NCBI GenBank assembly: GCA_944326485.1
Contig: CALVED010000001.1
Location: 62,001 to 126,000 of the forward strand
Reading direction: 5' to 3'
Length of the DNA stretch: 64,000 nt
Source of the DNA: Candidatus Gastranaerophilales bacterium
GTDB lineage: Bacteria > Cyanobacteriota > Vampirovibrionia > Gastranaerophilales > Gastranaerophilaceae
The stretch's first letter is position 1; each line of letters starts with the position of its first letter. The notes under the pieces were generated by a model, which worked only from the letters and a program-made list of their open reading frames with translations, made no database searches and was not told the origin of the DNA. This document shows positions 1 to 64,000 of this stretch, piece after piece. The position numbers were made by a program, and so were the translations under genes.

Positions 1-2
1 AT

Positions 3-143
3 AGCGTAGATATAGATATAGAAGAAATTCATTCACTTCAAAATTTGGGAAAAGAACAATTAAAAGTTCTTGAGGTACAGCAAGGTGATATACTTGATGA
101 AAATGATATTGAAAGAATACAAGATATATACGGAAGAGCTTAA
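3..143 (+). CDS. 3' end of an unidentified gene (truncated by window edge)
   Basis: An open frame runs in from the left edge and stops at TAA 141-143, followed by a second in-frame TAG. The last 46 residues are charged and end in ERIQDIYGRA. The gene ends six bases before the dxr ATG, so the two are probably co-transcribed. The fragment is too short to assign to a family and carries no motif I recognise. Confidence 0.55.
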   Translation, partial: SVDIDIEEIHSLQNLGKEQLKVLEVQQGDILDENDIERIQDIYGRA

Positions 144-149
144 TAGAAA

Positions 150-1304
150 ATGAAAAAGAAAATAGCAATTTTAGGTTCAACCGGTTCTATAGGAACCCAA
201 GCATTAGAAGTAATAGATAAAATAAAAGATGATTTTGAAGTTATTGCATTATCAGCAGGAAATAACATAAATTTAATTTCAAAGCAAATAGAGAAATATA
301 GACCTCAATTAGTAAGTGTAAAAACAAGAGAAGATGCTGAAAATTTACAAAAGAAATATCCTTCTATACAAATACTATGTGGAGATGAAGGATTAATAAA
401 AATCGCAGATTTAACCAATCTTGATATTATATTAGTTGCAGTATCCGGAAAGATAGGTTTAAAACCGACTATAAAAGCAATACAAAATAAAAAAAATATA
501 GCTTTAGCAAATAAAGAAACATTAGTAATGGCAGGTGACATAGTAATGAAGCTTGCAAAAGAAAATAATGTTAAAATACTTCCTGTAGACAGTGAACATT
601 CCGCTATATTTCAATGTATAAATAAAAGAGAAGAAGTAAAACACCTAATAATAACATCATCTGGAGGTCCATTTAGAAATTCCACAATAGAAGAAATGGA
701 AAATGCTAACCTTGATGAAGCTTTGGCACATCCAAGATGGAATATGGGAAAGAAAATCACAGTAGACTCTGCGACACTAATGAATAAAGGTCTTGAAGTG
801 ATAGAAGCACATCATTTATTTAATTTTGACTATGATGATATAAAGGTTATAGTACATCCTCAAAGTTATATTCATAGTGCCGTTGAATATAAAGATGGAA
901 GCATAATTGCGCAAATTGGGAATCCAAGCATGCATATTCCAATTCAATATGCACTGACTTATCCAAACCGAGTAGAAGGAATAGAAACAGAAAGTTTTGA
1001 TTTTATAAAAGCAGCAAAATTTGAATTTTATAAACCCGATACAGAAAAATTTCCATCATTAGCATTAGCTATAAAAGCGGGAAAACTCGGAGGTACATAT
1101 CCGGTTTGTATGAATGCTGCAAATGAGGAAGCTGTTTTTGCTTTTCTTGATAAAAAAATTAAGTTTTTAGATATATATAAAATTACAAAACAAATATTTG
1201 ATTCTTATGAATCCATAGAGAATCCAACAATTGATGACATTATAGAAGAAGACGAAAAGATAAGAATTAAAACAAAAAAAATTATAGATTTAGAATCTAA
1301 TTAA
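150..1304 (+). CDS. dxr: 1-deoxy-D-xylulose 5-phosphate reductoisomerase
   Basis: Catalyses the NADPH-dependent rearrangement and reduction of DXP to MEP, the committed step of the non-mevalonate isoprenoid pathway, in the cytoplasm. The N-terminal nucleotide loop GSTGSIGT is at residues 9-16. [11 protein letters not shown] follows near 117-128. The metal ligands are visible as D147 and E149 in DSEHSAIFQ and E216 in [15 protein letters not shown] and [15 protein letters not shown] are also present. The length of 384 residues is normal for the family. It is followed ten bases later by aroQ in the same direction. No strong ribosome site precedes the ATG, but the frame fits the family start exactly. 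Confidence 0.97.
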
Positions 1305-1314
1305 AAGAGGCGAC

Positions 1315-1749
1315 ATGAAAGTATTATTTTTAAACGGACCAAATTTAAATTTATTAGGAACAAGAGAACCGGATAAATACGGGAATAAAACTTTAAAAGA
1401 CATAGAAACATTTATACAAAAAGAAGCAGAAAAGTATAATGTAACTACTACTTTTTATCAAAGTAATATAGAAGGCGAACTTGTAAATAAAATACAAGAA
1501 GCAAAAGGTATATATGATGGAATAGTAATGAATCCGGCAGCATATACACATACAAGCGTAGCAATAAGAGATGCACTACTAGCTGTTGAAATTCCAACCG
1601 TAGAGATTCATTTATCAAATATTCACAAAAGAGAAGAATTTAGAAAAACTTCACTTACAGCACCAGCCTGCATAGGGCAGATAACCGGCTTTGGCGAAAA
1701 TAGTTATAAACTTGGTCTGATAGCAATTATTGACTATCTGCAAAAATAA
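1315..1749 (+). CDS. aroQ: type II 3-dehydroquinate dehydratase
   Basis: Dehydrates 3-dehydroquinate to 3-dehydroshikimate, third step of the shikimate pathway, as a cytoplasmic dodecamer. Family motifs are intact: [17 protein letters not shown] at the N-terminus with the catalytic Tyr, [25 protein letters not shown] with the catalytic His, and [14 protein letters not shown]. The length of 144 residues is typical for type II enzymes. An AGAGG ribosome site lies just ahead of the ATG. It follows dxr by ten bases, so the two are likely co-transcribed, and it ends convergently one base from the next gene. Confidence 0.97.
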
Positions 1750-2571
1750 TTATTTTAGTATAAGAAAAGATTTTAGTTTTCTTGCTTGGTTATCTTTCTC
1801 CGAAATAATATGAAGTTCTTGAGAATCAAAAGAAGTAGAGCCTCCACCATCAAAAGCCATAGCTTTTTGCATACCCCATTTTCTTGTTAAATCTGCAAGC
1901 TCTTTTAAATTCATAGGGGCATCATTAGTAACAATAAATAAATATACATTATTATTTCTAATACCAATAGCAGTTCTTGCATACTTATGAAGTGCAGAAG
2001 CAGATTCACTAATAATTTTCCCATCCTTAACAAGGACAAAAAATTCTTCTTCTAATTTTAGTTCAGGAAGAAGAAGAGGACCTGCCTGTATTGAATGTTT
2101 TAAAGTAAATCCGTCTTGAATTTTGTCATTATGAGCTGCAATATCATATACAATTTTCCCTTTTGAATCTTTAAGAATACGAAATTCACTTCTATTAAAT
2201 ATTTTATCTAAATATGGTTCAAGTGCCTTATTTTTTGTTAGATTTTCATTTTTAGTAGGGTCCAATAACACTTTTGAGTCACTAATTAAATAAGAAACTG
2301 TTTTCTTATTTTTAGGATCAAAAAAGCCTGCATTAACAACTAATCTTGCATTTGTAGAATTAAAAACATCTAAATTTGTTTCAAGACCTTCAACACAATA
2401 AGGAACAAGTCTATCCTTTGCTCTTGATGCAATTATCTCAACTATATAAACACCGGTTGGATCTTGAACAATACGATATGGAGACCTTGAAATTTTTGCA
2501 AATGAAATATTACAAGTCAAAAATAATAACATAAAAGAAAATAAAAATATTTTAAATAATCTATTCATCAT
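1750..2571 (-). CDS. secreted phosphodiester glycosidase (NAGPA) domain protein
   Basis: A protein of about 273 residues with an N-terminal signal peptide (MMNRLFKIFLFSFML... ending near SFAK) and a NAGPA-type domain. Domain hallmarks are VVNAGFFDP, TAIGIRNNNVYLFIVT and MAFDGGGSTSF near the C-terminus. The family is named for the mammalian uncovering enzyme; bacterial members are linked to envelope or exopolysaccharide glycan processing, and the exact substrate is unknown. I chose the ATG at 2571 because AAAGGA lies just upstream and the ATGA overlap with the preceding permease stop suggests translational coupling. The frame extends further upstream, but only inside the permease gene. The operon context with LPS export genes points to an envelope role. 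Confidence 0.85.
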   Translation of the reverse strand: MMNRLFKIFLFSFMLLFLTCNISFAKISRSPYRIVQDPTGVYIVEIIASRAKDRLVPYCVEGLETNLDVFNSTNARLVVNAGFFDPKNKKTVSYLISDSKVLLDPTKNENLTKNKALEPYLDKIFNRSEFRILKDSKGKIVYDIAAHNDKIQDGFTLKHSIQAGPLLLPELKLEEEFFVLVKDGKIISESASALHKYARTAIGIRNNNVYLFIVTNDAPMNLKELADLTRKWGMQKAMAFDGGGSTSFDSQELHIISEKDNQARKLKSFLILK

Positions 2572-3671
2572 AAATCCTTTGTTTTCTTTAACACACAAAT
2601 AAGAATAAAAGCAGCAACCGGTGCAATCAAAGCTGTAATCCAAGGAGATAATACAGCCTTTTCTGCCAATAAATCAAAGAAAGGAATCGTAATATAATAA
2701 GAAAATATGACAGCAACTGCAATAAGCATCCCAATAAATTTTTGTTCGCGAGGCTGAGAAAATCCAAGTAAACAACCTAAAATTGCAAATAAAATACACA
2801 TAAATGAATGAACAAATCTTTGAATATATTTATTTAACATAAACCTATATTCATCATCCATCCTTTCCTTTTTTAAAAGTTTAATATATTCATAGATTTG
2901 AGCATTAGTTAATTCTCTATCTCTATAAACAGAATACTTCATTAATTTATAAGCATTTAATGCACTGACACCATTTAATACCGATAAATTTTTAACATTT
3001 TCTATACTGCTAAAAACACCTTCTTTAGAAATTATGTATTTTTTTGCTGAATTTAATTGCCAATTAGCATTTTTATATTTAACAAAATCAGAAACAAGAA
3101 TACTCGATAGTAAACTAGCTCCATCTTTTGCCTCATCATAAAAATTTAAAACAATTACATCTCTAATATTATTATCATCAAAATTTGAGATAATTAATAT
3201 TTTATCCATTGATCCATTAGTATGCTTAACAGGAAAAACAAATTGAGAAGCCCTATTTTCACCCTTTATTACTTTTAATTTACAAGCAGAAACCGGTAAG
3301 AATTTTGAACCAACTATAAATGTAAAAAACATAGCAAATATACTTAATATAATAACAGAAGTAATTATTCTGAAAAAAGAAATACCAGAACCTCTCAAAA
3401 CAGTAATTTCAAAATCTTTACTTAATTTATCAAAAGTTAAAATAGAACCTAATAGCATTCCAACAGGTAAAGCAATATTTAAAACTTTAGGAAGTTCATA
3501 AACAATTATAGAAACAGCAGTTTCAATGGTATATTGACCACTGATTGTTTTTTGAACAGTTTTTAGGAATATTTCAGGCATTATCCAAACAATCATAAAA
3601 ATAAATACACAAGCAAAACAAGAAAGAAAAACTTGCATAAAAATATATTTATCAATGAGCTTTAGTTTCAT
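2568..3671 (-). CDS. LptF/LptG family (YjgP/YjgQ) permease
   Basis: Inner-membrane permease subunit that extracts lipopolysaccharide and feeds the Lpt bridge. The 367 residues show the family layout: N-terminal transmembrane segments (near 11-31, 55-80 and 100-120), a periplasmic beta-jellyroll region (about 130-265), then three C-terminal transmembrane segments. It begins in a TAATG overlap with lptB and ends in an ATGA overlap with the NAGPA gene, so the three form one operon. Only one permease is present here. Diverse bacteria encode one or two, and I cannot tell LptF from LptG by eye. Confidence 0.9.
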   Translation of the reverse strand: MKLKLIDKYIFMQVFLSCFACVFIFMIVWIMPEIFLKTVQKTISGQYTIETAVSIIVYELPKVLNIALPVGMLLGSILTFDKLSKDFEITVLRGSGISFFRIITSVIILSIFAMFFTFIVGSKFLPVSACKLKVIKGENRASQFVFPVKHTNGSMDKILIISNFDDNNIRDVIVLNFYDEAKDGASLLSSILVSDFVKYKNANWQLNSAKKYIISKEGVFSSIENVKNLSVLNGVSALNAYKLMKYSVYRDRELTNAQIYEYIKLLKKERMDDEYRFMLNKYIQRFVHSFMCILFAILGCLLGFSQPREQKFIGMLIAVAVIFSYYITIPFFDLLAEKAVLSPWITALIAPVAAFILICVLKKTKDL

Positions 3672-4393
3672 TAGAGTGAAAAATCCTTTCCTAAATAGAA
3701 TTGTTTCGCTACATTATCATTTGCAATTTCATCTCTTGAACCTTGAATTTTTATCTTTCCGTCAAAAATAACGTAAGCTCTGTCTGTAATAGAAAGAGTA
3801 GCTTTAGGATTATGGTCAGTAATTAAAACACCTAACCCTCTATTTGAAAGTATCTTAATATTATCCTTAATTTCACCAATAGCAATAGGGTCAATACCAG
3901 CAAAAGGTTCATCAAGAAGAATAAATTCAGGGCTCGCAGCAAGAGCTCTTGCAATTTCAACTCTTCTTCTTTCCCCACCGGATAAAGAAACAGCAGAAGT
4001 ATCTCTTAATTTGCGTATACTAAATTCATCTAATAATTCTTCTAATTTATCCTTCTTCTCTTTTTCATTTAATTTATCATTTAACTCTAAAACCAATTTT
4101 ATATTATCTTCAACTGAAAGTTTTCTGAAAATAGAAGCTTCCTGAGGTAAATACCCAATACCATGGCGAGCTCTTAAATTCATAGTCATATTTGTTAAAT
4201 CAATATCATCAATGAAAATCTTACCGGAGTTAGGTCTAACTAAACCAACAACCATATAAAAAGTTGTAGTTTTACCGGCACCATTTGGACCAAGCAAACC
4301 AACAACCTCGCCTTTATTTACCTCAATAGAAATATCATTTACAACCGTTCTGTCATTATAAATTTTTACAAGATTTTCTGCTCTTATTTTCAT
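3671..4393 (-). CDS. lptB: LPS export ABC transporter ATP-binding protein LptB
   Basis: Cytoplasmic ATPase that drives LPS extraction with the LptF/G permease. Walker A GPNGAGKT is at residues 35-42, the Q-loop is LPQEASIFRKLSVEDN, the signature is LSGGERRRVEIARAL, and Walker B is ILLDEPFAGIDP followed by the switch His in LITDHN. The LPQEASIFRKL and FAGIDP segments are typical of LptB rather than generic ABC proteins. The length of 240 residues is usual. It is the first gene of the minus-strand operon and overlaps the permease by one base. Confidence 0.95.
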   Translation of the reverse strand: MKIRAENLVKIYNDRTVVNDISIEVNKGEVVGLLGPNGAGKTTTFYMVVGLVRPNSGKIFIDDIDLTNMTMNLRARHGIGYLPQEASIFRKLSVEDNIKLVLELNDKLNEKEKKDKLEELLDEFSIRKLRDTSAVSLSGGERRRVEIARALAASPEFILLDEPFAGIDPIAIGEIKDNIKILSNRGLGVLITDHNPKATLSITDRAYVIFDGKIKIQGSRDEIANDNVAKQFYLGKDFSL

Positions 4394-4506
4394 ATTTAAA
4401 ACCTTTTTAAAATATTAATATATTAATTTCATAAAATAACAAACATATATATTTTAACTTTAAATAAAAAACCTCTTAATGTCAAAATTAAGAATAAAAT
4501 TAACAC

Positions 4507-4540
4507 AAAAAAATACCCTACATAAGTAGGGTATTTTTTA
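4507..4540 (-). terminator. Rho-independent terminator after the HEAT-repeat gene
   Basis: A perfect 10-bp inverted repeat (AAATACCCTA at 4511-4520 and TAGGGTATTT at 4527-4536, 6-nt loop) is followed on the minus strand by a run of T. It lies 15 bases past the stop of the HEAT-repeat gene. A shorter T run on the other side could also let it work on the plus strand. Confidence 0.85.
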
Positions 4541-4554
4541 TATCTTTTTATTAA

Positions 4555-5403
4555 TTAAGCAGTAACTTTTTTTACTTGACCTTCATTAACAGGTTTCCAG
4601 TTAGCAGCCATAATTTTCTTAAATGATTTAAGAGCAGTATCTTCAAGTTCTCCAAGTTCTTCAGCTTTAACAATTAATTCTCTAAGAGGAAGTAAAGCTC
4701 TTTGATCACGAAGAACACCAAGAGCGGCAGCAGCACCAGCTCTAACTAAATCATTTTCTTTTTCATTTTGCATAACTTCGATTAAAGAAGGAACAGCTTT
4801 AGTATCGTTTAATTTTCCTAAAGAAGTAACAGCATAAATACGAACGTTAACCCATTCATCTTTTAACATTTTGATGATGTAATCAACAGCTTTAGGATTA
4901 CCAATTTCACCTAATGCTCTAGTAGCATCACATCTAACATTAACTTTTTCGCTATCCAATGATTCAATTAAAGAATCTGTAGCAACATCACCTATTTCAA
5001 TTAAGGCATCAGTAGCAGTAATACAAACTTGAGGATTTTCATCATTTAATGCTTCAACTAGTGGTTCAACAACTTCACGGCCACCTAAACGACCTAATGC
5101 ACGAGCAGCACGAACACGAACATCAACATTTCGATCTTCTCTTAAAGATTCAATAAGAGGAATAGTTGCTGAAACTTCGCCAAGTTCACCTAAAGCTCTT
5201 GCAGCATATAAACGAACCGAACCATTTCTATCATTTTTTAATACATCAATTAACGGTTCTACAGCACTTGCATCACCCATTTCTCCAAGTACTCTTGCTG
5301 CATTATATCTTACTTTTTCGGAATTGCTAGTTCTTAAATCATGTAATAATTCATCAAAAGTTTTCTTTGCTTGTTTTTTTCTAGAGTTCACACTTATTGT
5401 CAT
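4555..5403 (-). CDS. HEAT-repeat (PBS lyase-like) protein
   Basis: Almost the whole 282-residue protein consists of about 30-residue alpha-helical HEAT repeats with the recurring pattern VR..AARALGELG and repeated V.PLI..L. It has no signal peptide. Cyanobacterial relatives with PBS-lyase HEAT repeats attach or remove bilins on phycobiliproteins, but no phycobilisome gene is seen here. A scaffold or protein-interaction role is more likely, and the function is unknown. The start is supported by GGAGGAAG just ahead of the ATG. It appears monocistronic with its own terminator. Confidence 0.85.
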   Translation of the reverse strand: MTISVNSRKKQAKKTFDELLHDLRTSNSEKVRYNAARVLGEMGDASAVEPLIDVLKNDRNGSVRLYAARALGELGEVSATIPLIESLREDRNVDVRVRAARALGRLGGREVVEPLVEALNDENPQVCITATDALIEIGDVATDSLIESLDSEKVNVRCDATRALGEIGNPKAVDYIIKMLKDEWVNVRIYAVTSLGKLNDTKAVPSLIEVMQNEKENDLVRAGAAAALGVLRDQRALLPLRELIVKAEELGELEDTALKSFKKIMAANWKPVNEGQVKKVTA

Positions 5404-5743
5404 TCTTCCTCCGACAAAAAATTTACTTACTTACCATCACTTATATATAAAAAATTTTTATTTGAAATAATTGTCATTTTAAGGATTATTTAGTTACAAA
5501 ATATTTACATTTATTTTTTCTCTTTCTGATAAAATGTATTTTGGACACTTTATCGTACTTGGTTCTAGTATAATAACATATTTTTTTGCAAATTTACACA
5601 TTTTTTTTAAAAATTAAACCATTATTTTGCAATTGTTTTTTTATTTATTAGTCTTTTTTAACAATACTAACATGTTTTTTTTAACAAAAATTAACAAAAA
5701 TTCTATATTTTTGAGTTATGCTTATAGTATATTGGGTGAAGTT
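5404..5743. other. 340-nt AT-rich intergenic region between divergent genes
   Basis: Lies between the HEAT-repeat gene (leftward) and the UbiA gene (rightward), so it must hold both promoters. A TATAAT box near 5567 (in CTAGTATAATAAC) could serve the rightward gene, but no good -35 is spaced from it. The reading frame of the UbiA gene stays open back to TTG 5627, yet that stretch reads as low-complexity Phe/Asn-rich sequence and is probably untranslated. No hairpin or small RNA was recognised. Confidence 0.5.
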
Positions 5744-6739
5744 TTGCATTTAATTAAAATTTTTCTTAAAAAATTATCATATTGGACCATTGCATTAAGA
5801 GTATATTCTCTACCAATTTCTGTAATGGCATGGATTATTCCGTTTACATATTCATTATCAAATGGCGGAAACATAAAATATGGTTTTATAGCTCTAATTG
5901 GAATAATAATTTTACATTTAGCTTCAAACCTGTTTGATGATACTATTGATTATTTAATTGCCAGAAAAAAAATAAAACAAGGAATATTAGATTGCTTCAA
6001 TTTTCAAGAAGGGAAATGTTATTGTATATTTAATAATTTATTATCAATAAAAGATTATATAATTGCTTGTATAATACTATTTTTAACAGTAGGAATTATA
6101 GGTTTATATTTTCTGAACATATATGGATTAACTTTGTTATACATTTTAATACCTGCCATAATATTATGCTTAACATATCCTATTCTTGGAAGTCTTGGAT
6201 TTGGAGAAATAATAATAGCTATTATATTTGCACCTTTATTATATATTGGTACTTACTATGTTATGAGTGCAAGTTTTTCGAACATAATTCTTATGTTGTC
6301 AATTTCTACAGGGTTACTCACTGTAGCTGTATTACACACACATATGCTATTAGATTACAAATTAGATACAAAAAACAGAAAAATAACTTTGTGTCGAATA
6401 TGTAAATCTGAACAAAATTCATATATACTGCTATGTTTTTTTATAATCGGAGCTTATTTTAACATATTCATTTTGTGTAATTTAAATTATTTAAGTCCAA
6501 TTTTTTATTTAACATATTTAAGTTTGCCTACAGCATTTACGCTATTAAAGGTAATGAAAATTCACATTAAAAACCCAAAAAAAGAAATTAAACCAAATAT
6601 TTTTATGGGAGACACAAAAGCAATAAAAAATATAGAAGAGTCTCAACGAAATTTCTTATTAAAATTTTTAATAGTGAGAAATTTACTATCTTTCTTTACT
6701 ATACTATTATGTATATCAATAGTAATATCGAGATTATAA
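5744..6739 (+). CDS. UbiA family prenyltransferase
   Basis: An integral membrane protein of about 331 residues with roughly eight or nine hydrophobic segments. It carries both Asp-rich UbiA signatures: NLFDDTID (NxxxDxxxD) early and DYKLDTKN in the second half. These bind the prenyl diphosphate through Mg2+. Relatives include MenA, UbiA and other polyprenyl transferases for quinones, haem or lipids, and the acceptor cannot be read from sequence. No quinone gene is adjacent. The start is uncertain: TTG 5744 places the conserved WTIALRVYSLPIS near the N-terminus, but no clear ribosome site is seen, and the frame is open back to 5627. A small zinc-ribbon gene follows five bases later. Confidence 0.8.
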   Translation: MHLIKIFLKKLSYWTIALRVYSLPISVMAWIIPFTYSLSNGGNIKYGFIALIGIIILHLASNLFDDTIDYLIARKKIKQGILDCFNFQEGKCYCIFNNLLSIKDYIIACIILFLTVGIIGLYFLNIYGLTLLYILIPAIILCLTYPILGSLGFGEIIIAIIFAPLLYIGTYYVMSASFSNIILMLSISTGLLTVAVLHTHMLLDYKLDTKNRKITLCRICKSEQNSYILLCFFIIGAYFNIFILCNLNYLSPIFYLTYLSLPTAFTLLKVMKIHIKNPKKEIKPNIFMGDTKAIKNIEESQRNFLLKFLIVRNLLSFFTILLCISIVISRL

Positions 6740-6744
6740 AATAA

Positions 6745-6984
6745 ATGTACATTATAGAAAAAATAATAAAATTATATTTTAAAGTTACTAAAAAAGAAGA
6801 AGATACAGTTATACTTCAAAATGAAAATGAAGTTGAATTAGAAGATATAGTAACATGTAAACACAATTTCATGCCTATTGATTCAACAGGTGAAATACTT
6901 GCGTGTTCAAAATGCGGTTATGTTGTAAACAAAGGAAGATTAACAAAAAATAAAAATTTTTTTAATGACATAAAAAATCAATAA
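6745..6984 (+). CDS. small protein with zinc-ribbon-like Cys motif
   Basis: A 79-residue protein whose C-terminal half carries VTCKHNF then LACSKCGYVVNKG. This gives one Cys-x-His and one Cys-x-x-Cys-Gly, consistent with a small zinc ribbon. The N-terminal half is charged and acidic. It begins five bases after the UbiA gene and is probably co-transcribed. It ends with a 7-bp convergent overlap with the secreted-protein gene on the other strand. I do not recognise a named family. Confidence 0.65.
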   Translation: MYIIEKIIKLYFKVTKKEEDTVILQNENEVELEDIVTCKHNFMPIDSTGEILACSKCGYVVNKGRLTKNKNFFNDIKNQ

Positions 6985-7535
6985 GGACTTCTTTTAAACA
7001 GAACAACATATTTATATTCACCGTAATAGAAATTCATAATTATATATTTAACTTCAACAGAAATATCAACAAGAGAGCTTGGAGGTGTTGAACGTCCGGA
7101 ATCTTTTGCCGTATCATAGAACTTTTTTCTAACAGCTTGCGTAAATTTTTGCCATTTAGTTTTCTTTACCTGAGGAGTATTTGCATTATAGAAATTAAGA
7201 GGAGTTGCCTCCTTTTTAGCAACAGGTATTATAAACTGAACTTTGCCATTTTGCTTAAACAAAACATAATCTTTTCCACCAAGTGTTCTTGGTGTTAATA
7301 AATAATATCCCGGTTCTATTTTAATATCTTTAAAATACAAGTCTGCAGATGTTCTAAATAAAGGATAAGGAGACCAAGAATATCTAATTGTATCTTCATC
7401 TTGATATGGATCTATATCATTATACAATTTTGATTGAAATGGTTCTGCAGCATCGTATAAAGCATCCAAATTTTCAGCATAAACCGGAAATCCTAAAATT
7501 ATAAGAGTTAGAAGTATTAATATTTTTTTCTTCAT
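6978..7535 (-). CDS. secreted protein of unknown function
   Basis: A 185-residue protein with a clear signal peptide (MKKKILILLTLIILGFP, cleavage likely after VYA). The mature part is mixed alpha/beta, with an acidic, aromatic start (DPYQDEDTIRYSWSPYP). Next comes a segment that looks like a beta-sandwich around YYLLTPRTLGGKDYVLF. No lipobox is seen. I chose ATG 7535 because it starts the signal peptide; the frame runs further up to 7637 but that extension overlaps lysA. It is divergent from lysA, so the two share the roughly 85-nt region between them. Family not recognised. Confidence 0.7.
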   Translation of the reverse strand: MKKKILILLTLIILGFPVYAENLDALYDAAEPFQSKLYNDIDPYQDEDTIRYSWSPYPLFRTSADLYFKDIKIEPGYYLLTPRTLGGKDYVLFKQNGKVQFIIPVAKKEATPLNFYNANTPQVKKTKWQKFTQAVRKKFYDTAKDSGRSTPPSSLVDISVEVKYIIMNFYYGEYKYVVLFKRSPY

Positions 7536-7619
7536 AATAATTATAATAATACTTTTTTTTCGTTTATCAAGATTGATTGTCTTTATGTTAATATTAAAAA
7601 AAAGGATTAAGGAGAGAGA

Positions 7620-8945
7620 ATGAAAACAGCGAATCAAGATATAAAACCCATTACAACTAGAATTAACGAAAGAGGAAACATTGAAATTGGAGGCTGTGAT
7701 TTAGTTGAACTGGCAAATCAATATTCTACACCATTATACGTATTTGATGAAGCAACAATAAGATCAATCACAAAATCATATAAAGATGCATTTAAAGCTT
7801 ATCCAAAAATGAAAATGATGTTTGCATCAAAAGCTTTTATGACAAAAGCTATATGTAAAATAATGCAAGAAGAAGGTTTCGGACTTGATTTATGCTCCGG
7901 CGGAGAAATATATACAGCAAAATCAGCCGGATTTAATATGAGTGAAACGCTGTTTAACGGAAATAATAAAACCTATGAAGAATTATGTATGGCATTAGAT
8001 TATGGCATTGGAACTATTTCTGTGGATAATTTTTTCGAACTTGCGATTTTAGATAATATTGCAAAATCGAAAGATAAAACAGTAAGAATTCTTTTAAGAA
8101 TAACTCCCGGAATTGAATGTCATACACATGAGTACATACAAACAGGCCATTTAGATTCAAAATTCGGATTTGATTTAACTCAAGTAGATGAAGCAATAGA
8201 ACTTATAAAAGAAGAATATACTAATTTAAACCTAATTGGCTTGCACGCACATATCGGCTCACAAATATTTGAAAAGAAAGTATATTATGATGAAGTTGAT
8301 GTAATATTCAAAGAAATCAAGAGAATAAAAGACAAACATAATATAACTCTTACGGAAATAAACCTGGGAGGCGGTCTTGGGATTAAGTATACAGAAAAAG
8401 ATAAGCCAATATCAATTTATGAGATAGCACAAACAATTATTGAATCAATTGAAGAACATTCTAAAAAATATAATATAGAAGAGCCATATTTATTTATAGA
8501 ACCCGGAAGAAGCATTGTTGGAACAGCAGGCGTCACAATATATACTGCAGGAAGTTCCAAACAAGTACCTAAAGGAAGAAGATATCAAGCAGTAGATGGC
8601 GGAATGGCAGATAATGCAAGACCAAGTTTATATCAAGCAACATATACGGTAGAAGTTGCAAATAAACCAAACGAAGAAGAAAAAGAGATTGTTACTATTG
8701 CCGGAAGATTTTGCGAATCTGGTGACATACTAGCAAAAGATGTTAATTTACCAGTAATAGAAGAAGGTGACATAATTTGTTTTTATGATACAGGAGCATA
8801 CGGATATTCAATGTCAAGCAATTATAATAGAGTATTAAAGCCTGCAGCAGTACTTGTAAATAACGGAAAATCTGATATCATAATAAGTAGGCAAACATAT
8901 GAACAATTATGTGAAACCGATGTTATTCCGGAGAGATTTAATTAG
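7620..8945 (+). CDS. lysA: diaminopimelate decarboxylase
   Basis: PLP enzyme that decarboxylates meso-DAP to lysine, the last step of lysine biosynthesis. It is a fold-III TIM-barrel plus beta-domain protein of 441 residues. The PLP lysine is in MMFASKAF near residue 63. The HIGSQI segment, the glycine-rich phosphate loop NLGGGLG, EPGRSIVG and the CESGD active-site motif are all present. A good GGAGAG site precedes the ATG. cdaA begins seven bases after the stop, so they likely share a transcript. Confidence 0.96.
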   Translation: MKTANQDIKPITTRINERGNIEIGGCDLVELANQYSTPLYVFDEATIRSITKSYKDAFKAYPKMKMMFASKAFMTKAICKIMQEEGFGLDLCSGGEIYTAKSAGFNMSETLFNGNNKTYEELCMALDYGIGTISVDNFFELAILDNIAKSKDKTVRILLRITPGIECHTHEYIQTGHLDSKFGFDLTQVDEAIELIKEEYTNLNLIGLHAHIGSQIFEKKVYYDEVDVIFKEIKRIKDKHNITLTEINLGGGLGIKYTEKDKPISIYEIAQTIIESIEEHSKKYNIEEPYLFIEPGRSIVGTAGVTIYTAGSSKQVPKGRRYQAVDGGMADNARPSLYQATYTVEVANKPNEEEKEIVTIAGRFCESGDILAKDVNLPVIEEGDIICFYDTGAYGYSMSSNYNRVLKPAAVLVNNGKSDIIISRQTYEQLCETDVIPERFN

Positions 8946-8952
8946 GTAGCTG

Positions 8953-9855
8953 ATGCTGGACACAATGTTTAACATATATAGAAATTTTTTTAGCAGCGGA
9001 GAGTTGGTAAATAGCCCAGCTACTTTTACATTTAAAGATTTCATTCAAATACTATTAATAATATTAATAGTAATATATTTTTATATGAGGTTTATAAAAA
9101 ATACTCAAGCTGAAAAATTAGTTAGAGGTATATTATTTTTTATAACTGCTGCTTGGATATTCAGTGCTGTACTTATTGCACTGGAATTCCAAATTTTAGG
9201 ACAAATAGCCCAATACTTATTAACAGGTATATTATTATCTTTAGTAATTGTATTCCAGCCTGAATTAAGAAAATTATTAGTACATCTTGGGCAAACAAAA
9301 TTTGTTGCTAAAAATTTCTTTTCATTTAAAAACAACAATAATAAAGAGCAAAAAACAAATGTAATTAAAGAAATAACAGAAGCTGTAAAATACTGTAGCA
9401 GGGTAAAAAGAGGAGCATTAATTGTAATACAAAAAACAGAGGACAAATCATTATATAATGAAGTTGGAACTACAATAAATGCAGATATATCAGCTGAATT
9501 GATTTTAACAATATTTTTTCCTAATACACCACTACACGATGGTGCTATGGTTATTCATAATGATAAAATATTAGCAGCAGGTGTACTATTACCTCTTACA
9601 GAAGATCCAAAGCTAAGCTGGAGATATGGAACAAGACATAGGGCTGCTATAGGAGCAAGTGAAATATCTGATTCTGCTTGCATTGTTGTTTCAGAAGAAA
9701 CTGGTGATATTTCTATCGCTATTGATGGTATACTAAGGAAGTATGATGACATAACAAAATTTAAAGAAGATTTAGAGAAAATCATATCAAATGAAAGTTC
9801 TGAAAAAATTGATAATGCATTTATGTCAAATTTATGGAAGTTAAGAAAGAAATAA
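8953..9855 (+). CDS. cdaA: diadenylate cyclase (membrane-bound CdaA type)
   Basis: Makes cyclic di-AMP from two ATP. Three transmembrane segments occupy about residues 30-47, 57-77 and 84-101, followed by a DAC domain with the catalytic DGA at 196-198 and RHR at 228-230. The length of 300 residues and this topology are those of CdaA rather than DisA. In other bacteria CdaA often sits with ybbR and glmM; here the neighbours are lysA and an aldolase-like gene, with no ybbR. c-di-AMP usually controls potassium and osmotic balance. Confidence 0.93.
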   Translation: MLDTMFNIYRNFFSSGELVNSPATFTFKDFIQILLIILIVIYFYMRFIKNTQAEKLVRGILFFITAAWIFSAVLIALEFQILGQIAQYLLTGILLSLVIVFQPELRKLLVHLGQTKFVAKNFFSFKNNNNKEQKTNVIKEITEAVKYCSRVKRGALIVIQKTEDKSLYNEVGTTINADISAELILTIFFPNTPLHDGAMVIHNDKILAAGVLLPLTEDPKLSWRYGTRHRAAIGASEISDSACIVVSEETGDISIAIDGILRKYDDITKFKEDLEKIISNESSEKIDNAFMSNLWKLRKK

Positions 9856-9857
9856 AT

Positions 9858-10475
9858 ATGAATCCTATAGAGAGAATATCAGCAGAAAAATTATTTGCGG
9901 TATTAAGAATACAAGACACTGAAAGAACAAAAAATATAATAAAATCATTAGTTGATGGTGGTATAAATATTATAGAAATAGTAATAGAAAAACCTGAAAC
10001 TGTAAAATTATTAGACGAAATTACAAAAGAAATTAATAGACCATTAATAATGGCTGGAGGAATTATAACTCAAAGGCAGGCTCAAATTGCAATTGAAGCC
10101 GGAGCTGATGTTATAGTTTCACCTGTTTTTCAGATGAATCTGGTAAGATTATGTAAAGGACAAAAAATTCCTTTAATTATGACGGCAACAACACCAAATG
10201 AAGCATATTCAGCCTGGAAAGCCCGAACTCAATTGATTAAAATTTCTCCTGCGCACCCTATGGGCGGAGCTGAGTATATAGAAGATATTTTAAGACCAAT
10301 GAAGTTTATAAATATAATTGCTGCAGGAAATATAAAAATAAATGATATTCCGGCATATTTAAAAGCCGGAGCAAAGGCAGTAGGAATTGGTAGAGCACTA
10401 TATAAAGATGCAAACTACGAAGAAATAACAAAAAGAGCAACTATCGCTTGTAATAAAGTAAAAGAATGTATATAA
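9858..10475 (+). CDS. KDPG/KHG aldolase family protein
   Basis: A (beta/alpha)8-barrel class I aldolase-like protein of 205 residues. Family features include EKLFAVLR at the N-terminus, GGINIIEIVIE, MAGGIITQRQA.IAIEAGAD, the Schiff-base lysine K128 in IKISPA, and AAGNI....AYLKAGAKAVGIG. A departure from the usual LEVTLRT signature is seen: the Arg that binds substrate is Glu44 here (IEIVIEKP). The substrate may therefore not be KDPG, and I leave the symbol blank. ATG 9858 fits the family start; an ATG at 9834 lies inside cdaA. It probably shares a transcript with cdaA and gcvPB. Confidence 0.85.
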   Translation: MNPIERISAEKLFAVLRIQDTERTKNIIKSLVDGGINIIEIVIEKPETVKLLDEITKEINRPLIMAGGIITQRQAQIAIEAGADVIVSPVFQMNLVRLCKGQKIPLIMTATTPNEAYSAWKARTQLIKISPAHPMGGAEYIEDILRPMKFINIIAAGNIKINDIPAYLKAGAKAVGIGRALYKDANYEEITKRATIACNKVKECI

Positions 10476-10491
10476 TTTTTTAGGGGATATA

Positions 10492-11928
10492 ATGACAAAA
10501 TTAATATTTGAAAAAAATATAGAAAATACAGACGGCATAAAATTAACTGATGAAAAGATTGATTTTAACTTTATAAATGAAAAATATTTATCAAAAGAAA
10601 CTACATCGATAATACCTGATATTTCAGAACTAGAAGTTATGAGACATTTTAAAGAACTATCAGATAAAAATTTTTGTATAGAGAAAGGTTTTTATCCTTT
10701 AGGTTCTTGTACAATGAAATATAATCCGAAAGTAAACGAGATATTAGCATCGTTAGAAGGATTTACTGACTTGCATCCAAAACAGAATGATGAAGAGGCG
10801 CAGGGTTCATTAAAACTAATGTATGAGTTACAAGAAAGCCTAAAAGTAATAACAGGAATGGATGCAATAACTCTTCAACCAGCAGCAGGCGCACATGGCG
10901 AATTATGCGGAATGATGATTGTAAAAAAATACTTTGAAACAATAGGTGAAAACAGGAAAAATGTTATTATTCCTGATTCTGCCCACGGCACAAATCCTGC
11001 AAGTGCAGCTATGTGCGGTTTCAATATTGTAGAAATTAAATCTAATGAAAAAGGTTTTGTTGATATTGAAGCTTTAAAGTCAGTATTAGATGAAAATACA
11101 GCAGCAATAATGTTAACAAACCCAAATACTTTAGGTTTATTTGAAGAAAATATTCTTGAAATATCAGAATTAGTTCATAATGCTGGCGGGCTATTATACT
11201 ATGATGGAGCAAACATGAACGCCATTATGGGACATACAAATCCTAAATTAATGGGTTTTGATATTGTGCATTTAAATTTACATAAAACATTTGCCACCCC
11301 GCACGGAGGCGGTGGACCTGGAGCAGGGCCTGTTGGAGTTGTTGAAAAATTACAAGATTTTTTACCTGTTCCAATTATTAAATTTGACGGAAATAAATAT
11401 TATAGAGAATATAATCTTAAACATACAATAGGTAAAATGAAAGCCTTTTTTGGAAACTTTTCTGTTCTTGTTAAGGCATATGCTTATATATTATTAACAG
11501 GTAATAAATTGAAAGAAGTAAGTTCTAATGCGGTACTAAATGCAAATTACATGATGCATAAATTAAAAGATTATTACCATCTTCCATATAATACAAAATG
11601 CATGCATGAATTTGTGCTTTCTGGCGATTGGCAAAAAGAACAAGGGGTAAATACATTAGCCATTGCAAAAAGGTTAATGGATTCTAATTTCCACCCACCA
11701 ACAATTTATTTCCCATTAATTGTTCACGAAGCAATTATGATAGAACCAACTGAATCAGAAACAAAACAAAGATTGGATGATTTTATTAATACAATGATAG
11801 ATATTGCCCAAGAAGTAAAAACCAATCCTGAAAGTGTTTTAAACCATCCTTTAACAACACCGGTAAAAAAGGTTGATGAAACTTTAGCTGCAAGAAACCC
11901 TGATTTAGCATACAAAGTTCAGAAATAA
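10492..11928 (+). CDS. gcvPB: glycine dehydrogenase (decarboxylating) subunit 2
   Basis: PLP-bearing subunit of the two-subunit P-protein of the glycine cleavage system. It spans 478 residues. Motifs include FYPLGSCTMKYNP, the PLP lysine K265 in HLNLHKTFATPHGGGGPG, PDSAHGTNPASA and the IMIEPTESE tail. Subunit 1 (gcvPA), gcvT and gcvH are not in the window, so the rest of the system must be elsewhere. An AGGGG ribosome site lies ahead of the ATG. No glycine riboswitch fits in the 16-nt gap before it. Repeat copy A follows the stop. Confidence 0.95.
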   Translation: MTKLIFEKNIENTDGIKLTDEKIDFNFINEKYLSKETTSIIPDISELEVMRHFKELSDKNFCIEKGFYPLGSCTMKYNPKVNEILASLEGFTDLHPKQNDEEAQGSLKLMYELQESLKVITGMDAITLQPAAGAHGELCGMMIVKKYFETIGENRKNVIIPDSAHGTNPASAAMCGFNIVEIKSNEKGFVDIEALKSVLDENTAAIMLTNPNTLGLFEENILEISELVHNAGGLLYYDGANMNAIMGHTNPKLMGFDIVHLNLHKTFATPHGGGGPGAGPVGVVEKLQDFLPVPIIKFDGNKYYREYNLKHTIGKMKAFFGNFSVLVKAYAYILLTGNKLKEVSSNAVLNANYMMHKLKDYYHLPYNTKCMHEFVLSGDWQKEQGVNTLAIAKRLMDSNFHPPTIYFPLIVHEAIMIEPTESETKQRLDDFINTMIDIAQEVKTNPESVLNHPLTTPVKKVDETLAARNPDLAYKVQK

Positions 11929-11935
11929 ATTTTCT

Positions 11936-12051
11936 GAGAAAAAATTCACGATAAGCTGAAAGTGTGAGTGAATTTTTTGGAGTGGCGTTTCAAAAATGTG
12001 AGTACTTTGTTACCGAGTCATCTTCGCAAACAAAGTGCGATACTAGATTAA
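11936..12051 (+). repeat. dispersed intergenic repeat, copy A (short form)
   Basis: A 116-nt member of a three-copy family (the others are at 26803-26940 and 56189-56363). It opens with an 11-bp perfect hairpin (11940-11950 with 11969-11979) whose 18-nt loop differs from copy C at one base. It closes with ACTTTGTT (12005-12012) pairing with AACAAAGT (12030-12037). The central part present in B and C (TTTTTGAGTGAG ... AAACGAAGGT) is mostly missing. It begins eight bases after the gcvPB stop. Confidence 0.85.
11940..11979 (+). terminator. repeat-borne terminator-like hairpin after gcvPB
   Basis: An AAAAAATTCAC / GTGAATTTTTT stem of 11 bp ends in a T run, so the first hairpin of repeat copy A could act as an intrinsic terminator for gcvPB. 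The stem is AT-rich and the loop is long (18 nt), which weakens the case. Confidence 0.5.
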
Positions 12052-12086
12052 ATAATTGTTAATAACTTGACCCTAATTAAAAAATT

Positions 12087-12437
12087 ATGTTCAATTATAA
12101 TATGGCAGATAATTTTGATGATAAAGTAATTAACATATTTAAAAAATCCTCAGATATTGAAGATAATAAAGAACAAAGGTTTTTCAAAGGCTTTCAGTAC
12201 GTAAAATTAACAAAAGACGAAAACGGAAACTATTTTAAAGAAGAATCATTAAGGGAATATGCGCAAAGAACATTCTACATAGTAAGTGTTATGAAGAATA
12301 ATGGCATAAGTGCAGCAATTTATAAATATAAAGTACCATACAAATCACTTCTGGACTTCCTTAATGTTTTTAGGAATGATTTAACTATTGGTGAAATTAT
12401 AGATATAGAAAGATACATACCGGAAGATTTAGCATAA
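12087..12437 (+). CDS. small conserved-looking protein upstream of radical SAM gene
   Basis: A 116-residue soluble protein, charged, with no signal peptide. The middle reads FFKGFQYVKLTKDENG and the end is GEIIDIERYIPEDLA. The stop abuts the radical SAM start with no gap, implying co-translation. The start is ambiguous: ATG 12087 gives MFNYNMADNF, while ATG 12102 follows a TATAAT-like box. I do not recognise the family. It may be a partner of the radical SAM protein. Confidence 0.65.
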   Translation: MFNYNMADNFDDKVINIFKKSSDIEDNKEQRFFKGFQYVKLTKDENGNYFKEESLREYAQRTFYIVSVMKNNGISAAIYKYKVPYKSLLDFLNVFRNDLTIGEIIDIERYIPEDLA

Positions 12438-14948
12438 ATGAGATATACACTTCCTATTGATACTCAATGCGATTTATATAAAGTAAAAAAACCATATCAA
12501 TATATAGGTGGCGAGTATTTAAGTTACAATAAAAATTTTGATGATGCACAAGTAAGAATGATATTTGCATTTCCGGATAAATATGAAATAGCAATAAGTA
12601 ATTTAGGTCAAAAAATCCTTTATGAAATAGTAAATTCAGATAAAAGATTCTTGGCAGATAGAGTATATGCACCGGATTTTGATTATAAAAAAATTCTTGA
12701 AGAAGAAAACAAAAATTTGAAATCATTAGAAAGTAAAAAAGGAATAAAAGAATTTGATTTAGTTGGTTTTTCACTTCAATATGAGCTTGCATATCCAACG
12801 ATGCTAGGAATGCTTAAATTATCTAACATTCCCATATTAAGAAAGGACAGAAAAGAAGATATACCAATAATATTTGCCGGTGGTCCGTGTTGTTTTAATC
12901 CAAAACCAATTGAAAATTTTATTGATTTATTTCTAATTGGTGATGGAGAAGAACTAATTATTGAATTACTTGAAAATTATCTTGATTTAAAGAAAAAAGG
13001 ATATTCAAGAAAACAAATTATAATTGAACTAGCAAAAATAGAAGGAGTTTATTCACCGGAATTACAAAATAAAACAAAAAAAAGAATCTACAATTTTAAA
13101 GACACTGATAAAATTACAACATTTCCAATTCCATATTCTTCAAGCATTCACGATAGAACAATAATAGAAATAAGACGCGGATGCGGTAGAATGTGCAGAT
13201 TCTGCCAAGCCGGCCACGTTAACCTTCCGATAAGAGAGAGAAAAGCAGAAAACATAATAAAAAATGTAATTGAATCAATTGAAAAAACCGGCTATGATGA
13301 ATACTCTCTTCTTTCTTTATCTTCTAATGATTATACAAACATAGAAAGCGTTATTGAATATTTATCAAATATTATGAATAAAAAACGAGTTTCTGTTTCT
13401 CTTCCCAGCCAAAGAATAGATAGGTACAGTCAAAAACTGGCACAGCTAGTAAAAGGAGTAAGATCAACAACAATAACGCTTGCCCCAGAAGCAGGAAGTC
13501 AAAGACTTAGAAATGTTATAAATAAAAATCTTACAGAAGAACAAATTATTGATACAATTTTAAATTGCTATAAAAATGGATTTTCTCACGTTAAATTATA
13601 TTTTATGATAGGTCTTCCAACTGAAACAATTGAAGACATAAAAGAAATGGTTGAATTGTTCAGAAAAATAAGATATAAGAGTAAACTTTTAAAGAAAGAA
13701 TTAGAATTAAAAGATGGACTAAATTTAACATGTACAGTGTCAATATTTGTACCAAAACCTTTTACACCTTTTCAATGGTTCGGACAGAATTCATTTGAAC
13801 AAATAAAAGAAAAAATAAAATTTCTTCTTAATGAAGTTAAAACAGTAAAAGGAGTAAAAATAAATTATCATAACAGTTTCACGTCAAAACTAGAATGCGC
13901 AATTACAAGAGGGGATGAAAGATATAATGATTTTTTTATGGAATTACATAAAAATGGAGTATATCTTTCTACTTGGGATGAAAATATTGATAAAGACTTA
14001 TGGTTAAATGCAGCATTGAAATATGGGTTAGATATTGATAAAGAAGCAGAAAGAACATATAAAACTGATGAAATTCTTCCCTGGGACATTATTGACATAG
14101 GAATAGATAAGAAATGGTTAATTGAACAATATAATAATTCATTAAATGCAATAAACATAACTCCTTGCGAATTTAATTGCGTAAAATGCGGTGTATGCAG
14201 TAATTTTAAGACTCATAAGGTTATAGATAAGCCATTTACATTAAAAAATGATATTCAAGAAAAAAATGATGAAAAAAATAATATCAAACAATCATATAAA
14301 TATAGGCTAACAATTACCAAAAAAAATGAATTAAGATATATTTCTCATTTAGACTGGCAAAATACAATTGTAAAGATGTTATATAGATCTAATCTGGATT
14401 TATGTTTTTCACAAGGGTTTAATCCAACACCCAAGTTTTCCCTTGGAATAGCTCTTCCTATATTTGTTGAAGGTGAAAAAGAACTTATAGATATTGAAAT
14501 ATATAATGATATAGAAGATAAAAAATTAACAACAATATTAAATAATGTATTACCTGAAAATATACGAATAATAAAATCTACAAAAATAGAAAAAAATTCA
14601 GAACCTATTGATATAAAAGCACAATGGGCATTATATTCTTTCACTCCTTTAAAAGAGGGTATTTTAAAAATTGAAGATTTGTTGTATATTAAAAATATTA
14701 TATCTTCAAGTAATGAAATATTTATAGAGAAGATAAATAAAAAAGGTATAAAAAAACTTATAAATATAAAACCGTCAATAAAATTCATAGAAGTAAAAGA
14801 TATGAAATTATATATGGTTTTAAAAACAGGACAATCAGAAGAGATTCCTTCCGTAAAACCAGAGGATATAATTAAGCAGTATGCTTCTAATATAGATTTT
14901 AGAATTATACGACACGAATTTTATGACAAAAATATGAATGAGTTATAA
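12438..14948 (+). CDS. TIGR03960-type radical SAM protein with C-terminal DUF2344 domain
   Basis: An 836-residue protein with three parts: an N-terminal B12-binding-like region, a radical SAM core, and a DUF2344 (TIGR03936) domain. The [4Fe-4S] ligands are C249, C253 and C256 in GCGRMCRFCQAG. A second cluster (CEFNCVKCGVC, about residues 578-588) precedes the DUF2344 part, which starts around YRLTITKKNELRYISHLDW. The family is widespread and usually lies next to RNase E/G or ribosomal genes L21/L27, as seen here. Its reaction is not firmly established; a role in RNA or ribosome modification is inferred from context. It directly abuts the preceding small gene. Confidence 0.9.
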   Translation: MRYTLPIDTQCDLYKVKKPYQYIGGEYLSYNKNFDDAQVRMIFAFPDKYEIAISNLGQKILYEIVNSDKRFLADRVYAPDFDYKKILEEENKNLKSLESKKGIKEFDLVGFSLQYELAYPTMLGMLKLSNIPILRKDRKEDIPIIFAGGPCCFNPKPIENFIDLFLIGDGEELIIELLENYLDLKKKGYSRKQIIIELAKIEGVYSPELQNKTKKRIYNFKDTDKITTFPIPYSSSIHDRTIIEIRRGCGRMCRFCQAGHVNLPIRERKAENIIKNVIESIEKTGYDEYSLLSLSSNDYTNIESVIEYLSNIMNKKRVSVSLPSQRIDRYSQKLAQLVKGVRSTTITLAPEAGSQRLRNVINKNLTEEQIIDTILNCYKNGFSHVKLYFMIGLPTETIEDIKEMVELFRKIRYKSKLLKKELELKDGLNLTCTVSIFVPKPFTPFQWFGQNSFEQIKEKIKFLLNEVKTVKGVKINYHNSFTSKLECAITRGDERYNDFFMELHKNGVYLSTWDENIDKDLWLNAALKYGLDIDKEAERTYKTDEILPWDIIDIGIDKKWLIEQYNNSLNAINITPCEFNCVKCGVCSNFKTHKVIDKPFTLKNDIQEKNDEKNNIKQSYKYRLTITKKNELRYISHLDWQNTIVKMLYRSNLDLCFSQGFNPTPKFSLGIALPIFVEGEKELIDIEIYNDIEDKKLTTILNNVLPENIRIIKSTKIEKNSEPIDIKAQWALYSFTPLKEGILKIEDLLYIKNIISSSNEIFIEKINKKGIKKLINIKPSIKFIEVKDMKLYMVLKTGQSEEIPSVKPEDIIKQYASNIDFRIIRHEFYDKNMNEL

Positions 14949-14980
14949 AAGATTTAGAAAAATTTAGAAAAGGAAGAAAT

Positions 14981-16816
14981 ATGTCAAAAGCCATAGTAGT
15001 AGCGGAAAGAGATAATATTGCAGCAGTAATAGAGGATGGTAAAATATGTGAATTTTACGTTCATAGAGGAGATATGCTGTTAAATGATGTATATTTAGCA
15101 ACTGTTGATAACATATTACCAAGTATAGATGCAGCATTTGTAAATGTTGGCTATGACAAAATGGGCTTTTTGCATGCACATGATGCAATAGGTAAAGGTA
15201 CATTAAAAGAAAAATTACAACCTAAACAAAAACTTATTGTACAGGTTGTAAAAGAACCGGTTGGTCATAAAGGGCCAAGAGTTTCAACATTAATAAGTTT
15301 ACCCGGACGTTTTCTTGTGTTGATGCCACAAGAAACAGGTATTAACGTTTCAAAAAAAATCGTTTCACAAAAAGAAAGAGCGAGATTAAAGTCAATAATA
15401 AGCTTATTAAAGCCTGTAGGTATAGGTGTTATTGTAAGAACAGAAGCAGAAGGTCAATCTGATGCAGATATACAGGAAGACTTGGAACTTTTATTAGAAA
15501 AATGGAATACTATTATTACAGCAGCAGAAACAAGACCTGCACCAAGCCTATTATACAGAGATCAAGATTTATTATATAGAGTTATGAGAGAAGCATGCAG
15601 CGAAGATGTAGATGAAATAATACTAGATACATCATATGGTGTACACAGAGCTCAACAAATTCTTCAAAACTGGAATATGAACAAAAATATAGCAGTAAAT
15701 GTATATAAAGGTTCAGAAAATTTACTTACTGCCTCTGGCATAGTTAAAGAAATAAAATCAGCGCTACAAACCAAAGTTAATTTACCCAGTGGAGGATATC
15801 TCTTTGTACAAACTACTGAGGCATTAACAGTTATTGATGTAAATAGCGGAAAATTTGTAAGTTCAAATACACAAGATGAAACAATAGTCAAAACAAATCT
15901 TGAAGCTGTTCATGAAATTGCAAGACAACTAAGACTAAGAAACATTGGTGGAATGGTTATTATTGATTTTATTGATATGAATAACCGACAAGACAAACTC
16001 GCAATAATGGAAGAACTTGAAATTGCACTTGAAAAAGATAAAGCCAAACCTCAAATTGGTCAATTATCTGATTTAGGATTAGTTGAACTTACAAGACATA
16101 GACAAGGACAAAGTTTATCAGAAATATTTGGGAAAAAATGTCCACACTGTCAAGGTACAGGTTATATTGCAGATGACTTAACTTTCTCTTCTCCTGTTGT
16201 AGAAGGAGAAATAAAAGCTAAAGCTGCTAAACTAAAGATTCCTGTTCAACAAATTAAAAATAAAACTCCAAACTATAAGCAAAATAAGGTATTTAACAAT
16301 CCTAATAATAACCCTTTAAATGAAAATAATGAACAAAATAATACTAATAATAACCATACAAATAACTATAATCAACAAAAAAAGAACTTCAAATATAATA
16401 ATAATAAAACAAATGAAAATTCCAATATAGAACAAAATAAAATAAATGAAAATATTCAAATTGAGGATAATATTCCTATAGAGCAACCAAAAGTAGTTGA
16501 ATCTCAACAAACAATAACACAGGAAGAAGTAACCTTAGTAGAAAACCAAAATTCAAATGAACCTGATAAAAATATTGAAGAAAAACAAAATAAAAAACTA
16601 AAGAAATCTTCCGGCAGAAAGAAATCCATAAAAAAAGAAACTCCAAAAACAGAAATTTCAGAACAAGAAAATTCTCAAAAAGATGAATTAAATAAAAAAG
16701 AAGAAACGTCACAACAAGATAATATTGAAAAAGAGCCAAAGAAAAAAGTTACAAGAAAACCTCGTAAAATAAAGAAACAAAATATTGAAGAAAGTGAACC
16801 AAAAATAGATGAATAA
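14981..16816 (+). CDS. Rne/Rng family endoribonuclease
   Basis: Single-strand-specific endoribonuclease of the RNase E/G family. It has an S1 domain (about 35-115), the RNase H-like and 5'-sensor regions, catalytic Asp residues in VIDVNSGKF and IDFIDM, and the Zn-link CPHCQGTGYI starting at C387. After about residue 400 the tail is disordered, very Asn/Gln/Glu/Lys rich, and ends in a basic patch (KKVTRKPRKIKK). In RNase E such tails bind partners; in cyanobacteria a basic C-terminal peptide recruits PNPase. The ribosome site is AAAGGAAG. The next gene overlaps its last codons. Confidence 0.93.
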   Translation: MSKAIVVAERDNIAAVIEDGKICEFYVHRGDMLLNDVYLATVDNILPSIDAAFVNVGYDKMGFLHAHDAIGKGTLKEKLQPKQKLIVQVVKEPVGHKGPRVSTLISLPGRFLVLMPQETGINVSKKIVSQKERARLKSIISLLKPVGIGVIVRTEAEGQSDADIQEDLELLLEKWNTIITAAETRPAPSLLYRDQDLLYRVMREACSEDVDEIILDTSYGVHRAQQILQNWNMNKNIAVNVYKGSENLLTASGIVKEIKSALQTKVNLPSGGYLFVQTTEALTVIDVNSGKFVSSNTQDETIVKTNLEAVHEIARQLRLRNIGGMVIIDFIDMNNRQDKLAIMEELEIALEKDKAKPQIGQLSDLGLVELTRHRQGQSLSEIFGKKCPHCQGTGYIADDLTFSSPVVEGEIKAKAAKLKIPVQQIKNKTPNYKQNKVFNNPNNNPLNENNEQNNTNNNHTNNYNQQKKNFKYNNNKTNENSNIEQNKINENIQIEDNIPIEQPKVVESQQTITQEEVTLVENQNSNEPDKNIEEKQNKKLKKSSGRKKSIKKETPKTEISEQENSQKDELNKKEETSQQDNIEKEPKKKVTRKPRKIKKQNIEESEPKIDE

Positions 16817-17144
16817 TATTTATATTGCTAATAATGAAGATTTATTCAATATAGAAATTCCAAATTTTGAGCCGGAGGTTGTAGAAAAACCTCTGGTATC
16901 AAATGATGTTAAAACTATAGATAATACTGTAGATTCAAACTTTGTTGCATATTCTATAATCGTATTTTGTACTTTTCTTGTAATTTTTGTATTTTTATTT
17001 TTACGTAAATTATCAAAAAATAATAACACAGTTATTAGACAATCAAAAAACAATAAAGGATATATAAGCAGTAACAATAAACTTGAAACACCAGATACAA
17101 TTGAAGAAAGTATTTATTCTTTTTTAGAAAGAACAAAAAATTAA
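16809..17144 (+). CDS. single-transmembrane protein of unknown function
   Basis: A 111-residue protein with an acidic N-terminal part, one hydrophobic helix near residues 46-66 (IIVFCTFLVIFVFLFL) and a basic C-terminal tail, which predicts N-out/C-in orientation. It begins eight bases inside the end of the RNase gene and is therefore translationally linked to it. It ends convergently with engB. It could be a membrane tether for the RNase, but that is only inference from position. Confidence 0.65.
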   Translation: MNNIYIANNEDLFNIEIPNFEPEVVEKPLVSNDVKTIDNTVDSNFVAYSIIVFCTFLVIFVFLFLRKLSKNNNTVIRQSKNNKGYISSNNKLETPDTIEESIYSFLERTKN

Positions 17145-17719
17145 TTTTCTTTTATCAAAAACTCAATGTATTTTAATATTTCCTGATTATAGAAAGAATT
17201 ATTTTTTGAGAAAGGAAATACAGGAACACCTAATTCATTTTCAAAAGCAGCACAAACTTCTTTGATTTTGGATCTTGATATTTGATCAACTTTTGTAGCA
17301 ATAATAAAAGAATTAAGTTTATTATGTTTAATCCAATATGACATTTGTAAATCATTTTCTTGAATAGAATGTCTTGAATCTATTAACTGAATTAAACTTT
17401 TTATTTCTTTTCTATTTAGAAGATAATTTTCCAAGTTCTTTTGCCATTGATTTTGTAATTTTCCTGAAACTTTAGCATATCCATATCCTGGCAAATCTGC
17501 AAAAACAAAACTATCATTTATATTAAACAAATTAATTAATTTTGTCTTTCCCGGAGTGTTACTTGTTTTAGCTAACCCATTTATATTTACTAAAGAATTT
17601 ATAAAAGAAGATTTACCAACATTTGATCTTCCGATTAATGCAAACTCCGGTAAATTTAAATTAGGGCACTCATTTAATGATGGTGCACTGATTATGAACT
17701 TCGCTTTTGTTATTCTCAT
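17141..17719 (-). CDS. engB: YihA/YsxC-type ribosome biogenesis GTP-binding protein
   Basis: A small TrmE-Era-EngA-YihA-Septin GTPase of 192 residues required for 50S subunit assembly. G1 GRSNVGKS, G2 NTPGKT, G3 DLPGYGYAKVS and G4 TKVD are all present and in order. The N-terminal stretch RITKAKFIISAPSLNECP is typical of the family. It may be co-transcribed with the small frame upstream, which overlaps its start. Its end overlaps the opposing one-TM gene by a few bases. Confidence 0.95.
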   Translation of the reverse strand: MRITKAKFIISAPSLNECPNLNLPEFALIGRSNVGKSSFINSLVNINGLAKTSNTPGKTKLINLFNINDSFVFADLPGYGYAKVSGKLQNQWQKNLENYLLNRKEIKSLIQLIDSRHSIQENDLQMSYWIKHNKLNSFIIATKVDQISRSKIKEVCAAFENELGVPVFPFSKNNSFYNQEILKYIEFLIKEN

Positions 17720-17933
17720 CTTTTTGTCGTCTTTTATATATCACACTTGATAACAATTTATATACCTTTTGATTATTATAAACCGTTAATTGAATATCTT
17801 CATCTAAGTTAATATCAATTGGTAATTGTTGCGCAAAAATATTTGTTTCAACATGCATAATTTTAATTTTTCTTTTATGAATTATACTTATTGGTGAAGA
17901 TAAAAATATTTCAAATGTTTTTAATATATCCAT
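17670..17933 (-). CDS. possible small gene upstream of and overlapping engB
   Basis: An 87-residue frame whose last 16 codons overlap the start of engB in another frame. An internal ATG (MHVETNIFAQQLPID, start near 17858) gives a 62-residue form with a more protein-like N-terminus. The overlap suggests translational coupling, but there is no convincing ribosome site and no recognised family. It is the only candidate in the gap between the TPR gene and engB. Confidence 0.35.
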   Translation of the reverse strand: MDILKTFEIFLSSPISIIHKRKIKIMHVETNIFAQQLPIDINLDEDIQLTVYNNQKVYKLLSSVIYKRRQKDENNKSEVHNQCTIIK

Positions 17934-17992
17934 TCTTACATAATAACAAAATTATATATTTTTTTGTACTAATATCAAATATTGTAAATAAA

Positions 17993-19771
17993 CTATTTCA
18001 TCATTTTTATTTTTTGAATTCTTGTTTTTGCATATTCTGCTTTTTCATTCTCTTGGAATTCATCTTTAGGTAACAACTGAATAAATTTTTCATAACAATT
18101 TAACGCATTTTTTTGTTCAGATAAATTATCAAAAGCAAATCCTAAATAAAAATATGCCAAAACATTATTTTTATCTAGCTCAATTGCTTTATATAATGCT
18201 GCTGTAGAAGCGGCATAATTATTTTGTGCAATATAAATTATACCTTTATAAAAATATAGTATTGAAGAAGTAGGATCAATGTTTAAAGCTTCATCTGTCA
18301 ACCTCATAGCTTCAATATAATTTTGTGAATCAAAAGCTGAAATTATCTGATTAATATAATTTCCTGCAGAAATCTCATTTAACTTTTTTATAAGAATATT
18401 AACAAGAACCTTTTCTTCATCAGTTGTAGCTATTTGCATAGCTTTTTCAACATATTTTCTTGATGTTTCGTAGTCACCATTATAGAAATAATAATAACCA
18501 AACTGAAGATTCACTAATGTTCCATTTGGATTAAAAGCAACAGCTCTATTCAAATTTTCTAATGCATTTTGCATTTGTCCTAATTCCATATAACATCTAG
18601 CCTTATATGCTAAAATATGGTCTGTTTCAATTATATCCTTACTATTTAAAATATCTAAAGCTTGTTGGTAATAACCTTGCATCATTAAATTAATAATTTC
18701 TTGTTGTTTATCAGAATAAATTGATGATGATAATACATTATATGTTGTAATATCTTGTTCTGTAGATACTTTACTTTTTACAGCATTTAATGCATCTAAC
18801 GCTTCCTTATTCTTCCCTGCTTTTATCAATTTGTCTATTTCTATGAATTTTGCAACAATTGAATCAGGATAATTTTTCTGAATTTTTTCTGCATACACTG
18901 AAGAAGATTCCTTATCATCAAATTCTATAAGTAAATTATATATATCATAATAACTTTTTTCTATATTATCGCCATTTTGACTATACAAAATACTAGCAAT
19001 TTTTTTATCAGAAAAATTTTGCTTTTCCATTAATTTGAATAATTCATATTTTTGGTCATTAGAAATATCATCATCCAGATTTTGAATTTCTTTATATTCA
19101 ATAACTGCAGCATTTAAATTTTCATTCTTTGTTAAAAAATATACTTTTAATTTTCTAATATCATTACTTTCATCTCGGTTTAAAGAAATAAATAGATTAC
19201 AAACAGAGACAGCATCAACGTAATTTCCGGTATAATCAAAAACAAACTTAATACCATCTAATACAAGACCTCTGTCATTAAAACTTCTAACAGAATTTTT
19301 TATATATTTTTCTGCTGCTTGATTATTATCATTTAATAACGCCAATACAGCTAAATTAACATAAATAGAAGACTTATACCTAAAATATTTACTATATTCA
19401 ACAATATTAAGAAATAAGCTTCTTATTTCATTGAGATTTTCTTCAGAAAGCTTATTATTATCTTTTTGTTCTTTTAAAAATGTCAATTTATTAAATGCTT
19501 CAAAATAATTTTGACTTTTAATGTATGCATCTGTTAATGCAATATATAAAGAATAATTATCAGGCGTGTCTTGTATTTGATTAATCAAATCATTAATTAT
19601 AAGATTATAATCTTCAGTAGTTACTCTATTTTCATATATAGAACTACGAACTATACTGCTTTGTTTAGCTAAAGAATTTCTTGGATATACTGTCCTATCT
19701 ACTATAGCATCAGCTAATGCTTCATATCCAAAAGAACAGATTAACATTAATAAACAAATTTTTAATTTCAT
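17993..19771 (-). CDS. secreted tetratricopeptide repeat protein
   Basis: A protein of about 592 residues with a signal peptide (MKLKICLLMLICSFGYEALA). Multiple TPR helix pairs follow, most obvious from about residue 350 on: ILAYKARCYMELGQMQNALE, GTLVNLQFGYYYFYNGDYE, SILYFYKGIIYIAQNNYA and VLAYFYLGFAFDNLSEQKNA. It is probably periplasmic or outer-membrane associated and acts in protein interaction. ATG 19771 is chosen because GAGG lies six bases before it. It sits downstream of the two-partner secretion genes on the same strand, but a terminator separates them. Confidence 0.85.
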   Translation of the reverse strand: MKLKICLLMLICSFGYEALADAIVDRTVYPRNSLAKQSSIVRSSIYENRVTTEDYNLIINDLINQIQDTPDNYSLYIALTDAYIKSQNYFEAFNKLTFLKEQKDNNKLSEENLNEIRSLFLNIVEYSKYFRYKSSIYVNLAVLALLNDNNQAAEKYIKNSVRSFNDRGLVLDGIKFVFDYTGNYVDAVSVCNLFISLNRDESNDIRKLKVYFLTKNENLNAAVIEYKEIQNLDDDISNDQKYELFKLMEKQNFSDKKIASILYSQNGDNIEKSYYDIYNLLIEFDDKESSSVYAEKIQKNYPDSIVAKFIEIDKLIKAGKNKEALDALNAVKSKVSTEQDITTYNVLSSSIYSDKQQEIINLMMQGYYQQALDILNSKDIIETDHILAYKARCYMELGQMQNALENLNRAVAFNPNGTLVNLQFGYYYFYNGDYETSRKYVEKAMQIATTDEEKVLVNILIKKLNEISAGNYINQIISAFDSQNYIEAMRLTDEALNIDPTSSILYFYKGIIYIAQNNYAASTAALYKAIELDKNNVLAYFYLGFAFDNLSEQKNALNCYEKFIQLLPKDEFQENEKAEYAKTRIQKIKMMK

Positions 19772-19828
19772 ATTAAACCTCATAATTACTTAATTCATGT
19801 TATCATTAATTTAATAATTTAGTCAAAT

Positions 19829-19859
19829 TAAAAAGGAGCCTGTTATAGGCTCCTTTTTA
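19829..19859 (-). terminator. Rho-independent terminator after first tpsA gene
   Basis: AAAAAGGAGCCT and AGGCTCCTTTTT form a 12-bp perfect stem with a 5-nt loop (GTTAT), ending in T runs on both strands. It lies about 20 bases past the stop of the leftward tpsA paralogue. Confidence 0.9.
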
Positions 19860-19880
19860 TAACAATTAGATCTTTTTTAC

Positions 19881-21857
19881 TTATTCTTCTTCGTCATCAA
19901 CAATCTCTATTTGACTAGCTGCAGCAAATACATCTACAAAAGTTGTTCTACCATCTGTTATATTTGCAACATTGCTATATGTTTCAGGTTGACGAGGTAA
20001 TTTATTTAACATTTGAGCTTGATCTTCACCATCAACAGTTTCTTCTTGAACTGGAGGATTTACAACCGGTCTTTTATTTACTAATAAGATTTTTTCTGTA
20101 CCATCTTCATATTGAATATGATGTCTTTTATTATATAGACCGTCTTCTGTTGGAGCAGCAGAGTCAGTAACTTCAAAATCAGGATTTGATGTAAATTTTC
20201 CACCAACTTCAATATAAGCACGATCTGCACTATCACCTTCATGTCTTAAGACTTCAGAAGTTTTATGATTACCAGAAAGGATTCTTTTTGCATTAAGTGT
20301 CATATCATTACCAGATATTAAACTTGAAACTGCTAAGTCACCATCGGTGTTGATTGTCATATCATGACCAGCTTTTGCAACTAAATCATTATTTCTATCA
20401 CCAACATTTGCCAGAGTTAAATCAATATCATTACCAGCATATATATTTGCTTGACTGTTCTTTAAATCAATATTTCCAGTAACATTTGTTGCTGCATCTA
20501 AATTAACTTTTGGTGATTCCATAGAAGTATCTTGAGCTAAAATATAACCTTTTGAAGCTTTTGCATTAACTTCTTTACCAGCTTTTAACTTAGCACTGTA
20601 GAACCAAACATCATTATCAGAATTTACATTGATTTTTTCATTAGCTATAACAGTTGAATCATGAACCTGAGATCTTTTTGCTCCAACTACATTTACATTA
20701 TTGCCTTTTACTGTTGATTTCTTCTGTATTGAAGCAATATTCCCTGCTGTTACATTTACATCTTTTGCTGCAGTTACTGTAGAATTGTCTATTACTGAAT
20801 CACCATTTTGAGCAATTGCTTCTACTTTTCCTACTGAATTAAATTTACTTGCTGTTACTGATGATTTATTTCCAGCTAAAATTCTTATGTTTCCACCTTC
20901 TTGAGCAGCTGCTGCATCTGAATAATTTGTTGTTGTTAAATCTGAATTGTCAACAACTACTTTATTTGATGCAGTTAACCAAATATTTCCATCATTTCCT
21001 TTAACAGCTTTTGTAGCTTTTAATGCAGCTCCGTTTAAGTTGATTTCACTGTCTACGTTGCTTGAATAATTCCTTATATCTATGTTTCCTGATTCTAATT
21101 CACCATTTACTGATACAACCATTTTATCTGTTGCACCTTTTATTCCGGATACTTCTTTTACTGCTCCGTTATTATAATATGCAAAATTTACTCCGTCTGA
21201 TGTAACAATTTTTATTTTACCAAATGAATTCTCGCCTACATTTGGTCCTATATTTGTAGATATTTTTGATCCGTTATATATTGATACATTATCTGAGGCA
21301 AATGTTACGCCTTTATCTGCATATATTTTTGCTCCATCTTCTACCAATATCCCATATTTTGAAGTAGCACCATTTCTGTCTAACTGTAATTCATTTTTGT
21401 TTGCATCAAATGTTCCGTTCATAGTTGATACTGTAAATGAATTTAAGTTTACATTTGCTCCATCTCCAAATAATACTCCATTTGGATTGATTAATATTAC
21501 TTTTCCTGTTGCATCATATCCGCATCCGCTACATCCTGATGATGTTATTTTTCCGTATATTTGTGATAATCCGCCTGCTGCATCTACTTTATTTAATGCA
21601 GTTTGATTATGTGCTGTAAATTCATAATTTACACCTGCATCTTTTCCTACATTGAATGATCCCCAATTTATTGTACCTACTCCGCCTTGTCCTGCATTGA
21701 TTTGTACATTCATATTGTTTCCGCTTGTTGTTACATCTGCATTTATTGCACTATCTAATTTTGGCAATGTATCAACTGCTATATCTGCAAATGCTGGCAT
21801 TATACTTGTTGAAGTTAAAAGTCCTACTACTATTGTTGTGCTTAAAAGTTTTCTCAT
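19881..21857 (-). CDS. TpsA-type exoprotein with filamentous haemagglutinin N-terminal (TPS) domain, paralogue 1
   Basis: A secreted two-partner-secretion passenger of about 658 residues. The signal peptide (MRKLLSTTIVVGLLTSTSIMPAFA) is followed by a TPS domain with NWGSFNVGKDAGVNYEF and ILINPNGVLFGDGANVNL, the segments recognised by TpsB. The rest is a right-handed beta-helix of short repeats (KDVNVTAGN, GNNVNVVGAK). The C-terminus is acidic (VDDEEE) with no anchor. Two Cys pairs in SSGCSGCGYD sit inside the TPS domain. ATG 21857 is preferred because AAGGAAGAAG precedes it. About 1 kb is nearly identical to paralogue 2; both ends differ. Confidence 0.9.
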   Translation of the reverse strand: MRKLLSTTIVVGLLTSTSIMPAFADIAVDTLPKLDSAINADVTTSGNNMNVQINAGQGGVGTINWGSFNVGKDAGVNYEFTAHNQTALNKVDAAGGLSQIYGKITSSGCSGCGYDATGKVILINPNGVLFGDGANVNLNSFTVSTMNGTFDANKNELQLDRNGATSKYGILVEDGAKIYADKGVTFASDNVSIYNGSKISTNIGPNVGENSFGKIKIVTSDGVNFAYYNNGAVKEVSGIKGATDKMVVSVNGELESGNIDIRNYSSNVDSEINLNGAALKATKAVKGNDGNIWLTASNKVVVDNSDLTTTNYSDAAAAQEGGNIRILAGNKSSVTASKFNSVGKVEAIAQNGDSVIDNSTVTAAKDVNVTAGNIASIQKKSTVKGNNVNVVGAKRSQVHDSTVIANEKINVNSDNDVWFYSAKLKAGKEVNAKASKGYILAQDTSMESPKVNLDAATNVTGNIDLKNSQANIYAGNDIDLTLANVGDRNNDLVAKAGHDMTINTDGDLAVSSLISGNDMTLNAKRILSGNHKTSEVLRHEGDSADRAYIEVGGKFTSNPDFEVTDSAAPTEDGLYNKRHHIQYEDGTEKILLVNKRPVVNPPVQEETVDGEDQAQMLNKLPRQPETYSNVANITDGRTTFVDVFAAASQIEIVDDEEE

Positions 21858-22160
21858 ATTCTTCTTCCTTTTATTTATCATGCATAATTATTTTTTTATT
21901 GTACTGAATCTAAAGATCATAAAGAAAAAAAATTGCTAAAATTCTTAATATTTTTTACATTTTATTTTTTTTTTGTAACAAACCTTAAATTTAAATTATA
22001 ATCTCTCTTCTAAAAAGGAAATATATCCTATATATACTATACAAAAAAAAATTAGTCCTAAATATTTCTATAATAATGATAAATTGTTAATATATTGTTA
22101 CAAAACAGGAGAAAACATATTGTTGTTTTCTCCTGTCTTATTACTACCTATAATTTATTT
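21858..22160. other. 303-nt region between the two tpsA genes
   Basis: A very AT-rich gap with both flanking genes on the minus strand. It must hold the promoter of paralogue 1 and the terminator of paralogue 2 (the hairpin at 22105-22136). Long A/T runs occur around 21950-22060. A TACAAT-like -10 candidate is visible on the minus strand near 21900, but no partner -35 convinces me. Confidence 0.5.
22105..22136 (-). terminator. hairpin after second tpsA gene
   Basis: ACAGGAGAAAAC (22105-22116) and GTTTTCTCCTGT (22125-22136) form a perfect 12-bp stem with an 8-nt loop. It lies just downstream of the leftward gene. The T run that follows on the minus strand is short, so termination is likely but not certain. 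Confidence 0.7.
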
Positions 22161-24596
22161 TTATTTTACTAGGTTATTACGTTCTGAATTTTTGCCATTA
22201 ATAGTACTTAATGTATTCATTACAGCATTGTTTAATTCAGGTTCACCTTCACCTTCAACATTATCATTGTTTGGGATATCCGGACATTCTTCTGGATTTT
22301 GGTCAGGATTTTGGTCAGGATTTTGGTCAGGATTTTGGTCTGGATTTTGATCAGGATTTTGATCAGGATTTTGGTCTGGATTTTGATCAGGAGTTTCTTG
22401 TTCATCATCTGAAATATCACCAGGATTTATAACATCCACTTCATCCCCATTATCAACATCTGGTAATGTAGGATCAGTTACTTGATCATCAACCGGTCTT
22501 TTATTTATTAATAAGATTTTTTCATCTTCACCATATTGAATATGATGTTTTCTATTAAATTTACCATCATCAGTCCTATCGCCGGATGCTGTTATTTCAT
22601 AATTATCATTTGCTACATTAGAAGTAAACTCTCCGCCAACTTCAATATAAGAACGTTCACTATCATCGCCAGGTAATTTTTCTTCAGTTGTATAAGGAAG
22701 ACCTGCAATTACTTTATTTGCATTTATAGTCATATTATTTCCAGATACTAAACTTGAAACAGATAAAGTACCATCAGTTGTAACTGTCATATCATTTCCG
22801 GCTTTTGCAACTAATCCATTTTGTCTGTTTCCAACATTGTCTAAAGTAACGTCAACATTTCTTCCTGCTAATATATTTGTTTGAATATTATTTAAATCAA
22901 TCTTACCTGTTGTTTTAACATCATTTTTACCTTGAATATAAATTTTTTCCGCAGAAACAAATTTAGTAGATTCATCAACATTTACAGAACCTTCTGCCGA
23001 TGTCAAATATACATTCTTGCCAGCTGTAATGTTTGTATTAGAAGTACTTAAATCAGATGTTTCATTTATTTCAACATTCTTTGCAGCATTTAGGTTTAAT
23101 AAACCTTTTGGTTTAAATTGAGAAGTTGATGTTAATAAAATACTTTCGTCTTTTGAAGTCAAAGAAACATTCTTATCTGCAGATAAGGTTGTTCCTGCAA
23201 GTTTTGTAGATGTTATTGAATCTTTAGAAGTTAAATTAACATTATTTTTAGCACTTAAAATTGAATCATTTAATAACAAATAGCCATTATTAGCTGTTAC
23301 ATTAATATCATTTCCGGCATTAACATCGGCATCAGCAGCCCATACCATATCACCATCAGATGCTATGTTTACATCATTAACAGCTTCAACAGAAGAATCT
23401 TGTATTTGAGCTCTTTTTGCTCCAACTACATTTACATTACTGCCTTTTACTGTTGATTTCTTCTGTATTGAAGCAATATTCCCTGCTGTTACATTTACAT
23501 CTTTTGCTGCAGTTACTGTAGAATTGTCTATTACTGAATCACCATTTTGAGCAATTGCTTCTACTTTTCCTACTGAATTAAATTTACTTGCTGTTACTGA
23601 TGATTTATTTCCAGCTAAAATTCTTATGTTTCCACCTTCTTGAGCAGCTGCTGCATCTGAATAATTTGTTGTTGTTAAATCTGAATTGTCAACAACTACT
23701 TTATTTGATGCAGTTAACCAAATATTTCCATCATTTCCTTTAACAGCTTTTGTAGCTTTTAATGCAGCTCCGTTTAAGTTGATTTCACTGTCTACGTTGC
23801 TTGAATAATTCCTTATATCTATGTTTCCTGATTCTAATTCACCATTTACTGATACAACCATTTTATCTGTTGCACCTTTTATTCCGGATACTTCTTTTAC
23901 TGCTCCGTTATTATAATATGCAAAATTTACTCCGTCTGATGTAACAATTTTTATTTTACCAAATGAATTCTCGCCTACATTTGGTCCTATATTTGTAGAT
24001 ATTTTTGATCCGTTATATATTGATACATTATCTGAGGCAAATGTTACGCCTTTATCTGCATATATTTTTGCTCCATCTTCTACCAATATCCCATATTTTG
24101 AAGTAGCACCATTTCTGTCTAACTGTAATTCATTTTTGTTTGCATCAAATGTTCCGTTCATAGTTGATACTGTAAATGAATTTAAGTTTACATTTGCTCC
24201 ATCTCCAAATAATACTCCATTTGGATTGATTAATATTACTTTTCCTGTTGCATCATATCCGCATCCGCTACATCCTGATGATGTTATTTTTCCGTATATT
24301 TGTGATAATCCGCCTGCTGCATCTACTTTATTTAATGCAGTTTGATTATGTGCTGTAAATTCATAATTTACACCTGCATCTTTTCCTACATTGAATGATC
24401 CCCAATTTATTGTACCTACTCCGCCTTGTCCTGCGTTGATTTGTACATTCATGTTGGAACCATTTGTTGTCACATCTGCATTTATTGCACTATCTAATTT
24501 TGGCAATGCATCAACTGCTATATCTGCAAATGCTGGCAAGATGCTTGTTGAGCCAATAACACCTAAAACAAGTGCTGTACTTAAAAGTTTTCTCAT
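22161..24596 (-). CDS. TpsA-type exoprotein with filamentous haemagglutinin N-terminal (TPS) domain, paralogue 2
   Basis: A secreted passenger of about 811 residues. It has a signal peptide (to PAFA), a TPS domain with NWGSFNVGKDAGVNYEF, SSGCSGCGYD and ILINPNGVLFG, and a beta-helix of KNVNLTSKDS-type repeats. The C-terminal tail is acidic and carries eight tandem PDQN units. It is longer than paralogue 1 because of extra beta-helix turns and this tail. ATG 24596 is chosen, with GGAGA eight bases before it. It is divergent from the tpsB gene, which is its likely transporter. Confidence 0.9.
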   Translation of the reverse strand: MRKLLSTALVLGVIGSTSILPAFADIAVDALPKLDSAINADVTTNGSNMNVQINAGQGGVGTINWGSFNVGKDAGVNYEFTAHNQTALNKVDAAGGLSQIYGKITSSGCSGCGYDATGKVILINPNGVLFGDGANVNLNSFTVSTMNGTFDANKNELQLDRNGATSKYGILVEDGAKIYADKGVTFASDNVSIYNGSKISTNIGPNVGENSFGKIKIVTSDGVNFAYYNNGAVKEVSGIKGATDKMVVSVNGELESGNIDIRNYSSNVDSEINLNGAALKATKAVKGNDGNIWLTASNKVVVDNSDLTTTNYSDAAAAQEGGNIRILAGNKSSVTASKFNSVGKVEAIAQNGDSVIDNSTVTAAKDVNVTAGNIASIQKKSTVKGSNVNVVGAKRAQIQDSSVEAVNDVNIASDGDMVWAADADVNAGNDINVTANNGYLLLNDSILSAKNNVNLTSKDSITSTKLAGTTLSADKNVSLTSKDESILLTSTSQFKPKGLLNLNAAKNVEINETSDLSTSNTNITAGKNVYLTSAEGSVNVDESTKFVSAEKIYIQGKNDVKTTGKIDLNNIQTNILAGRNVDVTLDNVGNRQNGLVAKAGNDMTVTTDGTLSVSSLVSGNNMTINANKVIAGLPYTTEEKLPGDDSERSYIEVGGEFTSNVANDNYEITASGDRTDDGKFNRKHHIQYGEDEKILLINKRPVDDQVTDPTLPDVDNGDEVDVINPGDISDDEQETPDQNPDQNPDQNPDQNPDQNPDQNPDQNPDQNPEECPDIPNNDNVEGEGEPELNNAVMNTLSTINGKNSERNNLVK
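22292..22392 (-). repeat. 12-nt tandem repeat encoding PDQN units
   Basis: Eight consecutive copies of a 12-nt unit (minus strand CCTGAYCAAAAT with synonymous variation) encode PDQN repeats in the C-terminal tail of TpsA paralogue 2. The copy number is expected to vary by slippage. A flexible acidic, proline-containing stalk is a reasonable structural reading. Confidence 0.9.
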
Positions 24597-24947
24597 CAAT
24601 TTTCTCCATTCTCTAACTCTAATTTTTTTATTTTACTATTATCAAGTAATACTCATCCTAAAATTCGTAAAAAAAACTTTTGCTAGTAAAAACAAAAAAA
24701 TTAATATATCTTAACTGCCTCTTTTCGTACTTAAATTGTATACTCAAACTTTTATTAAATTATTAAATATTAAGTTATGTTATTTTTTTTTTACAATTGG
24801 GCAAAATATATCATGTTGTGTTTTCATACAATTAAATTATGAAAAATAATAAAAAAAGAATATAATTTAATAATATGGAATATTTTTATTTTGTATTATA
24901 TAATGTACAGTAGCATTTGATTATAAAATTACATAGAGAGTGGAACG
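24597..24947. promoter_or_regulatory. 351-nt divergent regulatory region between tpsA2 and tpsB
   Basis: The gap separates leftward tpsA paralogue 2 from rightward tpsB and must contain both promoters. On the plus strand a TATAAT (24899-24904) lies about 45 bases before the tpsB ATG; the matching -35 (TGGAAT at 24876-24881) is weak. The rest is AT-rich with long T runs near 24780-24795. No palindromic operator was recognised. Confidence 0.5.
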
Positions 24948-26699
24948 ATGAAAAATTTAATCTTTAAAACATCCTTGATATGCTTAACTGCAATGTTTGG
25001 CAGTTGTGCCTTATCTGCACCGGATCCTGGAAACATGGGAAGTGCTTGGGGCGGTTATGACCCCGGCAGTATTGACCAATCTAACTTTATTCAAACACAA
25101 CAATATAAAGAAAAAGTTAGATATGAAGAAACAAAAGATCCTGCAATTATTGAAGAAGAAGTCCGACAAAAAATGGAGCTTCTTAACACAAAACAAGTTT
25201 CTTTTAAATTAAAGAAAATAAATATAAAAGGAAATACAGTATTTCCAACCTATCAGTTAATGAGATTAGTTGATTTCAAAATTGGTCAAGAAGTTACAAT
25301 CAATGATTTAATAATGTCTGCTAATGACATTACTGATTACTATCAAGGAAAAGGTTATATTTCAACAATAGCCTATTTACCGCCGCAAAAAGTACAAAAT
25401 GGTGAAGTAGATATTGTTATTTTGGAAGGTAAATATGGATTAGTTAATGTAAATCCAGGAAAATGGGAAAGAAAATCTTACTTAACTAAAAAATATTTAC
25501 AAGATAATAATATTGAAACCGGTAAAATATTAAATGTTAAAGATGTTCGTAATGCCCTTACTGATATGACGGCAGAAGAATATATGAAAGGTGCTGTTTC
25601 TTTCTCAGATAACGAAGAATCAGAAGAATTTTCAGATGTTACATTAGATGTAAAAGATAGATTTCCTATCAATTTAGATCTTAGATATGATAATCAAGGT
25701 AGGGATTTAATTGGAACACAAAGAGGTGTTTTATATGCTGGGTTACATGATGTAACCGGACACGGTGATACATTAATGGGTACATTGTCTATGTCATCAC
25801 GTTCTCTTGGTGTTGGAGGTATGTACTCGTTACCTATTGCTAAAAATGATACAAGGTTAAACATCGGTTATTCTTATTCTAAAGTTAGATTAGGAAAAGA
25901 ATTTAAAATGTATAATATAAAAGGTGAATCACATGATGTGTTCATAGGTGTATCTAGAAGATTAGCAAAAGGTGATGGTTATAGATTATACGGTGATATC
26001 ACATTAGATATGCGTAATACAGATATGACTTCAGGTTTAATTCCCGATCTAAATTCTTCATATAGAACAAGGGTTTTAAGAGGTTCTTTAACAGATGTTA
26101 AAGACGATTCATACGGAAGATGGTTATTTAATACAGGAGTTGCAGGTGGTATACCAATAGATGCTTCTGATTATAATAAAGCAAGAAATCTAGCAAGTAA
26201 TAACTTTGTAAAAGTTAATGCAAGTGCAGCACGTTTACAAGTGCTTCCTAAAAATAACTTAGCAATATTACAAGTTAACACACAATATGCAAACAGACAC
26301 TTATACGCATCTGAAGCAATGCAATTTGGTGGTATATCTTCTGTTAGAGGTTATGATGAAGGGTTCAGAATTGGTGACTATGGTGTTACAGCAAGTATTG
26401 AATATAGAACTCCTATTCCTGGGTTAAAAGCTTTACTTCCTGAAAAATACGGATTCATAAGCGACAGTATTCAGATTGCCGGTTTCTATGATTTTGGTTG
26501 GTTTGGTGATAGATTCATAGATGGTAGTGCTGACTATTTAATGAGTGCTGGTCCTGGTATAGTTGTTAAATTAACAAAATACTTATCTGCAAACATGTAT
26601 TGGGGTTTCCCAATTGGAAAACGTTTACCAAATTATGCTAACAGCACTGACAGAGATACTTGCAGATTCCACTTTACAGTTACTTCAAATATTTTATAA
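24948..26699 (+). CDS. TpsB outer-membrane transporter (ShlB/FhaC/HecB family)
   Basis: Omp85-superfamily transporter that moves TpsA passengers across the outer membrane. It spans 583 residues: a signal peptide (MKNLIFKTSLICLTAMFGS...), a linker, a POTRA domain (about 83-165) starting at LKKINIKGNTVFPTYQL, and a C-terminal 16-strand-type beta-barrel. The barrel contains the conserved SSVRGYDEG motif near residue 463. The Cys in GSCALS resembles a lipobox but lacks the usual spacing, so a normal signal peptide is likelier. Only one transporter is seen for the two TpsA paralogues, so it probably serves both. A strong terminator follows. Confidence 0.92.
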   Translation: MKNLIFKTSLICLTAMFGSCALSAPDPGNMGSAWGGYDPGSIDQSNFIQTQQYKEKVRYEETKDPAIIEEEVRQKMELLNTKQVSFKLKKINIKGNTVFPTYQLMRLVDFKIGQEVTINDLIMSANDITDYYQGKGYISTIAYLPPQKVQNGEVDIVILEGKYGLVNVNPGKWERKSYLTKKYLQDNNIETGKILNVKDVRNALTDMTAEEYMKGAVSFSDNEESEEFSDVTLDVKDRFPINLDLRYDNQGRDLIGTQRGVLYAGLHDVTGHGDTLMGTLSMSSRSLGVGGMYSLPIAKNDTRLNIGYSYSKVRLGKEFKMYNIKGESHDVFIGVSRRLAKGDGYRLYGDITLDMRNTDMTSGLIPDLNSSYRTRVLRGSLTDVKDDSYGRWLFNTGVAGGIPIDASDYNKARNLASNNFVKVNASAARLQVLPKNNLAILQVNTQYANRHLYASEAMQFGGISSVRGYDEGFRIGDYGVTASIEYRTPIPGLKALLPEKYGFISDSIQIAGFYDFGWFGDRFIDGSADYLMSAGPGIVVKLTKYLSANMYWGFPIGKRLPNYANSTDRDTCRFHFTVTSNIL

Positions 26700-26714
26700 T
26701 CAAATTAAAAGACA

Positions 26715-26746
26715 CAAAAAAGAGAGCATTAATGCTCTCTTTTTTT
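26715..26746 (+). terminator. Rho-independent terminator after tpsB
   Basis: AGAGAGCATTAATGCTCTCT is a perfect palindrome flanked by A and T runs, 16 to 47 bases past the tpsB stop. The AAAAAAGAGAGC / GCTCTCTTTTTT symmetry means it could work in both directions. Confidence 0.92.
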
Positions 26747-26802
26747 ATAAGTATTCATTCATATTTTTTAGCAAGGTGCCAGCGTAATATAAAAGGATAT
26801 CC

Positions 26803-26940
26803 GAGAAAAATTCACTCACACTTTCAACTTTATTTTTGAGTGAGCTTGTACCCCTAGAGAAACGAAGGTGAGCAAAATTATAGAAATTTGAATACTTTGT
26901 TACAGAATCATCTTCACAAACAAAGTTTGATACCAAATTA
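26803..26940 (+). repeat. dispersed intergenic repeat, copy B (rearranged)
   Basis: A 138-nt member of the three-copy family. The central TTTTTGAGTGAG and AAACGAAGGT blocks and the final ACTTTGTT ... AACAAAGT pair match copy C. The 5' part differs: AAAATTCACTCACACTTTCAAC matches the reverse complement of the hairpin in copies A and C, so this end is inverted and has lost its right stem arm. It lies between the tpsB terminator and the convergent small secreted-protein gene. Confidence 0.8.
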
Positions 26941-26968
26941 AATTGAAAGAAATAAATTTAATTGCTAT

Positions 26969-27244
26969 TTAAATTATAGATCTTCCTTCATATAAGAACT
27001 TAGTACGTTCATACTCTGTTTCTTTATAATCTCTATATTCTTTTTCAAGTTCTTTTTTTGTTGAAGCTTCTCTTGGTTCTATAAATGGTTGAGATTTATC
27101 CTTTCTTTTCCAATTAAACTTGAATCCATCTAATAATCCATATTCTGTTTCTGTTTTATATGTACCAATATTTATTGCAAAAACAGGAATAAAAAAACCA
27201 TTCATGACAAGAAAAATAGAAACTATAGCAATTATCTTTTTCAT
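26969..27244 (-). CDS. small secreted protein
   Basis: A 91-residue protein with a signal peptide (MKKIIAIVSIFLVMNGFFIPVFA). The short mature part is rich in Lys, Glu and aromatic residues (TETEYGLLDGFKFNWKRKDK, KKELEKEYRDYKETEYE). AAGGAGAT precedes the ATG at good spacing. It lies 60 bases downstream of the giant gene on the same strand and could be co-transcribed with it. Family not recognised. Confidence 0.7.
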   Translation of the reverse strand: MKKIIAIVSIFLVMNGFFIPVFAINIGTYKTETEYGLLDGFKFNWKRKDKSQPFIEPREASTKKELEKEYRDYKETEYERTKFLYEGRSII

Positions 27245-27305
27245 TAATTATCTCCTTATCAACATTTTACTATATTTTTTATTAATTATTCAATATTAAC
27301 AGTTA

Positions 27306-30300
27306 TCATTCATATGATATAAAATCTGTTTTTTGTATACAATCTTGAATTTCCTGCATTTTTTGAACAATATAATTTTTAGTTGTATTATATTCTTCAA
27401 TAAATTCTCTCTTTTTTATACTTTCATCAGAATTTTCAGGAACTTTTATTGCGTTAAATAGTTCAAATCGTTCATCCAGTAAAGCTGAAATTTCTCTAAT
27501 ATATGCTATCTTATGCATAATGTTATCAGAAATTGTCATTAATGCATCATCATTTATTGATTGAAATAGTGGTAATATCATATTAGATGATAAATTTTTA
27601 AGTTGATCAGTTATTTGTACCGATTCTAAGTACTTAATATAGTTTTTATAAACATCACTATCTTTATTTGCAAATTTTCTGCTTACATATGTTTTAAGTT
27701 GCTCAATAGCCGAAGGCAGTGAAGAATATTGAATTTTACTTTTAGAAAAGAAATCATTTATTATCGAACTTAAATTAGCTGCATCTTCTATAGTATCTAT
27801 TGCTTGAACATATGCAGCATCGACAAGATCTATTGTTGCTTTAACATTAAAATTATTTATTATTGCATTCACTGCTATTTTGGATAAGCCTGATTGATTC
27901 AAGAATAAATTCAACGTTTTTTGATCATCAGACTCATTTTGTAACTGTTTAATCAAATACAAAATACCGACTTCGCTATCCATACTTTCAGAACTGCCGT
28001 CAGAAAGTTGTACACTGAACAATGGAAGTAATTTCCTTGTTTTTGAACTTATTCCCTCATGAGCATTTTGAACAAGCTTATACTGGATCTTTGTTTGTTG
28101 TGCAACTATTAATGCATCTAACAAATATCTTTTCATTACAGCGTATTCTGTAGAATCTGATTGTCCTGATTGTAATAATTTCACACATTCTCTTAATAAT
28201 ATTTTAGGATTTTTAATAACATGTCTTTCAACGAATAAACTAACTAATTCATCTATATAATAATTTATATCTTCTTCAGGTGCATCATCTTTTATAAGCG
28301 AGATAATGTTTTTCATTTTTGAAAAGGCATCATTTCTGTATTGTGGTAGAACATTACTATTAATCATTACACTTACATTATTTTGCAAGTCTGACAATTC
28401 AGCATTTTTTTGCTGAATAAATTTTTCTTTATCAATTGAAGAATTATTCCAATCAGAGAATATATCAATTAATTCATTCAGATATTTACCAGCATTTTTA
28501 CCGTCAATTATACCTTTCTTCTCTGTTAAGAAAGAAAGAAGATTAACTACTGTTTTATTTATTATTTCCATTGAAGCGTCAACTGATGTTATTTCCTTTA
28601 ACGCAAGTAATCTATTTCTAAAATCTATTAATTCTTTAGCTGACGTTGAATCTACAATATAATCTTCTTTATTTAACAAAGCATTAAATAGCGGAGAATT
28701 AGAATAATCTTGTAATAGTGAATCATATTTATCAAATAAATCAATTATTAAATCAAGTCCTTTTACCGTATAAATTTTTTCTTTTACATAATCAAACATT
28801 TTTACAGTACTTTCTGCTATCTTATCATCAGGAAGTATAACCGGTTCAGGAAATGCTTGTCTTACTTTATATTTTGCGAATGCTTCGGCTTTAAAATTTC
28901 TTATAAATTTTTGAACATCTAAATCAGAAAGCTTTACATATAAGTTTCGATATAAATCACTAGGAGTTGTCAAATCTGAATCCGTATTTTCTTCAGTATT
29001 ACCCTTTCCATTCATAGATTCTAATTGAGACAATATTGTATTAGTTCCAACTATTTCACTAAAAGCTTTACTTATTGAACTATCACTTACTTGTAATTTT
29101 TTAATGTATTCATAAGGATGTTTAAAATAAAGCCCCAAATCTTCAGCTGTTAATACATCAAAAAATTTGTTTGCAATTTCATAATCGGCATTTTGTAAAC
29201 CTTGTATTAAAGCCAAGAGTTCTTCATCAGAAGATGGATTCAAATATTTATCAACTGCAGCAATAAATTCATTATACATTGGTGAATTAACAAGAACACT
29301 ACTATCTAATGATTTAATTCTCAATGTAGAATCTATTTTTTCATTAATTATTCTTTGAACTTCTTCTATGAAGAAATTTAATTGTTCTTCATTATCAAAA
29401 TATGAATTGGCAACGCTTTCCACTTGCTCGTTTAAATATCTTTCAAATTCAGAAAGTGAGCCTTTTAGAGCTTCTATTTTTTCTTCATTATAAAAAATCT
29501 TTTCTATAATTTCTGAAATTATATCTTTATCAAAATTAACCCCAAACTTATTTTTCATTTCATCAAAAACTGCAATTATACCAGATGAACAATCCACAGC
29601 TAAATCATCTAATGTTTTATCTGATTTAGAAACAATTGCAGCCATTTCATCAATATATTCATCAATTATTTCTTCTTTTAAATTTCTAACTTGATCTATG
29701 TTTTCTACTTCAAAAACTTTATCAGCTATATTTGGATTTATAACAGCAACATAGATAGACAAAAGTTCCATAATAAATTTTAAATAATCACTGTCAGGAA
29801 GTTTATCATAATCTTCTTTTGATTTTATATTTTCAACTTTTGCTGTTAAATCTCCTGTTTTTTTCTCAGCTAATTCATCTAAACTTTCAAGAAATTTAAC
29901 ATCAATCTTTTCACCATTTTTTAGAGCAGTTTCTAAACTTGAATAATATTGGGAACCTTGTTCCATATTTAATATATAACTAAACATTTTATATAATTTT
30001 TGATAACTATTAACAGGCATTCCAGGCAAAACTACATCTAAAAATAACGAAAATTTATCATTATCTTTTGAGTCAATACCAAAAGAATCATTAATTGCTT
30101 GGGTACTTTGTCCTATCTTTGTATCTTTTGATAAAATAAAACCGTTTTTCCAACCATATCCTTGTCCATAATCAGTATATTCAAAACCATTATGACCATT
30201 CCAAAAATATTCTTTTTCAGATTTTCCCCAAGAGTTATCGGTCCATAAAATATCTTGTATTTCTTTCTTATTATTTGCAGGATTATATAATGCAACTCGA

Positions 30301-33107
30301 GTAACAGAAGGTACATATTGTGCATGAAATGCATATGATTTATCATCAACGCTATATCCTATAATACCGCTACCATCACCTTCTTTAATTTGCTTTGCTG
30401 CAAGCTCAACATCAGATTGAATATGATAAGGCTTTCCTGTCATTTGCTCAATAATTCTAACTTGTTCATTAGCCGCAAGACCGGTTGAGCCTTCTTCTCT
30501 TACCCAAAACTGTCCATTTAGCATTCCTAATTCTGAATATTGATCTTCTAATTCGTCAAATAAATAATTATTTAGAGATTGATATTCAACCTTACAATAT
30601 TTTTTCATTCTTTGTAATGATTGTTCTATTGAGTTTAAAATTTCCAGTTCTTCATCTGTAAATTTGTATAATTCTCTATTTGCACGTCTTCTTTCTTTTA
30701 CATTTGGAATAGATTCATTTTCACGAACCTTTTTTGATATATAATCAAATCTTTTTTGTAATATATCAAGATTTCTTCTTGTTGTAATAGCTTTTGTTTT
30801 TTCAAGCTGCTTTATTATCAATTCTCTCGAAGAAGGTATTTCCCATCTCTGCTCTATTTCTTTATAAGAATCAATCAATTTAATAAATTTTGCTCTTTGT
30901 GTTTCAATAGCTGACGCAATTTTGTCTTCACCACCAAAACGATTCTTCAACTCATTATATTGATCTTCCGAAATACCTTGTATTAAAGTATCAAAAAATG
31001 AAGAAATGAAAAATTGCATCATATTTAATTTATCTTCAAAACCTAAAATACGAACAGCTTCTTGTATATCTTCATCTTTCGGTTTATTTGATAATTTATC
31101 TTGCCACTTATCTATATATGATAATACTTTTGTTCTATCCTTTTTTATATTAAAAGACATTGCTAGTTTATCTACAAGATTAGGTTCTCCATTTTTAACT
31201 CTATATGTTAAATCTGAAAAAATACTTTTAATGAAATTAGTTAAGTCTAATCCAAAAAAAGCTTTAGATATTGAATCTAATTGTTGAGGATAAACAGTCT
31301 CAAGTTTCAATATATCCGAATAAAGAATTTGCTGCATTTTATCTTCTTCCATAGAAGGATTTTGAGATAAAAACCTTTCTCTAACATGTTGTGATGATGA
31401 TATTGAAGAGCTTAAGTTCTTAAGATATGAAATTACTTGCTGTTCTCTTGGTGGTAATCCTGATAATTTTTCAAATCTTACTACACCATCTTTTAAATTA
31501 ACATCTGCTTCTGTTGATAACCTATGAGCCGCAGCTAAATTATATAATTTTCTATAATATATATATTGACCACCTATAGTATTATAACTTTGTAATTTTT
31601 TTATGTTACTTTCTGCAGCCTTATAATCATTAACATAACTTATAATGTTTCCGGCGATTGCTTTTAATTTTTCTTCCTGAACTTCAGAAACAGGAACTTG
31701 TCCTTTTATATAATCTATAACTATTCCTTGTTTTACTTCATCAGGCATTTTCTCTGATACATTAACTTCATTATTTGGTTTTGAATCAGAATAAAACTTC
31801 ATTAAATCTGAAATAAGATTGTTAATTTTACCATCACTAAATTCAGGAAATACAGAAGACAAAATATTTCTTAATTTACCATTTACAAAAGATTGGATTT
31901 CAATCGTCTTTCTTTTTTCTTCTATTACTTGCTTGCCTGCCAGTTTAACTTTTTTTCTATAACTTAATACAGAATCTAAAGCTTCATTTTCTTTTATCAA
32001 ACATTTTAATAATTTTTTTTCAGAAGCAAATTTTGGGTTTAAACCTTCATACCAGCTGCTATCATCAAATATTCCGTAATTTTCTTTATCAAAAGCAACA
32101 TACTTTTCTGTCTGAATACTACCATCACCACTAGCATGTCCATTATTCATCCATATATGAGCAGAAGCGTCAATTATACGATAGCCTTTCTCTAATGCTG
32201 TATTATAATCAATATCTACTTTAGGAATGGTGATTTTTCTTCCTGAATCTAAATCTGTAATATCATAAATTTCCATTGTAGGAGAATCTTTTAACTCATC
32301 GAAAATTAAGTCCATATAACGAACTTTATCTTCATAAGCAAGAGCTTTTCTGCATATTGATATAGCTGCACACATGCCTGAGGAAAGTTGATTTACTGAT
32401 TTTATAGTTAATTCATCTTGAGCAGGAGTCTTAATTAACATATCATTAAGCATTTCTGAAACAACCTGATTTTTTTTATCAGCTAATTGCGGATTAATTT
32501 TATAATCATCAGATAAAAAATATATAAATTTTTTTAGACAATCTCTTTTTTGAGTCATTGAAATTTCAGAAGAAGAGATAAAATAATCAATATTTTTAGA
32601 AATTTCAGTTATTGTACTTAAAGAATCTGCACCACTTAAAGCTTCATCGGTAATAATAGAATCTCTAACCTGTTGTCTTAACTCCAAAACTTCTTTTTGA
32701 ATAGGAGTAAGAGGTTTCTTTGTTGAAAATAAATTATTATATAAATCTTCTAAATCACTAACATCTTCACTTGAATTATTGAGAGCAGCTTTAATTGTAT
32801 CAGATAATACTTGAGACCAATCTGTATTTTCTCTTGGTGTTGTTACATCTGTTGTTTCATCAATTATATCTTTAAATTCAGAGTCCCCATCTTGACCATA
32901 TTCCAAATTTTTTGCAACATCCAAAAGAAAATCTATACTTGAGCGTTTAGGATTAACTGTCATATTATTTAATGCAGTTAGTATATTTTCTTTTTTATTT
33001 TCTAAAATTGGCAAATTACCATTTTTCAATGTTTCTACTTGTTTTTTATCAGTTCTCAAACTTTTAAATGAAACAATACAATTGCTATTAATTCTGCTAG
33101 TTTTCAT
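27306..33107 (-). CDS. 1933-residue protein with split papain-like (bleomycin hydrolase-type) Cys-His-Asn signature
   Basis: A very large, mostly alpha-helical protein with no signal peptide. Q240 and C246 in NQLSSGMC have the Gln-x5-Cys spacing of papain-fold peptidases and resemble the QxxSGRCW of bleomycin hydrolase. Far downstream, H928 in YAFHAQYV and N958 in TDNSWG give the His and the Asn-Ser-Trp-Gly. The His-Asn distance (30 residues) suits the fold; the Cys-His gap of about 680 residues does not, and is filled by helical sequence. Residues 960 to the end are helical and coiled-coil-like with no family I know. AAGGA precedes the ATG. Peptidase activity is inferred, not shown; an effector-like role is possible. 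Confidence 0.75.
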   Translation of the reverse strand: MKTSRINSNCIVSFKSLRTDKKQVETLKNGNLPILENKKENILTALNNMTVNPKRSSIDFLLDVAKNLEYGQDGDSEFKDIIDETTDVTTPRENTDWSQVLSDTIKAALNNSSEDVSDLEDLYNNLFSTKKPLTPIQKEVLELRQQVRDSIITDEALSGADSLSTITEISKNIDYFISSSEISMTQKRDCLKKFIYFLSDDYKINPQLADKKNQVVSEMLNDMLIKTPAQDELTIKSVNQLSSGMCAAISICRKALAYEDKVRYMDLIFDELKDSPTMEIYDITDLDSGRKITIPKVDIDYNTALEKGYRIIDASAHIWMNNGHASGDGSIQTEKYVAFDKENYGIFDDSSWYEGLNPKFASEKKLLKCLIKENEALDSVLSYRKKVKLAGKQVIEEKRKTIEIQSFVNGKLRNILSSVFPEFSDGKINNLISDLMKFYSDSKPNNEVNVSEKMPDEVKQGIVIDYIKGQVPVSEVQEEKLKAIAGNIISYVNDYKAAESNIKKLQSYNTIGGQYIYYRKLYNLAAAHRLSTEADVNLKDGVVRFEKLSGLPPREQQVISYLKNLSSSISSSQHVRERFLSQNPSMEEDKMQQILYSDILKLETVYPQQLDSISKAFFGLDLTNFIKSIFSDLTYRVKNGEPNLVDKLAMSFNIKKDRTKVLSYIDKWQDKLSNKPKDEDIQEAVRILGFEDKLNMMQFFISSFFDTLIQGISEDQYNELKNRFGGEDKIASAIETQRAKFIKLIDSYKEIEQRWEIPSSRELIIKQLEKTKAITTRRNLDILQKRFDYISKKVRENESIPNVKERRRANRELYKFTDEELEILNSIEQSLQRMKKYCKVEYQSLNNYLFDELEDQYSELGMLNGQFWVREEGSTGLAANEQVRIIEQMTGKPYHIQSDVELAAKQIKEGDGSGIIGYSVDDKSYAFHAQYVPSVTRVALYNPANNKKEIQDILWTDNSWGKSEKEYFWNGHNGFEYTDYGQGYGWKNGFILSKDTKIGQSTQAINDSFGIDSKDNDKFSLFLDVVLPGMPVNSYQKLYKMFSYILNMEQGSQYYSSLETALKNGEKIDVKFLESLDELAEKKTGDLTAKVENIKSKEDYDKLPDSDYLKFIMELLSIYVAVINPNIADKVFEVENIDQVRNLKEEIIDEYIDEMAAIVSKSDKTLDDLAVDCSSGIIAVFDEMKNKFGVNFDKDIISEIIEKIFYNEEKIEALKGSLSEFERYLNEQVESVANSYFDNEEQLNFFIEEVQRIINEKIDSTLRIKSLDSSVLVNSPMYNEFIAAVDKYLNPSSDEELLALIQGLQNADYEIANKFFDVLTAEDLGLYFKHPYEYIKKLQVSDSSISKAFSEIVGTNTILSQLESMNGKGNTEENTDSDLTTPSDLYRNLYVKLSDLDVQKFIRNFKAEAFAKYKVRQAFPEPVILPDDKIAESTVKMFDYVKEKIYTVKGLDLIIDLFDKYDSLLQDYSNSPLFNALLNKEDYIVDSTSAKELIDFRNRLLALKEITSVDASMEIINKTVVNLLSFLTEKKGIIDGKNAGKYLNELIDIFSDWNNSSIDKEKFIQQKNAELSDLQNNVSVMINSNVLPQYRNDAFSKMKNIISLIKDDAPEEDINYYIDELVSLFVERHVIKNPKILLRECVKLLQSGQSDSTEYAVMKRYLLDALIVAQQTKIQYKLVQNAHEGISSKTRKLLPLFSVQLSDGSSESMDSEVGILYLIKQLQNESDDQKTLNLFLNQSGLSKIAVNAIINNFNVKATIDLVDAAYVQAIDTIEDAANLSSIINDFFSKSKIQYSSLPSAIEQLKTYVSRKFANKDSDVYKNYIKYLESVQITDQLKNLSSNMILPLFQSINDDALMTISDNIMHKIAYIREISALLDERFELFNAIKVPENSDESIKKREFIEEYNTTKNYIVQKMQEIQDCIQKTDFISYE

Positions 33108-33227
33108 TACATATCCTTATCATGTCTCTATTGTATTAATATCGGACTTATATTTTTTTGTTATTAATTGAAAAAATTTACAGATTTTATTTACATTATT
33201 TAACTTATATAAATAGTACGAGAAATA

Positions 33228-33827
33228 CTAAATTATATTTACAAGTCCGGTAGAATGATCAAAATGGCATTTAGCGATATATAATTCTTTTTCATCAACA
33301 GCTCGTTTTATTATATTTGACTTTTCGAGCAACACTTCTTCAACCCATCTGGTATGTTCTTGAGCAAAAAAGTTATGACAAGTTATATCTTCATTCTTAT
33401 TCAATACAGGATACACACTGGACATTATAGATTTAAAATTTTCAGTCTTTTCAGGATAGTGTTCCTTTGCATATTTCATAACACCACAATCGTCGTGTCC
33501 CAATAATATTAATAATGGCAATTTTAGTTTAAATACCGCATATTCAATACTTTCTATAACGTTAGGTCCTGCTGTTATTCCTGCAACCCTTACTACAAAT
33601 AACTCACCTATTCCACAATCAAATATAATTTCAGGTACAACTCTTGAGTCAGAACAACTTAGAACAACAGCGTATGGTTCTTGATGAAAAGCATACTTTC
33701 TTAATGTATCAAGACTCATATTTTTTGCAGTTGGTGTTGAATTTACAAAATTCTGATTCCCTCTTAATAATTTGATTAATTCATTTTTTGCTTTTTCAGG
33801 AACATTTTTCGGTATATTTAAATTCAT
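33228..33827 (-). CDS. beta-type carbonic anhydrase
   Basis: Zinc enzyme that interconverts CO2 and bicarbonate. The ligands and catalytic dyad are visible: Cys plus Asp-Arg in SCSDSRVVPE, and His-x-x-Cys in LGHDDCGVM. RVAGITAGP is also typical. The length is 199 residues from ATG 33827, which is favoured because AGGTGA lies ahead of it. A longer frame to 33866 overlaps the neighbouring gene and has no ribosome site. It follows a secreted-protein gene on the same strand with almost no gap, so both are probably one operon. Confidence 0.93.
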   Translation of the reverse strand: MNLNIPKNVPEKAKNELIKLLRGNQNFVNSTPTAKNMSLDTLRKYAFHQEPYAVVLSCSDSRVVPEIIFDCGIGELFVVRVAGITAGPNVIESIEYAVFKLKLPLLILLGHDDCGVMKYAKEHYPEKTENFKSIMSSVYPVLNKNEDITCHNFFAQEHTRWVEEVLLEKSNIIKRAVDEKELYIAKCHFDHSTGLVNII

Positions 33828-33829
33828 AT

Positions 33830-34444
33830 TTATTTCACCTTTATTATGAACGATTTTGATTTCCAATTTGTATTATCTGAAATTTTAACTTTTCCTTTTT
33901 TGGGTAATTGAATCAAACCTTTTATATTTGAATCTACAATGGTTTCTAGAGGAGTAACTTGATATTTTCCAAGCTCTAAAGTTGTATCATTATATATCAA
34001 TACTTTTTTATCAGTATTTCCAGAAATTATATTATAACAACCTTTTTTAAAATCAGAAATTTTAATTATTTCAGCATCAGGAAATATTTTTTTTAAATCA
34101 TTCACTGACAATTGAACCTGCTCAATTTTCAAATTATTGCACTTTATTTCATAATACTTAAAATTATTGTTATCAACAGCTATTAATTTTGAATCGAAAA
34201 TAAATTCATAATTAGAATTTAGCTTTATCTCATCTGTATTATATGAATAATTTGAAAAATCATCCTTCTTGGCTGATTTCTTCTTCGTAAGTACAATTTT
34301 TTCGCCTGCAATATCATCCAATGACCAAATATCTAACGATGGTGAATATAAGACCTGGTAGTTAACAGGAACCGTCTCTATATTATATGCATTTGCAGAA
34401 AGCGTTAAAAATAGCATTATTATTAATAAAAGTATTTGCTTCAT
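33830..34444 (-). CDS. secreted protein of unknown function
   Basis: A 204-residue protein with a signal peptide (MKQILLLIIMLFLTLSANA). The mature part is rich in short beta strands and Lys/Asn, without Cys pairs that would suggest a metal site; the two Cys present are far apart. The sequence reads like a beta-rich periplasmic or surface protein. It lies directly upstream of the carbonic anhydrase and is divergent from the LUD gene. No family recognised. Confidence 0.7.
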   Translation of the reverse strand: MKQILLLIIMLFLTLSANAYNIETVPVNYQVLYSPSLDIWSLDDIAGEKIVLTKKKSAKKDDFSNYSYNTDEIKLNSNYEFIFDSKLIAVDNNNFKYYEIKCNNLKIEQVQLSVNDLKKIFPDAEIIKISDFKKGCYNIISGNTDKKVLIYNDTTLELGKYQVTPLETIVDSNIKGLIQLPKKGKVKISDNTNWKSKSFIIKVK

Positions 34445-34543
34445 AATAACCCTTATTTCTTTAAATAATACGTATTGTAAAATATTTTTCGTATTTTAAC
34501 AATAGTTATATAATGTTGAAAAAAATATAATTAGGAGAAAAAA

Positions 34544-35200
34544 ATGACACAAAATGCATACTTATTATCTCGTTGCAATAAAGTTGGAGAAAAAACAGTA
34601 TTATCCCTAAAAAAAAGATTTTTTGATGCATACTATACTACAACAAAAGAGGAGGCTCTTGAAAAAGCATTATCATTAATACCAATAAAAGATACAATTG
34701 CTTGGGGCGGTTCAATGTCCGTAGTTGAAATAGGACTATTAGATCATATATTAAAAAATGGTTACTCTGTAATAAATAGAGATCAAGCAATAAACCCAGA
34801 AGAAAAAATTGAACTTCTAAAAAAGTCAATGTTCTGTGATACTTATTTAATGGGGACTAATGCAATATCAGAAGATGGGGAATTAGTAAATATAGATTGT
34901 ATAGGGAATAGAACAGCTGCCCTAATGTTCGGACCTAAAAGTGTAATCGTAATTGCAAGTATAAAAAAAATAATGCCTACAATGGATGATGCCATAAAAA
35001 GAGCGAGAACAGTAGCTGCTCCTATAAATATGCATAGAGTGGCTGGAAGCGGTCAAAGACAAACACCTTGTTTTGCAACAGGTTTTTGTAATAATTGCAT
35101 ATCTAAAGATTCTATATGTTCTCACATTGTAGTTACAAGACTTTGTAATCCGCAAAAAAGAATAAAAGTTATATTAACAGCAGAAGACATAGGTTTTTAA
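34544..35200 (+). CDS. LUD-domain protein (LutC/DUF162 type)
   Basis: A 218-residue protein matching the lactate-utilisation (LUD) domain fold: IAWGGSMSVVEIGLLD, YSVINRDQAINPEEK, DTYLMGTNAISEDGELVNIDCIGNRTAALMFGP and VIVIASIKKIMPTMDDAIKR. The C-terminus adds a Cys cluster (TPCFATGFCNNC ... CSH ... RLC) that could hold a metal or iron-sulfur centre. Stand-alone LUD proteins are common in gut anaerobes; the reaction is unknown and lutA/lutB are absent. AGGAG precedes the ATG. The stop overlaps the opposing GNAT gene. Confidence 0.85.
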   Translation: MTQNAYLLSRCNKVGEKTVLSLKKRFFDAYYTTTKEEALEKALSLIPIKDTIAWGGSMSVVEIGLLDHILKNGYSVINRDQAINPEEKIELLKKSMFCDTYLMGTNAISEDGELVNIDCIGNRTAALMFGPKSVIVIASIKKIMPTMDDAIKRARTVAAPINMHRVAGSGQRQTPCFATGFCNNCISKDSICSHIVVTRLCNPQKRIKVILTAEDIGF

Positions 35201-35949
35201 GCAATTATAGGATCTTCTTTAAACCTAATAATAGGGTTATTTACTAATTGCTCCAGCCATTTGTTTCTAGCCTCTGGAGTTAATAAAAGTAAAGTAGAAT
35301 CAGGAAGCGAATAATAATTAGTTTCATCAATACATTTCTTTATAAATTTATCCATATCTGGATCGGGAGAACAAAATCCAACCTTATAATAAAAAGGTAT
35401 TGGGTTTTCATCACTTCTGTATTCTGATAATGTTCTTGCGTAACCCTTCTCTGCTTTTAGCCATAAATTACCAAATCCGCCTTGATTACAGCTTTCTTGT
35501 ATTGCTGTTTTTATAAGTTCAGTACCTATTCCTGAATATTTATCACCCATTATACTTCTTAAATGACAAATTTCAGGAATATTATTATAAGGCTGAGTTA
35601 ATACATATTTTTCTTCAGGAAAAATTGAATCACATACCATATCAAGATAACCTGCTTCTTCTCTTCCTACCATTAATTTAAAAGAAATAAAATCTCCAAT
35701 TTTATTTCTTTTAATATCAGCTAAAACAGGAGTTTGAGTTTTTTTATCTTTTATATATGTTTTTCCGGCTTTTCTATATCCATAAAATGAAGGTAAAAAT
35801 TTTGCCTTTACATTTGCTGCAGAATAATTTGAAAATTTACTATTTTCAATTCTACGAGTATTCATAATACTTGAATAACACCTTGAATTATTCTTAGTAA
35901 TCGTATTAATTTGTCGTATTCCACTTATTTCAGCATTACAAATACGCAT
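35197..35949 (-). CDS. GNAT-like N-acetyltransferase with unusual N-terminal extension
   Basis: 250 residues. The GNAT core is recognised from motif A (HLRSIMGDKYSGIGTELIKTA, with the acetyl-CoA loop GIGT) and the C-terminal FYYKVGF motif B strand-helix. The first about 70 residues are a basic extension ending in FLPSFYGYRKAGK. That SF-aromatic-G segment resembles the N-termini of the 1933-residue protein and of the multi-HTH protein at 50226. AAGGAG precedes the ATG. The substrate is unknown. The gene stands alone, convergent with the LUD gene. Confidence 0.72.
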   Translation of the reverse strand: MRICNAEISGIRQINTITKNNSRCYSSIMNTRRIENSKFSNYSAANVKAKFLPSFYGYRKAGKTYIKDKKTQTPVLADIKRNKIGDFISFKLMVGREEAGYLDMVCDSIFPEEKYVLTQPYNNIPEICHLRSIMGDKYSGIGTELIKTAIQESCNQGGFGNLWLKAEKGYARTLSEYRSDENPIPFYYKVGFCSPDPDMDKFIKKCIDETNYYSLPDSTLLLLTPEARNKWLEQLVNNPIIRFKEDPIIA

Positions 35950-36008
35950 TTAAATCTCCTTCAATAAGCTTAAAAAATGAAGTAAAAAAATATTGCCAAA
36001 AAAGAAAA

Positions 36009-36033
36009 AAGGCTTTACAAATTGTAAAGCCTA
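36009..36033 (-). terminator. Rho-independent terminator of the flagellar gene cluster
   Basis: AGGCTTTAC and GTAAAGCCT form a 9-bp perfect stem with a 5-nt loop (AAATT), followed on the minus strand by a long T run. It is about 50 bases past the stop of the hook/rod-like gene. Confidence 0.88.
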
Positions 36034-36078
36034 TGCCTGACATCGTTACTCACATTCCGAGTTTTCTATGTCTTAAAT

Positions 36079-36915
36079 TTAACTGCTCATAAGTTCTATT
36101 GCATTTTCTAATAATTGTTTGTGAGATTTAATTAGTTGGTTTGCAAGTTCTAATTGCATTTGTGCTTGTTGATAATATGCGGTATTCGCATCAAAGTCAA
36201 CATTCGACAATTCAATCAATCCGCCTCTGACTTCTCCTCTACCAACAACCGGCCTACCGGAATCAACAGTTTCAATGAATTGACCATCAGCAACTTCAAA
36301 TAATTCCTGAGGATTATGGAAATTAATAATTGCAACCTTATATAATGGAGTTACTACCTTTCCTCCGTCAGCTTTTCCGTATAAAATTCCATCATCTTTA
36401 AATTCAAATTCTTCGTATTTACCAAGATATTTACCATTAGATGGATCTATCCATAATTTTATATTAGTAGTAGGAACACTTGCAGCACCACCGTCAAAAG
36501 CAGTATCTACAAAAGAATCTGCATCAACAGGTTTTGCGCCATTCATTATCTCACCTTTATCATTTAATATATAGCCCTGTACAGCTTGTCCATCTGAACT
36601 CCTATATACGCCTTCTCCGTCAAACTTAAATTCACCAAGCCTTGTATATACAATTCTTCCTTTATCATTTCTTAAAACAAAATATCCTGACCCTTCCAGA
36701 AATATATTCTCATCTGAAGTACCTGGAGAAGATTTACCTTGTCCTATATTTCTTAAATTAGTTTCTGCTATAGATCCATCTAAAAAAGTTTTAAAGGTAA
36801 ATTTCTTTTCTCGATATCCTGGAGTATATGCATTAGTTAAATTTTCTGAGATATTTGTTACCCATTCATTTGTAATTTTCTGTGTATTTAGAGCATTTAT
36901 AAATGCATCACGCAT
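36079..36915 (-). CDS. flagellar hook/rod family protein (FlgE/FlgF/FlgG-like)
   Basis: A 278-residue axial flagellar protein. The N-terminal helix carries ENLTNAYTPGY, matching the ANNLANxNTPGY signature of rod and hook proteins. The central domain starts with GSGYFVLRNDKGRIVYTR.GEF. The C-terminal helix (QLELANQLIKSHKQLLENA) completes the coiled-coil pair. The length is closest to FlgF/FlgG; I cannot assign the exact subunit. The upstream FliK-like gene overlaps it in TAATG. It is part of a three-gene flagellar set. Confidence 0.85.
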   Translation of the reverse strand: MRDAFINALNTQKITNEWVTNISENLTNAYTPGYREKKFTFKTFLDGSIAETNLRNIGQGKSSPGTSDENIFLEGSGYFVLRNDKGRIVYTRLGEFKFDGEGVYRSSDGQAVQGYILNDKGEIMNGAKPVDADSFVDTAFDGGAASVPTTNIKLWIDPSNGKYLGKYEEFEFKDDGILYGKADGGKVVTPLYKVAIINFHNPQELFEVADGQFIETVDSGRPVVGRGEVRGGLIELSNVDFDANTAYYQQAQMQLELANQLIKSHKQLLENAIELMSS

Positions 36916-37550
36916 TATTGTTCTCCTCTTTCTTTATTTTTATTTCTGTTTTGTCTGCCACTTTGTCTGTAAAACAAGTCATTATATGGTAGATTTTGTT
37001 CATCAAACTTTTGCCTTAAAGAAGCAATGTTATTTCTTAAATAATTTTCAACTTCTACACTGCCCGGAATAAACTCTGCAGTTACTTTCCCGTGCTTATC
37101 AATACGCAATATTACTGATACATCATTATCAAAAGAGATTCTGACAGGTTTTTGTGTATTCTGTGCTTTTTCTATTAATGTTGTAAGTTGGTTTGTAACT
37201 TCCACACTCTTTTGTGATACTACATTCTTTGATATATCAAATTGAACAAGTGATTGAAAATCACCATTTTGAGTGCTGTTAACACTGAATTGTCCTTCCT
37301 TTGTTAAATTAACAAAAAACATAGCATCATCTAAGCTCATCGTTAAAGAATCATAATTAAAATCTATGTTCATTAAAGATAAATCAGATGTAATTAAATT
37401 AGAATTTTCTCCTTCCATCTGTTGGGCTAATACTCCGGAAAATGGCATATTTAGATTTTCCAGTATACTAGCTTCTTCCGGTGTCATAACAGAAGAATTT
37501 ATATCTTTATTTGTATCTAATTTCTCATTTATTTTTGAGCTTAAATTCAT
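36915..37550 (-). CDS. probable FliK-like flagellar hook-length control protein
   Basis: 211 residues. The N-terminal half looks disordered. The C-terminal part (about 140-200) has the Flg_hook pattern: RISFDNDVSVILRIDKHGKV, then AEFIPGSVEVENYLRNNIASLRQ and FDEQNLPYND. It is shorter than the usual FliK, which is 300-400 residues. The position between FliJ and a hook/rod protein supports the call. It overlaps the next gene by one base. Confidence 0.6.
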   Translation of the reverse strand: MNLSSKINEKLDTNKDINSSVMTPEEASILENLNMPFSGVLAQQMEGENSNLITSDLSLMNIDFNYDSLTMSLDDAMFFVNLTKEGQFSVNSTQNGDFQSLVQFDISKNVVSQKSVEVTNQLTTLIEKAQNTQKPVRISFDNDVSVILRIDKHGKVTAEFIPGSVEVENYLRNNIASLRQKFDEQNLPYNDLFYRQSGRQNRNKNKERGEQ

Positions 37551-37562
37551 TACTATTCCTTT

Positions 37563-38039
37563 TTAATCATCTATATGTATTTCTTCTTCTATCTCTTCTT
37601 CTTTTTGTTCTTGCTTAACTCTAAAATATTTTTGAACTGCTACTTCTGATAATAATTTATTTTCTGCTATTTTTTCTTCTTCTCTATAGGCTTCAAGAGC
37701 TTTTTCTTTATGTTTTTCTAAAACCTTTACTTCTTTTTCTCTTTCAACAAGCTTAGCTTGCTCTTCTTCTAATTTTTTTATTGCATCCTGTTTCTGCTTT
37801 TCCAGCTCATCTCCTTTTTCATACAAATGCTTCAAATATTTATCATAAGAATCCATTTGTCTATAGTCTGTTGTTGTTCTCATTATTTTAATAACACCTT
37901 TAATTTCAAGGTTATTATCATCTATAAGTTTTTGTATTCTATCTACTTCTTGTTTTGCTTTTAATACCTCTTGTAGCTGTTCTTCTTTTTTTTTAATTCT
38001 GAAATCCAGAACTTTTTGTAATCTGTATCTAAATGGCAT
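37563..38039 (-). CDS. fliJ: FliJ-like flagellar export chaperone
   Basis: 158 residues that are almost entirely coiled coil. The N-terminus FRYRLQKVLDFRIKKKEEQ is characteristic of FliJ, the stalk protein of the flagellar type III export ATPase. It is the first gene of a minus-strand set with the FliK-like and hook/rod genes. FliI, its usual upstream partner, is absent: a region of 218 nt and a gene on the other strand lie upstream. Confident as a family member, less so on the exact role. Confidence 0.8.
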   Translation of the reverse strand: MPFRYRLQKVLDFRIKKKEEQLQEVLKAKQEVDRIQKLIDDNNLEIKGVIKIMRTTTDYRQMDSYDKYLKHLYEKGDELEKQKQDAIKKLEEEQAKLVEREKEVKVLEKHKEKALEAYREEEKIAENKLLSEVAVQKYFRVKQEQKEEEIEEEIHIDD

Positions 38040-38257
38040 ATACTAACCGACTTTATACGTATACATTAAAATTATGTTATTTTTTTTACATTTGAAATAC
38101 CTCTATTTGTATGAAATTCAATTATTGTTTAATGATAAATTAAAGAAAGTCAAAATTAAGTCAAATATATTGTTACGAACTGGACTAATAACAATATTGA
38201 TATATAATAAAGGGAGGTATAGTCAATAAATTAAAAAGTTTTGGTAAAGGGGAATAT

Positions 38258-39028
38258 ATGCCATTAAAACATATAGATTTTAATATAGATGCGGCACAAG
38301 GCTTTGGTCTCTTTAGGAATGAAAAAGAAACAGAACTAATAGAATATGTTAGCAGTGTCAATATATCATGTGGTTTTCACGCCGGTGACCCCTTATTAAT
38401 AAGAGAATTTCTTTTAAAATGTAAGGAAAAAAATATAACAATTGGAGCACATATTGGATTTAATGATATTGCAGGTCTTGGTTATAGACCAATGGAATTA
38501 TCACCGGATGAAATTGAGGCAATTGTTATATACCAAATAGGCGCTTTAGCATCTTTTGCAAAGTCATATGGTCTTACTATTGATTTAGTAAGACCGCATG
38601 GTGCTATGTATAAGCTTGCTGCAGAAAATTATGATTTTTCACTTGCTATTGCAAAAGCCATAAAAAAATTTGATAAATGGTTGATTTATACTTGTCTGGA
38701 TAATGAAATACTTCAAAATGTTTCTGATGAAACTAATATTGTAATTAACCGTGAACTATTTGTAGATAAGTATTATACACAAGATTTTAAACCCAATTGG
38801 GAAGAAAAAAAATATATTAACGAAGATGATACTTTAAACAGAATAAGGACTGTTATGTACTCATCACAAATAAAACTAGGAAATGGTATATTTATGCCAG
38901 TTAAAGCTGATACTCTGCATTTTGATACAAAGAATCCAAATGCATTATCTTTATTAAAAAAAGCAAACGACATTATTATACCTACTCCATTCAACTATAA
39001 TAAGGCAGAGCTATCCGGATGGGTATAA
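38258..39028 (+). CDS. pxpA: LamB/YcsF family protein, 5-oxoprolinase subunit A
   Basis: 256 residues. Family marks: DFNIDAAQGFG at the start, NISCGFHAGDP, IGAHIGFNDIAGLGYRP and LVRPHGAMYK. In other bacteria PxpA works with PxpB and PxpC to open 5-oxoproline with ATP. The B and C subunits are not in this window. A GGGGA ribosome site precedes ATG 38258. The next gene, yvcK, starts 12 bases after the stop, so they are likely co-transcribed. Confidence 0.9.
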   Translation: MPLKHIDFNIDAAQGFGLFRNEKETELIEYVSSVNISCGFHAGDPLLIREFLLKCKEKNITIGAHIGFNDIAGLGYRPMELSPDEIEAIVIYQIGALASFAKSYGLTIDLVRPHGAMYKLAAENYDFSLAIAKAIKKFDKWLIYTCLDNEILQNVSDETNIVINRELFVDKYYTQDFKPNWEEKKYINEDDTLNRIRTVMYSSQIKLGNGIFMPVKADTLHFDTKNPNALSLLKKANDIIIPTPFNYNKAELSGWV

Positions 39029-39040
39029 GGAGAAATTAAA

Positions 39041-40369
39041 TTGAAAATAAGCAAGCTATTTTTAAAAATTCCTAAAGATGCTGGTTGGTTATTACCAGGT
39101 TTAGAAATAAAAAGATGGTTTATTTTAATAATAATAGGGACAGTAATAGCTACAGTCGGTTTATGTATAATATCAAACTTAAGACCTGTATATAGTTTAA
39201 TTAATATGATTATGAAAATAACCCAAATGTTTCCTCCTGAAATAATTGGATGGTTTTTTATTGTCATTGGAGCTATTTTCTTTTTTATAGGCTGGTTAAA
39301 AACGAATTATTCTATATTAGATGTAAATAATGCAAGAAACAGACATGCTGTATTAGAAGATTTATACAGAAGGAGAAAATTAAATAGAGGACCCAAAATA
39401 GTAGCAATAGGGGGTGGAACAGGTTTATCCACTATGCTTAAAGGCATAAAAAAAATTACAAATAATATTACTGCAATTGTTACAGTTGGTGATGACGGAG
39501 GCAGTTCAGGAAAACTTAGAGAAGAATTGGGTGTCTTACCTCCTGGTGATATAAGAAGCTGCATTGCGGCATTGGCTGATGATGAAGATTTAGTTACAAA
39601 ATTATTTCAATATAGATTTAAAGATTGTGCGGGATTATCAGGACATAGTTTTGGTAATTTATTTTTAACTGCAATGTGTGCTATAACAGGAGATATGGTA
39701 AGAGCTGTAAAAGAGTCTTCAAATGTTCTTTCAATTAGAGGAAGGGTTTTACCGTCTACATTAGATGATATGAGACTTGTTGCAGAAATGGAAGATGGTT
39801 CTATTATAAAAGGAGAATCTAATATCCCAGAATCGGGGAAAAAAATAAAAAGATTATTTACTGAACCAGCAAACTGTAAGCCGCTTGAAGATGCAATATG
39901 GGCAATTCATGATGCGGATTTGATAATACTTGGTCCTGGAAGCTTATATACCAGTGTTATTCCGAATTTGCTTATAAAAGATATTGCAAAAGCTGTTAAT
40001 GATTCAAAAGCAAAGAAAATATATGTATGTAATATAATGACTCAGCCCGGAGAAACAGATGGGTTTAGTGTATCTGACCATATAAAAACATTAATAAATC
40101 ACGCGAAATATGAAAAAATAATTGATGCAGTTCTTGTTAATACTGATTTACCACAAGAATTAATTGCTCCATATAAAGATGCGGGATCTGAACCAGTTGT
40201 TGTTGATACAAAAGAAATAAATAAGATGGGGATTCAAGTAGTCCAGAAAAACTTAATAGAAGATAAAAGATTTGAGGATGGCCATTCATCTTTTGTGAGA
40301 CATTCTCCAAGCAGGTTAGCCAGAATTATATACTATTGGTACAGAAAAAATGAAAAGGATAGACACTAA
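39041..40369 (+). CDS. yvcK: YvcK/CofD-like gluconeogenesis factor with N-terminal membrane region
   Basis: 442 residues. Two hydrophobic segments near 24-44 and 66-87 precede the CofD-like Rossmann domain, with IGGGTGLSTMLKG and TVGDDGGSSGKLREELG, PPGDIRSC, GHSFGNLFL and LGPGSLYTS. Family members bind UDP-sugars and influence cell wall precursor flow and cell shape. A membrane-anchored form is usual in cyanobacteria and some others. The start is TTG 39041, with AAGGAG eight bases ahead. The stop overlaps the panB start in TAATG. Confidence 0.92.
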   Translation: MKISKLFLKIPKDAGWLLPGLEIKRWFILIIIGTVIATVGLCIISNLRPVYSLINMIMKITQMFPPEIIGWFFIVIGAIFFFIGWLKTNYSILDVNNARNRHAVLEDLYRRRKLNRGPKIVAIGGGTGLSTMLKGIKKITNNITAIVTVGDDGGSSGKLREELGVLPPGDIRSCIAALADDEDLVTKLFQYRFKDCAGLSGHSFGNLFLTAMCAITGDMVRAVKESSNVLSIRGRVLPSTLDDMRLVAEMEDGSIIKGESNIPESGKKIKRLFTEPANCKPLEDAIWAIHDADLIILGPGSLYTSVIPNLLIKDIAKAVNDSKAKKIYVCNIMTQPGETDGFSVSDHIKTLINHAKYEKIIDAVLVNTDLPQELIAPYKDAGSEPVVVDTKEINKMGIQVVQKNLIEDKRFEDGHSSFVRHSPSRLARIIYYWYRKNEKDRH

Positions 40370-41226
40370 TGAACAACCAAGAAATAAAACCTGTTTCAGT
40401 TAAAACTTTTCAAAAATTAAAAAATAATAATGAAAAAATAACAATGCTCACTGCTTATGATTATTCAACTGCAAAATACATTGATGAAAGCGGAATTGAT
40501 GCGGTATTAATTGGTGATTCTCTCGGAATGACTATTCTGGGGTATGATAATACAATAAATGTTACTATTGAAGATATGATTACATTTACAAAAGCAGTTT
40601 CAAGGGGAATAAAAAGGGCCTTAGTCGTTGCAGATATGCCTTTTTTGTCATATCACTTATCAAAAGAACAAGCAACTCTAAATGCAGGCAAACTCATACA
40701 ATCAGGAGCAAAAGCAGTTAAACTTGAAGGTGCTTCTGATTTTATACTTGATATTATAAAACACTTAACAAACTGTGGTATCAATGTTATGGGGCATCTT
40801 GGCTTTACTCCGCAGTATATTAACACTATTGGGGGCTATTATGTACAAGGAAAATCTTACGAGAATACATTAAAACTATTAGACGCAGCAAAAAAACTTG
40901 AAACTAATGGCGCTTTTGCTATTGTTCTTGAAATGGTACCGGAAGAATCAGCAAAATATATTAGTGAAAATATTTCTATCCCTACAATCGGTATTGGAGC
41001 AGGAAAATATTGTGACGGTCAAATTCTTGTTGTAGATGATATCCTAGGAAAATATCCAGGTAATATTCCTAAGTTTGCAAAACAATATGTGAATTTGAAA
41101 GAAATAATGAAAAATGCTATTACTCAATACAACCTGGAAGTAAAAGAACAAATTTTTCCTACAGATAAACACGTTTTTAACCTTACAAAAGAGGAGAGTG
41201 ATAAACTTGGAAACCTTATTAATTAA
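40369..41226 (+). CDS. panB: 3-methyl-2-oxobutanoate hydroxymethyltransferase
   Basis: First committed enzyme of pantothenate synthesis, making ketopantoate from alpha-ketoisovalerate and methylene-THF. 285 residues in a TIM barrel. Motifs: TAYDYSTAKYIDESG, LIGDSLGM, VADMPFLSYH, AVKLEGA and MGHLGFTPQ, plus GIGAG near the end. It starts in a one-base overlap with yvcK and its end overlaps panC. Confidence 0.96.
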   Translation: MNNQEIKPVSVKTFQKLKNNNEKITMLTAYDYSTAKYIDESGIDAVLIGDSLGMTILGYDNTINVTIEDMITFTKAVSRGIKRALVVADMPFLSYHLSKEQATLNAGKLIQSGAKAVKLEGASDFILDIIKHLTNCGINVMGHLGFTPQYINTIGGYYVQGKSYENTLKLLDAAKKLETNGAFAIVLEMVPEESAKYISENISIPTIGIGAGKYCDGQILVVDDILGKYPGNIPKFAKQYVNLKEIMKNAITQYNLEVKEQIFPTDKHVFNLTKEESDKLGNLIN

Positions 41227-42067
41227 TAATATTAGTGAAATAAAAAAATCAATAAAAGATTGGAAAAAATTAAATTGTTCTATAGGATTAGTTCCCACAA
41301 TGGGAGCATTACATAAAGGACATGCATCTTTAATTAAAAAAGCAAAGGAAATGTGTGATAAAGTTGTTGTAAGCATATTTGTCAATCCCATTCAATTTGG
41401 ACCAAATGAGGATTATGATAAATATCCAAGAACAATAGAAAAAGATAAAAATTTATGTGAAGATATTGGGGTTGATATAATTTTTGCTCCAACACCAAAG
41501 GAAATGTATGGTGAGAATATAACTTTATCTAATACAGAACTATCTTTTGTATGTCCACCATATAATATAGTGGATTGTATGTGCGGAAAATCTCGTCCCG
41601 GTCATTTTGATGGGGTAGCAACAGTAGTAACAAAATTATTTAATATTGTAGAACCTAATTATGCTTTCTTTGGACAAAAAGATGCTCAACAATTGTTTAT
41701 AATAAAGAAATTTGTTAAAGACTTAAATATAAATGTAGAAATTATTCCTTGTCCTATTATAAGAGATTATGACGGATTAGCTATGAGTTCAAGAAATACT
41801 TATCTTTCAGAAGATGAAAGAAAAAGAGCATTAACAATTTCTCAAGCTCTAAAAAAAATTAAAAGTCTATATTCAAATGGAATAACAAATGCTAATATAC
41901 TATTTGATACGGGAATATCTATTTTAGATAAAAACATAGAACTTGATTATCTTGAGTTTAGAGATTTCAATACATTTGAAAAAGTTGATAAAGTAAAAGA
42001 AAATACTCTTGTTGCAATTGCTGCAAAAGTTGGCAAAACAAGATTAATTGACAATGAAATACTATAA
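41207..42067 (+). CDS. panC: pantoate--beta-alanine ligase (pantothenate synthetase)
   Basis: ATP-dependent ligase that joins pantoate and beta-alanine, last step of pantothenate synthesis. It is about 286 residues, with PTMGALHKGHASLI (HIGH-like), FVNPIQFGPNEDYDKYPR, FFGQKDAQQ and AMSSRNTYLS (KMSKS-like). The start is not certain: GTG 41198 is only one base from the AGGAG site, whereas TTG 41207 is ten bases from it, so I prefer the latter. Either way it overlaps the end of panB. Confidence 0.95.
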   Translation: METLLINNISEIKKSIKDWKKLNCSIGLVPTMGALHKGHASLIKKAKEMCDKVVVSIFVNPIQFGPNEDYDKYPRTIEKDKNLCEDIGVDIIFAPTPKEMYGENITLSNTELSFVCPPYNIVDCMCGKSRPGHFDGVATVVTKLFNIVEPNYAFFGQKDAQQLFIIKKFVKDLNINVEIIPCPIIRDYDGLAMSSRNTYLSEDERKRALTISQALKKIKSLYSNGITNANILFDTGISILDKNIELDYLEFRDFNTFEKVDKVKENTLVAIAAKVGKTRLIDNEIL

Positions 42068-42075
42068 AAGAGCAA

Positions 42076-43050
42076 ATGGCAAACAGAAGAAATAATATTA
42101 CTAATCAAATAAAAAGCTACTCACAAATATTACTTTGTGTAAAATTTTTACGTTATTTCTTTTTCTTTTATTCCTTTTTGTCTTTTATTTTCTGGTTTCT
42201 AAATTGTTTTGAAGTAGATTGGCTATATTTATTTAATTGGTTATTCATAATACCGTATAAATTTGTAAGTAAATTTTATAGTCCTCAAGGGGTAAGTGCC
42301 GATTTTTCTCTAGCTATAATTGGAGGTATTTCTTTATTTATCGGATTTATCGTTGATGTAACATCAAATAATATTCAACAAAAATTATATGATTTAGAAG
42401 AAGAAGAAGAAAGACTTATAAAAATAAGAAGGAGTAAAGAACGAAAAAATACAAGAATGGCTGTTCCATCTTCTGTTGAAATGAATACAACTGAGAAATT
42501 AGAGAACTCAAAACTTCTTTTTCTAATATCTCCACATGTAAATAAAATAAAGAGGAAGAAAGAAGACTTAGAACTTACATTCCAAGATGTTGAAATATGG
42601 AAACAAAGAGTTAATAAAAAATTATTAGAAAATATTTTATACTCAAAACCAATGCAAAAAGGTTATTACAGAAAGAACTTATTTCTTATATACAAAGAAT
42701 TCAATTATGCTGATGATTTTATATATTATATAAGACCTACTCTTGATTCTATAGTACTAGAATTTAGAAGATACGGCATTGCTGTATCATTTTGCTATGT
42801 ATTAAGTGCACTGGCTTTAATGCAAAACTTAGAAAAAGAACTGGATTGCATGGATACCATACTATCTTTGAATTTCATAAATGAAATAGTAGTAACCAAC
42901 AGATTCAAAGTAACATATGACAATAAAGGAATTCAGCAATACACAATGACACTAAAAGGAGAATATAATCTTTCTAAAAATTTATCTATATCGAATAAAC
43001 AACCACTATATGTACTTACTGATAAACACAAAAGAGGAGAAGAATTATGA
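42076..43050 (+). CDS. membrane protein of unknown function between panC and dut
   Basis: 324 residues. Two hydrophobic segments (about 26-46 and 76-96) are followed by a Glu/Lys/Arg-rich helix (LEEEEERLIKIRRSKERK) and a soluble alpha/beta C-terminal half. No active-site motif was recognised. It starts eight bases after panC and ends in an ATGA overlap with dut, so it belongs to the same transcript. Given these neighbours its role cannot be inferred. Confidence 0.7.
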   Translation: MANRRNNITNQIKSYSQILLCVKFLRYFFFFYSFLSFIFWFLNCFEVDWLYLFNWLFIIPYKFVSKFYSPQGVSADFSLAIIGGISLFIGFIVDVTSNNIQQKLYDLEEEEERLIKIRRSKERKNTRMAVPSSVEMNTTEKLENSKLLFLISPHVNKIKRKKEDLELTFQDVEIWKQRVNKKLLENILYSKPMQKGYYRKNLFLIYKEFNYADDFIYYIRPTLDSIVLEFRRYGIAVSFCYVLSALALMQNLEKELDCMDTILSLNFINEIVVTNRFKVTYDNKGIQQYTMTLKGEYNLSKNLSISNKQPLYVLTDKHKRGEEL

Positions 43051-43481
43051 TAATGAAAGTTATAAGAATGGAACATAATAAACATTTACCTGAATATAAA
43101 ACAGAAGGCTCATCCGGTATGGATTTGTATGCAGCAATAGAAAAACCAATAACTCTGAAACCATTGGAAAGAATACTTGTTCCGACTGGCATTAAAATAG
43201 AGATACCAATAGAATATGAAGCTCAAATAAGAGCAAGATCAGGTTTATCTGTTAAACATGGAATAACACTAATAAATGCAGTAGGAACAGTTGATGCTGA
43301 CTATAGAGGAGAAGTTTGTGTTGGACTTGTAAATATATCTAACGAAGAATATACAATAAATCCTGATGATAGAATTGCCCAAATGGTAATAGCAAAAGTA
43401 GAAAAAGCTCAAATTGAAGTAACTCAAGAGCTTGCAGAATCATCAAGAGGAGCCGGAGGTTTTGGTTCTACCGGTTTCTAA
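43047..43481 (+). CDS. dut: deoxyuridine 5'-triphosphate nucleotidohydrolase
   Basis: Homotrimeric dUTPase that makes dUMP and keeps uracil out of DNA. The five motifs are present: SSGMDLYAA, ARSGLSVKHGI, NAVGTVDADYRGEV, DDRIAQMVI and RGAGGFGSTGF at the C-terminus. The length of 144 residues is standard. GAGGAG precedes the ATG. Its start overlaps the preceding gene in ATGA and its end overlaps the convergent secG by four bases. Confidence 0.97.
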   Translation: MIMKVIRMEHNKHLPEYKTEGSSGMDLYAAIEKPITLKPLERILVPTGIKIEIPIEYEAQIRARSGLSVKHGITLINAVGTVDADYRGEVCVGLVNISNEEYTINPDDRIAQMVIAKVEKAQIEVTQELAESSRGAGGFGSTGF

Positions 43482-43702
43482 CCAAATAAATGATATCCTG
43501 TTATAAAAGAACAAATCAAAAAAATTGCTGAAAGAACATAAGTGAAATGATTTAAACCTTTTTCAGCACTTTTTTGTGATGAAAATAAATTAGCAGCACC
43601 ACCAATTGCACCTAAACCATCACCTTTTGGAGAATGCAATAAAACTAATAATATTAAAAGAACAGCTGTTATTATTTGTACAATCCAGATTATTGTTAAC
43701 AT
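43478..43702 (-). CDS. secG: preprotein translocase subunit SecG
   Basis: 74 residues with two transmembrane helices (about 3-22 and 53-71) and the conserved linker LLHSPKGDGLGAIGG, which is diagnostic for SecG. It is part of SecYEG in the inner membrane. It follows the DUF167 gene immediately on the same strand and converges with dut. Confidence 0.93.
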   Translation of the reverse strand: MLTIIWIVQIITAVLLILLVLLHSPKGDGLGAIGGAANLFSSQKSAEKGLNHFTYVLSAIFLICSFITGYHLFG

Positions 43703-43703
43703 T

Positions 43704-44039
43704 TTATTTCCCTTTTTTATCTTTATTTACAGAGTCTATCATAAACATAAGTATTTGTGTAATGTATTCAAGATTTGTATCTTTTATTAAGATCTTTTTT
43801 AATTTTGATTTTTCACCTGAAATAATTTGAATTTTTGATTTATTTATTTGAAAAGTTTTTGAAATAAAAGATATTAATTCACTATTTGCTTTCCCTTCTA
43901 TTGGAGGTGATGAAATTTTTATTCTTAAATATTCACTTGAAAAGTCAATAATTTTACTATGAGAAGAATTAGGAACTAATTTTACACACAGAACTATACC
44001 GTCCGGTATTTCATATAAAAAACTATAATTATTATTCAT
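43704..44039 (-). CDS. DUF167 (YggU) family protein
   Basis: About 111 residues, small alpha/beta. The family core is clear: VKLVPNSSHSKI, LRIKISSPPIEGKANSELI and then IQIISGEKSKLKKI. The function is unknown, though members are widespread and are often near secG or yggT-type genes. The start is uncertain: ATG 44039 gives MNNNYSFLYE, an ATG at 44057 is also in frame, and neither has a good ribosome site. It lies directly upstream of secG and is divergent from relA/spoT. Confidence 0.85.
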   Translation of the reverse strand: MNNNYSFLYEIPDGIVLCVKLVPNSSHSKIIDFSSEYLRIKISSPPIEGKANSELISFISKTFQINKSKIQIISGEKSKLKKILIKDTNLEYITQILMFMIDSVNKDKKGK

Positions 44040-44134
44040 ACATATAATATTATACATCAATTGAAGTAAGTATCATAAAATTACTGGAAAAAAAGGGAAA
44101 TACATTGTAAAATTAAGACAAAAGTAAGGTATTT

Positions 44135-46342
44135 ATGGAACAAGAAAATATATTTTGCGGACTTGAAAAAATATTAAGAGAACAAAATAGATCCGAAGAA
44201 GATATACAAGAAATATATAAAGCATTTAAGTTTGCGCAAAAGCTGCACGAAGGGCAATATCGTGTTAGTGAAGAACCATACATTATACATCCTGTTGAAG
44301 TAGCTAAAATATTAGCCACACTTAGAGTTGATAAACACACTTTAATGGCAGCACTTTTACACGATACAATTGAAGATACAGGAATAACTCCAGAGCAAGT
44401 TGGTGCCGAATTTGGTGAAGATGTTTTAAATCTAGTTTTAGGAATAACAAAACTTGATAAATTACAGTTTAAGTCAAAAGAAGAGAGACAAGCTGAAAAT
44501 TTCCGCAGAATGTTTATTGCTATGGCAAAAGATATTCGAGTTATTTTTCTTAAATTAGCAGACAGGCTGCATAATATGAGAACTTTAAACTATATGACAC
44601 CTGTTAAACAAGTAAGAATAGCTCAGGAAACTCTTGATATATTTGCCCCATTAGCAAACCGATTAGGTATCGGAAAAATCAAAGCAGAACTTGAAGATTT
44701 ATCTCTACGTTATTTGAACCCGGAAAAATATTTTGAAATAGCACAACTTGTTGCTCAAAAAAAAGTTGAAAGAGAAAATACTGTAAAATTATTAATTGAT
44801 GAAATTTCTGAAAGTTTAAAAAAGAATGAAATTAATGCTGAAATAACTGGTAGAGCTAAGCATTACTATAGTATCTACAAGAAAATGCAAAGATTAAATG
44901 TAGCGTTTAATGATTTATACGATATTACTGCAGTAAGAGTAATAGTAGATACAGAAAGGCAATGTTATGAAGTATTAGGAATAATACATTCATTATTTAA
45001 ACCAATTCCTGGAAGATTTAAAGATTATATAGCAATGCCGAAAGGAAATGGTTATAAATCATTACACACATCTGTTATAGGTCCAAAACAAAAGCCACTA
45101 GAAGTTCAAATTAGAACAAAAGAAATGCACAAAATAGCAGAATATGGTGTTGCTGCACATTGGAAATATAAAGAATCTGGTTCTATGAAAGCAGCTTCTG
45201 AAGATGATATTAAATTTTCGTGGATGCATCAAATGATTGAACTGGATAAAGAAGCTTCAAATGCCAACGAATTTGTAGAAAAAGTAAAACTAGATTTATT
45301 TGATAACCAAATTTTTGCATTTACTCCTATGGGAGATATTATTGATTTACCTTTAAATGCAACGCCTATTGATTTTGCGTTCAGAATACACTCCGAGGTC
45401 GGTTATAAAACGACAGGTGCTTTAATAAATGGTAGAATTGCACAATTAGATACAAAACTAAATAACGGTGACATAGTAGAACTTTTTACGTCTAAAACAG
45501 GAACGCCCAAACTTCACTGGTTAAAATTCTGCGTAACAAAACAAGCACAATCAAAGATAAGACAATGGTTTAAAAAACATAACAGAGAAGAGCATATTAT
45601 TAACGGCAGAAATATGCTTGAACAAGAACTTACTAAAGCTATTTATGATGAAAATATAAAAAATGGGAAACTTCTTGAAATAGCTAAAGTTCTAAATTAT
45701 ATCTCAGTTGACGATTTGTTAGCTGCTGTTGGAAATGGCGAAACTACAGTTAGTAAAGTAACAAGTAAGATAAAGAAGCCTATAGAAGAAGATACAAATA
45801 AGTACATTTCAACAAAAAAGAAAAGCCAATATAAAGATGAAATTGTTGGACTGGAAGGAATGTTGTACAGTTTTGCAAGATGTTGTTCCCCTGTACCAGG
45901 TGAACATATTGTTGGAGTTGTAACAAGAGGTAAAGGTGTTTCTATACACAGAATAGATTGTCCTTCTTTAGATAATGTTCCAGCTGAGCGATTAATGAAA
46001 ATAAGCTGGAGAAACAACGAAACTCCTAATAAAACTTATGTCACATCTATTAGAATCAACTGTGTAGATAAACTTGGAATGTTAAAAGATATTCTCATAA
46101 AAGCAGCTGATTGCGGTACAAATATTACCTATGCAAATGTTAAAACAAATTATGCTAAAAAAGTAGGAATTATTGAGCTTGGTGTTGAAGTAAACGGTAT
46201 TGATAATCTAAATGCAGTAATTAATGCTTTTCAATCACTTCCTGATGTCCATTCAGTAAAAAGAATTCAAATGAATACTAAATTAAAAGCAGCCCCTGAA
46301 CTAAAACAAAAAACAAAAGGAAAAACAAAAAAGAATAAATAG
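44135..46342 (+). CDS. bifunctional (p)ppGpp synthetase/hydrolase (RelA/SpoT family, Rel)
   Basis: 735 residues with the full long-Rel layout: HD hydrolase (LLHDTIEDTGI, intact HD), synthetase (YDITAVRVIVDTERQCYEVLG, RFKDYIAMPKGNGYKSLHT), TGS (IFAFTPMGDIIDLP), a conserved-Cys region (FARCCSPVPGEHIVG) and a C-terminal ACT domain, then a basic tail. Both active sites look intact, so it should both make and degrade the alarmone. It is the only Rel gene in the window and stands alone. The symbol is left blank because rel, relA and spoT usage varies. Confidence 0.95.
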   Translation: MEQENIFCGLEKILREQNRSEEDIQEIYKAFKFAQKLHEGQYRVSEEPYIIHPVEVAKILATLRVDKHTLMAALLHDTIEDTGITPEQVGAEFGEDVLNLVLGITKLDKLQFKSKEERQAENFRRMFIAMAKDIRVIFLKLADRLHNMRTLNYMTPVKQVRIAQETLDIFAPLANRLGIGKIKAELEDLSLRYLNPEKYFEIAQLVAQKKVERENTVKLLIDEISESLKKNEINAEITGRAKHYYSIYKKMQRLNVAFNDLYDITAVRVIVDTERQCYEVLGIIHSLFKPIPGRFKDYIAMPKGNGYKSLHTSVIGPKQKPLEVQIRTKEMHKIAEYGVAAHWKYKESGSMKAASEDDIKFSWMHQMIELDKEASNANEFVEKVKLDLFDNQIFAFTPMGDIIDLPLNATPIDFAFRIHSEVGYKTTGALINGRIAQLDTKLNNGDIVELFTSKTGTPKLHWLKFCVTKQAQSKIRQWFKKHNREEHIINGRNMLEQELTKAIYDENIKNGKLLEIAKVLNYISVDDLLAAVGNGETTVSKVTSKIKKPIEEDTNKYISTKKKSQYKDEIVGLEGMLYSFARCCSPVPGEHIVGVVTRGKGVSIHRIDCPSLDNVPAERLMKISWRNNETPNKTYVTSIRINCVDKLGMLKDILIKAADCGTNITYANVKTNYAKKVGIIELGVEVNGIDNLNAVINAFQSLPDVHSVKRIQMNTKLKAAPELKQKTKGKTKKNK

Positions 46343-46343
46343 A

Positions 46344-47216
46344 TTATTTCTTAAACAATATTTTCTCAAATTCAATTAAGGCATCCATACCAACAAGTTG
46401 TTCTAATGCAGCTCTATTTTCAAGAAATTCTAATTCTAATTTTGCTTTATTGTCCATTGCAGAACGGTAATAAGCATCTGCTACCAATAATTGTTCTTTT
46501 GTTTCATAAATTCCTGAATTATATCTTTCTTCTCTTTTTTTCAAATTTTCTTCTGACATTTTAAGCAAATTTAAAGAAGTCATATAATCAAAATATTGAT
46601 CAACCACTCTTTTTTGAAGATTATCAACTTTAGTGACAAGTACAATCATATCTGCATCTGTAACTTTTGTGTATTTATAATTTAAATCTTTATCATTAAA
46701 AGATAACTTATTTAATAGTTGTCCACCAATTAATGCAGCTGTAGCACTATAAGGATCACCCAAGCCGGCACCGGCAATAGAAGATACTGTAGATAAAGGC
46801 CTTATTATTTTTTTTACTATAGAATCATCCGGCTTATCTGCATCAGGATTTGCTAATTTATATAATGCAAATTTTATTGTTTCACTTCTTAATGCAGCTC
46901 CTGCCCATAATATTTGAACATGTTCAAGCATCGCCTCTTTTTCTACAGTTAATAACTTAGAAATTTCATTTGATAAATCTTTTAAAGAACTATCTGCATA
47001 TGTTGAATTGCGTATAAAATCCTTCTCATATGCTGCTGTTTTTGAAGTTACATTATCTGTTAAATCTTTTATTTTATACTCTTTTTCAATATCATATGTA
47101 ACTCCAAGTCTATAAGCAGGTTTTTTCGGTTCTTTTAAATTGACAAAAGTTTCTGATGCTTGAACAATCGTACCTATTAAAAATATTATTAATATTAAAG
47201 ATAAGTTTTTTCTCAT
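46344..47216 (-). CDS. secreted helical protein, paralogue 2 of a tandem pair
   Basis: 290 residues with a signal peptide (to VQA). Helical, with EHVQILWAGAALRSETIKFALYKLANPD, a short glycine/alanine-rich hydrophobic middle (STVSSIAGAGLG), and then TolC-like helices (RYNSGIYETKEQLLVADAYYRSAM, LEFLENRAALEQLVG). The last part resembles a half-repeat of outer membrane efflux proteins, but there is no beta-barrel segment. It overlaps its upstream paralogue in ATGA. Function unknown; perhaps a periplasmic scaffold. Confidence 0.75.
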   Translation of the reverse strand: MRKNLSLILIIFLIGTIVQASETFVNLKEPKKPAYRLGVTYDIEKEYKIKDLTDNVTSKTAAYEKDFIRNSTYADSSLKDLSNEISKLLTVEKEAMLEHVQILWAGAALRSETIKFALYKLANPDADKPDDSIVKKIIRPLSTVSSIAGAGLGDPYSATAALIGGQLLNKLSFNDKDLNYKYTKVTDADMIVLVTKVDNLQKRVVDQYFDYMTSLNLLKMSEENLKKREERYNSGIYETKEQLLVADAYYRSAMDNKAKLELEFLENRAALEQLVGMDALIEFEKILFKK

Positions 47217-48055
47217 TCTTTTTTTAAACTTTCTGTATTAATCAATTGATTTTTTAATGCATATTGAGAAAGTATTAAGCTATCTACAGCTTTCTTTCCT
47301 GCAAGTCTTTCAAGTGCAAGATAATATTTTTTGGCTTCTTGTTCTTGCTTATATTCCTGCAATTGCATCTCTTCATATAAAGCAGAAGAAACTACAAGCT
47401 CAGTCATAGAATTGTTTTTGAGTGCTTCTGAATAATTCTTATTATATAAAATTATTCTGGATCTGGTATCTTTTAATTTATTGAGAGCTCCCTTATATTG
47501 ATAATATGATGATATTATTTTTTCTTGCAGCTCTTCAATAGTTCCAGCCAGTTGAATTAGCTCCGTATCTGTAATTGGAGTTGACTGCATTGTAGATGCT
47601 TCTTTATTAATAAAATTATTAGCTAACCTTCCTGCTGAAAATGAAGCTGATTGCAACATTACATCAGAACCCATAAACATAGGAATAAAACTTGCTCCAT
47701 ATATTAAAGAAGAAAGACTCTTTGCCATTATTGATGAATGCAACCTTCTTTGAGATTCAGGTGTATTTAATTTATTCATTGTGAATTTAATAAGCGTATT
47801 GTTGTCTATCGTTGCTCGCCATAAAAGTTCTATATCTTTTACTTCTTCTTCTTTTTGCATTTTTATTAGTTCTTCAATAGCAGCTTTATCTTTTAATACT
47901 AAATTTTTTTCTTTTAATTCTTTATTATGATTTAACTTTAATTCATTCTTTTCAACAGACTCTAACTTTATAACTTCAGCTGCAAAAACTCGAAAAGGAA
48001 GGAATAATAAAATTCCTAAAACTATAAATACAAAATTCTTAATTCGTTTTTGCAC
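47213..48055 (-). CDS. secreted helical protein, paralogue 1 of a tandem pair
   Basis: 280 residues with a signal peptide (MQKRIKNFVFIVLGILL... to FAA). The layout matches the next gene: charged N-terminal helix, IELLWRATIDNNTLIKFTMNKLN in place of IQILWAGAALRSETIKFALYKLA, a hydrophobic middle (YGASFIPMFMGSDVMLQ), and C-terminal helices ending in ALERLAGKKAVDSLI. The pair clearly comes from an old duplication. Translational coupling suggests the two products act together. No family recognised. Confidence 0.75.
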   Translation of the reverse strand: MQKRIKNFVFIVLGILLFLPFRVFAAEVIKLESVEKNELKLNHNKELKEKNLVLKDKAAIEELIKMQKEEEVKDIELLWRATIDNNTLIKFTMNKLNTPESQRRLHSSIMAKSLSSLIYGASFIPMFMGSDVMLQSASFSAGRLANNFINKEASTMQSTPITDTELIQLAGTIEELQEKIISSYYQYKGALNKLKDTRSRIILYNKNYSEALKNNSMTELVVSSALYEEMQLQEYKQEQEAKKYYLALERLAGKKAVDSLILSQYALKNQLINTESLKKE

Positions 48056-48142
48056 TATTATATCCCCTTACTTTTTTATATCACATAAATAAATTGCTTT
48101 CCATTTTTCAATTATTTTTTTAAAATAACTTAAATCATCAAA

Positions 48143-49363
48143 TTAAAAAGGTCTAAATCGCATTTGACGCTTATGCTCATTTTGTACGGTTTTTATTCCT
48201 GATTGACCTAAAGCAATTATTCCATTTCCAAATTTATTTTCTAATTCATCTATTGTCCGAGAAAGTTTATTTTCTTTTATATTTAAATTATCCTGAAAAA
48301 ATGACAATTGATTTTTCTCATTTTTTTCTAAGGAATAAGTTAAAATTCCTGATGAACGATATATTATATTTTGATTAAATAATAAATTAAATAATTTTCT
48401 TATATATTTCTTTAAAACAATTTCAGAATTTGTAGCTTTATCAAGTTTTTCTTCTTGCACAAATACTTTAAAATCTTTTGTTCTAAGCATTACTGAAATA
48501 ATAGAAGTAACCTGATTTTTTTCCCGCAATTTCTTACACACATTATGAAGATGAAGTTCAAGTTCTGTCATAATATAATCTTTATTACTTGAAAAATTAG
48601 GAAAAGCTCTTGTTCGTTGAATAGATTTAGGATATTCTTCTTTACTAATTAAAGGGATAATAGCTTGTCCCTGTAATTCATATTTTAATTCCAATCCTTT
48701 TTTTCCTAATTCATACTTAAAAAATTCATCATCTTTATTTAAAATTTCATGCGCATGAAAAATCCCAAAACTTCTCAAAGTTCTGGCTATGTTTTTACCC
48801 ACACCCCAAATATCTTCTAAATCTAACTTATATAACTCTTTATGAATATTCTCATTATTAATAATATAAACACCACAAGAGTTTTTCGCTTTATGACTTG
48901 CTATTTTAGCTAAAGTTTTTGAAGAACTAAGTCCTATTGATACTGAAATACCAATTTCTTTTAAAATAGTTTCTCTAATATGAGTAATTAAGTTAATATA
49001 AGAAATCCTATTATATTTATCTAAATTTGTTAAATCAATAAATGCTTCATCTATAGAATAAATATCAACTATATCAGAATATTTTGACAGTAAATTCATC
49101 ATTCTTATTGAAATATCATGATATAAGGAGAAATCAGCACTTATATAAACAATATTATAATTACCAAATTCTTTTTTTGCCATAAAATATGGCATTCCCA
49201 TTCTAACGCCAATTTGTTTTGCTTCCTTTGAACGAGCTATAATACATCCGTCATTATTACTTAAAACACATACGGGTTTATTTTTTAATGAAGGATTCAT
49301 TAAAATTTCACAACTTGCAAAAAAATTATCACCATCAATTAAAGCAATTTTTTTATTATTCAT
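48143..49363 (-). CDS. umuC: UmuC-type Y-family DNA polymerase
   Basis: Error-prone translesion polymerase of 406 residues. Motifs: DGDNFFASCE (metal Asp), NNDGCIIARS, IYSIDEAFIDLT (catalytic Asp-Glu), IGVSSSKTLAK-like IGLSSSKTLAKIASH, and a helix-hairpin-helix around VGKNIARTLRSFGI. The SINPEAFIDL-type C-terminal domain follows. An AAAGGA site precedes the ATG. It follows the LexA/UmuD-type gene on the same strand with an 81-nt gap that contains a GC-rich hairpin, and is presumably induced by DNA damage. Confidence 0.94.
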   Translation of the reverse strand: MNNKKIALIDGDNFFASCEILMNPSLKNKPVCVLSNNDGCIIARSKEAKQIGVRMGMPYFMAKKEFGNYNIVYISADFSLYHDISIRMMNLLSKYSDIVDIYSIDEAFIDLTNLDKYNRISYINLITHIRETILKEIGISVSIGLSSSKTLAKIASHKAKNSCGVYIINNENIHKELYKLDLEDIWGVGKNIARTLRSFGIFHAHEILNKDDEFFKYELGKKGLELKYELQGQAIIPLISKEEYPKSIQRTRAFPNFSSNKDYIMTELELHLHNVCKKLREKNQVTSIISVMLRTKDFKVFVQEEKLDKATNSEIVLKKYIRKLFNLLFNQNIIYRSSGILTYSLEKNEKNQLSFFQDNLNIKENKLSRTIDELENKFGNGIIALGQSGIKTVQNEHKRQMRFRPF

Positions 49364-49386
49364 ATCATTCCTTTTATGAAAATATG

Positions 49387-49424
49387 CGGGGATACAGGGA
49401 GGAACCTACCCCCGCAATAGAAGA
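49387..49424 (-). other. GC-rich hairpin between regulator and umuC
   Basis: In an otherwise AT-rich gap, TGCGGGG and CCCCGCA (about 49385-49391 and 49416-49422) pair as a 7-bp stem around an 18-25-nt loop that itself holds AGGGAGG and CCTACC. No long T run follows, so it is not a classical terminator. It may be an attenuator, a processing site or a translation control element for umuC. Confidence 0.45.
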
Positions 49425-49444
49425 ATAAATATTTTTAAATAATA

Positions 49445-50020
49445 CTATAATTTTCTTACTATCCCTTGCGCTACTCCAAAGATTATTAATTGTTCTTTTG
49501 GATATAAATTGGGATAATTTGAATTAGCAGGCTCTAACCAAACTTTTGAATTTTTATTTCTGTATGTTTTTAAAGTATAACCGCCATCTATATAAGCAAC
49601 TACTATATCTCCATTTTTAGCGGTATTCGTCTTCTTAATTATTACTTTATCTCCATCGTAAATTCCTAAATCCATCATCGAATCACCTGATACATTAAAA
49701 ATAAATGTTGAAGGTTCATTTATATTAAATGTTTCATCTAATGAAATTCTTCTTTCTATATAATCGTCCGCAACAGAAGCAAAACCTGCCTTTACTGCTG
49801 ATGAAAACAATACCGCTCCAAATAACTCTTTATTTATATAAAACCTATTATTTTTCTCCTGTATTAAGTCTTCTTCTTTTAATTTATTAAAATACTGCCA
49901 AACTGAATTTTTATGTTTAAACCCAAAATCTTTTGCTATAATATCAAAACTTGGCAAAACATCTTTTCCATATAATTCTTTTAACTTCTCAAAGAATATT
50001 TTTTGTTTTTCTGTAAGCAT
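49445..50020 (-). CDS. LexA/UmuD-type self-cleaving repressor (S24 peptidase with N-terminal HTH)
   Basis: 191 residues. The N-terminal part (1-65) is a winged HTH like LexA (LTEKQKIFFEKLKELYG ... FKHKNSVWQYFNKLKEEDLI). The C-terminal part resembles UmuD: the cleavage site A78-G79 in VKAGFASVADDYIERRISLD, catalytic S114 in SGDSMMD and K151 in YTLKTY. It therefore combines a DNA-binding domain with a UmuD-like peptidase. The gene precedes umuC and its promoter carries a palindrome, so it likely represses itself and umuC until DNA damage. No ribosome site precedes the ATG. Confidence 0.9.
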   Translation of the reverse strand: MLTEKQKIFFEKLKELYGKDVLPSFDIIAKDFGFKHKNSVWQYFNKLKEEDLIQEKNNRFYINKELFGAVLFSSAVKAGFASVADDYIERRISLDETFNINEPSTFIFNVSGDSMMDLGIYDGDKVIIKKTNTAKNGDIVVAYIDGGYTLKTYRNKNSKVWLEPANSNYPNLYPKEQLIIFGVAQGIVRKL

Positions 50021-50026
50021 ATTATT

Positions 50027-50055
50027 ATTATAGACAAATGTCTATAATTTGTCAA
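50027..50055 (-). promoter_or_regulatory. consensus promoter with overlapping palindromic operator for the LexA/UmuD-type gene
   Basis: On the minus strand TTGACA (50055-50050) and TATAAT (50032-50027) are spaced by exactly 17 bases. A perfect palindrome, TATAGACA-AA-TGTCTATA in plus orientation (50029-50046), covers the -10 and most of the spacer. A second, overlapping inverted repeat, GACAAAT and ATTTGTC (50033-50039 and 50047-50053), reaches the -35. The predicted start of transcription falls at about the ATG (50020). Confidence 0.85.
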
Positions 50056-50225
50056 ATCATATTTAATTTAATTTTAGCATTGTTTTACTTTTTAGCTTTT
50101 TATCAAAATAATAAACCGCTTATTAGCGAATAAAATGAACCGGAATTATAAAAAATATTAATATTTATTAATATTTAATAGAAAAAGAGAAATTTTAAAT
50201 TTTTAGCACTTTTAAAAAAACTGCT

Positions 50226-51710
50226 ATGAAAATTAATTCAATTTCAAATTATATTTTAGGAAATAATTCTTGTCAAAATCAAAGAAAAATGACAATTCCT
50301 TTATCATATCCAAAAGATGTATGTTCATTTGGAGCTTCTACAAAAGAAACAAAAAGAAAAAATTATGAAGAAGATAAAAAAGCTTATGAATCAAGATTAA
50401 AAGAAAATCCAAGAACTGCATTTCTTTATAGTCCTGATATAACTCAAAAAAGAAGGATGCAACTGGCAGACGAAAATCCTAATATATATAATATTAGACA
50501 AATCGCAAAATTACTTGGATTAAAGTCACAAAATCAAGTTCTTAAATGGATAAAAGAAGGGAAATTTGATTATGATTTAATTCCAAGATCTCTTTTATCT
50601 ACAGCATATATAGATATGAAAACACCACAGAACTCAGATTTTATATCAGCTATAGAGAGTATGCTTCCAAATTGTAGAAATTTTGAAGAACTTCTTTTTG
50701 AATACAATATTACAAAAGGAAGATTAGAATCTTTAATAAGGGAAGGCCAACTTATTCCATTAGAATCCACTTATCAAGACGGAGATTCTTTTGATTCTTT
50801 TATATTTGATACAACAAATGAAAATAACAATAAAATTTTAACAGAGCATACAAAACTTCACCCTGTACCATCAAAAAAATATTATAAAGAATATTCTACA
50901 GATGGAAACATAAAACCAATTATGGTACCAGTTACATATCTATCAAAATTAGGATATTCATCTGCGAAACAACTTGCTAATTTGCTAAAAAGCGGTAAAT
51001 TACCAGGAATTTGTGAAAAAGTAGAAACCCCAAATGGTCCCAAAATAAGAGCATTAGTAAATATTGGGCCATACTTTGAGTCTGAAGTAAAACTTAATGA
51101 ATTAAGACAACAAAATAAAAATATTATTTCTTCTACAGAATTAGCAAAAAATCTTAGAATAAGAAAATCAGATATAGATGAAGCACTTCTAAATGGTGAA
51201 TTAGAAATTATAAAAGAATATATTTTCCCTAATGATAGTAAAAAAGATTTAATTGATTTATCTAATCCATTAAATAAAGATTTTGTTGATAGAAAAACAT
51301 TTGAAAACCAACTTCTAGAAGAAATAAAAGCTCAAAGATTAGCAGAGTTAAAAAAGCAGAACATACAAAGATTAAGAGCAAATTCATTAACAAATTCTCT
51401 TAGAATGAGAATTGTTTGGGAATTATGTCCTATGACAAGATTAATTGCTTCTTCAGAAGCACAAAAAGATGGTTATGTATGTTCTCTCATTGCCAAAGAA
51501 ACTGAAGATGAAGAATTAAATGAAAAAGAACAAATTGTTTTAAATTCATTTAGGAAGAAAGTTTGGACTAAATCAGGAATAGAAGAATTCAAGCAAGCTC
51601 AAGCAAAAGCAAATGAATATCTTAAAACATATAAAGAACAAGGTATTGATGCAATAGATGATAAAAACATAAGAAGAATTATTTCTGAATTTTATTCATC
51701 TATTAATTAG
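50226..51710 (+). CDS. protein with several excisionase/MerR-like HTH modules
   Basis: 494 residues without signal peptide. At least three, probably four, similar helix-turn-helix units are seen: NIRQIAKLLGLKSQNQVLKWIKEGKF (about 90-115), NFEELLFEYNITKGRLESLIREGQL, VTYLSKLGYSSAKQLANLLKSGKLP and SSTELAKNLRIRKSDIDEALLNGEL. The C-terminal 150 residues are a helical Glu/Lys-rich stretch. Near the N-terminus DVCSFGAS resembles the motif of the 1933-residue and GNAT proteins. There is no clear ribosome site. The role is unknown; DNA binding is inferred from the repeats only. Confidence 0.75.
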   Translation: MKINSISNYILGNNSCQNQRKMTIPLSYPKDVCSFGASTKETKRKNYEEDKKAYESRLKENPRTAFLYSPDITQKRRMQLADENPNIYNIRQIAKLLGLKSQNQVLKWIKEGKFDYDLIPRSLLSTAYIDMKTPQNSDFISAIESMLPNCRNFEELLFEYNITKGRLESLIREGQLIPLESTYQDGDSFDSFIFDTTNENNNKILTEHTKLHPVPSKKYYKEYSTDGNIKPIMVPVTYLSKLGYSSAKQLANLLKSGKLPGICEKVETPNGPKIRALVNIGPYFESEVKLNELRQQNKNIISSTELAKNLRIRKSDIDEALLNGELEIIKEYIFPNDSKKDLIDLSNPLNKDFVDRKTFENQLLEEIKAQRLAELKKQNIQRLRANSLTNSLRMRIVWELCPMTRLIASSEAQKDGYVCSLIAKETEDEELNEKEQIVLNSFRKKVWTKSGIEEFKQAQAKANEYLKTYKEQGIDAIDDKNIRRIISEFYSSIN

Positions 51711-51712
51711 AT

Positions 51713-53278
51713 TTAATGATGCATTATATGAATCTTCGTTGTTTTTCTCTTTTTTTCTATTTTAAATAAAAAAGCAAGAGGAATAAGCATAAATGAAATC
51801 AGTGCAAATATAGAAAATACATCAACATAAGCCATTAATCGTGACTGTGATAATAAAGACTTATATAAATAAGAATTTGCTTTAACTGTTGCATATGTAG
51901 TCGAAGCATTTGATGAAAAAAGAGAAATTAAATTAGCCAGCTTTTGTTGAAAAACAATATTAAAATTTGATAAATTATCAACTAAATATCCTTGATGGAT
52001 CTGGCTGTGTCTGGCAACAAGAGTAGATGCAACAGAAGCTATAACAGCAGTCATAGTTGCTTTACATAAATTATGCAGGCTTGCACCATTTGTCAATTCT
52101 GTTTTTGGTAAAGTTCCCAATACTAAAGCTGAAACAGGAATAAAAACCAAAATAACTCCAACACCCATTAATACCTGTGGAATTGCAATATATATAAATG
52201 ACACCGATAGATTTAAGTTCATAAAGAATAAAATAGAAATTCCTAAGAAGAAGAACCCTATAGCAATTAGTATTCTATTATCAAATAATTTCATTAGAGA
52301 ATTTATTACAAGCATCATCAAAACACAAGATATAATACGAGGAGCAAGAGCATATCCGCTTAAAATAGCCGTATAGCCCATCATATTCTGCAAAAACTGC
52401 GGAACCAATACAATAGAAGAAAATACTAACATATTAACTGATGCTGAAAGAATTGTACCTATTAAAAAATTTCTATCTTTAAATAGTCTTAAATTGATTA
52501 ATGGAGCACTGCTCTCAAGTTCTCTAATAATAAAGAATACTAACGCACAAACAGAAAACCCTGAAAGCCAGCATATCCAAGCACAATCAAACCAATTATA
52601 TTGCTGTCCTTTATCTAAAACTATCTGCATGGATAAAAGCCATAAAACAAGTGTTACCATGCCTAAAAAATCTGTTTTTACAGGTTTTTTTCTAATTTCA
52701 AGTTCTTCAATATTAGCATGCACCATAGATATAGAAAGAATACCAACAGGAATATTAACAAGGTAAATCCACTGCCAATCGGCATTATCAACAATAAACC
52801 CGCCAAAAGTAGGACCCAAAATTGCAAATACCATAACAGCAAGTCCATATAAACTCATTGCAATTCCTTTTTTATCGGCAGGGAAAGCAGAAAGTAAAAT
52901 TGATTGAGACACAGGGGTCATAGGACCGCCACCTATACCTTGAATTAGTCTTCCCAACACCATAAAATTTAAGTTTGGAGCTATTGCACATAGAAGCGAA
53001 CCTAATGTAAATATAGCAATAAAAACCTTTAAAAATAATTTTCTTCCCATTAAATTTTCAAGCCATCCTGACATTAATATAAGACAAGCATTAGCTATCA
53101 TATATGATGTAATAATCCAGTTAGCTTCATCTATGGTAGAACCAAAATAACCTGATATATGAGGGATAGCAACATTTGTAGCAGATGTAGCTAAACAAGC
53201 AAAAGATGTAGGTAAAAGTATTGAAAACGCCACTAACCATAAAGGGGCAGGACTATGTTTATAAATAACTTTAGCCAT
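51713..53278 (-). CDS. DHA2-family MFS efflux transporter (EmrB/QacA type)
   Basis: 521 residues with about 14 hydrophobic segments. Motifs include ATNVAIPHISGYFG, the DEANWIITSYMIANA segment with the Asp/Glu of the family, GRKLFLKVFIAIFT (motif A), LGRLIQGIGGGPMTPVSQ (motif C-like) and GPTFGGFIVD. It works as the inner-membrane drug/proton antiporter of a tripartite pump with the HlyD-type gene just upstream (one-base overlap) and the TolC-type gene of this locus. Confidence 0.92.
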   Translation of the reverse strand: MAKVIYKHSPAPLWLVAFSILLPTSFACLATSATNVAIPHISGYFGSTIDEANWIITSYMIANACLILMSGWLENLMGRKLFLKVFIAIFTLGSLLCAIAPNLNFMVLGRLIQGIGGGPMTPVSQSILLSAFPADKKGIAMSLYGLAVMVFAILGPTFGGFIVDNADWQWIYLVNIPVGILSISMVHANIEELEIRKKPVKTDFLGMVTLVLWLLSMQIVLDKGQQYNWFDCAWICWLSGFSVCALVFFIIRELESSAPLINLRLFKDRNFLIGTILSASVNMLVFSSIVLVPQFLQNMMGYTAILSGYALAPRIISCVLMMLVINSLMKLFDNRILIAIGFFFLGISILFFMNLNLSVSFIYIAIPQVLMGVGVILVFIPVSALVLGTLPKTELTNGASLHNLCKATMTAVIASVASTLVARHSQIHQGYLVDNLSNFNIVFQQKLANLISLFSSNASTTYATVKANSYLYKSLLSQSRLMAYVDVFSIFALISFMLIPLAFLFKIEKKRKTTKIHIMHH

Positions 53279-54261
53279 TATTTTACCTTTACTTCAGGAA
53301 CTACCGACATGCCAGGTACTATATTATACTTAGAGATATCTTCTGTAAAAACTATTTTAACGGGAACTCTTTGGACAATTTTAACATAACTGCCAACAGC
53401 ATTTTCCGGAGGAAAAAGGCTAGCTCTGGCGCCTGTTGAACGCTGAATACTGTCAACTTTACCTTTAAATTTTTTACCTTTATATGTATCAATTTTAATT
53501 TTTACACTCTGCCCTGGCTGCATATTTGCTATTTGAGTTTCTTTAAAATTTGCAACTACCCATACTTTATTAGGTACTATTGCAAACATTGGCTGAGCAA
53601 CTTTTACATAATTTCCTTGTTCTACAGAACGATTTGTTATTTTCCCGTCAGATAATGCATATATCTTAGTATATGAAAGATTTAATTCATCTTGTTCAAT
53701 TTCAGCTTCATATTTTTTTATAGATGATTCTATCTCATTATATTTTGCCTTTGCAGAATTATTATTTGACTCTGCCGCAGTTAATTTATTAGAACTTAAA
53801 TCATAATCCTGTTTAGAACAAATTCCTTTTTCATACATTTTTGAATATCTTTGATATTCCGCTTTAGCAAAGTCTAAATCTGAAAAAGACTTTACCACCT
53901 GATTTTCAGTATTTATTAAAGCAGCTTTTGCTTCTTCTAATGAAGCTTGAGTTGCCTTCAATTTAGCTTCATAATCTTTCGGATCTATCTCTAAAAGTAA
54001 ATCACCTTTTTTTACTTCTTGATTATCTTCTACATTCAATTTCAAAACGATTCCGGAAACTCTTGGAGCTATAGTTATTATATGCCCTTCAACAAAAGCA
54101 TCATCTGTCGACTTATAATAAATAGTATGAATCCCATATATAATTCCGGCCATTAAAAATATTATTGCAGTTATACAAGGAACTATTACTCTTTTTTTCT
54201 TATACTCGGGTCTTGTATCTTCAATTTCTATTATTTCTTCATTATTATTATCTTTATCCAC
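53278..54261 (-). CDS. HlyD/EmrA-type membrane fusion protein
   Basis: 327 residues: a short charged cytoplasmic start, one transmembrane helix (about 25-46, VPCITAIIFLMAGIIYGI), a biotinyl-lipoyl-like hybrid motif (ITIAPRVSGIVLKLNVEDNQ ... GDLLLEIDP), a periplasmic coiled-coil hairpin, and the beta-barrel region. It bridges the MFS transporter and the outer-membrane channel. It overlaps the transporter gene by one base and follows marR by ten bases. Confidence 0.92.
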   Translation of the reverse strand: MDKDNNNEEIIEIEDTRPEYKKKRVIVPCITAIIFLMAGIIYGIHTIYYKSTDDAFVEGHIITIAPRVSGIVLKLNVEDNQEVKKGDLLLEIDPKDYEAKLKATQASLEEAKAALINTENQVVKSFSDLDFAKAEYQRYSKMYEKGICSKQDYDLSSNKLTAAESNNNSAKAKYNEIESSIKKYEAEIEQDELNLSYTKIYALSDGKITNRSVEQGNYVKVAQPMFAIVPNKVWVVANFKETQIANMQPGQSVKIKIDTYKGKKFKGKVDSIQRSTGARASLFPPENAVGSYVKIVQRVPVKIVFTEDISKYNIVPGMSVVPEVKVK

Positions 54262-54271
54262 AATTATCTCC

Positions 54272-54730
54272 TTATATTTGCAATTTTACTTTATCTCTTA
54301 TATTTAAATTCATTTTTTCAAGTGTATGAAACATTACATTTAATTCCTCATCAGAAATATTTTTAGTAATCATTTTCCTTATTTCTTTTTCTATAGGGAG
54401 AATTTCTTCTCTAGCTTCTTTTCCTTTTTCGGTAACTATTAACTTATATATTTTCCTGCCATTTGAATCTGGAATTTTTTCAATAAAACCTTTTTCTTTT
54501 AAAATATCTATAATTCTTGAAACATTAGCTCTGTCTTTAAAAATAATTTCTGCAATCTGCCTTTGATATTTTATTTCTTCATTATCCAATAAAAGACTCA
54601 ATATAATATATTGATCAGGAGTAAGATTATAACCTTTTTCAGTAAATGTTTGCGACGACAAGCCCCTTACTAAAGTACCTGTAATGTATATTAAAGAACC
54701 TATTTTTCCATTTAAATATTCCCTATACAT
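54272..54730 (-). CDS. MarR family transcriptional regulator
   Basis: 152 residues with the MarR winged HTH: LTPDQYIILSLLLDNEEI, YQRQIAEIIFKDRANVSRIIDILKEKGFIEK and the wing DSNGRKIYKLIVTEKG. It is the first gene of the minus-strand operon marR-emrA-emrB and is divergent from the TolC gene. A 30-bp inverted repeat in the intergenic region is the likely operator, so it probably represses both sides. Confidence 0.92.
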   Translation of the reverse strand: MYREYLNGKIGSLIYITGTLVRGLSSQTFTEKGYNLTPDQYIILSLLLDNEEIKYQRQIAEIIFKDRANVSRIIDILKEKGFIEKIPDSNGRKIYKLIVTEKGKEAREEILPIEKEIRKMITKNISDEELNVMFHTLEKMNLNIRDKVKLQI

Positions 54731-54757
54731 GTTTTTATACTTTCTTTACTTTATAAC

Positions 54758-54787
54758 ATTCTTGTGCTGTAATTGTAGCACAAGAAT
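54758..54787. promoter_or_regulatory. inverted repeat, likely MarR operator
   Basis: ATTCTTGTGCT (54758-54768) and AGCACAAGAAT (54777-54787) are perfect 11-bp arms around an 8-bp spacer, in the 74-nt gap between marR and the divergent tolC-type gene. The size and symmetry suit a MarR-dimer site. It lies 17 bases ahead of the tolC ATG. Confidence 0.8.
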
Positions 54788-54804
54788 ATATCAAAGGATA
54801 TGTT

Positions 54805-56181
54805 ATGAAAAAAATATTTCTAATTTTATTTATATTTACAATTCTAATTTCTTTACCAGCTTTTTCAAAGGATACGAAAAAGGATAATGAAAATCATATT
54901 GAATGCATGAATATCCAATGGTGGGAAAAATACAAAGATGATTATCTTATAGATAATTTATTAAAACTCTATAAAAATAACTATGATTTGAAAAATGCTG
55001 AATTAAAAGTAAAAGAAAATGAACAAATAGTAAAAATCCAATTTGCAAATGAATTGCCAAAACTCAATTTATCGGGTGAATTATACAGAAACCTGCAATC
55101 TTCAATGCAACAATATGGAGATATGCAAATTCCAAGTTATGCACAATATAATTATTATCTTCCCTTAACAATGAGTTACGAAGTAGATATATGGGGAACA
55201 AACAGACTTAAAACAAAAAGTATAAAACAGCAACTTGAGATAATAAAACAATTAGAACGTGCAACGTATATTTCATTAAGTTCTGATTTCAGTGCAGATT
55301 ATTTTAACCTAATTAAAACAGATGAACTAATAAATATACAAGATGAAATTATTAAATTACAAGAAGAAATATTATCAAAAACAAAAGATAAATATGAAAC
55401 AGGATTATGCACAATAAATGAAGTTCTTTCAGAAGAAAAAATTCTTACAAAACTAAACGAAGAAAAAAACAGTTACGTAAAAACAAGAGATGTTTTAATT
55501 AATACAATGAAAGTATATCTTGCAAATAATGAAGATAATATAGATAGAAATAAATATGAGAATCTAAATATATTAGAAAATATTCCAACAGAATATAGTA
55601 CAAAAGTTATTGAAAACAGACCTGATTATAAACAAGAAGAATCAAATATTAAAAGACTTGGATTTGACGTAAAAATTGCAAAAAGAGAATTCCTGCCTAA
55701 ATTTATAATTTTTGGGCAAATAGGGTTAAATGCATATCATTTAAATACACTATTTAACAGACAATCACAATTATTTAATGCAGGAGTATTACCATCTTTA
55801 GATATATTTTCAGGAGGAAGGAAAAAGGCTTTTCTTAGATTAAAGAAACTCGAATATGAAGAGGCTCTTAATAATTATCAAAAAACTATACTAACAGGAA
55901 TAAAAGAAGTTAACACAGGACTAATTAACTATAAAGAAGCTTCTGATAACTATAAAGAAAGCATAAAAAGATTAGAACTACAAAATAAAATATATAATCT
56001 TGTTAAAGATAAATATGAAATAGGCGCAGCAAGTAATTTAGATGTTTTATATGCAAAAGAAATATATTTAGCAGTAAGAAAAGAAGAAGTATCTAACAAA
56101 ATTAATTCTTTAATTTCAACTATAAGCATATATAAAGCAGCTGGTGGAATAGACTTATATAATTTGAATGAAGATATATAA
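54805..56181 (+). CDS. TolC/NodT-family outer membrane efflux protein
   Basis: 458 residues with a signal peptide (MKKIFLILFIFTILISLPAFS). Two OEP half-repeats occur; the KYETGLCTINEVLSEEKIL and KYEIGAASNLDVLYAKEIYL segments are the equivalent helices. QWWEKYKDDYLIDNLLK is typical of the NodT type. There is no lipobox Cys, so it is not a lipoprotein. Divergent from marR-emrA-emrB, it supplies the channel for that pump. AAAGGA precedes the ATG. Repeat copy C lies right after its stop. Confidence 0.9.
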   Translation: MKKIFLILFIFTILISLPAFSKDTKKDNENHIECMNIQWWEKYKDDYLIDNLLKLYKNNYDLKNAELKVKENEQIVKIQFANELPKLNLSGELYRNLQSSMQQYGDMQIPSYAQYNYYLPLTMSYEVDIWGTNRLKTKSIKQQLEIIKQLERATYISLSSDFSADYFNLIKTDELINIQDEIIKLQEEILSKTKDKYETGLCTINEVLSEEKILTKLNEEKNSYVKTRDVLINTMKVYLANNEDNIDRNKYENLNILENIPTEYSTKVIENRPDYKQEESNIKRLGFDVKIAKREFLPKFIIFGQIGLNAYHLNTLFNRQSQLFNAGVLPSLDIFSGGRKKAFLRLKKLEYEEALNNYQKTILTGIKEVNTGLINYKEASDNYKESIKRLELQNKIYNLVKDKYEIGAASNLDVLYAKEIYLAVRKEEVSNKINSLISTISIYKAAGGIDLYNLNEDI

Positions 56182-56188
56182 ATTGCCC

Positions 56189-56363
56189 GAGAAAAAATTC
56201 ACGATAAGCTAAAAGTGTGAGTGAATTTTTTATATCAAACTAACCAAAAACATTGTTTTTGAGTGAGATTGTGTTCGCAGTGAAACGAAGGTCAACAGAA
56301 TTTTTAAAAGGTGAATACTTTGTTAGCGAGTTATCCTCGCTAACAAAGTGCAATACTAGATTA
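56189..56363 (+). repeat. dispersed intergenic repeat, copy C (full form)
   Basis: A 175-nt member of the three-copy family and the most complete. The 5' hairpin pairs 56192-56202 with 56221-56231 (11 bp). The central TTTTTGAGTGAG and AAACGAAGGT blocks follow. The 3' hairpin ACTTTGTTAGCGAG / CTCGCTAACAAAGT (56317-56349) is a perfect 14-bp stem with a 5-nt loop. It starts eight bases after the tolC-type stop, mirroring copy A behind gcvPB. No inverted terminal repeat longer than these stems and no target duplication is obvious. Confidence 0.88.
56192..56231 (+). terminator. repeat-borne terminator-like hairpin after the TolC gene
   Basis: The same 11-bp AAAAAATTCAC / GTGAATTTTTT stem and 18-nt loop as in copy A, with a T run at the end. 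It is placed to terminate the tolC-type transcript. Confidence 0.5.
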
Positions 56364-56461
56364 TATTTATTTGTAAATTTAAAGTTCCATTAAATTTCAA
56401 AAACTATTATTCTTAAAGACAATATTGTATAATTGAAATATTAAGAATTAAGGAGAAGATT

Positions 56462-56962
56462 ATGGCAAAAGATTGCAGTTTTGATATTGTTTCTGACTTC
56501 GATAAACAAGAATTAGTAAATGCTATAGACCAAGTTAAAAGAGAACTTACAACAAGATTTGACTTAAAAGGTTCTAATTCTGATGTTGTTTTAGATGCAG
56601 ATAAATCTATTACAATAACAACAAATGATGAAATGAAACTCAAAAACATAATAGATATTCTACAATCTAAAATAATAAAAAGAAACTTAAGCATTAAAAT
56701 TTTAGAACCTCAAGCAGTAGAAAATGCTCTTGGAGGAAATGTAAGACAAATATTTAACCTGAAAAAAGGATTAACTCAAGATTTAGCCAAAAAAATTGTT
56801 GCAGATATAAAAAATACTAAATTAAAAGTACAAGCTTCAATTCAAGGAGATCAAGTAAGAGTTTCCGGAAAAGATAAAGATGATTTGCAAGCAGTCATTA
56901 AAATGCTTAGAGAAAAAGAAGATAACTATAATATTCCGCTTCAATTCCAAAATTACAGATAA
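56462..56962 (+). CDS. yajQ: YajQ family (DUF520) nucleotide-binding protein
   Basis: 166 residues with the family pattern: CSFDIVSDFDKQELVNAIDQ, TTRFDLKGSNSDV, GGNVRQIFNLKKGL and a C-terminal QVRVSGKDKDDLQAVI. It consists of two ferredoxin-like domains. Some YajQ proteins bind cyclic di-GMP and control transcription; the role here is unknown. AAGGAG precedes the ATG. It may be co-transcribed with the secreted protein gene that follows. Confidence 0.93.
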   Translation: MAKDCSFDIVSDFDKQELVNAIDQVKRELTTRFDLKGSNSDVVLDADKSITITTNDEMKLKNIIDILQSKIIKRNLSIKILEPQAVENALGGNVRQIFNLKKGLTQDLAKKIVADIKNTKLKVQASIQGDQVRVSGKDKDDLQAVIKMLREKEDNYNIPLQFQNYR

Positions 56963-57016
56963 TTTGTGAACTTTCTAATAAATTTTTCGTTATATATTAA
57001 TAAATAAAGGTGCAAA

Positions 57017-57535
57017 ATGTTAAAAAGAATAATAATATCTTCTTTTGCAATAATAATATTAAATACACTTTTTGTTCTCTATGCAACAGCAGAAACAAGC
57101 ACATACGTTCAGTCTTTTTCAAACGGAAGTGAAGGTGATGGATTCACTAAATATATACCGAATACTGATACAACACTTACAAAACAAAAAGCAACAAGTA
57201 GTGAAAATAATACAGAAATAAATAAACAAAATGAAATTCCTAATATTCAAGTAAAAAATTTTAGTGTAAAGAGAACTACAAGACCAATGTATTATTTTCC
57301 GACTCAAACATACCCACCTACTGGCGGGATGCAAGTATATACAAACCCATTTAGTCATGGATATAACTTTGGAGGAGAAGGACCTTGGGTTAACACAACA
57401 CCATACTACAACATAAGACCGAATTACCCTATTCGTCCGAATGTACCTCCACCATCATACAAACCTAATTTTCCGTCCCAAAGACCGGGACATATTCATC
57501 ATAGACCAATAATGCCATTAAATAGAAACAAATAA
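57017..57535 (+). CDS. secreted Pro/Tyr/Asn-rich protein
   Basis: 172 residues with a signal peptide (MLKRIIISSFAIIILNTLFVLYATA). The mature protein is low in hydrophobics and ends in a Pro/Tyr/Asn/Arg-rich section (NIRPNYPIRPNVPPPSYKP ... HIHHRPIMP). It is likely a disordered surface or periplasmic protein. No family recognised. A bidirectional terminator lies right after it. Confidence 0.65.
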   Translation: MLKRIIISSFAIIILNTLFVLYATAETSTYVQSFSNGSEGDGFTKYIPNTDTTLTKQKATSSENNTEINKQNEIPNIQVKNFSVKRTTRPMYYFPTQTYPPTGGMQVYTNPFSHGYNFGGEGPWVNTTPYYNIRPNYPIRPNVPPPSYKPNFPSQRPGHIHHRPIMPLNRNK

Positions 57536-57564
57536 AAAGGTGAATTAAAAATTCACCTTTTTTA
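57534..57564. terminator. bidirectional terminator between the secreted-protein gene and rpsG
   Basis: AAAAAGGTGAAT and ATTCACCTTTTT form a perfect 12-bp stem around a short loop, with A and T runs outside on both sides. It sits between the two convergent genes and should stop both transcripts. Confidence 0.92.
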
Positions 57565-57582
57565 TTTATTAAAAATAATTTA

Positions 57583-58053
57583 TTAATATCTGTAATGAGC
57601 AAAAGCTTTATTAGCTTCAGCCATTTTATGAGTATCTTCACGTTTCTTACAAGCAGCACCAACACCATTAGATGCATCCATTAACTCATTAGTAAGTTTT
57701 TCAACCATTGACTTACCACTGCGTTTTTTTGCTGCTTCAATTAACCAAGTTGAACCTAGAACCATACCTCTATCTGCTTTAACTTCAAGAGGAACTTGAT
57801 ATGTTGAACCACCAATTCTTCTTGCTTTAACTTCCAATAAAGGAGTTGCATTTGTTAAAGCTTTTTTGAAAATTTCTAAAGGCTCATCTTTTGATTTAGT
57901 TTTTAAGTTTTCTAATGTTGAATAAAATATTTTTTCTGCAACTGATTTTTTACCGCGTCTCATTAATCTGTTAATAAAGCTGGCAATATCAACGCTATTA
58001 TAAACAGCATCAGGAGCAGGTATTCTTCTTGCAGGTTTACTACGTCTTGACAT
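57583..58053 (-). CDS. rpsG: 30S ribosomal protein S7
   Basis: 156 residues with the standard S7 sequence: FINRLMRRGKKSVAEKIFYSTL, VKARRIGGSTYQVP and KMAEANKAFAHYRY at the end. It organises the 3' major domain of 16S rRNA. It directly follows rpsL on the minus strand, the classical str operon order; fusA and tuf are not present downstream because a terminator follows at once. Confidence 0.97.
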   Translation of the reverse strand: MSRRSKPARRIPAPDAVYNSVDIASFINRLMRRGKKSVAEKIFYSTLENLKTKSKDEPLEIFKKALTNATPLLEVKARRIGGSTYQVPLEVKADRGMVLGSTWLIEAAKKRSGKSMVEKLTNELMDASNGVGAACKKREDTHKMAEANKAFAHYRY

Positions 58054-58070
58054 TGTTAAATCGCCTTTCT

Positions 58071-58448
58071 TTATTTCTTCTTAGCTCTTTTAGCGCCGTA
58101 TTTAGATCTTGATTTCATTCTATTTGCGACACCAGCTGTATCTAATGTACCTCTAATGATGTGATATCTAACACCAGGTAAATCTTTTACCCTTCCACCT
58201 CTGATTAAAACAACAGAGTGTTCTTGTAAATTGTGTCCGATACCAGGAATATATGAAGTAACTTCAAATCCGTTAGTTAATCTTACCCTTGCTACTTTTC
58301 TAAGTGCAGAATTAGGTTTTTTAGGAGTTGTTGTATAAACTCTTGTACAAACACCTCTTCTTTGAGGGCAATTTGTTAACGCCGGCGATTTAGTCTTATC
58401 AGTTGTTCTTTTACGTTCTTTACGTACTAACTGTGCTATTGTTGGCAT
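58071..58448 (-). CDS. rpsL: 30S ribosomal protein S12
   Basis: 125 residues. [35 protein letters not shown] and [17 protein letters not shown] are all standard. The Lys residues whose mutation gives streptomycin resistance (in TTPKKPNSA and GGRVKDLPG) are wild type. ATG 58448 is chosen because AAGGAG precedes it and it gives the family start; the frame stays open further upstream. Head of the str operon with rpsG. Confidence 0.97.
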
Positions 58449-58524
58449 GTTTTCTCCTTGTATATTATCCTTATTAAGTGGCTGTTCAGCACAAACATTA
58501 CCACTCACTTTCTACTTCTTTTAT

Positions 58525-58553
58525 ATTGAACTACAAGCAAAAATCAATGTCAA
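58525..58553 (-). promoter_or_regulatory. promoter of the rpsL-rpsG operon
   Basis: On the minus strand TTGACA (58553-58548) and TTCAAT (58530-58525) are separated by 17 bases. This leaves a leader of about 70 nt before the rpsL ATG, with AGTGG and CCACT arms inside that could fold. The -35 is perfect and the -10 matches 4 of 6. Confidence 0.6.
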
Positions 58554-58578
58554 CGCTTTATTTAATCATAATTAAGAT

Positions 58579-60072
58579 TTATAAATTGTCTTCTTTAAAC
58601 AATTCTTCTGCTTTATATGTTTTTGAATTATTTAAAAATTTAAAATATTCTATTTTATTTAATCTCTTATTATCATCTGAAACTTTATACCAATCTTTTA
58701 TCGTTATTGAATCATCTCGATTTTTAATATTAACTATTTTTAAATCATTACCTGCTCTTTCGAATAAGAGATCTTCAACACTTATCCCTTCAGAAAATAA
58801 AATTATATCTTTTCCGTTTTCATCAATGATAACATCATGTCCATCACCAAATTTATATATATATGAATCATTTCCAATATAACTATATATTTTATCATTT
58901 CCTTTACCAGCATTAACAATATCATTGCCTTTTTCAAAACTTTGAGAATCAGAATCATTATGGTCAGGATATATTAAATCATCACCATCACCGGCAATTA
59001 TAATATCATTCCCTTCACCGCCGCGAATTATATCATTACCATTTCCGCCCCATATAATATCTCTGCCTTGAACGCCATCTATTTCATCATCACCATCTCC
59101 GCCGTCTAAAATGTCATTTCCGCTGCCACCTATGAATCTATCATCTAAAATATCTCCATATACAACGTCATCCCCTCTTCTGGCATGGAAATCTAACAAT
59201 TGAACTCCTTTATATATTCTTATTGCCTCATCTCCTTGTTTTGATTCATCCATTAATTCCAAATCATAAGGAATTTTTCCCAGAGAATCAACTTTCCACT
59301 TTAGCTCTCTATCATTCTCTATAAGCTTTGTATAAAAGCAATTCGGATTATATGGATTATAATATTCCTGACTTTTGTCTTGAACAAAGCCTTTAAGCCA
59401 AGCTGCAACATAAAATATTCGTTGTTTTGCTTTTTTTGGATTTTCTTTTAGTTCTTGCTCTAATTTATCAGATATTTTACCTATTTTATTTTCTACAATT
59501 AGAGAATCTTTAAAAGAATAAAAAAAGCTTTTTTTTAATGAGAACTCGTCCAAAATATCTTTAATATAAGTTTCGGCTAAAAACTGAGCAAAAATCATTG
59601 CTTTTGTTTTTTGATAACCGGATTCTAACAATTGACCTGCAACAATATTGGGATTTTCAGGATTCTTTGAGCCATGAGCGGCATCATAAGTTGAATAAAA
59701 TTTTCTACCCATTATTTTTTCTAATACAACTAAATGCTTTGCATTTACATATTCACCTCTGGAATCTTCTGCTACATCATCTGCACCTAATTCCTTATAA
59801 AGAAAATCTTCAACAATTTGAAGCCTGTCTTCATCACTTAAGTTATCATCAGAAAACTTTTTCAATAATTTCTTAGAATAATGTATTTTTATTTCAATTT
59901 TCTTTAATTCATATTTTAAAATTATATTAGATTTAAAACTTGCTTTATCTTGAAAATAAAAAACAGAAGGAGCAACTAAAGATAATATTGAACAAAATAC
60001 TACCATTATTAGTGCTACTATTAATAAAATAAAAATATATACAAAAAATTTGATAAATTTATTTTTTAGCAT
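58579..60072 (-). CDS. membrane-anchored RTX (haemolysin-type Ca-binding repeat) protein
   Basis: 497 residues. An N-terminal hydrophobic helix (about 8-36) is followed by a soluble helical region of unknown family up to about 290. A block of roughly five to seven RTX nonapeptides follows (GGSGNDILDGGDGDDEI, GGNGNDIIRGGEGNDII, and so on). The C-terminal about 100 residues resemble the haemolysin Ca-binding-related domain (DLLFERAGNDLKI...DSITIKDWY). RTX proteins usually leave by a type I system and lack an N-terminal helix, so an anchor is unusual. No type I transporter is next to it. It stands at the end of the lspA/rluD-side genes. Confidence 0.85.
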   Translation of the reverse strand: MLKNKFIKFFVYIFILLIVALIMVVFCSILSLVAPSVFYFQDKASFKSNIILKYELKKIEIKIHYSKKLLKKFSDDNLSDEDRLQIVEDFLYKELGADDVAEDSRGEYVNAKHLVVLEKIMGRKFYSTYDAAHGSKNPENPNIVAGQLLESGYQKTKAMIFAQFLAETYIKDILDEFSLKKSFFYSFKDSLIVENKIGKISDKLEQELKENPKKAKQRIFYVAAWLKGFVQDKSQEYYNPYNPNCFYTKLIENDRELKWKVDSLGKIPYDLELMDESKQGDEAIRIYKGVQLLDFHARRGDDVVYGDILDDRFIGGSGNDILDGGDGDDEIDGVQGRDIIWGGNGNDIIRGGEGNDIIIAGDGDDLIYPDHNDSDSQSFEKGNDIVNAGKGNDKIYSYIGNDSYIYKFGDGHDVIIDENGKDIILFSEGISVEDLLFERAGNDLKIVNIKNRDDSITIKDWYKVSDDNKRLNKIEYFKFLNNSKTYKAEELFKEDNL

Positions 60073-60094
60073 AAAAAATCACCTCAAAAATAAA

Positions 60095-60454
60095 TTAATT
60101 TTTATTTTTTAATGCATTTTCAAGGGCGATTTCAAGAGATGCTATTTTTCTTTGAAGAGCTTCCTTATCATCAGAATCTATTTCATTTTGTTGAGAAAGT
60201 TTTTCTGTTTTTCTCGCATAAAATTCTATTTGATCTCTATATCTTTCTCCTAAAACAACAGAATATACAAAACCTGAGAATACACCTATAAAATAAAAAA
60301 GTAATATCAAGAAAAATGTAGACAATACAATATAATTTGTATCTAAAGAAATACTTAATTGAGATGTAGTTTGAGCATTAAAATTAGTAATGAGCAAAAA
60401 TAATACTCCTAAAAATAAAATTGTTTCTATTGATATTAATATAATTTTCTTCAT
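60095..60454 (-). CDS. LapA-domain-like small membrane protein
   Basis: 119 residues with two transmembrane helices (about 5-24 and 44-67), then a coiled-coil tail (QIEFYARKTEKLSQQNEI ... ALQRKIASLEIALENALKN). The arrangement matches DUF1049/LapA (YciS) proteins. The role is unknown; the Escherichia relative works in LPS regulation with LapB. It overlaps the pseudouridine synthase gene by four bases. Confidence 0.65.
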   Translation of the reverse strand: MKKIILISIETILFLGVLFLLITNFNAQTTSQLSISLDTNYIVLSTFFLILLFYFIGVFSGFVYSVVLGERYRDQIEFYARKTEKLSQQNEIDSDDKEALQRKIASLEIALENALKNKN

Positions 60455-61377
60455 TTTAAATTACTCCTTAAAAACTTTAAAACTCTTTGAATATCACTAT
60501 CAGGTTCTATTTTAAGTTCAATTATATCATTATTTTTCAATACCGCAAATTTAAGAGCATAAGCTTGAAGCACTTGTTCTGTAGTTTTAACTTTGAATTT
60601 TGTTTTATTATATAAAGAATCATTTACAACAGGATGATTTATATGACTTAAATGTACTCTTATTTGATGAGTTCTACCAGTTTTTAATGTAAGTTCAAGA
60701 TATGAATATTCCTTAAAATTCTCAAGAACTTTATAAATAGTAATTGAAGGCTTTCCATTTTCAACAACTGCCATTTTTTCAGGCTTATTAGGATTTCTTC
60801 CTATTGGAAAATCTAAAATTCCTTCTTCTTTTTCAAAATTTCCATGAACAATAGTTAAATATTTTCTAATTGCAGTTTTTTCTTTTATTTGTTTTGTTAA
60901 AAATTCATGAGCAATATTATTTTTTGCAATCATTAATAATCCGGAAGTATTTCTATCAAGCCTATGAACAATACCTGGCCTTAAAACTCCATTAATATTA
61001 GAAAGTCCATCATAACCATATTTGTATAAAAGTGCATTTACTAATGTTCCACTTACTTCTTTTGTAGTTGGATGCGTAAGCATATTTTTAGGCTTATTAA
61101 CGACTAAAATATCATCATCTTCATAGACAATATCTAATGGAATATCCTCTGGCTTAACTATTATTGAAAAATCATCACTTAACATAACAGTTATTTCATC
61201 ATCATTCTTAACAAGAAATGAGGCCTTCTTATTTTCTTCATTAACCAGAATTTGAGATTTCTTAATTAAATTTTGCACTTGAGAGCGCGATGAGAATAAA
61301 TCAAGTGAAGATAAAAAAGCATCCAACCTCATAGTTTGATTTATAGATTGAACACTAATAACAATTTTTTTAGACAT
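60451..61377 (-). CDS. RluA family pseudouridine synthase (RluD-like)
   Basis: 308 residues. An N-terminal S4 domain (RLDAFLSSLDLFSSRSQVQNLIKKSQILVN) is followed by the synthase with the catalytic Asp in GIVHRLDRNTSGLLMIAKN, and TGRTHQIRVHL. It converts uridine in rRNA (RluD: 23S helix 69) to pseudouridine; the exact target is inferred from the S4 plus catalytic layout. It is the second gene after lspA with a six-base gap. Confidence 0.93.
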   Translation of the reverse strand: MSKKIVISVQSINQTMRLDAFLSSLDLFSSRSQVQNLIKKSQILVNEENKKASFLVKNDDEITVMLSDDFSIIVKPEDIPLDIVYEDDDILVVNKPKNMLTHPTTKEVSGTLVNALLYKYGYDGLSNINGVLRPGIVHRLDRNTSGLLMIAKNNIAHEFLTKQIKEKTAIRKYLTIVHGNFEKEEGILDFPIGRNPNKPEKMAVVENGKPSITIYKVLENFKEYSYLELTLKTGRTHQIRVHLSHINHPVVNDSLYNKTKFKVKTTEQVLQAYALKFAVLKNNDIIELKIEPDSDIQRVLKFLRSNLK

Positions 61378-61383
61378 AAAATC

Positions 61384-61896
61384 CTATCTTCTGGCAATAA
61401 CTGTCCAAATAAGACCTAACGCACCAAATACAATCATAATATCTGCAGTGTTAAAAACTGGAAAATTATTTAAGAAATCACAATGAACGTAATCAATAAC
61501 ATATCCTTGTGAAATACGCTCTGCCATATTCATTATTATACCTGCTGTTAATAAAGACATAGATGATATAGCAGCATGAGTTAGTTTTGCAGACATAATA
61601 ATTACAATAAACGCAAGAACTGCTACAGTTAGGAATGAAGCAATTATTATCATTTCAGGTTGATTTTGAAACAGACTGAATGCTGCTCCGGTATTATGAA
61701 CTTCATACAATGTCAACATACCATTACCAACTTGACCTGTAGGAGAAGCATTAGTTGCCGTAAGTACAATTAATTTCATTCCATAAATAATTACAGAAAA
61801 AAGCACAGTCAATGCAATATATCTAATAATAGCGAATATATCAAAAAGTTCTTCTCTTCTTTTTGCACGTCTTTCTCTACCGTGATACTTTGTCAT
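61384..61896 (-). CDS. lspA: lipoprotein signal peptidase (LspA family, with diverged N-terminus)
   Basis: 170 residues with four hydrophobic segments. The C-terminal signatures are intact: NTGAAFS at 68-74, D135 in GYVIDYV and D152 in FPVFNTAD, the two catalytic Asp. The usual first-helix DQxTK is missing, the NxxDR is replaced by MAER (124-127), and the N-terminus is a charged extension (YHGRERRAKRREE). It is probably active on prolipoproteins because the dyad is kept. Its start overlaps the preceding gene by 20 bases. Confidence 0.85.
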   Translation of the reverse strand: MTKYHGRERRAKRREELFDIFAIIRYIALTVLFSVIIYGMKLIVLTATNASPTGQVGNGMLTLYEVHNTGAAFSLFQNQPEMIIIASFLTVAVLAFIVIIMSAKLTHAAISSMSLLTAGIIMNMAERISQGYVIDYVHCDFLNNFPVFNTADIMIVFGALGLIWTVIARR

Positions 61897-62863
61897 TATT
61901 TGCCTCCTCGCTTATATTAATTTTTTTATCTTGATTAAAAATATTAACTCTAGACATAATAAATGCCATTCCTGTCATATTAAATACAACTTGAGGCGGT
62001 TCAATAGATGCCCTTGTAACTCCAATTGTTACGGCTACATATTCATTATGATTATCTTCATTTGATTTTAGAACTCGTTCTAAAACACCTGATTTTACAG
62101 ACTTAAAGACATCTTGTTTCTGAACTTGTGGATATACAATTTGTTCATTAACAATAGAACCAATAACCAATACTCCATTTGGAGACTGAGTTTTAACCTT
62201 AACATCATATTCGTTTCCTGCAGGAACTAATTTAGGAGCAATTACTTCAATTGGCATTCCTTTCGTTTCGCCATATTTTAAAGCAACTTTTTCCGATTTT
62301 ACATTTGTAGCAATTATCTTCCACTTATTATCCTCTTTTTTAAGATAATCGGTATAATACAAATCAGAGGAAACAAGACCATAATCATCTATTTCTTCTT
62401 GTTTTTTAGCAGTAGTACCAATCGCAAATTCATGAATATCTACAACTGCATAATTTCCATCCGCTTCAATTTTTTCAATTGTTGTTGTATACTCTACATC
62501 TTTATAAGCATCAGCTGCTTGAACGACCATTTTAAATATAGTATTCTTATTAAAACCATCGTTATTAACATAAGAATCTGAATATAAAGACTTAAGCTTA
62601 TCTACTTCATTCTTTTCCGAATACTTATTAAAGTCATTATAAAAGCTTCTTATTTGAGCCTCAGGTGATCTTTGAAATTTATTTCTCAAACTAAAGCGAC
62701 TAATAATTTCAGCTTCTTCATCTTTAATTTGATTTGAATCAACTTTAAATGAAGTTTTTTCAACTTTTTCCGTAACAGGAGCAACAGCAACTGCGGTTTG
62801 AAGATTAATAATAAATATTGAAACAAATAAAATTAATAAATTTAAAACAAATTTTCTTTTCAT
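61877..62863 (-). CDS. secreted protein with NTF2/SnoaL-like domain
   Basis: 328 residues with a signal peptide (MKRKFVLNLLILFVSIFIINLQTAVA). Residues about 65-185 have an NTF2-like alpha+beta pattern (QIRSFYNDFNKYSEKNEVDKLKSLYS, ending in DYLKKEDNKWKII). A second beta-rich part (YDVKVKTQSPNGVLVIGSI ... YVAVTIGVTRASIEPP) follows. The substrate and role are unknown. It overlaps lspA by 20 bases, so translation is coupled. Confidence 0.75.
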   Translation of the reverse strand: MKRKFVLNLLILFVSIFIINLQTAVAVAPVTEKVEKTSFKVDSNQIKDEEAEIISRFSLRNKFQRSPEAQIRSFYNDFNKYSEKNEVDKLKSLYSDSYVNNDGFNKNTIFKMVVQAADAYKDVEYTTTIEKIEADGNYAVVDIHEFAIGTTAKKQEEIDDYGLVSSDLYYTDYLKKEDNKWKIIATNVKSEKVALKYGETKGMPIEVIAPKLVPAGNEYDVKVKTQSPNGVLVIGSIVNEQIVYPQVQKQDVFKSVKSGVLERVLKSNEDNHNEYVAVTIGVTRASIEPPQVVFNMTGMAFIMSRVNIFNQDKKINISEEANNDKVSR

Positions 62864-62871
62864 ATTATTCC

Positions 62872-63171
62872 TTATTTATTCTCTTGTCTGTTTCTATATA
62901 TTATACAGAAAGTAAAATCAGTTCCTACTAAAATTAAGTTTACAACATATAACCAAAAAACAATATCCACAGAATTAAGTATTTTATTAATCATACCGCA
63001 AATATATCCTAATATTATCAAAGTAAGAAATAAACGACTTTTACCTTTTACAGATTTTGATTTATATGTTTTTATGACCGCAAAAGGCCAACTTGCACCA
63101 AAACAAATTAACATTGCTGCTTCAAAAAAACTCATCGATTTAACTTGAAAACTTTGTATCAAAAAATCCAA
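62872..63171 (-). CDS. small PQ-loop/SemiSWEET-like membrane protein
   Basis: 99 residues with three transmembrane helices (about 14-34, 46-66 and 70-92). The first helix and loop read GASWPFAVIKTYKSKSVKGKS, which resembles the PQ-loop of SemiSWEET and related transporters, but with WPF rather than PQ. The start is TTG 63171 with AGGAG ahead. It precedes the secreted gene by nine bases and is likely co-transcribed with it. Transport is inferred only from this likeness. Confidence 0.65.
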   Translation of the reverse strand: MDFLIQSFQVKSMSFFEAAMLICFGASWPFAVIKTYKSKSVKGKSRLFLTLIILGYICGMINKILNSVDIVFWLYVVNLILVGTDFTFCIIYRNRQENK

Positions 63172-63283
63172 TATATTTATTCTCCTAAAGGCACTATATC
63201 TATATTCACAATAATCTTAGCATAAATATAAATAATTATATTAAAAGATTTTTTTTTGATAGAATAAAAAAAAAGGAAAATAA

Positions 63284-64000
63284 ATGTTATTAACAATTGA
63301 TATAGGCAATACAAATATAACTCTTGGTGTATTTGAAGGGAACTCAATAATTCATTCATGGCGTTTATCAACAGAAATAACAAGAACAGAAGATGAATAT
63401 GGAGTTTTTCTAAAAAATCTGTTAAAAGAAACCAATATGGATAAAAAAATAACAAATGCAGTAATATCAAGTGTTGTTGTTCAACTCACAGAAAAGATAG
63501 AAATTGCTTTAAAAAAATATTTAGATATTAATTCTTTTATTATTTCTCACAAAGTAAAAACAAATGTTATATTGAAAACAGATGATAAATCTCAAATTGG
63601 TGCAGATAGAATCGCAAATGCTTGTGCAGTAACTAAACTATATAAAATACCTGCAATAGTAGTAGATTTTGGAACCGCAACAACATTTGATATAGTAAAT
63701 GGTAATAATGAATTTATTGGCGGAATAATAACTGCCGGCATGAAAATTCAAGCTGAAGCTTTAAGTTCAAAAACATCAAAATTGCCGAAATTAAATATAG
63801 AAGCGTCTAAAGATGTCATTGGTAAAAATACAATCGACGCAATGTTATCAGGTATTGTAAGAGGACATGCGGCAATGATTGAAGGTCTGCTTTCAGATTG
63901 CGAAAAAGAATTAGGACAAAAAGCAACAATTATAGCAACCGGAGGATATTCATCAGTAATAAGTTCTTATCTAAAAAGAAAATTTGATTATATCAATCCG
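63284..64000 (+). CDS. coaX: type III pantothenate kinase (5' part; truncated by window edge)
   Basis: The ATG at 63284 opens a frame that runs off the right edge (239 codons seen). MLLTIDIGNTNITLGVFEG at the N-terminus and IGADRIANACA, VVDFGTATTFD and GGIITAGM match CoaX. It phosphorylates pantothenate, the first step to CoA, and needs monovalent cation, not being feedback-inhibited. AAGGAA precedes the ATG. It complements panB and panC at 40-42 kb. The rest of the gene lies outside the window. Confidence 0.96.
   Translation, partial: MLLTIDIGNTNITLGVFEGNSIIHSWRLSTEITRTEDEYGVFLKNLLKETNMDKKITNAVISSVVVQLTEKIEIALKKYLDINSFIISHKVKTNVILKTDDKSQIGADRIANACAVTKLYKIPAIVVDFGTATTFDIVNGNNEFIGGIITAGMKIQAEALSSKTSKLPKLNIEASKDVIGKNTIDAMLSGIVRGHAAMIEGLLSDCEKELGQKATIIATGGYSSVISSYLKRKFDYINP

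Follow-up and report, generated by a model that had tools for sequence, protein, structure and literature searches.

A LexA/UmuD hybrid as a probable one-site SOS switch over umuC in Gastranaerophilales

In a stretch of 64,000 nucleotides (hereafter the window) from a Candidatus Gastranaerophilales bacterium, a relative of cyanobacteria that lives in the gut, we describe a hybrid of LexA and UmuD that very probably represses its own, probably leaderless, umuD-umuC promoter and so forms a self-contained SOS switch with one site. In the model that we propose, a dimer of the repressor would bind a palindrome lying in the spacer and the -10 element of the promoter, keeping the operon off. Upon DNA damage, RecA filaments would trigger cleavage at Ala78-Gly79 by the Ser114/Lys151 dyad, which would end repression and release the C-terminal part for a UmuD'-like role alongside the UmuC-like polymerase. 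The transcript is predicted to start at the ATG, or within one or two bases of it, and to be translated leaderless, and the single target of the repressor in this genome would be its own promoter. Induction by DNA damage is proposed because the cleavage machinery is intact, umuC is linked to the repressor gene and a box lies ahead of recA in one relative. The features of the locus are the following.

48143..49363, minus strand: UmuC-like Y-family DNA polymerase, 406 aa (IMS 2.6e-41; AAAGGA ribosome site)
49370..49431, minus strand: conserved intergenic hairpin ahead of the polymerase gene (stem rich in GC, UUCCUCCC in the loop, U-run)
49445..50020, minus strand: LexA/UmuD hybrid repressor, 191 aa, with a putative leaderless ATG (ORF, profiles, structure model)
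49472..49801, minus strand: peptidase S24 domain (A78-G79 cleavage pair, S114 and K151 dyad)
49835..50020, minus strand: LexA-type winged helix-turn-helix (HTH), residues 1-62 (AlphaFold2 model, BLASTP to E. coli LexA, residue-box association)
50027..50032, minus strand: -10 element TATAAT, inside the operator and 6 nt from the ATG
50029..50046, no strand: operator core TATAGAC-N4-GTCTATA, the perfect palindrome extending to 50027-50048
50050..50055, minus strand: -35 element TTGACA (TTGAC invariant in 30 same-genus sequences)

Results

The repressor

The 191-aa ORF matches Peptidase_S24 at 2.6e-25, and each of 23 orthologs keeps Ala78-Gly79, Ser114 and Lys151. In the AlphaFold2 model (mean pLDDT 79.9 and pTM 0.46, the arrangement of the domains being unsure), helices at residues 4-17, 25-32 and 37-49 are followed by wing strands; the recognition helix corresponds to residues 37-49, and the specificity positions are 36 and 41. 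A winged HTH joined to an S24 domain with the Ala-Gly pair, the serine and the lysine is the architecture of LexA. UmuD, in turn, has umuC as its operon partner, as this protein does, but carries no DNA-binding domain, whereas here residues 1-62 form one of LexA type.

The profiles place the protein about one bit below the cut-offs of both families, which, together with the winged HTH of the model and the LexA matches in Foldseek, bears out the earlier note in calling it a LexA/UmuD hybrid. The same data lend some weight to the reading that it is the lineage's own LexA, highly diverged and left with a reduced set of targets, and not a local regulator built on UmuD: TIGR00498 (lexA) aligns over the full length with 109.8 bits against a cut-off of 110.95, and Foldseek ranks LexA structures first, some of them in complex with DNA, with CI below. 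The S24 domain, however, is equally close to UmuD (NF007621, 109.1 bits against a cut-off of 110) and exceeds that cut-off in two relatives, G049 and G037 (116.8 and 116.4 bits). By sequence, moreover, the closest solved structure is UmuD, CI reaching only an E value of about 0.06. We regard a diverged LexA as possible but doubtful.

No match to PF01726 (LexA_DNA_bind) was found in the window's genome, of which 3% is missing from the assembly, and no canonical or recognisable LexA repressor was found in it. RecA is present. The genome encodes two S24 proteins only, the hybrid and a CI-like repressor whose HTH is of XRE type (L060, C1:169968-170282).

Targets of the box

Of 75 relatives, 74 have the umuC-like gene downstream of the repressor gene and on the same strand. 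Elsewhere in the window's genome we found no second promoter with the box, the five next-best sites that were read all being inside genes. Allowing up to three mismatches, the genome holds 149 matches, compared with 290 for the reversed control; a regulon based on this box was rejected on these two grounds. The scan of repair genes suggested in the earlier note came out negative in this genome, where neither recA, uvr nor any other repair gene has the box, although a recA box exists in one genome of the sister genus g48. The SOS-like box of that note is thus of the right type, N4-spaced like those of Gram-positive and cyanobacterial LexA, but it serves one promoter in this genome.

These observations bear on the diverged LexA as well. 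A box of the LexA N4 type and the recA box of one sister genome are in its favor, while the shared operon with umuC and the absence of recA, uvr or other repair targets, that is, of the regulon of several SOS genes with a common box that goes with LexA, speak against it. The sister genome concerned is G235 (genus g48), where the box is found in exact form about 150 nt upstream of recA (L264:636-653); no further repair gene outside the operon was seen with it. The recA box would connect the regulator with the response to DNA damage, yet it is a single case.

In five genomes in which umuC is set apart from umuD (G142, G136, G243, G244 and G231), umuC has its own box. Such a second box-bearing promoter before a separated umuC is seen in several genomes of genus g30 (L185, L187, L192 and L265). 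In G243, a variant of the box, TATAGACACATGTCCATA, occurs ~40 nt upstream of a gene for a 203-aa protein (L266, around 1400).

The start of the message

Read on the minus strand (50055-50027), TTGACA and TATAAT are separated by 17 nt, and the perfect promoter reported in the earlier note is confirmed; 0.1 such promoters are expected in the window and two are present. The -10 element ends at 50027, and only the six nucleotides AATAAT separate it from the ATG (50020-50018), a gap into which no Shine-Dalgarno sequence fits, in agreement with the claim that there is no ribosome site. This ATG is the first start after the in-frame stop. The gap measures 6 nt in all the same-genus loci read, one of which has a GTG inside it, and 6-9 nt in most loci of other genera. 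A gap fixed throughout the genus supports the leaderless start put forward in the earlier note, without proving it, and we consider this start well supported by the sequences compared. Leaders of 23-46 nt occur in four genomes of g30 and in G292 and G043, so that leaderless translation would be the usual form but not the sole one.

A start that is not leaderless, either because an upstream promoter is mainly used or because transcription begins 5' of the ATG, with a weak or downstream ribosome site, appears rather unlikely. Several of the 23-46-nt leaders in relatives do carry an SD-like sequence, and the second perfect TTGACA-17-TATAAT of the window (50276-50248, minus strand) lies on the same strand, 221 nt farther upstream. 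This second promoter, however, which falls within the first part of the divergent gene, has not been retained by the sister species or elsewhere, whereas a gap of 6-8 nt persists in most loci and BLASTP against E. coli LexA brings the ATG at 50020 into line with the LexA start. As a genome-wide rule, a leaderless start of this kind is weak, exact TATAAT being found 6 nt before the start in 6 of 348 crude gene calls.

The operator and its conservation

The palindrome fills the promoter spacer and the -10 element. The 8+2+8 repeat described at 50029-50046 is exact; it is in fact longer, 10+2+10 at 50027-50048, and for this reason it covers the whole -10 element. For a window of the same composition, 4.65 palindromes of the 8+2+8 kind are expected and five are observed, and 0.5 of the 10+2+10 kind are expected. 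Taken alone, the palindrome is therefore no more than chance; its significance derives from its conservation. A second inverted repeat, which had been described as reaching the -35 element, is perfect in just 7 of 30 same-genus sequences and is thus incidental.

The protein has a match in 33 of 35 same-genus genomes, and the exact TATAGAC-N4-GTCTATA is present in 31 of the 35, always at the repressor gene. It is single copy in 30 of these, the 31st having two boxes and two copies of the gene; the two genomes with the gene but without the exact box differ at one position. Over 30 distinct upstream sequences of the genus, the conserved block starts at the -35 element and ends at the ATG, with TTGAC, TATAGAC, GTCTATAAT and the final bases before the ATG invariant or nearly so, and the mean information from -35 to -1 is 1.70 bits per position, compared with 0.46 upstream. 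Within the operator, the outer seven bases of each half-site are fixed and the central four are variable, the pattern expected of the operator of a dimer. In the sister species, with 96% protein identity, the promoter block alone is retained and the rest of the intergenic region has decayed. The absence of the palindrome from orthologous promoters had been named beforehand as the outcome contrary to this reading; the palindrome is there, and its presence across relatives supports an operator fused to the promoter.

L048, L049 and L050 contain a degraded duplicate of the promoter together with some 43 codons. In the first two it lies ~2.8 kb upstream of the intact gene, and in L048 the interval holds genes for a lysozyme-like protein and an XRE-type HTH protein. 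In L048 and L049 the arrangement resembles the outcome of an element inserting in the gene and restoring its 5' end.

At the position of the operator, two sister genera have TATGTAC-N4-GTACATA, once per genome in 17 of 18 and at the repressor gene, and other sister genera have TATGAAC-N4-GTTCATA; these boxes correspond to the cyanobacterial and Gram-positive LexA types (PMC3091678). Residues 36 and 41 of the protein follow the type of box in 76 of 76 loci, with no exception: His36 and Trp41 go with the GAC operator (54 loci), Ser36 and Trp41 with AAC (four loci), and Ser36 with Lys, Ala, Val or Arg at 41 with TAC or CAC (18 loci). By BLASTP, the two positions align with Ser39 and Glu44 of E. 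coli LexA, which are DNA contacts (PMC3091678). On a tree of the peptidase domain, built without the HTH, the operator has switched twice independently, and since just two events are independent, too few for a significance test, the association is not statistical proof. Even so, nothing argues more strongly for binding of the palindrome by the protein than this co-change of operator and residues. That the palindrome belongs to another repressor, or is a structural quirk of an A+T-rich promoter with no self-regulation involved, is highly improbable: chance 8+2+8 palindromes are indeed common in the window, but neither alternative explains why each genome, across dozens of species, has one exact site and has it at the repressor gene, or why operator bases change together with the recognition-helix residues of the protein.

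A hairpin before the polymerase gene

Between the two genes, a GC-rich stem of 7 bp closes a UUCCUCCC loop and is followed by a U-run. The hairpin is present in 33 same-genus loci and two more, and our model of it (R1) has one match in the genome, at 67.9 bits, the next best reaching 22.7; this single strong match rules out a general type of terminator. With R1, no hairpin was found in other genera, and Rfam returned nothing at the locus at the gathering threshold and nothing meaningful at a relaxed one. The stem covaries, with 15 double-changed cells and none of 500 shuffles as high, as computed on an alignment that was built from a seed and fitted to the structure, the MAFFT alignment being misaligned. 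Taken by itself, a UCCUUCC or UUCCUCCC motif downstream of the stop has a wider distribution than the hairpin; in a 464-kb sample of the genome, a UUCCUCCC-like motif right after the stop of a long ORF occurs here only, plus one doubtful site. By eye, the loop and the umuC ribosome site do not show consistent strict pairing.

The simplest guess is a partial terminator that holds the polymerase below the repressor. Tentatively, the locus might combine two layers of control new to umuDC, namely a leaderless repressor message whose promoter is the operator, and a genus-specific covarying hairpin whose anti-Shine-Dalgarno-like loop and U-run meter the polymerase as an attenuator or a translational switch.

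Discussion

In the collection of papers searched, none connects Gastranaerophilales to the SOS response. S24 repressors over error-prone polymerases have been described in other bacteria devoid of LexA, HdiR in Streptococcaceae and UmuDAb in Moraxellaceae, and these cases are regarded as convergent (PMC8565304). If our model is correct, the present system would be a further independent case of bacteria without LexA in which a polymerase is placed under a self-cleaving S24 repressor, and would come near the smallest possible form of it, usually one gene, one site and one operon.

In the case of HdiR with umuC (Lactococcus and Streptococcus), a self-cleaving S24 repressor also stands over itself and an error-prone polymerase in a host without LexA, and in S. 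uberis it controls the mutagenic cassette only, as would be the case here (PMC8565304). HdiR, however, is placed among the phage repressors (PMC8565304), whereas the window protein has a LexA-type HTH and a UmuD-like peptidase. UmuDAb of Acinetobacter is likewise a UmuD with an N-terminal DNA-binding part that represses its own and the umuDC promoters in a host without LexA, but it has an unconventional HTH-like region, needs DdrR and acts on several promoters through a 21-bp operator with a GTnAC core (PMC11332147, PMC4807011). Here we find a LexA-type winged HTH, one promoter and an N4-spaced operator, TATAGAC-N4-GTCTATA, that does not match the TTGA/TCAA arms and GTnAC core of the UmuDAb site.

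With LexA of Bacillus and cyanobacteria the protein shares the winged HTH and the S24 domain, and among the three box types that prevail in the family described here, two, GAAC-N4-GTTC and GTAC-N4-GTAC, are those of LexA (PMC3091678). LexA nevertheless controls many genes and this system one site, and the commonest box of the family, TATAGAC-N4-GTCTATA, is different.

Modules of HTH-UmuD and umuC in Proteobacteria, Nitrospina and others (L104, L105, L107 and L146) resemble ours in gene order and in promoter palindromes such as GAGAACATTTGTTCTC, but their leaders are longer, no leaderless geometry is seen, the HTH sequence is different, and identity is about 30-35%. Proteobacterial and Nitrospina HTH-UmuD genes (L104, L105, L146 and L103) have GAAC-N4-GTTC or GTAC-N4-GTAC palindromes near the promoter, with umuC next in most. 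The occurrence of full-length modules in both groups suggests that systems of this kind are probably widespread. Lambda CI made from PRM is also a self-cleaving S24 repressor with a leaderless mRNA; as a phage repressor, it activates its own promoter as well, and its HTH and operators differ from those described here.

The window system works like HdiR or UmuDAb, but it is neither. As judged from its sequences, what would set it apart is a LexA-type winged HTH, a target that is usually single, the leaderless geometry and natural switches of specificity. With GAC, AAC and TAC operators switching along with two recognition-helix residues in one order, the family offers a natural test of how LexA-type specificity changes.
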